The translations under genes and the position numbers were made by a program. 35,227 bases of DNA from Candidatus Faecousia faecigallinarum (GTDB taxonomy: Bacteria > Bacillota > Clostridia > Oscillospirales > Oscillospiraceae), in contig DVHJ01000013.1 of the NCBI GenBank assembly GCA_018712145.1, forward strand, positions 1-35,227, given 5' to 3'. Below are positions 1 through 35,227 of this stretch, piece by piece; position 1 is the stretch's first letter, and each line of letters begins with the position of its first letter. Below the pieces are notes generated by a model that was not told the origin of the DNA, made no database searches, and worked only from the letters and a program-made list of their open reading frames with translations.

Positions 1-471
1 ATAAAATCGGTATATATGATTCCCTATGTAAAAATCTATATCGAATTTATGTGATTGTATTCCGCTTTCATTGCTATTCATATCATAATTATATCTCAAC
101 GGAATATCCCGATATCGTTCATCTCCCTGGAAATATGTTTGGGATGTTCCCTCTCCATGAAATCCATATCCTACTTCTATCCCATACATTTGTATATAGC
201 CGTGAAAATCATATCCATCAGCTGGAGAAAATAGAGTTCTGTCTTCCAGCACCAGTTGATAACTTCCGTCCCTTAGCTCCAGCCCGGAGATGTCCGGTAT
301 GCACACGTCCGGCACATCTGCCAATCCCGCCAAGAGGGCCTCGTAGGAGTCCACATCCTTCCGGAAATCCGGATAAACCGGCCAGGTAAACAGATAAATC
401 CACAATATACCCAGCAGCAAAAGGCAAACAATGCCGATCGCCGCCCACTTGAAATAGTTCCTTTTTTTCAT
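1..471 (-). CDS. Membrane-anchored hypothetical protein, C-terminus cut by the window edge
   Basis: An open frame of 157 codons runs from an ATG at 471 to the left edge with no stop, so the C-terminus is missing. The start follows a GGGGGG purine run six bases upstream; a GTG directly before the ATG is an alternative. Residues 1-6 are basic (MKKRNY) and about residues 7-27 form one hydrophobic helix (AAIGIVCLLLLGILWIYLF), so it is probably a bitopic membrane protein or an uncleaved signal anchor with the rest outside the cell. The exported part is rich in Tyr, Asp and Gly and I recognise no domain. A strong promoter lies about 75 bases upstream. Base composition changes inside the gene: the N-terminal half is GC-rich like its neighbours, the last 60-80 visible codons are AT-rich. 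The function is unknown. Confidence 0.72.
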   Translation of the reverse strand, partial: MKKRNYFKWAAIGIVCLLLLGILWIYLFTWPVYPDFRKDVDSYEALLAGLADVPDVCIPDISGLELRDGSYQLVLEDRTLFSPADGYDFHGYIQMYGIEVGYGFHGEGTSQTYFQGDERYRDIPLRYNYDMNSNESGIQSHKFDIDFYIGNHIYRFY

Positions 472-544
472 CACATATCCCCCCGTTAATTTCGTGATCG
501 TGCGCTGTTCGAAAATCCAGGATTGCGATCTTTTCCTTGTTCTA

Positions 545-573
545 AATATACTGAAGATCTCTTTTTTTGTCAA
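545..573 (-). promoter_or_regulatory. Sigma-A promoter for the truncated membrane protein gene
   Basis: On the minus strand there is a perfect -35 TTGACA (568-573), a 17-base spacer and a -10 TATATT (545-550). It points at the gene starting at 471, giving a leader of roughly 65 bases. Confidence 0.75.
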
Positions 574-619
574 GGAATTTTTTGCCAGTGTACTAAATAT
601 TTGTTTCAAAAACATGCCG

Positions 620-667
620 AAAAACAACTTGGCAGAGTTTGCCGCAGTGGTGGGCAAACTCTGCCAA
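620..667 (-). terminator. Intrinsic terminator of the SLH-peptidase gene
   Basis: A perfect 15-bp inverted repeat (TTGGCAGAGTTTGCC, arms 629-643 and 653-667, nine-base loop) is followed on the minus strand by a T-rich tail (GTTGTTTTTC). It lies 34 bases beyond the stop codon of the upstream minus-strand gene and also separates that gene from the promoter at 545-573. Confidence 0.85.
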
Positions 668-701
668 AGAAATTTCGATTGGGCGGTTACGCCCCTTAAT
701 C

Positions 702-2801
702 TTAGTAGGTTCTCAACAGCTGGCACACTGCATCTACATAATCCTGGGCATAGCCCTTATTGCGGAAATCCGATGCGCTGGTCACGTTGGGGAACTCAAA
801 CAGGCAGGCGTCGTACCCCTCCACATAGGCCGCCCAGGAAGAGAAATACCCGGTGCCGCCATACAGGGAGGCATAGCTGCATCTGGAGAAGTAATCCTTA
901 AAGGTCTGGTAAATTGTTCCGCCGGTGCCGCCGCTGACAATGATCTGGCTGTACCAACCGTGGGTATCGATGAGGACATTGTCCCCCTCGCCCTTCACGC
1001 TGGACACAAAATCCGCCAGGGCCTGGGCTTCCCGGGCCATCAGGGGCTGTGAACCGGTGTAATACCGGCTGGAATAGCTGACAGAAAACGAATAGGGGAA
1101 GCAGCGGTTCATATCAATGCCAGTGCCGTAAATCAGATTACCGCTGCTGTCCAAGGCATAGGTGGTACACCGGCCCGGGCCGTTGTGGGTCCAGCCGTCA
1201 TACAAGCCGTCCGGATTCAAACAGGGCAGTACATATACCGACCAATCCCCATCCCGCACCAAATTGTCATAATCCGCGCGCAGCGCTGACATGAGCTGTT
1301 GGGCAGTATCCACCAGCATTTGTCCATCCTGGGCAAAATTGTCCTCATAGCCGTGAATGGCAAAGGTCACCACCATCACATTTTCCCCGTCGCCGTAACG
1401 GTAGGCTTTCAACTCCCGTCCTGCGCCGCTGGTGCCGTAGACAATGGTCTCCATCACCTGTTTGGGGAAAGGGGTGAGGGTAAAGGTTTTCCGGGTTTCC
1501 GGCAGTACCAGCCGGGTAAGCATAGCCGCCAGCTCGCTGCGGCGGATGTTGCTATTTGGCCGGAAAGTGCCGTAATTATCGTTGCCGCTGAGTACGCCGG
1601 CACGGTACAAGGCACAAACCTCTGTCCAATATGTATCGCCTTGACCATAGTCCGGCAGCTCTTCCACCGTGTTTAAACCTGTAAACTCTTTACCCGGCAG
1701 GGCATGATGGAGAATTGCCGCCACCTCCGCCCGGGTAGCCGCCCGGGTAGGCGCCGCCTCCATCAGGGACTGAGGTAAAATGCCATATATTTTTGCCCGG
1801 TCCATGTAATATTCATACCAGGTAGAACCATAGCCTTCCGACTCATCCGGTAGACCGTGGTAAAGCTCATAAATCCGCACTGCCGTAGCCGTCACCTGGC
1901 TGATGAGCACTGTGCCATCCGGAGAAAACAGGCTCATGCTGACGCCGTTCATTAAAGACATGGCATAGGCTTGGTGCACTGCATCGTAATACCAGCGATC
2001 CGCCAGCACATCGGCAAAGGGCATCTCCGGCAGGGGATCCGGCAGGGTAAAGGCAGACATCTCCGGCGCTAAGGCAGGCGGCTCCACCGGTTCACTGGGC
2101 TCCACCGGTTCATCTTCCGACGGCGTGTTCCCCACCCGGGTTTCCGGCAATACCAGCCGGGTAAGCATAGCCGCCAACTCACTGCGGCGGATATTGCTGT
2201 CCGGCAGAAATAGCCCTTGGTCGTTGCCTTGAATGACACCGGCCCGGTAGAGCAAAATCACCCCGTTCCAATATACATCCTCCTGGCTGTAGTCCGGTAG
2301 AGTTTCCACATCCGTCAGTGGCCGTAGCTCAGATTCCGGCAGCGCCCTGGACAAAATCTCCGCCAGCTCTGCCCGGGTAGCCGGCCGGGTTACGGTTTGA
2401 CCCTCCAGAGCATCCGGCAAAATGCCGTATGTTCTGGCCCGGTCTACATAGTAGGCATACCACTGGCCGCCATACCCTTCAGAAGTATCGTCAATATCAT
2501 AATATTTTTCATAAATGCGCACCGCCACTGCCAAACCCTGGCTTAAGGGAACCGTGCCATTGGGAGTGAAGGTAACGCTATCCGTACCCTCCATCAGCGT
2601 CAGGGCATACACCCGTTGCACGCTTTCATAGTACCACTGATTACTATCCACATCGGTAAACGGCATTTCCGGCAGAGGATCCGGCAGAGTAAACGCATTC
2701 ATGCCGCCGGTTTCTGCCGCTAGGCCCGACAAAGGCAGCATTGCCAGAATCAGCACAATACACAGCGCTCTGCGGAAGAAGCTCTGTTTTTTCATTGACA
2801 T
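702..2801 (-). CDS. Secreted SLH-domain protein with M14 zinc carboxypeptidase domain
   Basis: This 699-residue exported protein has a signal peptide (about residues 1-29). Two SLH triplets follow (about 34-222 and 248-437), joined by a Pro/Glu-rich linker, and then an M14 peptidase domain (about 438-699). The expected M14 residues are visible: zinc ligands His483 and Glu486 (HGYE), Asn565-Arg566 for the substrate carboxylate, third ligand His614 (DTHGW) and catalytic Glu669 (FEFP). SLH modules usually bind pyruvylated secondary wall polymer, so it probably sits in the cell wall and trims peptides there; bacterial M14 relatives include gamma-D-glutamyl-diaminopimelate peptidases. The start at 2801 is preferred because AAAGGAG lies eight bases upstream. 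A GTG at 2822 would place that SD inside the gene, and a second ATG lies at 2795. The 15-bp terminator follows. The exact substrate is inferred. Confidence 0.88.
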   Translation of the reverse strand: MSMKKQSFFRRALCIVLILAMLPLSGLAAETGGMNAFTLPDPLPEMPFTDVDSNQWYYESVQRVYALTLMEGTDSVTFTPNGTVPLSQGLAVAVRIYEKYYDIDDTSEGYGGQWYAYYVDRARTYGILPDALEGQTVTRPATRAELAEILSRALPESELRPLTDVETLPDYSQEDVYWNGVILLYRAGVIQGNDQGLFLPDSNIRRSELAAMLTRLVLPETRVGNTPSEDEPVEPSEPVEPPALAPEMSAFTLPDPLPEMPFADVLADRWYYDAVHQAYAMSLMNGVSMSLFSPDGTVLISQVTATAVRIYELYHGLPDESEGYGSTWYEYYMDRAKIYGILPQSLMEAAPTRAATRAEVAAILHHALPGKEFTGLNTVEELPDYGQGDTYWTEVCALYRAGVLSGNDNYGTFRPNSNIRRSELAAMLTRLVLPETRKTFTLTPFPKQVMETIVYGTSGAGRELKAYRYGDGENVMVVTFAIHGYEDNFAQDGQMLVDTAQQLMSALRADYDNLVRDGDWSVYVLPCLNPDGLYDGWTHNGPGRCTTYALDSSGNLIYGTGIDMNRCFPYSFSVSYSSRYYTGSQPLMAREAQALADFVSSVKGEGDNVLIDTHGWYSQIIVSGGTGGTIYQTFKDYFSRCSYASLYGGTGYFSSWAAYVEGYDACLFEFPNVTSASDFRNKGYAQDYVDAVCQLLRTY
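1491..2060 (-). repeat. Second SLH-triplet block (internal duplication, copy B)
   Basis: This encodes residues 248-437 of the SLH peptidase. It parallels copy A from the opening MSAFTLPDPLPEMPF (MNAFTLPDPLPEMPF in A) to the closing RRSELAAMLTRLVLPETR, which is identical in both. The similarity is also visible in the DNA, about 640 bases apart. Confidence 0.8.
2136..2702 (-). repeat. First SLH-triplet block (internal duplication, copy A)
   Basis: This encodes residues 34-222 of the SLH peptidase: three SLH modules with the usual hydrophobic/Tyr-rich helix and F.P...I.R.E turn motifs. It has almost the same length and order as copy B, so the six modules arose by duplication of a three-module unit. 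Confidence 0.8.
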
Positions 2802-2984
2802 GGGAATCACTCCTTTTTTCACTTCTTCACAAGATACGGCGAAGCAGGCCGTTTTTGGTGTAATTGAAATTTATTCTGACTCTGCATCGAATTTGTATCA
2901 TTGTAGAAAAGTTTTTCCCAATTTTCTCTTCACGGACATTGTCCCGTTCTGGCGCATACACTGGCACAGAAGGAGGTATCGTCT

Positions 2985-3413
2985 ATGGATCCCTTTGATA
3001 AAGCCAAAACCGAAGCCGTGTGGCGGCGGGTGCGGGGGCAGGTAGATTCCATCCCGGCATTTTTTACCCTGGCCGAGGAAGAAATTGCCATTGCAAAGTT
3101 GTGCCACCGGTTATATAGCAAAGGAATATATCAACCGCTGATGCGTAAACTTTACCAACAGGCCAACAGCCGGGCAGCACAGCTCCAGGGACTGGGCAAA
3201 ATGGCGGGAGAGCAATGGAGAGAAAGCCGGATAAGGGAAGGGGAAGGCCTGGAAGCATTACTCAACCGCTTATCTACCCAAAGCCGTAGATATGATCCAA
3301 ATCACCCAGCCTATGGTCCTCTGTTTGCTCAATTTAGAAGTTCCTGTGTCTGGGGCCAGCAGCAGCTGCTCCATCGGATAGGCCAGACTAAACCAGCACC
3401 AAAATCCAAGTGA
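2985..3413 (+). CDS. Hypothetical helical protein of 142 residues
   Basis: An ATG at 2985 follows a strong ribosome site (AAGGAGG, seven bases upstream), so this is very likely translated. The product is basic, Arg/Gln-rich, lacks a signal peptide or membrane helix, and looks almost entirely alpha-helical. An acidic stretch (LAEEEIAIAKL) sits near residues 29-39 and a Lys-rich tail closes the protein. I do not recognise the family. The EEE helix loosely recalls ferritin-like four-helix proteins, but no full set of metal ligands is visible. It reads opposite to both neighbours and its last 26 bases overlap the 3' end of the convergent transglutaminase gene. No obvious terminator follows. Confidence 0.75.
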   Translation: MDPFDKAKTEAVWRRVRGQVDSIPAFFTLAEEEIAIAKLCHRLYSKGIYQPLMRKLYQQANSRAAQLQGLGKMAGEQWRESRIREGEGLEALLNRLSTQSRRYDPNHPAYGPLFAQFRSSCVWGQQQLLHRIGQTKPAPKSK

Positions 3414-5556
3414 TCAAAAAGCGCCGGGGCCAGGAGGCGGTTTTCAATTTCTGGGATAGTTCATCCTGCCACCGGGTCAGTTCTGCCCAATCTGCCGTAT
3501 CCATGGCATGTTGGCTAAATCTGGCCTTTAGTGCCAATTCCCGGCATTGCTCCGGCTGCTTTAACCACTTGGCCAGGCGGCAGGCATTTTTCCACCGGCG
3601 CAAAAATTCCCGGTTATCTTTGCCCATGGTCCGCCGCCGGACCGCCAATACCGCCGGGCGATGCAGGAAAAACACCGCCAACGCGCCTAAGCACCACCAC
3701 AGCCAAGCCGGCACCTGGAATTGGAACCACGTCTCCTGCTCATCATCCGGCCCGCTGGCAGGCTGGGTGCTTGGCGGCGCAGTGGGACGGACAGTTGGCT
3801 CCGTATCTGGCGCAGCCGTTTCCGTTGCTTCCGTTGGGCGCTCAGTGGGTTCTGTGGGCGGTCTTGTTTCCTGAGGCTGGGTTTCCTGACCATTGCCCGC
3901 CGCCGTCTGGACAACGCCGCTACCGGGGGTAGGCTCCAACCGCAACCAGCCAATGCCATCCACATAATACTCCACCCATGCATGCGCATTGTGGGCAGTG
4001 ACTTCAATCCAGTTGCCGGCGCTGCCGTTGACCAAATACCCAGTGACATACCGGGCTGGGATATCCATGGCCCTGAGCATCACCACTGCAGCTGAGGCAA
4101 AATGGACACAGTAGCCGGTATCCGACTCCTGCAAAAACCAAAGAGCAAAGTCATTCCCTGCCGGCATTCGTTCCGTTTCAATATCATATTTGGCAGAATC
4201 CCGAACATTTTGTTCCACATAGCTGGCAATTTGATATACATTTGGATTTTCCAGCTCTGTAATCCCCCACGTTTCAGCAATGCCGTAGGCACTTTGTCTG
4301 GTAGCTTCCGGCAGCTGCGTGTAATAAGTATGCACAAACCGTTCGTAGTACCCCTGAGCCGTATCTTCCGATATATTGACGGCCTGGTCAAACTCCGGCG
4401 GCTGAGTGGTATAGTAAAAGCGGTACTCTTCCAAGGCATCTACATTTTCCGTACCCAAATCCAGAAGCGACTGACCTAATCCGTTTTCCTCGCTGGTATA
4501 ATATGGGATATACAGTACCGGCAGCACACTCCGCGTACGGATATACACACTTTCCAAGCTACCCCCGCCAGTATCCCACAATGTGCTGGGAAAATTTAAG
4601 GGATTTGGGTAGGCAGATGGATCAATTTGCTCCCAGGCCGTACCAGTATACTCTCCATAGGACATGCCTCGCAAATACACCGGGCCGGAAATACTGCTGC
4701 GTACCTCCATCACCACCCGGTTGGAATCCCGGCGGGGGCCCACCACCAGGCTCTCCGACTGGGCCACCGGTACGTAGATGCTCAACTCCCCCAGCAAACT
4801 GGCATCGATGGAGACAAACTGGCTGGTAAAATCCACCATAGCCTGCAATGCCCGCTGACCGGTTTCACTACGCACATAATTTGACCGGTATGGCATTAAG
4901 CTGTTCAGACCGGCGAACAACAGGGCCACAGGCAAAAGCAGCAGCAAGGTAAGCTTGCCGCCCCCGATTCCGCTGCGGTGGCGGCAGCCTTGGGTGAGCA
5001 GCAGCAAGCAAACAGCCACCAGGAGAATCATGAGCCAGCCGGTATCCGGCGGGGTATCAATGACGACCAGGCACAACATTAGGGGCAGCAGGGAAAACAG
5101 CAGCGCCGCCGCCAGACATTGCCGCCGGTTGATGGTCCATGCGCAAACCCAAGCCGTCAATCCACCCCACAAAGCAAAGCAAGCCGTGCAGTTTGCCCCT
5201 TCCTCCGGTGGCCACGGATTGATCTGCAAAGCCGGGTATGCATTGGTATAAATCTCCGAGAGCCTGGTATAGGCCAGGCGGATACCTTGTTCAATTTCCC
5301 CCCGGAACCATATCCAACAGACAGCCAATCCAATTGCCCACAGAGCAATGGACCAGATCCAAGACCGTTTCAGATAAAATACCAATGTAGCTGCACCGCA
5401 CCATGCCGCTAAAATCAGAGGCAGGCTAACCGTATCCACCGGTAGATCAAACGCAGTAACCAGACAAAAAATTCCACCGGCAGTCAGCGCAAAGGTCAGA
5501 AAAAAACAGGAAAGAAAGGGAACTAGTCCCTGACTGGTTTTCGTATTGGTTTTCAT
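3388..5556 (-). CDS. Membrane-bound transglutaminase-like protein (TgpA type)
   Basis: A 722-residue membrane protein and the third gene of a MoxR/DUF58/transglutaminase operon. Several hydrophobic helices fill about residues 10-220. An extracytoplasmic region carries the transglutaminase core with Cys483 (GYCVHF), His525 (NAHAWVEYY) and an acidic third residue, Glu541 (LEPTP). A Pro/Thr/Glu-rich low-complexity linker follows (about 557-603), then one more helix near 610-630 and a charged cytoplasmic tail. The start at 5556 overlaps the DUF58 stop in an ATGA; the frame extends upstream to 5781, but that part reads through DUF58 and lacks membrane character. Proteins of this architecture are thought to act on cell-surface peptides or proteins as thiol hydrolases or cross-linking enzymes. 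The actual substrate is unknown. Confidence 0.88.
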   Translation of the reverse strand: MKTNTKTSQGLVPFLSCFFLTFALTAGGIFCLVTAFDLPVDTVSLPLILAAWCGAATLVFYLKRSWIWSIALWAIGLAVCWIWFRGEIEQGIRLAYTRLSEIYTNAYPALQINPWPPEEGANCTACFALWGGLTAWVCAWTINRRQCLAAALLFSLLPLMLCLVVIDTPPDTGWLMILLVAVCLLLLTQGCRHRSGIGGGKLTLLLLLPVALLFAGLNSLMPYRSNYVRSETGQRALQAMVDFTSQFVSIDASLLGELSIYVPVAQSESLVVGPRRDSNRVVMEVRSSISGPVYLRGMSYGEYTGTAWEQIDPSAYPNPLNFPSTLWDTGGGSLESVYIRTRSVLPVLYIPYYTSEENGLGQSLLDLGTENVDALEEYRFYYTTQPPEFDQAVNISEDTAQGYYERFVHTYYTQLPEATRQSAYGIAETWGITELENPNVYQIASYVEQNVRDSAKYDIETERMPAGNDFALWFLQESDTGYCVHFASAAVVMLRAMDIPARYVTGYLVNGSAGNWIEVTAHNAHAWVEYYVDGIGWLRLEPTPGSGVVQTAAGNGQETQPQETRPPTEPTERPTEATETAAPDTEPTVRPTAPPSTQPASGPDDEQETWFQFQVPAWLWWCLGALAVFFLHRPAVLAVRRRTMGKDNREFLRRWKNACRLAKWLKQPEQCRELALKARFSQHAMDTADWAELTRWQDELSQKLKTASWPRRFLITWILVLV

Positions 5557-6521
5557 GGTAATTCGTCCGTTTTTGCCCCAGCAGGGCAATTTTCCACATG
5601 ATAATGCCAATCCGCGCCGGCAGAAAAACACCGGGCGGTCATTCCTGCGGCGGTTGGCCGACTTCGGCACAGTTCCATAATCAGTTTTTTCTGATCCGGT
5701 TCTGCCGCCAGCGTAATTTGCTTTACGCTCTGTCCGGAAAACCAACGCACCTGGTGAGCTACCTGATGTTCCAGAAGCCAAGTAGATAAATAGCAGGTTT
5801 GGTCAAGAATATTGTCAATTTCTTCCTCTTTGCCGTTTAAATCCAAGGTAAGCACCACATCCCGCCGCACTGGAACCTGAGGTTCCCGCACAATTGGACG
5901 GTCGGTTTTCGCAGTGAGTTTCCAATGCACCTGACGCAGGCTATCTCCGGGACGATAGTCCCGCAGCTCGTGAATTTCGGAAAAACCGCCTCCTGCCTTG
6001 GCCCGATAGGTTACCGCCAGCAGCTGCTGGAGATCCGGCATCGGCTCCGGTGGAATTGGGACTGGCGCAATATCTGTCCAGCTTTCCTCCATCCACCGCC
6101 TGGGGAAGCAAAATAGGCCGAGATAATCGTACACCTTACAGCGGCTCACCTGACAGACAATTTGGCCGCTGTGCTCTGTGGGCAGCTCCATCACCATATG
6201 CAAGGCAGAGGGACGAATCTTACGCCGCTGCCGAAAACCCGTAAGGGGATTATGTACCGTCAAGAAAAACCGGCACATGGGCTGGGGCAAGGGACAAGTT
6301 GTCCACAGGCGAAGTTTGACCGCATTGCCCCGGCCAGTTTGCTGGGGAGCCTGCAAGTGTAACTGCATGGTGAGCATTGCCGGAATGCTCACCACCAAGG
6401 ACAGCACCGGCAAAGCCAACAGCAAAATCAGCAAAAATTCGGAAAACCAGGCGTAAAAAAAACCGTAAAATACCGTAGCCCCCACCAACGCCGCCAAATA
6501 AATCAGACGATTACGCGCCAT
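5553..6521 (-). CDS. DUF58 domain protein
   Basis: A 322-residue protein with two N-terminal membrane helices (about 8-23 and 27-50) and the DUF58 signature at about 182-201 (EIHELRDYRPGDSLRQVHWK), followed by a von Willebrand A-like half. DUF58 proteins are nearly always encoded beside MoxR ATPases and are thought to be assembled or remodelled by them. Here the gene starts three bases after the MoxR stop and its own stop overlaps the next start (ATGA), so translation of all three is probably coupled. The ribosome site before the ATG is weak, which fits coupling. The biochemical role is not established for this family. Confidence 0.9.
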   Translation of the reverse strand: MARNRLIYLAALVGATVFYGFFYAWFSEFLLILLLALPVLSLVVSIPAMLTMQLHLQAPQQTGRGNAVKLRLWTTCPLPQPMCRFFLTVHNPLTGFRQRRKIRPSALHMVMELPTEHSGQIVCQVSRCKVYDYLGLFCFPRRWMEESWTDIAPVPIPPEPMPDLQQLLAVTYRAKAGGGFSEIHELRDYRPGDSLRQVHWKLTAKTDRPIVREPQVPVRRDVVLTLDLNGKEEEIDNILDQTCYLSTWLLEHQVAHQVRWFSGQSVKQITLAAEPDQKKLIMELCRSRPTAAGMTARCFSAGADWHYHVENCPAGAKTDELP

Positions 6522-6524
6522 GGC

Positions 6525-7454
6525 CTATTTCAGCTTAGGAGCCTGCACATTCTGCAGAATCTCCTCCAACAGTTTTCTGGCCTGAACGCCTCTGGCCTCC
6601 GCTTCGGCAGACAGCAGCAGGCGGTGGGCCACCGTATCGCAAAACACCGTCTGGACATCCGAAGGGATACAATAGTCCCGGTCATTGAGAAAGGCAATGG
6701 CCTTGGCCATGGCGGTGACGGCCAGCGTGGCCCTGGGACTGCCGCCGCGAATAATTTGATCGTGACTACGTGTTGCCCCCATTAGACGCACCACATAATC
6801 TACAATTTCCCCCTGGACATAGACGGAGGCTGCCTGTTCTTGGAGCTGAACCAGTTGTTCCCGCTTCAACACACACTGGATATCCGCCAGCGGATTCCCA
6901 TTTTGCCGGCCCAATACCATATTGCGCTCATCCTTCGGCGCCGGATAGCCCATGGATAGGCGAATGGTAAACCGGTCCATCTGGCTGTCTGGCAAAAGCT
7001 GGGTGCCTGCCGCTCCCACTGGATTTTGGGTGGCAATCACAATAAACGGCTGGGGTGTGGGATGAGTCTTCCCGTCCACGGTAACCTGCCCTTCCTCCAT
7101 TGCTTCCAACAAAGCCGACTGGGTACGGGAGGTTGCACGGTTCAGTTCATCTGCCAAAAACAGGTTGCACAAAATAGCGCCGGGCTGATAGGTCATTGCA
7201 CCGGTTTCCTTGTTATAAATGGTGTACCCCGTTACGTCTGAGGGCAACACGTCCGGAGTAAATTGAACCCGTCCATAGCGCAAATCCATGGCTCTGGAAA
7301 AGGCCAGAGCCAGGGTGGTTTTCCCCACGCCGGGGATATCTTCCAGCAAGATATGTCCACGGGCCAGGATGGTGGCAAGCACCCAAAGCAACGTGCGGTC
7401 TTTTCCCACGATGGCTTTGCGCACTTCGTTGATGACTTGCTGCGCGTACTGCAT
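6525..7454 (-). CDS. MoxR-family AAA+ ATPase
   Basis: A 309-residue AAA+ ATPase with Walker A PGVGKTT (41-47), Walker B LFLADE (98-103) and sensor 1 ATQNP (141-145). MoxR ATPases act as chaperones that remodel or activate partner proteins, usually VWA or DUF58 proteins encoded next to them. It is the first gene of the operon, with a good promoter about 40 bases upstream. The start at 7454 is chosen because AAAGGAG sits 10 bases upstream; an in-frame start at 7484 would lie upstream of that site. The family assignment is firm; the target is inferred to be the DUF58 and transglutaminase products. Confidence 0.92.
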   Translation of the reverse strand: MQYAQQVINEVRKAIVGKDRTLLWVLATILARGHILLEDIPGVGKTTLALAFSRAMDLRYGRVQFTPDVLPSDVTGYTIYNKETGAMTYQPGAILCNLFLADELNRATSRTQSALLEAMEEGQVTVDGKTHPTPQPFIVIATQNPVGAAGTQLLPDSQMDRFTIRLSMGYPAPKDERNMVLGRQNGNPLADIQCVLKREQLVQLQEQAASVYVQGEIVDYVVRLMGATRSHDQIIRGGSPRATLAVTAMAKAIAFLNDRDYCIPSDVQTVFCDTVAHRLLLSAEAEARGVQARKLLEEILQNVQAPKLK

Positions 7455-7490
7455 GGCAGAAACCTCTCCTTTCCGGCCAATCATATTCTT

Positions 7491-7519
7491 AGTATAACAG
7501 ATCCCAGCATAATGAGCAA
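7491..7519 (-). promoter_or_regulatory. Sigma-A promoter of the MoxR operon
   Basis: -35 TTGCTC (7514-7519), a 17-base spacer and -10 TATACT (7491-7496) on the minus strand, about 37 bases before the MoxR start codon. The DNA just upstream (7500-7590) is AT-rich and holds no GC-rich terminator for the gyrA transcript, so read-through from that operon is possible. Confidence 0.75.
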
Positions 7520-7591
7520 GTTAAATTTTATATCTGGCTTTATTTTGCTGTTTCTTTTTAAATATAAAAATTAAATATTTTCAGTATATCG

Positions 7592-8194
7592 TTAAAGCCC
7601 CATATCCTTTTCTTCGTTGATTTCCCTCAGCACCCGGCAGGGATTGCCCACCGCCAATACCCCTGGGGGAATATCCCGGGTAACCACACTGCCGGCGCCG
7701 ATGACTGCATCGTGGCCAATGGTTACCCCTGGCAAAACCGTCACATTTCCACCGATCCACACGTTGTTTTCTACAGTAATGGGCCGGCAGGATTCCAGGG
7801 TATAGGGATGACCGTCCGAAGCAAAGCGCATCACCCGATCCCGGGCCAGCAGGGGATGCAGTGGGGTGAGGAAGGACACATTCGGTCCTACAAACACATC
7901 GTCTCCCAATCGGATCTCTGCACAATCCAGAAAGGTGGCGCTAAAATTAATATAGCAACGGTTACCGATATAGGTGTTGCAGCCATAGTCAAACTGAATC
8001 CGGGGATAAAGCTCAGAATATTCTCCAATGGAACCCAACAATTGACGCAGAATTTCCATTCGCCGGTCTTTTTCGTTTTCCTTCGTCTGGTTAAACTCTG
8101 CCGCCAGATCTCTGGCCAGATCCCGCTGGCGGCACAGCGCCGGGTCGGAGGGGTCATAGAGCTGGCCGGCCAGCATCTTTTCCCGCTGGGTCAT
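7592..8194 (-). CDS. Maltose/galactoside-type sugar O-acetyltransferase
   Basis: A 200-residue left-handed beta-helix acetyltransferase of the LacA/Maa/NodL group. An N-terminal helical maltose-acetyltransferase-type segment ([20 protein letters not shown]) precedes hexapeptide repeats ([38 protein letters not shown]). The catalytic His is His113 in TPLHPL. Such enzymes transfer acetyl from acetyl-CoA to a sugar hydroxyl; the physiological acceptor is often unclear. Its ATG overlaps the gyrA stop (ATGA) and an AGGAGG lies inside the last gyrA codons, so it is probably translated with gyrA. That is an odd partner for a gyrase operon. Length is normal for the family. Confidence 0.9.
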
Positions 8195-10695
8195 GGTTCT
8201 TCCTCCTGATTTTTTTCCTGGGCGTCCACTTTTTCCACACCAATGACCTGACCTTCCACCCGCATGAGAATTACCCCTTGGGTATCCCGGCGGTAGACGT
8301 TGATGTCCGATGCCGGCATGCGGATAATAATGCCGCCGGAATCAATGAGCATCACATCGTCCGTATCGTCCACCACCCGGCAGCCGCATACCAAACCGGT
8401 TTTCTGGGTAATGTTGTAGTTTTTCATACCCTTTCCACCCCTGCTCTGAGGCTGGCGGGTACCGTCCTCCGAACGGCGGAGGTAATCCACCAGATCCGTG
8501 CGCTTGCCATAGCCGTTTTCCGTTACGGTAAGCAGGCTTTTTCCTTCTTCCGCCCGTTCGGCGCCTACCACATAGTCATCCCGGCTCAAGGTAATTCCAC
8601 GCACACCGGCCGCTTCCCGGCCCATGGGGCGGACATCGGTTTCACTGAAGCAAATGGCCATGCCATGAGCAGTTGCAATGACAATCCGATCGTTGCCATT
8701 GGTTTTCATCACAGAAATCAAATGATCCCCATCCTCCAAGCTCAAGGCACGAATACCGCCCTTCCGGTTGGTATTGATGGCGCTCATGGCAAGCCGCTTT
8801 ACTGTACCGTTTTTCGTCACCATCACCAGATATTCCTCTGGGGAAAAATCCCGGGTCAGAAGCATGGCCGTCACTTTTTCCCCAGGCTCCAGGGGCAGCA
8901 CGTTGACAATCGCCGTTCCCCGGGCGGTGCGGGATGATTCCGGAATCAAGTACCCTTTTTTCCGGTATACCCGGCCAAGATCGGAGAAAAATAGCACGTA
9001 ATCATGGGTAGAGGCCACGAAAATGCTCTTCACATAGTCCTCTTCTTTTAAATTCTGGCCGCTGATGCCCCGGCCGCCCCGGCGCTGGCTCCGGTAGGTA
9101 TCCACCGGCATACGCTTAATATAGCCCTGGCTGGATAGGGTATAGCAGCAGTCCTCTTCCTCAATGAGATCCTCCACATCAATCTCATCTTCCACATCCT
9201 GAATTTCCGTTTTCCGGTCATCGCCGTATTTGTCCCGAATGGCTGTCAACTCTTCCTTCAAAATGCTTTTTACCAGGGAAATATCCCCCAACACCTTTTG
9301 GTAATAGGCAATTTTCTCTTCCAGCTCTTTGTACTCAGCCTGGAGCTTTTCCCGGTCCAATCCCTGGAGCCGCTTGAGCTGCATATCCAAAATGGCCTGG
9401 GCCTGGACGGCAGACAGGTTGAACCGACTCATCAAGTTTTCCTTGGCATCATCATAGGACGAGCGAATAATGCGGATCACTTCATCAATATTGTCTTGGG
9501 CGATCAGCAAACCCTCCAGCAAATGGGCCCGCTCCTGGGCTTTTTCCAGGTCATATCTGGTGCGGCGGATAATGATTTCCTCCTGGAAGGCCAGGTATTC
9601 ATCCAGCATTTGCCGCAGGGTGAGAATTTTGGGCTGGGACTGATTTTTCACCAGGGCCAGCATATTGATGGCAAAGGTGGTCTGCAGCTGGGTCTGGGCA
9701 AACAGGCGGTTGAGCACCACCTGGGCGTTAGCATCCCGCTTCAGCTCAATGACAATCCGCATACCGCTGCGGTCGGATTCATCCCGAATGTCGGAAATTC
9801 CCTCCAACCGCTTATCGTTCACCTGGTCGGCCATGTTTTTGATGAGCATCCGCTTGTTCACCTGATAAGGAATTTCGGTCACGATAATCCGGGTACGATT
9901 TTGGCCAAACTCCTCAAAGTGGGTTCTGGCCCGGAGAATCACCCGGCCCCGGCCGGTGGCATAAGCGGCCCGGATGCCGGCCCTGCCCAGGATAATGGCC
10001 TTTGTGGGAAAATCCGGCCCGGTAATATGCTCCATCAGATCTCCTAAGGTAGCCTCCGGATCCTCCAGCACGCAAATGCAGGCATTGATCACTTCCCGTA
10101 AATTGTGGGGGGGAATATTGGTGGCCATGCCCACGGCAATGCCAGATGAGCCGTTAACCAACAGGTTGGGAAACCGGCTGGGCAGCACCCGGGGTTCTTT
10201 CCGGGTTTCGTCAAAGTTGGGATCCCAGTCCACCGTATTTTTTTCAATATCCCGGAGCATTTCGTTGGAAATTTTGGCCAGCCGTGCCTCGGTGTACCGG
10301 TAAGCCGCCGGAGGATCTCCATCCACCGAACCGAAGTTGCCATGGCCGTCCACCAGCATATAGCGCATGGAAAAATCCTGGGCCAGACGCACCAGCGCGT
10401 CATACACCGACTGATCCCCGTGGGGATGGTAGCGGCCCAGTACGTCGCCTACACAGGTGGCAGACTTTCGAAACGGCCGGTCTGCGGTGAGATTATCCTC
10501 ATACATGGCGTATAAAATCCGCCGGTGGACCGGCTTCAACCCGTCCCGCACATCCGGCAGCGCCCGTCCCACAATTACGGACATGGCATACTCCATGTAG
10601 CTTTGCTTCATTTCCCCCACCAATTCGGTGGTAATAATGGCCTGATTGGGGAACATAATGTCCTCAGGCCGGTAATCTTTCTTGTGTTGTGCCAA
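8191..10695 (-). CDS. gyrA: DNA gyrase subunit A
   Basis: An 834-residue gyrase A subunit that breaks and rejoins DNA during ATP-driven negative supercoiling with GyrB. The winged-helix domain holds the catalytic tyrosine Tyr134 ([10 protein letters not shown]). A coiled-coil segment follows, then the C-terminal beta-pinwheel, whose GyrA box (QRRGGRG) marks it as gyrase rather than topoisomerase IV. The start at 10695 gives [12 protein letters not shown]. In the quinolone-determining loop the residue equivalent to E. coli Ser83 is Gln95 (HGDQSVYD), while the Asp87 equivalent is kept (Asp99). The gene lies 50 bases after gyrB in the dnaA-gyrA cluster and overlaps the acetyltransferase start by four bases. 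Confidence 0.97.
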
Positions 10696-10745
10696 AACTA
10701 ATCCTCCTCACCCCGGGGCATCCCCTGTCAGCAGACAAAAACCCA

Positions 10746-12683
10746 TCAATAGTCCAGGTTCGCCACGTATTTGGCATTTTGCTCGATAAATTCCTTCCGG
10801 GGTTCTACCTTCTCCCCCATGAGAAGCGTGAAAATTTCATCTGCCCGGACGGCGTCCTGCAATTCTATCCGCTTCAGGGTTCTGGTCTCCGGGTTCATGG
10901 TGGTTTCCCACAGCTCATGGGGATCCATTTCGCCCAAGCCTTTGTTCCGGGAAATGTCCACCTTGGCGTTGGGGTTATCCTTCCGCATCTCCCCGGAGAT
11001 CTGGTCCCGCTCCTCATCGGAGAAGGCATAGCGGGTAGTTTTTCCCCTGACCAGCTTATACAGCGGCGGCATGGCAGCATAGACATACCCATGCTCAATC
11101 AGCGGACGCATGAACCGGAAAAAGAAGGTGAGCAGCAGGGTGCGGATATGGGAGCCGTCTACGTCTGCATCCGCCATAATAATCACTTTGTGATATCTCA
11201 GCTTGGACAGATCAAACTCCGTGCCGATTCCCACCCCCAGGGCAGTGATCACCGGCTGCAATTTGTCGTTGCCAATCACTTTATCCTCCCGGGCTTTTTC
11301 CACGTTGAGCATTTTTCCCCACAGGGGCAAAATCGCCTGGAACCGGGAATCCCGGCCTTGTGTGGCGGAGCCGCCTGCGGAGTCGCCCTCCACAATATAA
11401 ATTTCCGTCAGGCTTGGGTCGGATTCGTTGCAGTCTCTCAGTTTATCCGGCATGGCCGCGCCGCCCAAAGCGGTTTTCCGCCGGATGGAGTCCCGGGCTT
11501 TCTGGGCAGCTGCCCTGGCCCGATTAGCCGTCATGGCCTTCTCCAAAATAATCTTGGCGGTTTTGGGATGCTCTTCAAAGTAGGTAGCCAGCTGATCCGA
11601 AACAATAGAGTCCACTAGGGTTCGGATATAGGCATTACCCAACTTGGCCTTGGTCTGTCCTTCAAATTGGGCATCGGTGAGCTTGACAGAGATAATGGCA
11701 GTGATACCCTCCCGGCAGTCCTCCCCCTGTACCCGGTCATCCCCCTTGATTGCACCGGTGCGGGCACCATAGGCATTGACTACCCGGGTTAAGGCAGACT
11801 TAAACCCGGTTTCGTGCATACCCCCTTCCGGCGTATGCACATCATTGGCAAAAGACAACAGAAATTCGGAAAACCCGTCGTTATACTGAATGGCGATTTC
11901 TGCCGAAGCCTCCCCTTTGGTACCGCGAATATAAATGACATCATCGTGAAGGGTTGTTTTATTCCGGTTGCACCACTGGGCAAACTCCTTAATGCCCCCT
12001 TCATAGCACATGGTTTTGCTGGGGCCGTCTGGCGTTCTTTGGTCTGCAATGGTGATGGTGAGGCCGGCGTTGAGGAAGGCTTCCTCCCGCATCCGGGTGT
12101 GCAATGTGTCGTAGTCATACACTACGGTATCAAAAATTTCCGGATCCGGCTGGAAGGTGACCACTGTACCGGTGCGGCTGGTTGACCCAACCACCGTCAT
12201 TTCCTGGGTAATGTCTCCCCGGGCAAACTCCATTTGATAGATTTTCCCGTCTTTGTGCACCTGTACCTTAAGCCACTGGGACAGCGCATTCACCACCGAT
12301 GCACCTACGCCATGCAAGCCGCCGGACACTTTATATCCACCGCCGCCGAATTTTCCGCCGGCGTGGAGAACAGTGTACACCACTTCCAATGCCGGCCGGC
12401 CGGTTTGGGGTTGAATATCCACCGGGATACCCCGCCCGTCATCGTCCACGGTAATGGAATTGCCGGGATTGATGGTCACCGAAATGTGCTTACAATATCC
12501 GGCCAGCGCTTCGTCAATGGCATTGTCTACAATCTCATACACCAGGTGATGCAAGCCAGAAGCGGAAGTGGAGCCAATATACATACCGGGACGTTTACGC
12601 ACCGCCTCCAGCCCCTCCAGCACTTGAATTTGGGCTGCATTATAGTCAGTCTCCACTTTTTTATTCATCAGTTCGTCCGCCAT
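10746..12683 (-). CDS. gyrB: DNA gyrase subunit B
   Basis: A 645-residue ATPase subunit of gyrase. It has the GHKL ATP-binding domain (YEIVDNAIDEA, DDDGRGIPV), the transducer domain, the Toprim domain (EGDSAGGSA, DADVDGSHI) and the C-terminal GyrA-contact segment (NKGLGEMD). It is the short Gram-positive form without the enterobacterial insert. The start at 12683 has AAGGAGG seven bases upstream; a frame opening at 12719 would lie inside recF and lacks such a site. The ribosome site abuts the recF stop codon. At the position of E. coli Lys447 there is a tryptophan (AILPLWGKM). Confidence 0.96.
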   Translation of the reverse strand: MADELMNKKVETDYNAAQIQVLEGLEAVRKRPGMYIGSTSASGLHHLVYEIVDNAIDEALAGYCKHISVTINPGNSITVDDDGRGIPVDIQPQTGRPALEVVYTVLHAGGKFGGGGYKVSGGLHGVGASVVNALSQWLKVQVHKDGKIYQMEFARGDITQEMTVVGSTSRTGTVVTFQPDPEIFDTVVYDYDTLHTRMREEAFLNAGLTITIADQRTPDGPSKTMCYEGGIKEFAQWCNRNKTTLHDDVIYIRGTKGEASAEIAIQYNDGFSEFLLSFANDVHTPEGGMHETGFKSALTRVVNAYGARTGAIKGDDRVQGEDCREGITAIISVKLTDAQFEGQTKAKLGNAYIRTLVDSIVSDQLATYFEEHPKTAKIILEKAMTANRARAAAQKARDSIRRKTALGGAAMPDKLRDCNESDPSLTEIYIVEGDSAGGSATQGRDSRFQAILPLWGKMLNVEKAREDKVIGNDKLQPVITALGVGIGTEFDLSKLRYHKVIIMADADVDGSHIRTLLLTFFFRFMRPLIEHGYVYAAMPPLYKLVRGKTTRYAFSDEERDQISGEMRKDNPNAKVDISRNKGLGEMDPHELWETTMNPETRTLKRIELQDAVRADEIFTLLMGEKVEPRKEFIEQNAKYVANLDY

Positions 12684-12696
12684 ATGCGAACCTCCT

Positions 12697-13797
12697 TCAT
12701 TCCAATTTCCCTGCGGCAATGCGTATTGTCTGCCCTGCTTTGGTCAACCGCCCCGGCTCACAGCAGGTGATGAAGACCTGTCCCGACTGGATCTGATTCA
12801 GGACAAAATCCTGGCGCCCCGGGTCCAGCTCGGACAGAACATCATCCAGCAACAGTACCGGCTCTTCCCCGGTATCCCGGCTCATAATCTGCCGCTGGGC
12901 CAGTTTTAGGCTGATGGCAGCAGTACGGGTTTGCCCCTGGGAGCCAAAGCTCTTCAGGCTCAGCCCATCCAAGACTCCATCAAAATCATCCCGGTGGGGG
13001 CCGGTTAAGCATTGGGCCGATTCCAACTCCGCTTCCCGGTGGCTTTGCCAGTGCTCCAGCAATTGCTGCTCCAGCTGCTTGGTTGGCGCCATGGGATCCG
13101 TTACGGTGGAAACCGTGCGGTAGGGAATTTCCAGGGTTTCCCGCCCACCGGAAAAAGCCCGGTGATATTCGGTGGCCGCTTTGCCCAGGCTGTCTAAATA
13201 CCTGGCCCGGTAGGCGATAAGCACTGCTCCTACCTGACACAACCGCTGGCTGTACTCCGGCAATACCTCCAGAAGAGTGGGATTCTGAAACCGGTCTCTC
13301 AGTATCCGGCTTTTCTGTTCTAAAGTCCGGTTATACAGTTGCAAAGCCGAGGCATAGCCCGGCCTAAGTTGACATAATCCATTGTCTACAAAGCGGCGGC
13401 GGCCGGAGGAGCCAGCTTTCAGCATGGATAAATCTTCCGGGCAGAATAGGACTGTGGTTAATACGCCGGTCAATTCCCCCTGGGTTTTCCGCCGGACATC
13501 ATTCAAATACAGCTGTTTTGGCCGGCGGCCGGAAAAAAACACCACACGAAGGGTTTGTTGGCGGATTTGGCCGGTGATCTGAGCTTGCAAATCGGCAAAA
13601 TTCTGCCCAAAGCGCACCAACTCCGCCTCTTTTCGGGTGCGAAAGCCGTGGCCGGTAGACAAAGCATAAATGGCTTCCAGCAAATTGGTTTTCCCCTGGG
13701 CATTTTCCCCCAGGATCAAATTGACGCCTGGGGAAAATGCCTGGGAAAAGCACTGGTAATTTCGGAAATTTTCCAGCGTCATCCGGTCAATTTGCAT
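12697..13797 (-). CDS. recF: RecF recombination/repair ATPase
   Basis: A 366-residue SMC-like ABC ATPase that helps load RecA at single-strand gaps together with RecO and RecR. The N-terminal Walker A is [13 protein letters not shown] and the C-terminal part has a signature-like SQGQ and a Walker B region [11 protein letters not shown]. The length is normal. Its start overlaps the end of the S4-domain gene by 11 bases with an AGGTGA site inside that gene, and it ends 13 bases before gyrB. This is the standard dnaN-yaaA-recF-gyrB context. Confidence 0.95.
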
Positions 13798-14038
13798 TTG
13801 CTGTCACCTGGTACCGGCCGCCTAGACAGGATACCACATCTCCTGGGCGGAGTTTTTTTCCCCGCATAGTACAAATTTCTCCGTTTACCATGACCTGTCC
13901 ATCCTGAATCAGTGTTTTGGCCATGCCTCCAGAGGCAACGGCGTCAGCCAGCTTCAGTAAAGCTTCCAGACGAATAAATTCGGTGGTGATGGCTACCGTC
14001 TTAATCCGGTCATCTTTTTTTCTTACTGCAACGCGCAT
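13787..14038 (-). CDS. yaaA: S4 RNA-binding domain protein, YaaA type
   Basis: An 83-residue protein made almost wholly of an S4-like RNA-binding fold ([18 protein letters not shown], then [10 protein letters not shown] and the basic [10 protein letters not shown]). It matches the small S4 protein found between dnaN and recF in most Firmicutes; in Bacillus subtilis YaaA is linked to ribosome assembly. The ATG at 14038 is chosen because AGAAGGA lies just upstream. A TTG at 14059 overlapping the dnaN stop (TTGA) would extend it by seven residues and cannot be excluded. Confidence 0.88.
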
Positions 14039-14055
14039 ACTTTTCCTTCTTTCTG

Positions 14056-15162
14056 TCAAGTAGAGGAAGGCAGGCGAACGGGTAAAACCATATAGGAAAA
14101 ATCATCGTCTTCCGTGACTGGCGTAAGCACGATGGGGCTCAGTCCGTTTTTGAGTTCCAGACAAACCTCTTCTGTGGGTACGGCCCGGAGAGCATCTGCT
14201 AGATACCGGCAGTTAAAGCCGATTTCCAGTTCTTCCCCATTGCCGGCAATGGCGCACTGATCCTCGGCAGCGCCAATGGTGGTCACTGTGCGAAACACCA
14301 CTTCATTTTCCTTAAACAGACAACGCATGGGGCTTTTTACCTTTTCCATCACCATTAGGCCAACCCGGTCTACGCTGGAGGCCAGGTCTGCTACATTGGC
14401 AGTAAGCCGGATAGGACTGTCCTGGGGAACCACTTTCCGCCAGTCCAAAAAATCCCCTTCCAATAAACGGCAAATTAAAACAGCGTTACCCATAGAAAAC
14501 AGAATGTGCTTCGGCCCTAATGTGAATGTGACGTCTCCATCATCAGTTAGAATTTTTTCCACTTCCTTCAAAGCAACGGCTGGCACCACAAAATGCATTG
14601 GCGTCATCTGCCCTTCCGGCCGGTAGGACCGGCGAGCCAGGCGGAAGCCATCCACCGCCACCACAGAAAACCGGTTTTCCTCCACTTCAAACAGGCATCC
14701 GGTAAATACCGGCCGGTTTTGATTTTCCGCAACAGCAAAAATCACACCGCCGATCATTTCCCGGAGTTTGCTTTGGGGCATGGTGACACTATTCCGGTTT
14801 TCCACATCCGGCAGCTCTGGATAATCCTCGGCGCTCAGGGCGGAAATGGTGAACTTTGCCCGGCCGGCTTTAATGGTTACTTTATAGTTTTCATCCACGT
14901 CCATGGAGACCGGCCCTTCCGGCAATCGCCGGACAATGTCGGCAATCAGTTTGGCTGGCATGACGCACTGGCCTGTGCGGGAAATATCCGCCTCTGTAGA
15001 GACGGTGATAGCAGTTTCCAGGTTAAATCCAGTGAGCTGGAGGCTGTTTCCTGCCTGGAACAGAACACCTTCAATGGCAGGTAGGGGACTTTTCGCCGCT
15101 ACCGTGCGGCTGGCAACAGAAATGGCAGAAAACAGGGCGCTTTTTTCACAGGTAAACTTCAC
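14056..15162 (-). CDS. dnaN: DNA polymerase III beta sliding clamp
   Basis: A 368-residue beta clamp that tethers DNA polymerase III to the template. It has the three repeated clamp domains, with the typical N-terminus ([19 protein letters not shown]) and the C-terminal PVRL motif. The start is GTG at 15162 with a very strong ribosome site (AAGGAGGAGA). It follows dnaA across a 265-base gap holding the putative origin. It is probably co-transcribed with dnaA and the downstream genes, since I saw no convincing separate promoter. Confidence 0.96.
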
Positions 15163-15191
15163 AGAATCTCCTCCTTCGTGAAAAAAATGTC

Positions 15192-15404
15192 ATCTATAGA
15201 TAAACAGGGAGATATATAGGTAGTCGTAATAGCAGTAGAAGGCTGTTTGTGTGGAAATCCCGGGAAAGCCTTTGAAAATCAGCCATGATTTTTCCACAGG
15301 CAAAGGTGGAAGAATTTTGAAATTTCCACAGGGTTTGGGAAAGAAAAAATGATATACGGTTTTCCACAGGCAGTTTTTCCGCAGATGAGCAATCCTGTGG
15401 AAAT
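15192..15404. other. Putative origin of replication (oriC) between dnaA and dnaN
   Basis: Five DnaA-box-like 9-mers occur in the gap, each with one or two differences from TTATCCACA: TTTTCCACA at 15290-15298 and 15360-15368, ATTTCCACA at 15322-15330, and the inverted ATTTCCACA at 15250-15258 and 15396-15404. From the box at 15250-15258 toward dnaN there is a GC-containing spacer (15239-15249). Then comes a run of triplets TAG TCG TAA TAG CAG TAG (15221-15238), read 3' to 5' as DnaA-trios away from the box. An AT-rich tract follows (15192-15220) with the palindrome ATCTATAGAT. This order matches the basal unwinding system known from Bacillus subtilis. Confidence 0.85.
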
Positions 15405-15427
15405 ATTTTGCCGGAAAAAAATACGCC

Positions 15428-16741
15428 TTACAGCGAAGAGTTGATGTTGGCAGTAATGTCCCGTACTGTGGCAATCAGCGGAGAAGAGGGATTTTTCAGG
15501 TGGGTTTCCACCTTTCGGATAGAGTGGAGGACGGTAGAGTGATCCCGGCCAAATTCCCGGCCGATTTCCGGTAGGGATAGGTTGGTGAGCTGGCGGATCA
15601 GGTACATGGCCACCTGCCTGGCTTCTGCTGTGCCCTTGTTTTTCAGGGTGCCCCGGAGGACGGACTCATCGATGGAGTAAAACCGGCTGACTTGGTTAAT
15701 AATCAGCGAGGGCGTGGGAACGGCGTTTCCTTCTACTTTGAACATGTCGCTGATGGCCCGGGATACGTTGGGTAGGTCCAAGGGCATGTCGTTTAAGTCA
15801 CGGTAAGCCAGAATCTTTTTGACGGTGCCCTCAATTTGCCGCACGTTGTTGGTGATGTTGTTGGCAATGTAATCGCAAATATCGTCAGATAAATCCAGGC
15901 CCAAAGAAATAGCCTTATTTTTTAAGATAGCCATTCTGGTTTCATAATCCGGTGGCTGAATGTCCGCCAGTAGGCCCCATTCAAACCGGGTGCGCAGCCG
16001 GTCTTCCAGGGTGAGCATATCGCTGGGCTTCCGGTCGGAGGTCATGACAATTTGCTTTCGCTCTTCATAGAGCTTGTTGAAGGTATGGAAAAATTCCTCC
16101 TGGGTACTGTCCTTACCGGCAATGAATTGGATATCGTCGATGAGGAACAAGTCGGCTTCCCGGTATTTGCTCCGAAATTCCACATTTTTGCCGCTTTGCA
16201 AGGCGGCAATCAACTCATTGGTGAACTGGTCGCCCTTGATATAGACGATCTGAAAATTGGGGTGCTGCCGCCGCAGTTCGTTGGCGATCGCATACAGCAG
16301 GTGGGTTTTTCCCACGCCGGCCGGGCCGTGGATAAACAGGGGATTATACACCTGCCCGGGATTGTTGGCTACTGCAATGGCTGCCGAGTGGGCAAACCGG
16401 TTAGACGAGCCAACGACGAAATTGGAAAAGGTGAACTGAGGATTAAAGTCCATGACCGTGTTGGGCTTATCCCGGGATTTGTATTCTGCCAATTCCTCCG
16501 GCCCAAAGACAACCAACTCCACATCTGTGTGAAAAATTTCTTGCATGGCTTCCCGGATATAACCGGTGCAACGTTTTTGGATAATATCCTTGCGGAATGG
16601 GGAAGCGGTATACAAAATCAACTGTTCCTCGTTTAACTCCACTACCTCCGCATCGTCAAACCAAGTGGAAACCACGGCAGGGGTCAGGCGGTTTTCCATG
16701 TGACTGAGCACCTTGGCCCAGACGTAGGCAGATGAAATCAT
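15428..16741 (-). CDS. dnaA: Chromosomal replication initiator DnaA
   Basis: A 437-residue initiator with the four DnaA domains. Domain I is an N-terminal helicase-loading domain, the linker is short, and domain III is AAA+ with Walker A GPAGVGKT (139-146) and Walker B LFLIDD (198-203). The C-terminal helix-turn-helix carries the DnaA signature GRDHSTVLHS. The ATG at 16741 follows GAGGAG at a good distance. The protein probably binds the boxes just downstream of its own gene to open the origin. A sigma-A-type promoter lies about 65 bases upstream. Confidence 0.97.
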   Translation of the reverse strand: MISSAYVWAKVLSHMENRLTPAVVSTWFDDAEVVELNEEQLILYTASPFRKDIIQKRCTGYIREAMQEIFHTDVELVVFGPEELAEYKSRDKPNTVMDFNPQFTFSNFVVGSSNRFAHSAAIAVANNPGQVYNPLFIHGPAGVGKTHLLYAIANELRRQHPNFQIVYIKGDQFTNELIAALQSGKNVEFRSKYREADLFLIDDIQFIAGKDSTQEEFFHTFNKLYEERKQIVMTSDRKPSDMLTLEDRLRTRFEWGLLADIQPPDYETRMAILKNKAISLGLDLSDDICDYIANNITNNVRQIEGTVKKILAYRDLNDMPLDLPNVSRAISDMFKVEGNAVPTPSLIINQVSRFYSIDESVLRGTLKNKGTAEARQVAMYLIRQLTNLSLPEIGREFGRDHSTVLHSIRKVETHLKNPSSPLIATVRDITANINSSL

Positions 16742-16804
16742 GGCTGTACTCCTCTCTCTATCAGCAGTATGGAAAAGTCGAAAACGACAAAAATATTCAA
16801 CGTA

Positions 16805-16833
16805 ATTTTACCACAAGATTGAAAAAAAAACAA
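16805..16833 (-). promoter_or_regulatory. dnaA promoter
   Basis: On the minus strand there is a -35 TTGTTT (16828-16833), a 17-base spacer and an extended -10 TGG-TAAAAT (16805-16810), giving a leader of about 57 bases. The -35 lies inside the T-run of the hairpin at 16833-16868. A weak DnaA-box-like TTTACCACA (two mismatches) overlaps the -10 on the plus strand and could allow autoregulation, but this is tentative. Confidence 0.65.
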
Positions 16834-16868
16834 GGCGCTTTCCGCCGGTAATCCGGGAAAAAACGCCT
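16822..16868 (-). terminator. Terminator-like hairpin directly upstream of the dnaA promoter
   Basis: On the minus strand an imperfect hairpin (outer arms AGGCG 16864-16868 and CGCCT 16833-16837, inner TTTCC/GGAAA pairing) is followed by TTG and nine Ts. It has the form of an intrinsic terminator for leftward transcription, but no leftward gene lies just upstream (ylmH is divergent). Confidence 0.6.
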
Positions 16869-16959
16869 ATCCATGGAATGTTGAAGGCAATTTTTCCCCC
16901 AAGCGCGCCTGCTATTTTCAGAAGGAGATTTTATACTAGGCATTTGCCGGAATTTTCGG

Positions 16960-16965
16960 TATAAT
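16960..16965 (+). promoter_or_regulatory. ylmH: Probable -10 element for ylmH
   Basis: A consensus TATAAT lies 41 bases before the chosen ylmH start. No good -35 is found at 16-18 bases. Two small palindromes lie just upstream (GGCATTTGCC at 16939-16948 and CCGGAATTTTCGG at 16947-16959), so activator or repressor control is possible. The first in-frame ATG (16964) lies inside this element. Confidence 0.4.
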
Positions 16966-17005
16966 GAAAAAAGTATTGCCACAGATTGGTCGGGAGGGTA
17001 AGTTA

Positions 17006-17788
17006 ATGCAGGATAAACGCCGCTTGGAATCCCTGGCGCAAACGCCGGAAGACCGGATTTTGTTGGCCAGGGTATGGGAACGGTTAACCATGGGCATGCA
17101 GCGGAATATTCCGGCATATACCGCCTTTTTGTCTCCCAGGGAGCAGGCGTTGACCCGGCAGCTCATGGGCCAGTGCCGGTTTTTTGGGGGATATGCCGGG
17201 GCAGAACGGGCCATTGCCTGTTACTTGCCGGATTATTTGGATGAGGACTGCTTGATGGAAGACGGACCGGTGGTCTGCCTGCGGGCAGAGTTTTATACCA
17301 GAGACAAGCTAAGTCATCGGGATTTTTTGGGCAGTCTTATGGGTGCGGGAATTAAGCGGGAAACCGTGGGCGATATCCTGGTGGGGCAGGGGAGATGCGA
17401 CTTTTTTCTTCTGGCGGAAATTGCCCCTTATGTAGAGCAAAATTTAGTGAGCGCCGGCCGTACGCACCTGCAGGTGTCCAGAATTCCCTTGGCTATGGCT
17501 GATCACGGAACGCCGGACGCAGTGACGGTACGGGATACGTTGGCTTCCTTACGCTTAGACAGCGTGGTAAGCGCTGGTTTTCGCATCAGCCGCACCGTGG
17601 CTGCCCGGCACATTGCCGCAGGTGCTGCAGCCATTGACGGCCTGCCTTGTGAGAAACCGGATAAAGGGGTAGAGCCAGGCAATGTGATCACGGTGCGGGG
17701 TTTGGGCAAGCTTAGGCTGACCAATGTTCAAGGCCAGAGCCGGAAGGGCAGGATTTGGGTGGAAATGGAACGATACGGAAGGAGATAG
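17006..17788 (+). CDS. ylmH: YlmH/RqcP2-like S4-domain RNA-binding protein
   Basis: A 260-residue protein with the YlmH layout: an N-terminal helical region, a central domain (YTRDKLSHRDFLGSLMGAGI, then VGDILV) and a C-terminal S4 RNA-binding domain (about 175-245, VSAGFRISRTVAARHI). YlmH binds 50S-peptidyl-tRNA complexes and acts in ribosome-associated quality control in Bacillus. The start at 17006 is chosen because GGGAGGG lies upstream; the in-frame ATG at 16964 is part of the -10 element. Elsewhere ylmH usually sits in the division cluster near sepF and divIVA, so its place beside dnaA is unusual. It is followed after four bases by a DUF896 gene. Confidence 0.9.
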   Translation: MQDKRRLESLAQTPEDRILLARVWERLTMGMQRNIPAYTAFLSPREQALTRQLMGQCRFFGGYAGAERAIACYLPDYLDEDCLMEDGPVVCLRAEFYTRDKLSHRDFLGSLMGAGIKRETVGDILVGQGRCDFFLLAEIAPYVEQNLVSAGRTHLQVSRIPLAMADHGTPDAVTVRDTLASLRLDSVVSAGFRISRTVAARHIAAGAAAIDGLPCEKPDKGVEPGNVITVRGLGKLRLTNVQGQSRKGRIWVEMERYGRR

Positions 17789-17792
17789 CAAA

Positions 17793-18020
17793 ATGATTCA
17801 AGAGGTAATTGACCGCATTAATGAACTGGCAAAGAAGGCAAAAACGGAAGGGTTGACCCCGGCAGAAAAATCTGAGCGGGACGGCCTGCGAAAAATTTAT
17901 CTGGACGCCATTCGGGAAAATCTCACTGCCCAGCTGGACAACACCTACATTGTAGATGAGCATGGCAACAAGCATAAATTGCAACGGAAGCCGGGAAAAC
18001 CAGCCAAGAATGGGCAGTGA
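17793..18020 (+). CDS. DUF896 protein (YnzC family)
   Basis: A 75-residue protein with the full DUF896 pattern: a helical hairpin (RINELAKKAKTEGLTPAEK, then RDGLRKIYLDAIR) and a short tail (YIVDEHGNKHKL). The family is small, cytoplasmic and of unknown function; Bacillus YneB-YnzC genes have been linked to the SOS regulon, but no LexA box is visible here. The start at 17793 follows GGAAGGAGA and is four bases after the ylmH stop, so the two are probably one transcript. An in-frame ATG at 17724 lies inside ylmH and is unlikely. Confidence 0.9.
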   Translation: MIQEVIDRINELAKKAKTEGLTPAEKSERDGLRKIYLDAIRENLTAQLDNTYIVDEHGNKHKLQRKPGKPAKNGQ

Positions 18021-18117
18021 ATCCATTTGTCTTTCCAGGGTGGAAAATGGAAAAATTGGGGAAAATCTAGATAAACTAGTTGATTTCTGCCGGGACATGT
18101 GGTAGCGTATTGGTGAT

Positions 18118-18160
18118 GATATCCAAAATACTGGGCAAAATATCCCAGGAATTGGATATC
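18118..18160 (+). repeat. Nested perfect inverted repeat in the gap before the C26 hydrolase
   Basis: Outer arms GATATCCAA (18118-18126) and TTGGATATC (18152-18160) enclose inner arms CTGGG (18131-18135) and CCCAG (18144-18148), with an eight-base loop. There is no T-run on either side, so it is not a standard terminator. It could be a protein-binding site or an mRNA leader structure for the gene starting at 18199. The rest of the gap 18021-18198 shows nothing else definite. Confidence 0.6.
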
Positions 18161-18198
18161 CATCGGTTTAGCTTAAATGGATAGGCGAGGCGTTATTC

Positions 18199-18912
18199 AT
18201 GGAGAGAAAGCCAGTAGTCGGTGTACTGCCCCTGTATGACCCCCGGAAGAACAGTTATTGGATGCTACCTCAGTATTTGCAGGCATTGTCTTCCGCCGGC
18301 GCACTGCCGGTGATTCTGCCCCCTCGAATGACGGAAGCTGAGCAGGCCCAAACGTTGACGCTGTGCCAGGGGCTGCTGTTTCCCGGCGGGCAGGACATTG
18401 ACCCGCCGCTGTACGGGGAAAAGCGGCTGCCGGGCTGCGCGCCCAGCGAGCCTCAGCGGGACGAATTGGAGTTTCCCCTGTTTACCCTTGCCTACCGGCA
18501 AAATATGCCGGTGCTGGGAATTTGCCGGGGTATGCAGCTGTTTAACGCTGCCTTAGGGGGGACGTTGTATCAGCATCTTCCAGCCCAGTATCCCCAGGCA
18601 ATGGAGCATGACATGACAGCTCCTTATGACCGGGTATTTCACCAGGTGGCCTTGACCCCTGGCAGTCCCCTGGCCAGGAGCATGGGGAAATTGGAGATGG
18701 GGGTCAATAGCTACCACCACCAGGCGGTAAAGGATTTGGCGGCAGATTTGGCGGTCATGGCTACGGCGCCGGATGGGGTGATTGAGGCGGTCTATGCCCC
18801 CGGTAGGCAGTTTGTCTGGGGCATTCAGTGGCACCCGGAGTATTTTTGGCAGGGGGAACAGGGGGTACTGTTTCAGGCGTTTGTGGAACAGTGCCGGCAG
18901 TTTACCAGGTAA
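18199..18912 (+). CDS. Class I glutamine amidotransferase-like hydrolase (peptidase C26, PuuD type)
   Basis: A 237-residue enzyme of the gamma-glutamyl-gamma-aminobutyrate hydrolase family. The nucleophile is Cys109 (GICRGMQ) and the triad is completed by His212 and Glu214 (QWHPE). PGGQDIDPPLYGE is the family's substrate-side loop. PuuD cleaves gamma-glutamyl-GABA in putrescine breakdown; other members act on gamma-glutamyl compounds. No putrescine genes are nearby, so the substrate is open. The ribosome site is modest (GGCGAGG, about nine bases upstream). A nested hairpin lies in its leader. Confidence 0.87.
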   Translation: MERKPVVGVLPLYDPRKNSYWMLPQYLQALSSAGALPVILPPRMTEAEQAQTLTLCQGLLFPGGQDIDPPLYGEKRLPGCAPSEPQRDELEFPLFTLAYRQNMPVLGICRGMQLFNAALGGTLYQHLPAQYPQAMEHDMTAPYDRVFHQVALTPGSPLARSMGKLEMGVNSYHHQAVKDLAADLAVMATAPDGVIEAVYAPGRQFVWGIQWHPEYFWQGEQGVLFQAFVEQCRQFTR

Positions 18913-18976
18913 TTGCCTACGCCTGGGAAAAATACCCATGGGCTGTTGGCGCATAGCTTTATTGCTTGGAGGAAAA

Positions 18977-19273
18977 ATGGCATATCCAGACGAAAATATC
19001 GTACAGTTGTGGTTAAATTCCTTGAAGGGTTTGCCCGTGTGTGTAAAGAAAATGTTTGGCTGCTATTGCCTGTACTGCGATGGTCAGCCGGTTGGATGGT
19101 TAAGTGAAAACGCCTTTTCCCTTCGGGAAGTGGGACTGACGGATTTGCCGGCAGAGATCAAAAGGCCGTTACCCCAGGATAAAATCCAAGAAATCGTTTT
19201 GCCTCTGGACAGTTATCAAGCCCCATGGTTGCCAAAAGTAATCCAGGAAACGGCCAACCGGAGAAAAAAGTAA
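18977..19273 (+). CDS. TfoX/Sxy N-terminal-domain-like small protein
   Basis: A 98-residue protein. VKKMFGCYCLYCDGQPVGWLS resembles the start of the TfoX N-terminal domain (typically RxMFGxYGLY), and the rest gives a small alpha/beta fold. In gamma-proteobacteria TfoX controls competence; Firmicute stand-alone N-terminal domains have no known role, so no function is assigned. The ATG at 18977 follows TTGGAGG; longer in-frame starts run through the upstream gene. It ends at a bidirectional terminator shared with the rnf operon. Confidence 0.7.
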   Translation: MAYPDENIVQLWLNSLKGLPVCVKKMFGCYCLYCDGQPVGWLSENAFSLREVGLTDLPAEIKRPLPQDKIQEIVLPLDSYQAPWLPKVIQETANRRKK

Positions 19274-19282
19274 GCGTAAAAA

Positions 19283-19322
19283 ACAGAGCGGGAAATCCAG
19301 TGTTTCCTGCTCTGTCTTTTTT
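19283..19322. terminator. Bidirectional terminator between the TfoX-like gene and rnfB
   Basis: Arms 19283-19295 (ACAGAGCGGGAAA) and 19303-19315 (TTTCCTGCTCTGT) pair over 13 bases with one G-T wobble. A T-run follows on the plus strand (CTTTTTT) and a run of six Ts on the minus strand, so it serves both convergent transcripts. Confidence 0.88.
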
Positions 19323-19337
19323 AACTTACTGCCTGCT

Positions 19338-20177
19338 TTAACTTACCGGCCGTTTTTCCGGTTTTAACGCCGGACCGTCGTCGGCCTTGGTCAGATGGGA
19401 ATCGGAAATCAAGCCTCGAGGACAGGCTTGGACACACAGGCCGCAGTCGTCGCACAGGTCGTAGTTAATCCGGGCCAAGTTTTGTTTCACCTGAATTGCC
19501 CCCTTGGGGCAGATTTTTTCGCATTTAAAGCAGCCGATGCAGCCGATGTCGCAGCCCCGCAAGGTAACGGAGCCTCGGGCATTGGAGGCGCAGGCTACGG
19601 TGATGTTTTTGCCGAAATGGACCGGGACAATCAAGCCCCGGGGACAGGCGGCGGCGCAGCTCATGCAGCCGGTGCACTTATCCGCATCCACTTTGGCCAC
19701 CCCGTTTTCCAGGTGGATGGCGTCAAATTTGCAGGCTTTTGTACAGTTGCCAAAGCCAAGGCAGCCGAATTTGCAGATCAGCGGACCCCGTCCGGCCACC
19801 TTGGTGGCCGCCACACAGTCGGCAATGCCTTCATATTCCCCTTTATTTCTGGCGGTGGTACCGGCACAGCGGACAAAGGCCACCTGCCGGGCCACCTTTT
19901 GGGCCCGGACTCCCATGATGTTTGCCATGCCTTGGGCGCATTCGTCTCCGCCGGCAATACACAAACCCACGGGAACTTTGCCGTCCAGCACTGCTTGGGC
20001 ATAGGCGGCGCAGCCGGAAAAACCGCAGCCGCCGCAGTTTGCCCCGGGCAGGCACTGGATCAAGGCGTCTAATCTTGGGTCTGTTTCCACGTGAAACACC
20101 CGGTCTGCCAGGGTCAAAATCAGACCAAACAGAGCGCCTAAGCCCCCCAATACCCCAATGGCAATGAGAATTTCCAT
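19338..20177 (-). CDS. rnfB: Rnf complex subunit RnfB
   Basis: A 279-residue iron-sulfur subunit of the Rnf complex, thought to be the entry point for electrons from ferredoxin. One N-terminal membrane helix (about 3-25) precedes a Fe-S domain with Cys48, Cys51 and Cys56 (ANCGGCGFSGC). Further cysteine motifs of the 4Fe-4S ferredoxin type follow (CTGCMSCAAACP, CIGCFKCEKICP, CDDCGLCVQACP). It is the last gene of the operon, 12 bases after rnfA, and is followed by a terminator. A degenerate parS-like sequence lies inside the gene near 20082. Confidence 0.95.
   Translation of the reverse strand: MEILIAIGVLGGLGALFGLILTLADRVFHVETDPRLDALIQCLPGANCGGCGFSGCAAYAQAVLDGKVPVGLCIAGGDECAQGMANIMGVRAQKVARQVAFVRCAGTTARNKGEYEGIADCVAATKVAGRGPLICKFGCLGFGNCTKACKFDAIHLENGVAKVDADKCTGCMSCAAACPRGLIVPVHFGKNITVACASNARGSVTLRGCDIGCIGCFKCEKICPKGAIQVKQNLARINYDLCDDCGLCVQACPRGLISDSHLTKADDGPALKPEKRPVS
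20082..20098. promoter_or_regulatory. Degenerate parS-like sequence inside rnfB
   Basis: TGTTTCCACGTGAAACA equals the 16-base parS consensus with one extra C, which shifts the left half-site by a base. It lies inside the rnfB coding sequence. With the perfect parS 15 kb away it could be a weak ParB site or a chance match. Confidence 0.35.
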
Positions 20178-20189
20178 GTCCCCGCCTCC

Positions 20190-20777
20190 TTAAAACACGT
20201 TCAGCCCGTTAAAGCCCATAAAGGCCAAGGCCAGTAAACCGGCGGAAATTAACGCAATGGGGAACCCCTTAAAGCACTCCGGACACTCCGCTTCCTCCAC
20301 CCGCTGGCGAACCGAGGAAAACAGGACGATGGCCAGGGTAAAGCCCAGCCCGCCGGTAAAGCCATAAACCAGGGACTCCAGCAGGTTATACCCCTCCTGA
20401 ATATTCAGCAGGGCCACGCCCAACACGGCGCAGTTGGTGGTGATGAGAGGCAGGTAGATCCCCAGGGCCTGGTACAGGGCAGGCACGCTTTTCTTCAAAA
20501 ACATCTCCACCACCTGGACAATGGCGGCGATGATGAGAATGAAGGCAGCAGTCTGCATATAGGCCAGGTCTAGGGGGGTAAGAATCCAGTGATCCACCGC
20601 CCAAGTGGCCAGGGAGGCCACGGTCATCACAAAGGTCACGGCAATACCCATGCCGATGGCGGTGTCCGTCTTTTTCGATACGCCCATAAAGGGGCAGATG
20701 CCCATAAATTTCACCAAGATAAAGTTATTGGTGAGAATTGCCCCCAAGGCGATGGCCAAAATGCTGGTGACGCTCAT
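20190..20777 (-). CDS. rnfA: Rnf complex subunit RnfA
   Basis: A 195-residue integral membrane protein with about six helices and the conserved [11 protein letters not shown] and [16 protein letters not shown] segments of RnfA/NqrE. With RnfE it forms the membrane core that holds a Fe-S centre and contributes to the ion channel. The start overlaps the rnfE stop by four bases (ATGA). Length is normal. Confidence 0.95.
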
Positions 20778-21439
20778 TTGGGCAGGGCCTCCTTTCTCTT
20801 CTTCGCAGTTTTCTCCCGCTGGCGGTTATCCAGCCATTTGGTGAGCCACTGGGCAAAGGCAATCAGGCAGCCCAGGGTTAAAAATCCGCCGAAGGGGAGG
20901 ATCAGCAGCATGGCCGGGTATTGCTCCGGCAGAATCCGAATGCCCTGACCCCCGTTGAGCAGCCCTGCGCCAAAGGTGCCGCTGCCCAGCAATTCCCGCA
21001 CCAGGCACATAATCACCAGGGCGGCGGTATAGCCCAAGCCCTGGGTTAGGCCGTCTACCGCAGAGGCCAGCACCCCATGTTTGGAGGCGAAGGCCTCCGC
21101 CCGGCCCAAGATGATACAGTTCACCACAATCAGGGGAATGAACACCCCTAAACTGTTGGACAAATCCGGCAGGAAGGCTTGCAACAGCAGATCCACCATG
21201 GTGACAAATCCGGCAATGATCACCACATAGGCGGCAATGCGGATGCTGCCGGGAATGACTTTCCGCAGTAGGGAGATCAGCACATTGGAGCAGATCAGGA
21301 TAATGGTTACCGAAAGCCCCATCCCCAGGCCATTAAACAACGTGGTGGTAATGGCCATGGTAGAGCACATGCCCAATAGCTGCACCAGCACCGGGTTTTT
21401 GGTGAGCAGGCCCTCTTTCAACTGTTTTTTAAAGTTCAT
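20774..21439 (-). CDS. rnfE: Rnf complex subunit RnfE
   Basis: A 221-residue integral membrane protein related to RnfA, with inverted topology in this family. [18 protein letters not shown] is the diagnostic segment, and an early [13 protein letters not shown] helix carries the conserved Cys. It overlaps rnfG and rnfA by four bases each, so translation along the operon is coupled. The C-terminus is lysine-rich. Confidence 0.95.
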
Positions 21440-21984
21440 GCTCCACTGCCTCCTTCCAGGGCGGCGGCACAGGCTAGGGCGGCGTTCACCCCACGGGTAA
21501 TTGCCCGGGAGGTGACGGTAGCCCCGGTGAGCGCCTCAATGGTTCCCCCGTCTTTGGTGACGGCGGCGGGTTCCGTCAGGCCCACAAACTGCTCCCGGAA
21601 CTCCGGCCGCTCCGCATTGGCGCCTAAGTTGCTGGTTTCGCTGTGGCTGATGAGCTCCACGCCGGTGACGCTGCCTGTGCTGCTGACGCCTACCGCCATA
21701 TCGATATCCCCGCCGTAACCGGCGGTGGTGACCAGCATCACATACCCGTCAGAAGTAGCATATACCCCGGTAATCAACCCGGTTTCATCGGGAAATGCGT
21801 CCAAGGCCTGCCCCAAGGTCACCCCATCGGCCAGCACACCGGCCAGGGCCTGTTGGGTTTTTTCCGCCTGATATTGGGCAATTGGCTTTTCCGTAATGGA
21901 ATTTACCGCCGCCAATAATCCCGCCATGACCACGGTGATCAGCAGCAGGGTAACAACAGCCCGAAGGCCGCTTTGCTTGTTCAT
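21436..21984 (-). CDS. rnfG: Rnf complex subunit RnfG (covalent FMN)
   Basis: A 182-residue protein with one N-terminal membrane helix (about 8-28) and an outward FMN-binding domain. The motif TGATVTS places the covalent flavin on Thr156. RnfG carries electrons between RnfD and the Fe-S centres. It overlaps rnfD and rnfE by four bases. The Ala/Gly-rich tail ends soon after the flavin motif, as is usual. Confidence 0.94.
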   Translation of the reverse strand: MNKQSGLRAVVTLLLITVVMAGLLAAVNSITEKPIAQYQAEKTQQALAGVLADGVTLGQALDAFPDETGLITGVYATSDGYVMLVTTAGYGGDIDMAVGVSSTGSVTGVELISHSETSNLGANAERPEFREQFVGLTEPAAVTKDGGTIEALTGATVTSRAITRGVNAALACAAALEGGSGA

Positions 21985-22979
21985 TTGCCTCCCTCCTTTT
22001 TCTCAACACCGAAGCGCTTTGGCCGGCCAACACGATCCAGGAGAACGACGCAAAGGTTCATCACCAAAATGGCGTAGCTGACCCCTTCCGCATAGGCGCC
22101 AAAATAGCGGATAAACACGGTGATTGCCCCGCAGCCTATGCCAAATAGAATTTTTCCCCAGCCGGTAACCGGAGAAGTGACATAGTCTGTGGCCATGAAC
22201 CAGGCGCCCAGCATCAGTCCACCGGACAGCAGCTGATACCCCATCCAGGGTAAGCGGTCGTTGCCCTGGGGGAACAGGAAGGTGAGAATGGCCACGGTGC
22301 CCAAAAAGGCCAGGGGAATCCGGAGGCTGATGATCCGCCGGATCACTAAGTACAGCCCGCCAATCAGGAGCAGCAAAGCAGAAATTTCCCCCATAGACCC
22401 GGCGGTTTTCCCCAAAAACAGGTCTAGAAGACTCTCCGCCGGCAGCTGGCCGGTGTGCAGGCTGTTTAGGGGGGTAGCGGAGGTCACCGCGTCGGCGGCG
22501 CTGATGATCCCCGGCTTTGTCCAGGGGGCGGCCCAGGTGGTCATGTCCACCGGCCAGGAGAACAGGAAAGCCCTGGCGGCCAGGGCGGGATTTACAAAGT
22601 TTTTTCCAATTCCGCCGAACAACTGCTTCACCACCACAATGGCAAAAAAGTCTCCCACCAGGATGATCCAGTAGGGTATGGTCACCGGACAGGTCAGAGC
22701 CAGCAGTAGGCCAGTGACGGCGGCGGACAAATCCCCTACGGTGCAGTCCTGTTTTCGGATTTTCCGGAAGGCCCATTCAAAAAACACGCATCCCGCCACG
22801 GAAACCGCCGCTACCGTCAGCGCCCGGAAGCCAAAGACAATCACCGCCCACACCAGGGCAGGCAATAAGGCCAGCAGAACATTGCCCATGATTTTCCAGG
22901 TGCGGCTGGGGCTGTGGATGTGGGGAGAGCTGGCTACCGTCAGCTCGTAGAAATATTTGACTTTTCCCGGCATATTCAT
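21981..22979 (-). CDS. rnfD: Rnf complex subunit RnfD (covalent FMN)
   Basis: A 332-residue integral membrane subunit with about eight to ten helices. The flavin motif TSATPL places covalent FMN on Thr169, where the usual form is SGATPL, so a Ser replaces the Gly. It is thought to couple electron flow to Na+ or H+ movement. It starts seven bases after rnfC and overlaps rnfG by four bases. Confidence 0.94.
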   Translation of the reverse strand: MNMPGKVKYFYELTVASSPHIHSPSRTWKIMGNVLLALLPALVWAVIVFGFRALTVAAVSVAGCVFFEWAFRKIRKQDCTVGDLSAAVTGLLLALTCPVTIPYWIILVGDFFAIVVVKQLFGGIGKNFVNPALAARAFLFSWPVDMTTWAAPWTKPGIISAADAVTSATPLNSLHTGQLPAESLLDLFLGKTAGSMGEISALLLLIGGLYLVIRRIISLRIPLAFLGTVAILTFLFPQGNDRLPWMGYQLLSGGLMLGAWFMATDYVTSPVTGWGKILFGIGCGAITVFIRYFGAYAEGVSYAILVMNLCVVLLDRVGRPKRFGVEKKEGGK

Positions 22980-22986
22980 CGCCTCC

Positions 22987-24282
22987 TTAGGATTTCACCT
23001 TCTGCTTGCCGGTGCGGATGCTGTGCACCAGGGGCAGGCAGCCGGGGCAGGTGTAGGCGCAGCAGCCGCACTCAATGCAGTCGGTGACGTGGAATTCTGC
23101 CAATGCGGCCAAGTCATTGCGCCGCTCGGCGCTGTAGAGCTTCAAGGGCATCAGATGCATGGGACAGACCTGGATGCACCGGCCACAGCGAATACAGTGG
23201 GGTGTTTTGGCAAAATAGCGGTTTTTGTCACCCAAGATGGTCACAGCATTCACGCCTTTGATCACCGGCGCAGATAGGTCAAACTGAGCAAGGCCCATCA
23301 TCGGCCCACCGGAGAGAACCTTGTAGGGATTTTGCCGGAATCCGGCGGCGTCCACCATGTCGGAAAAGCTGGTGCCTAGGGGAACCAGCAGATTTCTCGG
23401 CTCCATGGCAATGTCTCCGGATACGGTAACCACCCGCTGCACCAGGGGCATCCCATCCCACACCGCGTCGCCAACGGCGGCGCAGGTGGCGGCGTTAAAC
23501 ACGGCGCAGCCTACCTGGGCGGGCAATCCGCCTGGGGGCACTTGTCGTCCGGTGATGGTTTGGATGAGCTGTTTTTCCGCCCCCTGGGGGTAACGGGTCT
23601 TCAGCAGCTTCAGGCAGACGCTGGGATAATCGGCCATAACCTCCAGCAGGGCATTGGCGGCATTTGGCTTGTTGTCCTCCATGGCCACGGTGACCATGGG
23701 CAAATCCAGAATTTGCATCAGCACCACAGCGCCCCGGAGAACCCGGCGGGGATGCTCCACAATCAGCCGTTCATCCGCGGTAATGTATGGCTCGCATTCT
23801 GCGGCGTTGATGATCAGGGTATCCACCTTGCCCATGGCGGAGGTGAGCTTCACATGGGTGGGGAAGGCAGCGCCCCCCATGCCCACAATGCCGGCCTGGC
23901 GAATGATGTCCACCAAAGCTTCCCGGCTCAAGCCGTTTAAGGTACGCCTGGGCTGGATTTCCCGCCAAAGAGTATTCTGAAAGTCGTTTTCAATGACCAC
24001 CGACAGTACGGTAGTGCCATTGGGATGGGGTCTGGCCTCCACGGCTTTTACCGTGCCGGATACTGATGCATGCACCGGGGCGCAGAGCCCCTGGCCATCG
24101 CCTACAGGCTGCCCAATATCCACGTGATCCCCTTTGGCCACTAAGGGAGTGCAAGCAGCTCCGATGTGCTGCACCATGGGAATCACCACCTGAGCCGGCG
24201 GCGGAAAGGGGGTAATGGCATGATCCCTGGCCAGGGCTTTCTGATCCCTGGGGTGGATACCGCCGAAAAATGAAGCTGTCAA
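22987..24282 (-). CDS. rnfC: Rnf complex subunit RnfC
   Basis: A 431-residue peripheral subunit and the NADH/NAD+ site of the complex. It contains the nucleotide/FMN-binding region (GIVGMGGAAFPTHVK, then INAAECEPYITAD) and two C-terminal 4Fe-4S motifs (CIRCGRCIQVCP, CIECGCCAYTCP). The start is taken as TTG at 24282 because AGAGGTGAT lies at the right distance and the product then begins MTASFFGGIHPRD, like other RnfC proteins. A frame opening further up at 24327 would run through the hairpin. It is the first gene of rnfCDGEAB. Confidence 0.93.
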   Translation of the reverse strand: MTASFFGGIHPRDQKALARDHAITPFPPPAQVVIPMVQHIGAACTPLVAKGDHVDIGQPVGDGQGLCAPVHASVSGTVKAVEARPHPNGTTVLSVVIENDFQNTLWREIQPRRTLNGLSREALVDIIRQAGIVGMGGAAFPTHVKLTSAMGKVDTLIINAAECEPYITADERLIVEHPRRVLRGAVVLMQILDLPMVTVAMEDNKPNAANALLEVMADYPSVCLKLLKTRYPQGAEKQLIQTITGRQVPPGGLPAQVGCAVFNAATCAAVGDAVWDGMPLVQRVVTVSGDIAMEPRNLLVPLGTSFSDMVDAAGFRQNPYKVLSGGPMMGLAQFDLSAPVIKGVNAVTILGDKNRYFAKTPHCIRCGRCIQVCPMHLMPLKLYSAERRNDLAALAEFHVTDCIECGCCAYTCPGCLPLVHSIRTGKQKVKS

Positions 24283-24299
24283 GGGGATCACCTCTGCTG

Positions 24300-24342
24300 A
24301 AAAAATGAAAAAGCGCAGCCGGAACAACTCCGGTTACGCTTT
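24300..24342 (-). terminator. Intrinsic terminator overlapping the rnf start site
   Basis: On the minus strand, outer arms AAAGCG (24337-24342) and CGCTTT (24310-24315) and inner arms CCGGA and TCCGG are followed by TTTTTCATTTTTT. It probably ends the GNAT transcript. The rnf promoter sits directly upstream, so the outer left arm lies at the rnf transcription start. Confidence 0.65.
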
Positions 24343-24343
24343 C

Positions 24344-24372
24344 ACTATACCGCGTTTATGCAGCTTTGTCCA
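24344..24372 (-). promoter_or_regulatory. Sigma-A promoter of the rnf operon
   Basis: -35 TGGACA (24367-24372), a 17-base spacer and -10 TATAGT (24344-24349) on the minus strand. The predicted start is near 24337, about 55 bases before the TTG start of rnfC. Confidence 0.72.
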
Positions 24373-24449
24373 TGTTTTTTTCTTTGTTTTGGTAAAAAGT
24401 TGTGATTTATCGATAAATATGCAGGGAATATGAATGGAGAAAATCCGAT

Positions 24450-24971
24450 TTACCACGTCTGAGGAAACGCCTGGGGACAGCCGCCGCTGGCTAACGTCTT
24501 TTCCAGCCACACCACGCTGAGCCACCGGCCAAATTTCCAGCCGCACTGGGGAAACTCTGCCCTGGGGACAAAGCCCAGGGCTTGGTGAAAGGCGATGGAG
24601 GCCTGATTCTCTCCCGTCACCACCGCATAGAGCCGCCGGTAGCCCAGGCTGGAAAGCTCTTCCTCCAATGTGGTCATCAGCTGCCGGCCAATGCCCCGGC
24701 CCCGGGCCTGGGGCGCCAGATAAACCGAGGATTCGGCACACCAGCGGTAAGCGGCCCGGCTCCAGGGCAGGCCGGCGTAGGTATAGCCCAGCACCTGGCG
24801 GTTCTCCTCCCATACCAGCCAGGGCATGCCCCGATGTGCCTGAAACCGCTGGATAAATTCCGCCTGAGTGGGGACGGTATATTCAAAACTGACGGTGGTG
24901 TTTTCCACAAACGGACGGTAAATTTCCAACATTGCGGGAATGTCGGAGAGATTGGCAGGACGAATGGCCAT
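24450..24971 (-). CDS. GNAT N-acetyltransferase, phosphinothricin/methionine-sulfone type
   Basis: A 173-residue acetyltransferase. The N-terminus (IRPANLSDIPAMLEIYRPFVENTTVSFE) and the acetyl-CoA loop QARGRGIGRQL (88-98) match the Pat/Bar/YncA group, as does HQALGFVPRAEF. Members acetylate phosphinothricin, methionine sulfoximine or related amino acids; the true substrate here is unknown. AGGAGG lies seven bases before the ATG and a strong promoter lies upstream. The C-terminal GGCPQAFPQTW tail is not typical. Confidence 0.88.
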   Translation of the reverse strand: MAIRPANLSDIPAMLEIYRPFVENTTVSFEYTVPTQAEFIQRFQAHRGMPWLVWEENRQVLGYTYAGLPWSRAAYRWCAESSVYLAPQARGRGIGRQLMTTLEEELSSLGYRRLYAVVTGENQASIAFHQALGFVPRAEFPQCGWKFGRWLSVVWLEKTLASGGCPQAFPQTW

Positions 24972-24997
24972 ATATACGCCTCCTGATGGTTTAGCTC

Positions 24998-25026
24998 AGT
25001 ATAGCCAAAATGTTTGCCACCGTCAA
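24998..25026 (-). promoter_or_regulatory. Sigma-A promoter of the GNAT gene
   Basis: -35 TTGACG (25021-25026), a 17-base spacer and -10 TATACT (24998-25003) on the minus strand, about 27 bases before the start codon. Confidence 0.78.
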
Positions 25027-25043
25027 GTTTTCCCAGGAAATAT

Positions 25044-25085
25044 CCCCCCGCCGCCCTTGCGCGGTGGGAGGGGAACTGATATAAT
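25044..25085 (+). promoter_or_regulatory. Promoter with overlapping GC-rich imperfect palindrome before the metal sensor
   Basis: -35 TTGCGC (25057-25062), a 17-base spacer and an extended -10 TGA-TATAAT (25080-25085). An imperfect inverted repeat of C and G tracts (CCCCCCGCCGC at 25044-25054 and GCGGTGGGAGGGG at 25061-25073) covers the -35. CsoR/RcnR-type repressors bind G/C-tract palindromes, so this may be the operator for autoregulation by the next gene. A second inverted repeat (GGATTTC/GAAATCC, about 25094-25117) lies in the leader. Confidence 0.6.
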
Positions 25086-25141
25086 TAAACTACCGGATTT
25101 CTGGTTTGCCGGAAATCCAGTTTATTGTTGGAGGGAATGCC

Positions 25142-25483
25142 ATGTCTGACCACCATGATGAGACCGCTGCCCATGATCATGCCTATCTCCATGCCCATGG
25201 CATTGCCCACACCCATGGCCATGTGCATGCCAACCAAAAGGCTGTGCTCAACCGCCTGGCCAGAGCCATCGGCCACCTGGAGAAAGTCAAGCGCATGGTG
25301 GAGGAGGGCTATGACTGTGCCGAGGTGCTAGTACAGCTGGCGGCGGTGCGCTCTGCCCTGGACAATGCGGGCAAAGTGATTTTGCAGGATCACATGCGCC
25401 ACTGCATGGTGGATGCCGTGTCCGCCGGAGATCTGGACGCAGTAGAAGAGCTGTGTAAAGCCATTGACAAACTGATCAAATAG
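25142..25483 (+). CDS. CsoR/RcnR/FrmR-family metal-sensing repressor with His-rich N-terminus
   Basis: A 113-residue all-helical repressor of the DUF156 family. The core (about 31-113) has the sensing pattern Cys59 (YDCAEVL), His84 and Cys88 (DHMRHC), the ligand spacing of Cu(I) CsoR and of the Ni(II) sensor InrS. Upstream is a 30-residue extension with ten histidines (for example HAHGIAHTHGHVH), which could add Ni, Co, Zn or Cu sites. The ATG at 25142 follows GGAGGG; a start at 25106 would precede that site. No metal transporter is adjacent, only a small zinc-ribbon membrane protein 11 bases downstream. The family is firm; the metal is inferred and open. Confidence 0.9.
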   Translation: MSDHHDETAAHDHAYLHAHGIAHTHGHVHANQKAVLNRLARAIGHLEKVKRMVEEGYDCAEVLVQLAAVRSALDNAGKVILQDHMRHCMVDAVSAGDLDAVEELCKAIDKLIK

Positions 25484-25494
25484 GGGGGCTCTCC

Positions 25495-25740
25495 ATGGAT
25501 TTGAAAACCTGCCGCAAGGTCAGCGGTATTTTATACGTGATCTGCCTGTTTTTTGCCATCGGCTCGTTTGTTGTGCCAAATGAGTGGGTGCAAATGGGGC
25601 TGCTGGGTGCTGCACTGGCCATCGTGCTCATTGTCACGCTGCTTCGGGCCAAGTTTTGGCGCTGTCCCAAATGCGGCCACATTCTGCCCAAAGGGCGGCG
25701 GATTCGCTGCGATTACTGTAAATGGGAAATGGATCTCTAA
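25495..25740 (+). CDS. Small membrane protein with C-terminal zinc ribbon
   Basis: An 81-residue protein with two hydrophobic helices (about 8-27 and 32-52) and a cytoplasmic-looking zinc ribbon (CPKCGHILPKGRRIRCDYC). GGGGGG lies before the ATG. It follows the metal sensor by 11 bases and is probably in its transcript. I know no specific function. It converges on the polysaccharide deacetylase gene with only eight bases between the stop codons and no terminator. Confidence 0.82.
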   Translation: MDLKTCRKVSGILYVICLFFAIGSFVVPNEWVQMGLLGAALAIVLIVTLLRAKFWRCPKCGHILPKGRRIRCDYCKWEMDL

Positions 25741-25748
25741 CGCCCTGC

Positions 25749-26426
25749 TTACGGATAAAAAGCGCTGTAGCACTGTCCGGCGGCCAGGGGGGATGACCGC
25801 AGGGCGGACAACTGGGTCACGGTGACAAAGCGGTAGCCTTGGGCTTGCAGCTGGCGCACAATCTCCAGTGCGGCGTCCACCGAACTGTCGGACATGTCGT
25901 GGAGCAAAATAATATCCCCGTCTTTTACCGTATCCAGCACCCGCCGGATTACAGCGGCGCTGTTTTGGGTGGCCCAGTCTCGGGGATCCACGGACCACCG
26001 GATGATGGACAGCCCCCTGGTCTGGGCGGCTTGGAGCACCGCCTGGGAGGCTTTTCCCCCTGGCGGGCGGAGCAGGCAGGATACGGAGCCGGTTTGGGCC
26101 ATGAGCAGCCCCGCCGTCTTATCCAGCTCTTGGGCCAGCTGCTCCGGGGACATGCAGGACATGCAGTTGTGACTGTAGCCATGCAAGCCGATTTCATGCC
26201 CCCCTTCCAAAATTTCTCCGGCTAGGGTGGGGTACTGCTCCAGCCGGTAGCCGCACAGGAAAAAGGTGGCCTGGGCATTTAACTCCGCCAGGCCCGGCAA
26301 TAGCCGGCGGGTGAACCGGCCAGCTGGGCCGTCATCAAAGGTGAGGGCGACGTATTTTTTTTCAGCGCCCTTCACCGGGATGGGGAGGAAAACCAAAATC
26401 AGCAGCAGGCTAATGATTCGTTTCAT
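25749..26426 (-). CDS. Secreted polysaccharide deacetylase (NodB fold)
   Basis: About 225 residues. A signal peptide (MKRIISLLLILVFLPIPVKG) precedes a NodB domain with TFDDGP (Asp31, Asp32), zinc ligands His82 and His86 (HGYSH), RPPGG, and the late LLHD motif. It probably removes acetyl groups from peptidoglycan or another N-acetylglucosamine polymer, as PdaA/PgdA-type enzymes do. The start is uncertain: ATGs at 26435, 26432 and 26426 are close together, and a weak GCGAG site fits 26426 best. It is divergent from rlmA across a 43-base gap. It has lysozyme-resistance or spore-cortex relatives, but no spore genes are nearby. Confidence 0.87.
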   Translation of the reverse strand: MKRIISLLLILVFLPIPVKGAEKKYVALTFDDGPAGRFTRRLLPGLAELNAQATFFLCGYRLEQYPTLAGEILEGGHEIGLHGYSHNCMSCMSPEQLAQELDKTAGLLMAQTGSVSCLLRPPGGKASQAVLQAAQTRGLSIIRWSVDPRDWATQNSAAVIRRVLDTVKDGDIILLHDMSDSSVDAALEIVRQLQAQGYRFVTVTQLSALRSSPLAAGQCYSAFYP

Positions 26427-26469
26427 TTTCATCATCTCGCTTTCATTTTCATACCGGAAAGGAAAAAAT

Positions 26470-27333
26470 ATGCCCGATATTCTCTGCCCGGTTTGCCGGA
26501 GTGTTTTTGTCCAAAGCCCTGCCCGGTGGCGCTGCGCCAATGGGCATTGTTTTGATGTAGCCCGGCAGGGCTATGTGAATTTGCTCCCGGTTACCCAGAA
26601 GCATGCCCTGCACCCGGGGGATACCATGGCCCAGACGGCTGCCCGCCGGGCCTTTCTGTCAGCGGGGTACTATGCTCCCCTGGCCCAGGCGGTGTGCCGC
26701 CAAGTCCAGGCATTTTCTCCCCGGACGGTGTTGGATGTAGGCTGTGGTGAGGGATACTATACCGGGCTGGTGGAAGAAACTCTGCCCGAAGCATGGGTAA
26801 TGGGCTTGGATATCTCCAAAGATGCGGTGCGTTTAGCGGCAGGCCGGTACAAAAACTGCCGGTTTTTGTGCGCCACAGCGGCCCATTTGCCCTTTCCCGA
26901 CGGCAGCTTTGACCTGATTATGAGCTTGTTTGCCTTAACGGTGCCGGGGGAATTTGCCCGGGTGCTGCGGCCAGGGGGCCATTTGGTACAGGTGCTGGCC
27001 GGGGAGGATCATTTACTGGAGTTAAAATCGGTGATCTATCCGGAGGTGTTCCGCCGGGAGAAAGATACGGTTCCCCAGCTGCCTGGCTTTGCCCTGGTGT
27101 CCACCCGGCAGATTTCCTTCCCTGTGACGGTGGAAGGCCAGCAAATCCAGCATCTGCTGGCCATGACGCCCCACTATTGGCGCATTACGAAAGACGGCGC
27201 AGCCCGGCTGGCGGAGCTTACCCGGTTGGATGACCGGGTAAGTGCAATAATGAATGTGTACCGGCGGGAGGCGGGCTGCGGCTTTACTTTTCCCGGTTTT
27301 TCTGGTACAATGCAGGCAAATACAGGCAGATGA
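26470..27333 (+). CDS. rlmA: 23S rRNA (guanine-N1)-methyltransferase, RlmA type
   Basis: A 287-residue SAM-dependent methyltransferase. An N-terminal zinc finger has Cys6, Cys9, Cys22 and His26 (CPVC and CANGHCFD), followed by the conserved RQGYVNLL segment. The SAM domain carries VLDVGCGEGYYT and an LxPGGH motif. It matches RlmA (G745 or G748 of 23S rRNA); which base is not decidable by eye. GGAAAGGA lies before the ATG at 26470. It runs into prfA after nine bases. Confidence 0.92.
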   Translation: MPDILCPVCRSVFVQSPARWRCANGHCFDVARQGYVNLLPVTQKHALHPGDTMAQTAARRAFLSAGYYAPLAQAVCRQVQAFSPRTVLDVGCGEGYYTGLVEETLPEAWVMGLDISKDAVRLAAGRYKNCRFLCATAAHLPFPDGSFDLIMSLFALTVPGEFARVLRPGGHLVQVLAGEDHLLELKSVIYPEVFRREKDTVPQLPGFALVSTRQISFPVTVEGQQIQHLLAMTPHYWRITKDGAARLAELTRLDDRVSAIMNVYRREAGCGFTFPGFSGTMQANTGR

Positions 27334-27342
27334 GGTTATGAC

Positions 27343-28410
27343 ATGCTGGATAAATTGCAGGCGGTGGCCAACCGCTACGAGGAGCTGTGCGCCAAAGCCG
27401 AGCAGCCGGATTTTTATGCTGACCCGGCCCGGGCGGCAAAGCTGCTGAAGGAAAAAAATGACATTGAACCCATTGTGGAGGCTTACCATGCCCTGTGCAG
27501 GGCAAAGCAGGAGCAGGCCGAGGCCAAGGAACTGCTCACCGGGGAGACGGATCCGGATATGCGGGCTTTGTGCCAGGAGCAGTTCCAGCAGGCCAAGGGG
27601 GATCAGGTCCGGCTGGAAGAGGAACTGAAGATTTTATTGCTGCCCAAGGATCCCAATGATGAGAAAAACGTGATTGTGGAAATCCGGGGCGGTGTAGGCG
27701 GGGAAGAAAGCGCCCTGTTTGCCCACAGCCTGTACCGGATGTACACCATGTACGCCGCCGCCCGGGGCTGGTCGGTGGAGCTGCTGAACTACAACGAGAC
27801 GGAATTGGGAGGCGTGAAGGAAGCGGACTTCCTCATGAGCGGCCGGGGCGCCTGGTCCCGGATGAAATATGAAAGCGGCGTGCACCGGGTGCAGCGGGTG
27901 CCGGAAACCGAGTCCGGCGGCCGGGTGCATACCTCCACCGCCACCGTGGCAGTGCTGCCGGAAATGGAGCCGGTGGATGTGGAGATTCGGGATGAGGATA
28001 TTGAAATGCAGGTGTTCCGCTCCTCCGGGGCCGGTGGCCAGCACATCAACAAAACCTCTTCTGCCGTCCGGCTGATTCACAAGCCCACCGGCATTGTGGT
28101 GGCTTGCCAGGAGGAGCGCAGCCAGGTGCAGAATCGGGAAAAGTGCATGCGGATGCTGGCCTCTAAGCTGTATGAGATTGAGCAGGCCCGGGTTACCGGG
28201 GAAATCACCGGCTTGCGCCGGAGCCAAGTGGGCACCGGAATGCGGAATGAACGTATCCGCACCTACAATTTTCCCCAGGGCCGGGTGACGGACCACCGCA
28301 TTGGCCTGACCTTGTATAAGATTGACGCGGTGATGAACGGCGACTTGGACGAACTCATTGACGCCCTGGCCACCGCCGATCAGGCGGAAAAACTGAAAAA
28401 CGCCCAGTGA
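27343..28410 (+). CDS. prfA: Peptide chain release factor 1
   Basis: A 355-residue class I release factor. The GGQ loop is at 231-233 (SSGAGGQHINKT) and the stop-codon recognition tripeptide PET is at 187-189 (VQRVPETESGGR), in the RF1 PxT class, so it reads UAA and UAG. All domains are present at normal length. A GAGG site lies seven bases before the ATG. It is followed after 19 bases by sua5; the usual partner prmC, which methylates the GGQ glutamine, is not here. Confidence 0.96.
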   Translation: MLDKLQAVANRYEELCAKAEQPDFYADPARAAKLLKEKNDIEPIVEAYHALCRAKQEQAEAKELLTGETDPDMRALCQEQFQQAKGDQVRLEEELKILLLPKDPNDEKNVIVEIRGGVGGEESALFAHSLYRMYTMYAAARGWSVELLNYNETELGGVKEADFLMSGRGAWSRMKYESGVHRVQRVPETESGGRVHTSTATVAVLPEMEPVDVEIRDEDIEMQVFRSSGAGGQHINKTSSAVRLIHKPTGIVVACQEERSQVQNREKCMRMLASKLYEIEQARVTGEITGLRRSQVGTGMRNERIRTYNFPQGRVTDHRIGLTLYKIDAVMNGDLDELIDALATADQAEKLKNAQ

Positions 28411-28429
28411 TTGGCCGGAGGAGATATCC

Positions 28430-29464
28430 ATGAATACGTTGCGTTTATCTGCCCAGGATCCCCGGACGCCGGAAATTGCGGCGGGGATTCTCCGCCGGGG
28501 CGGTTTGGTGGCCGTCCCTACGGAGACGGTGTACGGCCTGGGGGCGGACGGGTTAAATCCGGCGGCAGTGAAGCGGATTTTTTTGGCAAAGGGGCGGCCG
28601 GGGGATAATCCACTGATTCTCCATGTCACCGGTGTGGAACAATTGCCCCAGTTTTGTCATGATATTCCCCAGGCGGCTTACCGCCTGGCCCAAGCCTTCT
28701 GGCCTGGCCCATTGACCATGGTGCTGCCGGCCAACGATTGCGTCCCCAGGGAAACCACCGGGGGCCTGGATACCGTGGCCATCCGCTGCCCCCAGACGCC
28801 GGTGACCCGGGAAATTATCCGCCTGGCTGGTGTGCCGGTGGCGGCGCCGTCGGCAAATTTGTCCGGCAAACCCTCTACCACCACTGCTCAGCATGTGCTC
28901 CATGACCACGACGGCCGGATTGATGCGGTGGTGGACGGCGGGCCATGCGCCGTTGGCGTGGAGTCCACCATTGTGGATCTCACCGAGGATAGGCCCCGTT
29001 TGCTGCGCCCCGGCGGCGTGGGGCCGGAGGCGTTGCTTGCGGTGTTGGGGGACTTGGTCATTGACCGTGCGGTAACCGGCCTATTGGCCGATGGAGATGT
29101 GGTAAAAGCCCCGGGGATGAAGTACCGCCACTATGCCCCCCAGGAGCCGGTGATTATCGTTGCCGGTTCCCGGGAAAAAGCTGCCCGGTATATCCATGCC
29201 CATTTCCAGCCCGGGGACCGGGTGCTGTGTTTTGCCGAGGAGTTGCCCCTCTATGCCGGCTGCGCGCCCTTAGCTTATGGCCTGGAGGCGGATCCCCTGT
29301 CCCTGTCTGCCGGGTTGTTTGCCGCCCTGCGGGACTTGGATGACCCGGCGGTGCGCCGGGTGTTTGCCCGGTGCCCGGTGGGGGGCGGCGTGGCTTACGC
29401 GGTGCAGAACCGGCTGAACAAAGCTGCCGGGTTCCACATCGTGGATGCGGAGGCGGCGGAATGA
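28430..29464 (+). CDS. sua5: L-threonylcarbamoyladenylate synthase, two-domain Sua5 type
   Basis: A 344-residue enzyme that makes threonylcarbamoyl-AMP from threonine, bicarbonate and ATP, the first step of t6A37 tRNA modification. The YrdC/TsaC domain shows TETVYGLGAD, KGRPGDNPL and PSANLSGKPSTT. The C-terminal Sua5 domain (about 220-344) makes it the long form. GGAGGAGA precedes the ATG. Its stop overlaps the coaE start (ATGA). Confidence 0.94.
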   Translation: MNTLRLSAQDPRTPEIAAGILRRGGLVAVPTETVYGLGADGLNPAAVKRIFLAKGRPGDNPLILHVTGVEQLPQFCHDIPQAAYRLAQAFWPGPLTMVLPANDCVPRETTGGLDTVAIRCPQTPVTREIIRLAGVPVAAPSANLSGKPSTTTAQHVLHDHDGRIDAVVDGGPCAVGVESTIVDLTEDRPRLLRPGGVGPEALLAVLGDLVIDRAVTGLLADGDVVKAPGMKYRHYAPQEPVIIVAGSREKAARYIHAHFQPGDRVLCFAEELPLYAGCAPLAYGLEADPLSLSAGLFAALRDLDDPAVRRVFARCPVGGGVAYAVQNRLNKAAGFHIVDAEAAE

Positions 29465-30078
29465 TTATCCTGGGCATTACCGGCGGCTCCGGCTCCGGCA
29501 AAACCACCGCCTTGGCGGCAGTCCGGACCCTGGGCGGACTGACTTTGGACTGCGATGAAATTTACCACCGGCTCTTGGTCAGTTCTCCCGGGCTGCTGGC
29601 GGCCATTGACGCCCGGTTTCCCGGTATGGTGCGCAATGGGCAGCTGGACCGGAAACGCCTGGGCAGCCTGGTGTTTGGCGACAAGGCCGCCCTGTTGGAC
29701 TTAAACCGCATTGCCCATGGGGCGGTGAAGGCAGAGGTTGTGGCCCGGCTGGCCGGTTGCACCAAATCCCTGGCAGCCATTGACGCCATTGCCCTGTTTG
29801 AGGGGGGATTGGCGGAATTGTGTACCGCCACCGTTGCCGTTACGGCGCCCCGGCCGGTGCGCATTGCCCGGCTCATGGCCAGGGAGGGAATTTCCCAGGC
29901 ATATGCAGAGGCCAGGATAAACGCCCAGCCGGAGGATGGGGAATTCCGCCGCCGGTGTACCTATACCCTGGAAAATAACGGCGGCCAGGGGGAATTTTAT
30001 CAGAAAGCCCTGGCCCTATTTCAATCTTTGATTCCCGAAGCACACATAGATATACATAAGGAGGACAATCATGAGTAA
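29461..30078 (+). CDS. coaE: Dephospho-CoA kinase
   Basis: A 205-residue P-loop kinase that phosphorylates dephospho-CoA, the last step of CoA synthesis. GGSGSGKTT (8-16) is the Walker A. LDCDEIYH holds the catalytic-region Asp, and a basic lid (RIARLMAREG) follows. The ATG overlaps the sua5 stop. An in-frame ATG at 29371 lies inside sua5 and is not used. The 3' end overlaps the next gene by eight bases. The fit is good though divergent from textbook CoaE. Confidence 0.88.
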   Translation: MIILGITGGSGSGKTTALAAVRTLGGLTLDCDEIYHRLLVSSPGLLAAIDARFPGMVRNGQLDRKRLGSLVFGDKAALLDLNRIAHGAVKAEVVARLAGCTKSLAAIDAIALFEGGLAELCTATVAVTAPRPVRIARLMAREGISQAYAEARINAQPEDGEFRRRCTYTLENNGGQGEFYQKALALFQSLIPEAHIDIHKEDNHE

Positions 30079-31462
30079 CGAAACCCTGCGCGAGACCCTG
30101 CTGTTCCAGCCCAAGCACGGCTATGACCGGCTTGACCCGGCCCAGAAGGCGGAGATGGAAAGCTACTGCAAGGACTATGCCGCCTTTATGGACGCAGCGA
30201 AAACCGAGCGGGAGGCAGTTGCCTTCACCGTGGACATGGCGGAGAAGGCGGGATTCCGCCCCTTACAGCCTGGCATGACCTTGAAGCCCGGGGACCGGGT
30301 TTACCGGAACAACCGGGGCAAGAGTATTATGCTGGCCGTGGTGGGGGAAAAGAGCCTGAACGACGGCGTGAACATCTGCGCGGCTCACATTGACAGCCCC
30401 CGGATGGACGTAAAGCCCAATCCCCTGTATGAAGATTCGGAAATTGCCTACCTGAAGACCCACTACTACGGCGGGATTAAGAAATACCAGTGGACCACGG
30501 TTCCCCTGGCGATTCACGGCGTGGTGTACCGCAGGGACGGTCAGCTGGTCAATGTAACCATCGGGGAGGACGACAATGATCCTGTGCTGTGCGTATCCGA
30601 TTTGCTGGTCCACCTGTCTGGGGATCAGATGAAGAAGACCCTGGCCGAGGGCATCTCCGGGGAACAGCTGAATGTGATTTTGGGCACCATTCCCCTTTCT
30701 GGGGACGATGGGGCTGACCGGGTGAAGCTGGCGGTGATGAATCTCCTCCACGAAAAGTACGGCATGATTGAGGAGGACTTTTTGTCTGCGGAACTGACCA
30801 TTGTCCCCGCCGGTAAGTGCCGGGAGGTGGGCCTAGACCGGAGCCTTCTGGGGGCCTACGGCCATGACGACCGGGTTTGCGCCTATGCTGCCCTGGTTCC
30901 CCTGCTGGCCCTGGGCACCCCGGAGCGGACGGCGGTGTGCGTTTTGGCGGATAAGGAGGAAATTGGCTCGGTAGGCGTGTCCGGAATGCAGTCTTCCTGC
31001 TTTGAGACCTTTGTCCAGGATTTGTGCGACAGCCAGGGCGCCAGCCTGAACCGCTGCTTTGAAAGCGCTTTCTGCCTGTCGGCGGATGTGACCAACGCTT
31101 TTGACCCCAACTTTGCCGAGACCTGTGACAAGCGGAACAATGCCCGGCTGAACTATGGGGTGGGCGTATGTAAGTACACCGGCTCCCGGGGCAAGGGCGG
31201 CGCTTCCGATGCCTCTGCCGAGGCCATGGGTTACCTCCGGAGCTTGTTGGATGCCAACGGGATCCAGTGGCAGATTGCCACCCTGGGCAAGGTGGATCAG
31301 GGGGGCGGCGGCACCGTGGCGGCTTACATGGCCAACCGGAACATTGTCACCGTGGATGCCGGCGTGCCGGTTCTGTGCATGCACGCGCCCTGGGAACTGG
31401 TGAGCAAGCTGGACTGCTACATGACCATGAAGGCAATGGCGGCGGTATACGCCGGCAAATAA
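30071..31462 (+). CDS. M18-family aminopeptidase
   Basis: A 463-residue zinc aminopeptidase of the aspartyl-aminopeptidase (M18) family. Metal-binding residues are visible: His106 (AAHIDSPR), Asp in GAYGHDDRVCAY, Glu-Glu in DKEEIGS, Asp in LSADVTNA and the late His in MHAPWE. It lies in the cytoplasm and trims N-terminal residues from peptides; a dodecamer is typical of the family. A strong AAGGAGG lies within coaE. It ends the plus-strand run at a clear terminator. Confidence 0.93.
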   Translation: MSNETLRETLLFQPKHGYDRLDPAQKAEMESYCKDYAAFMDAAKTEREAVAFTVDMAEKAGFRPLQPGMTLKPGDRVYRNNRGKSIMLAVVGEKSLNDGVNICAAHIDSPRMDVKPNPLYEDSEIAYLKTHYYGGIKKYQWTTVPLAIHGVVYRRDGQLVNVTIGEDDNDPVLCVSDLLVHLSGDQMKKTLAEGISGEQLNVILGTIPLSGDDGADRVKLAVMNLLHEKYGMIEEDFLSAELTIVPAGKCREVGLDRSLLGAYGHDDRVCAYAALVPLLALGTPERTAVCVLADKEEIGSVGVSGMQSSCFETFVQDLCDSQGASLNRCFESAFCLSADVTNAFDPNFAETCDKRNNARLNYGVGVCKYTGSRGKGGASDASAEAMGYLRSLLDANGIQWQIATLGKVDQGGGGTVAAYMANRNIVTVDAGVPVLCMHAPWELVSKLDCYMTMKAMAAVYAGK

Positions 31463-31471
31463 AGATAATAA

Positions 31472-31508
31472 AGGCGTCCCCGGAACTCCAGGGACGCCTG
31501 CTTTTTTT
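31472..31508. terminator. Bidirectional terminator between the M18 peptidase gene and serS
   Basis: Nine-base perfect arms AGGCGTCCC (31472-31480) and GGGACGCCT (31491-31499) with a 10-base loop and GCTTTTTTT on the plus strand. The minus-strand tail (TTTATTATC) is weaker but begins right after the serS stop at 31512. Confidence 0.88.
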
Positions 31509-31511
31509 GGG

Positions 31512-32801
31512 TTATTTCGGGGAAATGACTTCCAGCCCGCCCAGGTACTTCCGCAGCACCTCCGGCACCACCACGGAGCCGTCTGCCTGCTGATTCTGCT
31601 CCACCATGGCCGGGAAAATCCGGGAGGTGGCCAGACCGGAGCCGTTCAGAGTGTGGACAAATTCCGGTTTGCCGGTTTCCGCCCGGCGGAACCGGATATT
31701 CCCCCGGCGGGCCTGGTAATCCCGGGCATTGGACACCGAGGAAACCTCCTTGTATCCGTTCATGGATGGAATTTGAATCTCAATGTCGTAGGTTCTGGCC
31801 ATGGAGGCGGAGCAATCCCCTGCCGCCAGCTTCACGGTGCGGAAATGGAAGCCCAGGCCCTTCACCAGGTCCTCCGCTTTTTTCACCAGCTCTTCAAAGG
31901 CGGCGTCGGAATCCTCCGGCCGGGTGTACTGGAACATCTCCACCTTGTTGAACTGGTGCCCCCGCACCATGCCCCGCTCGTCTGCCCGGTGGCTCCCAGC
32001 CTCCCGGCGGAAGCAGGGAGTGTAGGAGAAGAATTTTTTGGGCAGGGCCGATTCCGGCAGAATCTCATCCCGGTAAACGCTGGCCAATGCCGCTTCGGCG
32101 GTGGGCAGCATATAATGGACGCGGTCATCGGTGGGATTGGCAATTTTATAGACTTCATCTGCGAATTTGGGGAATTGGCCTGCGGTTTCCCCGCACTGGT
32201 ATTCCAGCATCAGGGGGGGCAAAATGAACTCGTACCCGTCGGCCACGTGGGTGTCGATAAAATAGTTCAGCAGCGCCCACTCCAGCCGTGCGCCCATACC
32301 GGTGTACATCCAGAAGCCGGAACCGGCCAACTTTGTGCCCCGGTCATAGTCAATGAGCCCCAGGGATTGGCACAGATCCACATGGTGCTGGGGCGGAAAT
32401 GCAAACTGGTGGGGTTGGCCATAGTACCGCAGGGGCTCATTGTTTTCTTTGCCACCGGGGGCCAGATCCGGGTCCGGCAAGTTGGGCAGGGCAAGCATAC
32501 AGGTGCGGTACTCCGCCTCCACCTTATCCAGGGTTTGGGCATCGGCGGCAATGGCGGCTTTCAGTTCCGCCATTTGCTGAAAAATGGGGGTCACATCTTG
32601 CCCGGCCTTTTTCAGCTTGGGTATTTCTTTAGAGATCCGGTTTTGCTCCGCCTTTTTCGTCTCCGTCTGCATAATCAATGCCCGGCGCTGGCCGTCCAGC
32701 TCTAGAATTCGGTCTACGGTTTCGTCGCAATCCACACCTTTGGCCTTGAGGCCGGCTTTCACGCCCTGGGGGTCTTCTTTGATTCGTTTAATGTCCAGCA
32801 T
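31512..32801 (-). CDS. serS: Seryl-tRNA synthetase
   Basis: A 429-residue class II synthetase charging tRNA-Ser. An N-terminal long coiled-coil arm (about 1-110) binds the tRNA. Motif 2 (FRREAGSHRADERGMVRGHQFNKVE) and motif 3 (NGSGLATSRIFPAMVEQNQ) are intact. The ATG at 32801 is preferred; a GTG at 32810 extends it by three codons and would overlap the SD. It lies 13 bases after the coiled-coil gene in the parA-parB transcript, and no T-box leader is seen upstream. Confidence 0.95.
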   Translation of the reverse strand: MLDIKRIKEDPQGVKAGLKAKGVDCDETVDRILELDGQRRALIMQTETKKAEQNRISKEIPKLKKAGQDVTPIFQQMAELKAAIAADAQTLDKVEAEYRTCMLALPNLPDPDLAPGGKENNEPLRYYGQPHQFAFPPQHHVDLCQSLGLIDYDRGTKLAGSGFWMYTGMGARLEWALLNYFIDTHVADGYEFILPPLMLEYQCGETAGQFPKFADEVYKIANPTDDRVHYMLPTAEAALASVYRDEILPESALPKKFFSYTPCFRREAGSHRADERGMVRGHQFNKVEMFQYTRPEDSDAAFEELVKKAEDLVKGLGFHFRTVKLAAGDCSASMARTYDIEIQIPSMNGYKEVSSVSNARDYQARRGNIRFRRAETGKPEFVHTLNGSGLATSRIFPAMVEQNQQADGSVVVPEVLRKYLGGLEVISPK

Positions 32802-32814
32802 TTCCTTCACCTTT

Positions 32815-33459
32815 CTATGATTCTGCCGCCGTGGCGGCCAGCAATTGTTGGTATACGGCCTTGCCCTGGCTATCCAGCATATCGGCCAAGGCAGCCAGTG
32901 CGGTCATGTCCCGCTGAAAATCTTCGGTCCGTTCTTCGCTCAGGGCCAGCAGAGCCGAGCAAAGCAATTCATAGGCTTCCTGTTGCTGTTCGGTTTGCGC
33001 CTGAGTCTGGGTCAGTTCCTCTTCCAAGCTGTCAATCTGACGGTTTGCTGTTTCCAGCTCCTCCTTGGCGATAGCACTTTCCGATTCCAGCTGTGCCTGT
33101 AAGTCCGCCAACTGGGTTTGCAGGTCCTGGTTTGTTTGGGTTAATTCCCGGTTGTTGTCCTGCAGCTGCTCTGCCTTGGCCAAGGCGCTGGAGGCGCTCT
33201 GGTTTAATTCGGAAATATCCTGCTGCTGAAGCAAAAATGACAGCAGCACCAGAACAAAGGATACGCCAAATAGCAGGGAGATATAAGTAAGCAGCGCCCG
33301 CTCTCGCCGGGGGCTGCGGCCTGGCTTCTCCGCCTCTGGCGGAGAGGCTTCCGGAGTGGGGGATTCCGGAGCCTGGGCGTCCTGCTTAGGCTTTTCTTCA
33401 ATGAGTTGCTCCACTTTTTCCAGCAATTCCTGGCCGGGTTTTCCGTTTTTTCTCTTCAT
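32815..33459 (-). CDS. Bitopic membrane protein with extracellular coiled coil
   Basis: A 214-residue hypothetical protein. It has a charged, Pro/Glu-rich cytoplasmic segment (about 1-55), one membrane helix (about 56-77), and a long Gln/Glu/Leu-rich coiled coil outside (about 80-170), then a helical Ala-rich tail. The start follows AAAGGAG, which lies in the last parB codons. The slot between parB and serS is held in some clostridia by DUF4446 membrane proteins, as I recall, but this one does not obviously resemble them. It could link the nucleoid-segregation genes to the envelope, but that is only context. Confidence 0.8.
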   Translation of the reverse strand: MKRKNGKPGQELLEKVEQLIEEKPKQDAQAPESPTPEASPPEAEKPGRSPRRERALLTYISLLFGVSFVLVLLSFLLQQQDISELNQSASSALAKAEQLQDNNRELTQTNQDLQTQLADLQAQLESESAIAKEELETANRQIDSLEEELTQTQAQTEQQQEAYELLCSALLALSEERTEDFQRDMTALAALADMLDSQGKAVYQQLLAATAAES

Positions 33460-33464
33460 GGGTG

Positions 33465-34328
33465 CTACTCCTTTGCCAGTGCCCGCAAGGCCTCATACAG
33501 CCGCTGCAAATCCTCTGGGCCGTAGAACTCCAACTCCAGTTTTCCTTTTCGCTTCCCCCCCACAATTTTCACCCCTCTGCCCAGGCTCTGGGATAGGGTT
33601 TTCTCACACTCTGCTACATAATCCACCCGCAGGCTGGGCTGCACCACAGGTTTTGGCTCCTTGGCTAAAGTTTTGCACAGCTGTTCTGCCTGGCGGACAT
33701 TGAGGTTCTGAGTGAGGATCTTTTTCGCTGCTTCCCGGCGTTTCTGGGGATCTTTCAGGGAAAGCACAGCCCGGGCATGCCCGGGGGTAAGGCTGCCGGA
33801 CTGTACCAGTTCCAGCAGGTCTTCTTCCAGGCTGAGCAACCGCAGGGCATTGGCCACCGCTGGCCGGGATTTGCCTACCCGCTGGGCGGCTTCTTCCTGG
33901 GTCATTCCGTATTCGGTAATTAAGCGGTGGAAGCCTTGGGCCTCTTCCACCGGGTTGAGATCTTGCCGCTGCAGGTTTTCAATGAGGGCCAACTCCATTG
34001 CTGTTCGGTCATCGGCTTCGATGACCAGGGCGGGAACCTCCCCCAACCCCGCCAGCCGGGCAGCCCGCCACCGCCGCTCCCCAGCGATAATTTGGTAGTA
34101 TCCGTTGGGTAACCGGCGGACGGTTAGAGGCTGTAGTATGCCATGCACGCGGATGGATTCGGCCAGCGCATCCAACTCCTCCGGGGGGAAATCCCGGCGA
34201 GGCTGGTTTGGATTGGGCTCTACCTTCTGTAGTGGGAGTTGCTGAAGGCCGCTTTCCAGTTCAGCGGCCGGCACATAGTCACTGAGTAAAGCGCCCAATC
34301 CCCTGCCCAGACCTTTCTGTTGCGCCAT
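33465..34328 (-). CDS. parB: Chromosome-partitioning protein ParB (Spo0J)
   Basis: A 287-residue ParB CTPase that loads onto parS sites, spreads as a clamp and recruits SMC. It has the N-terminal GRGLGALL motif, the arginine-rich box IIAGERRWRAARLAG, the ENLQRQDLNPVEEA motif and a helix-turn-helix (QEEAAQRVGKSRPAVANALRLL). The ATG at 34328 is 10 bases after AAAGGAG; earlier in-frame starts lie too near that site or inside parA. A perfect parS lies 840 bases upstream. Confidence 0.96.
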   Translation of the reverse strand: MAQQKGLGRGLGALLSDYVPAAELESGLQQLPLQKVEPNPNQPRRDFPPEELDALAESIRVHGILQPLTVRRLPNGYYQIIAGERRWRAARLAGLGEVPALVIEADDRTAMELALIENLQRQDLNPVEEAQGFHRLITEYGMTQEEAAQRVGKSRPAVANALRLLSLEEDLLELVQSGSLTPGHARAVLSLKDPQKRREAAKKILTQNLNVRQAEQLCKTLAKEPKPVVQPSLRVDYVAECEKTLSQSLGRGVKIVGGKRKGKLELEFYGPEDLQRLYEALRALAKE

Positions 34329-34330
34329 AT

Positions 34331-35092
34331 CTACCATGCTCCTTTCTGGCAAATTTCATCGGCAAGTTGGCCGTAGGCTTGGGCTCCCCGGCTTGTCCGG
34401 TCATAGGCGGTGGCGGGCAGTCCGTGACTTGGCGCCTCAGCAAGACGCACATTTCTGGGAATCATCGTGGTAAATACCTTTCCCGGAAAGTGCCGGCGGA
34501 CCTCCTGGGCTACTTGCGCGGAGAAATTGGTCCGGCCGTCATACATGGTGAGCACGACGCCAAAAATCTCCAGACCCGGATTCACCCGGCGCTTAACTGC
34601 CCGGAGCGTTGCCATCAGGTCGCTGAGCCCCTCCAAAGCATAGTATTCGCACTGAACGGGAATCAATATACCATCGGCTGCACACAGCCCGTTTAAGGTC
34701 AGCAACTCCAGTGATGGCGGGCAGTCAATCAGTATGTAGTCAAATTTTTCTGCCAGGGGTTGCAGTACCCGGCGAAGCTGATGCTCCCGATCCTGGGCGC
34801 CAATCAATTCCACCCCGGCGCCGGCCAGGGCGCTGTCTGAGGGCAGCAGCCAGCCGAATTTGGTTTGTTGGATGGCGCTGTTGGGATCTGCGCCATTGAT
34901 CAGGGAGTCGTAGATGGTTTTGCCGGTTTTCCGCTTGTCCACGCCTAGCCCTGAGGTGGCATTGGCCTGAGGATCAAAATCGCACAGTAAAACCCGGCGC
35001 CCCCGCTCGGTGAGCGCCGCAGTTAAGTTGACTGCGGTGGTGGTCTTCCCCACGCCGCCTTTTTGATTGACAATGGCGATGATGCGGCCCAT
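34331..35092 (-). CDS. parA: Chromosome-partitioning ATPase ParA (Soj)
   Basis: A 253-residue deviant Walker ATPase with KGGVGKTTTAVNL, the LCDFDPQANATSGLG loop, and the DCPPSLELLTLN and EYYALEGL motifs. It works with ParB in origin segregation and, in Bacillus, regulates DnaA. AAAGGGAG precedes the ATG at 35092. It is the first gene of parA-parB-coiled-coil-serS, with a sigma-A promoter and parS just upstream. Confidence 0.96.
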   Translation of the reverse strand: MGRIIAIVNQKGGVGKTTTAVNLTAALTERGRRVLLCDFDPQANATSGLGVDKRKTGKTIYDSLINGADPNSAIQQTKFGWLLPSDSALAGAGVELIGAQDREHQLRRVLQPLAEKFDYILIDCPPSLELLTLNGLCAADGILIPVQCEYYALEGLSDLMATLRAVKRRVNPGLEIFGVVLTMYDGRTNFSAQVAQEVRRHFPGKVFTTMIPRNVRLAEAPSHGLPATAYDRTSRGAQAYGQLADEICQKGAW

Positions 35093-35124
35093 GGCACAGC
35101 TCCCTTTCCGGCAATTTTGGGGTT

Positions 35125-35152
35125 ATTATATCACAGAACACAAGAAATGCAA
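35125..35152 (-). promoter_or_regulatory. Sigma-A promoter of the parA operon
   Basis: -35 TTGCAT (35147-35152), a 16-base spacer and an extended -10 TGA-TATAAT (35125-35130) on the minus strand, about 33 bases before the parA start. parS lies 13 bases upstream of the -35. Confidence 0.75.
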
Positions 35153-35164
35153 CGGCCAATTCCG

Positions 35165-35180
35165 TGTTTCACGTGAAACA
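35165..35180. promoter_or_regulatory. parS centromere site
   Basis: TGTTTCACGTGAAACA is an exact match to the 16-base parS consensus bound by ParB. It lies just upstream of the parA promoter, where ParB binding could also affect transcription. The remaining bases to the window edge (35181-35227) show nothing definite. Confidence 0.95.
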
Positions 35181-35227
35181 TAGTTGCCCGTCTACGGATA
35201 GCCGGAGGCGAGGTAAAATAACCGGTA

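Follow-up and report, generated by a model that had tools for sequence, protein, structure and literature searches.

Evidence for a DnaA-trio unwinding site between dnaA and dnaN in Candidatus Faecousia faecigallinarum

The gap between dnaA and dnaN in Candidatus Faecousia faecigallinarum is very probably the chromosome origin, with positions 15190-15258 as its basal unwinding system (BUS); we give this reading a probability of about 93%. The DNA analyzed, hereafter the window, is the whole 35,227-nucleotide stretch of contig C72, one of the 97 contigs of a 1.9-Mb MAG. A preliminary description had already read the region as an oriC unwinding site built in the order of the Bacillus subtilis BUS, and this proposal is now supported by the conservation of the triplet register, by a local switch in GC skew, and by the skew found at a displaced origin module in one relative (genome G024). 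A BUS was to be expected here, since such systems are predicted in 85% of 2070 origins (PMC8287927). The device is thus a known one and the present case an ordinary further example; its additional features are the fixed geometry of the DnaA boxes and the displaced module.

Anatomy of the dnaA-dnaN gap

The window carries the usual minus-strand series of genes, comprising dnaA, dnaN, a gene for a yaaA-like S4 protein, recF, gyrB, and gyrA. The initiator gene dnaA (15428-16741, minus strand) was assigned the ATG at 16741 as start, and it shows a PF00308 match (E = 5.7e-69, at 15965-16444) and the domain IV signature GRDHSTVLH in its translation. The sliding clamp gene dnaN (14056-15162, minus strand) starts with GTG, its translation being 58-69% identical to dnaN from genomes of the same genus, and its ribosome-binding site AAGGAGGAG lies on the minus strand at 15168-15176. 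The gap between these two minus-strand genes covers 265 bp (15163-15427). Beyond this locus, an Rnf-type electron transport operon was observed at 19338-24327, about 3-7 kb from dnaA, and upstream of the Rnf genes an open frame of 159 amino acids (24334-24813) without a Pfam match.

The preliminary description had reported a DnaA-like box and, reading from it toward dnaN, an 11-base spacer and six triplets, five of them with a middle A; all of these elements were recovered at the coordinates that follow. The trio-proximal box occupies 15250-15258; it reads TGTGGAAAT on the plus strand and ATTTCCACA on the minus strand, on which it points at the trios. It has 1 mismatch to TTWTNCACA and 2 mismatches to the Escherichia coli consensus TTATCCACA. 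The spacer AAGGCTGTTTG (15239-15249, 11 nt) is followed by the DnaA-trios 5'-TAG TCG TAA TAG CAG TAG-3' on the plus strand (15221-15238), which read 3'-GAT GAC GAT AAT GCT GAT-5' from the box. The triplets TAA TAG CAG TAG are consecutive beside the spacer, and beyond them come TCG, the only triplet without a middle A, and then TAG. In the dnaA-to-dnaN orientation the whole arrangement is ATTTCCACA - CAAACAGCCTT - CTA CTG CTA TTA CGA CTA - CC TATATATC... The sequence could also be parsed with an 8-nt spacer, in which case the AAG at 15239-15241 would make a seventh triplet; we took the TAG at 15236-15238 as the first triplet because the corresponding CTA of the relatives is nearly invariant.

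In a stability scan of the gap, the 30-mer of lowest stability was 15190-15219, which begins 1 nt past the trios. Across the whole window its instability rank is 71 of 35198. This putative AT-rich unwinding tract includes the palindrome ATCTATAGAT (15192-15201). Both were present as the preliminary description had stated; among the same-genus gaps the AT-richness of the tract is conserved and the palindrome is not. As a single strand, the tract folded no better than shuffled sequences.

These features agree with the published BUS rule (PMC8287927), which asks for a box with at most two mismatches to TTATCCACA, trios 0-16 nt from the box, and at least three consecutive NAN triplets. The box here has exactly two mismatches, the distance is 11 nt (10-11 nt in the genus), and the run of four triplets next to the spacer all have the middle A. 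The gap site was also the best of 88 box-like sites with at most 1 mismatch on both strands of the whole window. Nevertheless, 17 of 2000 dinucleotide shuffles (about 0.9%) reached the box and trio score of the gap, so that in one sequence the combination is modestly beyond chance, and it is conservation that provides the strong evidence.

Conservation of the triplet register

We searched 36 same-genus and 23 same-order genomes with DnaA as query and defined the gap as the DNA from the dnaA stop to the dnaN start; 34 same-genus gaps, the window included, were compared. The preliminary description had called for such an alignment, and the triplet register proved to be conserved beside the box throughout the genus. 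A box, a spacer of 10-11 nt, trios in the same register, and then AT-rich DNA were found in 33 of the 34 gaps, the exception being G024, which has its module elsewhere; this conservation is a test additional to the published BUS rule. The spacer measures 10 nt in 30 of the 33 gaps and 11 nt in three, among them the window. The proximal box, whose genus form is TTTTCCACA, has a mean pairwise identity of 0.97 in the genus. On the dnaN-sense strand, the fraction of T at positions 1, 2, and 3 of the six triplets is 0.17, 0.86, and 0.07 over the 33 gaps. The first triplet is CTA in 32/33 and the sixth starts with CT in 33/33. At least four of the six middle positions are right in 32 of the 33 gaps vs. 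20% of random stretches from the same gaps, and all six are right in 13 of them vs. 0.4% of random stretches; the register was picked by score among five spacers, and the random null was allowed equal freedom. Also, the least stable 30-mer begins at most 18 nt from the end of the trios in 32/33 gaps, including the window. The window itself deviates from its genus in the box (ATTTCCACA) and in the fifth triplet (CGA), the latter being shared with one other species (L023). A strict search pattern ending in CTACC had no match in five genomes, the pattern being too narrow.

The shuffle result would leave room for the triplets being a chance run in AT-rich DNA near DnaA boxes. A register kept across 33 same-genus genomes already contradicts this explanation, to which we attach next to no probability.

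Elsewhere in the order, several families have a box, a second box, a short stretch, and CTA repeats, as is known for B. subtilis, and many order-level relatives agree with the BUS rule. No recognizable second box was seen between the main box and the trios in the window or in most of the genus; a tandem pair was visible in the relatives L040, L045, and L049. In L042, L048, and L052 the form with a box and CTA repeats was not clear in the gap. Some gaps (L015, L024, L018, L019, L042) were observed to be much larger, with 560-1526 bp and additional DNA.

Box geometry and a displaced module

Four further box-like sites on the dnaA side had been mentioned in the preliminary description; four boxes were retrieved there, at 15290, 15322, 15360, and 15396, together with a weak fifth. 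Offsets in the 33 same-genus members take the start of the proximal box as zero. In the window, plus-strand boxes, inverted with respect to the proximal box, occur at 15290-15298 (TTTTCCACA, offset -40), 15322-15330 (ATTTCCACA, -72), and 15360-15368 (TTTTCCACA, -110), and the weak box TTTTCCGCA (15375-15383, plus strand) occupies the conserved -125 slot. The outer box ATTTCCACA at 15396-15404 (minus strand, -146) is again in forward orientation. Throughout the genus, inverted boxes are located at -40 (exact in 28/33), -72/-73, -110/-111, -125/-126, and -132/-133, and the forward box at -146/-147. The inverted box at -40 is present also in L040, which belongs to another family. The spacing thus seems to be constrained rather than the DNA between the boxes, because this DNA has a mean identity of just 33-52% while the offsets hold; shared descent contributes as well.

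From -26 to -9 relative to the proximal box, and so between it and the -40 box, the genus gaps contain a partly conserved stretch, cGTTGnnnCnctAGGg, which is largely lost in the window and is possibly a site for another factor. The pattern TTG..CTaaG, written for a possible extra element between the -40 box and the proximal box, was matched in only 13/33 gaps, though the columns there are informative.

Upstream of dnaA, the exact sequence TTWTNCACA did not occur within 700 bp in the window and occurred 0-2 times in the relatives. The gene rpmH is found on another contig (C13), and a divergent gene for a ylmH-like RNA-binding protein (16964-17788) precedes dnaA, at the place where rpmH would stand. 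Within these 700 bp, the rpmH-linked group of DnaA boxes that marks bipartite origins is thus lacking. Because of this missing cluster and the location of rpmH, the origin looks one-sided as far as the sequence tells, unlike those of B. subtilis and Clostridioides difficile. Bipartite Firmicute origins have boxes on both sides of dnaA, with a second cluster upstream in C. difficile and B. subtilis (PMC7561715), and on this ground the gap could be taken for an accessory DnaA-box cluster, the true unwinding site lying elsewhere, for example upstream of dnaA. The scarcity of upstream boxes speaks against it, as do the top box and trio score of the window and the switch in skew, both of which fall in the gap; we consider such a displacement of the unwinding site highly improbable.

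Local GC skew is about -0.1 to the left of the gap and about +0.1 immediately to its right. The preliminary description had named GC skew as evidence that might have placed the origin elsewhere, and the sign changes at the dnaA-dnaN gap itself. A further case is G024, the genome whose DnaA is most similar to that of the window (80%) and which has single dnaA and dnaN matches. Its dnaA-dnaN gap (contig C7; L004 / L065) measures 91 bp, contains no boxes and no trios, and shows no flip in GC skew. A pattern search detected TTTCCACATAAATTTCTACTACTACTATTA on another contig, apart from dnaA and dnaN (G024:C37:11253-11282, L064). The boxes of this module stand at offsets 0, -41, -111, -133, and -147, and the skew is -0.116 before it and +0.234 after it. 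Its neighbors are a DUF3810 gene (beside rsmG) and a small-multidrug-export-like gene beside an RNA-methyltransferase gene. Contamination as the source of the split was not supported, as the tetranucleotide usage of C37 and C7 matches that of the other contigs of G024. Most simply, a rearrangement parted the origin from dnaA-dnaN in G024, misassembly being possible with MAG data.

The same genome bears on a further explanation, in which the conserved elements form a dnaN promoter/operator with autoregulatory DnaA boxes, the triplets and the TATA tract serving transcription. DnaA acts as a transcription regulator in addition to its role as initiator, and the AT-rich tract lies directly upstream of the dnaN ribosome-binding site. 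However, a consensus scan of 15100-15500 found no sigma-70-like promoter, and a promoter leaves the 3-base register unexplained. In G024, dnaN lacks all of these elements, which stand beside unrelated genes on the other contig; because the change of skew accompanies the displaced module and is missing at dnaA-dnaN, the module is better understood as a portable origin than as a dnaN promoter, and we regard the transcriptional reading as very unlikely.

Taken with the box offsets, the origin of the genus could be one-sided and portable, a unit with fixed geometry in which inverted boxes (-40, -72, -110, -125, -132) are held between the forward boxes 0 and -146. It would act as one phased DnaA assembly that lacks an upstream half, and in at least one species it would have been uncoupled intact from dnaA-dnaN. 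We put this broader proposal at even odds.

Comparison with known origins and predicted opening

The BUS of B. subtilis oriC (incC), with boxes 6/7 and trios (PMC6669920, PMC8287927, PMC10721633), shares with the window a box, a short spacer, 3'-GAT-5'-like triplets opposite the dnaN sense, and an AT-rich tract, in the same order between dnaA and dnaN. The window differs in that a single clear box, not a tandem pair, precedes the trios, that the other boxes are mostly inverted relative to the proximal one and stand at fixed offsets, and that one triplet is non-consensus. In C. difficile, melting was mapped in the dnaA-dnaN gap, and oriC1 at rpmH-dnaA was required in vitro (PMC7561715). Its oriC2 resembles the window in lying in that gap and in presenting a box cluster and trios, then the unwinding region; the C. 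difficile origin is bipartite (PMC7561715), whereas the window has no upstream cluster, the rpmH of this genome is on another contig, and the divergent ylmH-like gene stands before dnaA.

Opposite the trios, TnnT repeats on the minus strand (15221-15244, CTTCTACTGCTATTA) constitute a candidate DnaD recognition element under the rule of PMC10201434. Shared with the published element (PMC10201434) are at least two TnnT opposite the trios and a DnaD-like protein, encoded here by a 332-aa open frame with two DnaB_2 domains on contig C14; a difference is that the regular repeat is broken by the TCG triplet. The DnaD-like gene adjoins a match to a Bac_DnaA-family ATPase, which may be the helicase loader.

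The course of opening can be drawn by analogy with PMC6669920, PMC8287927, and PMC10721633; in this scheme the binding of DnaA, the direction of its filament, the melting, and the loading of the helicase are inferred. DnaA-ATP would bind the double-stranded box at 15250-15258, and DnaA on the inverted dnaA-side boxes, at their fixed distances, would assist this binding. A DnaA filament would then grow toward dnaN, engaging the plus strand one triplet at a time from 15238 down to 15221. This would melt the trios along with the AT-rich tract at 15190-15219, giving an opening of 15190-15238, and the freed minus strand with its TnnT repeats would receive a DnaD-type loader and the second helicase. 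Set against the main reading are the two mismatches of the box to the E. coli consensus, the TCG without a middle A, the shuffle level of about 0.9%, the lack of a clear second tandem box, and the one genus member without the module in its gap.

These data would place the unwinding site, the opened strand, and the direction of opening in a clostridial lineage that is largely uncultured. The conserved box spacing gives a testable prediction on the phasing of DnaA complexes in a one-sided Firmicute origin. Finally, G024 constitutes a natural experiment in which the origin module stands apart from dnaA-dnaN and the GC skew goes with the module.
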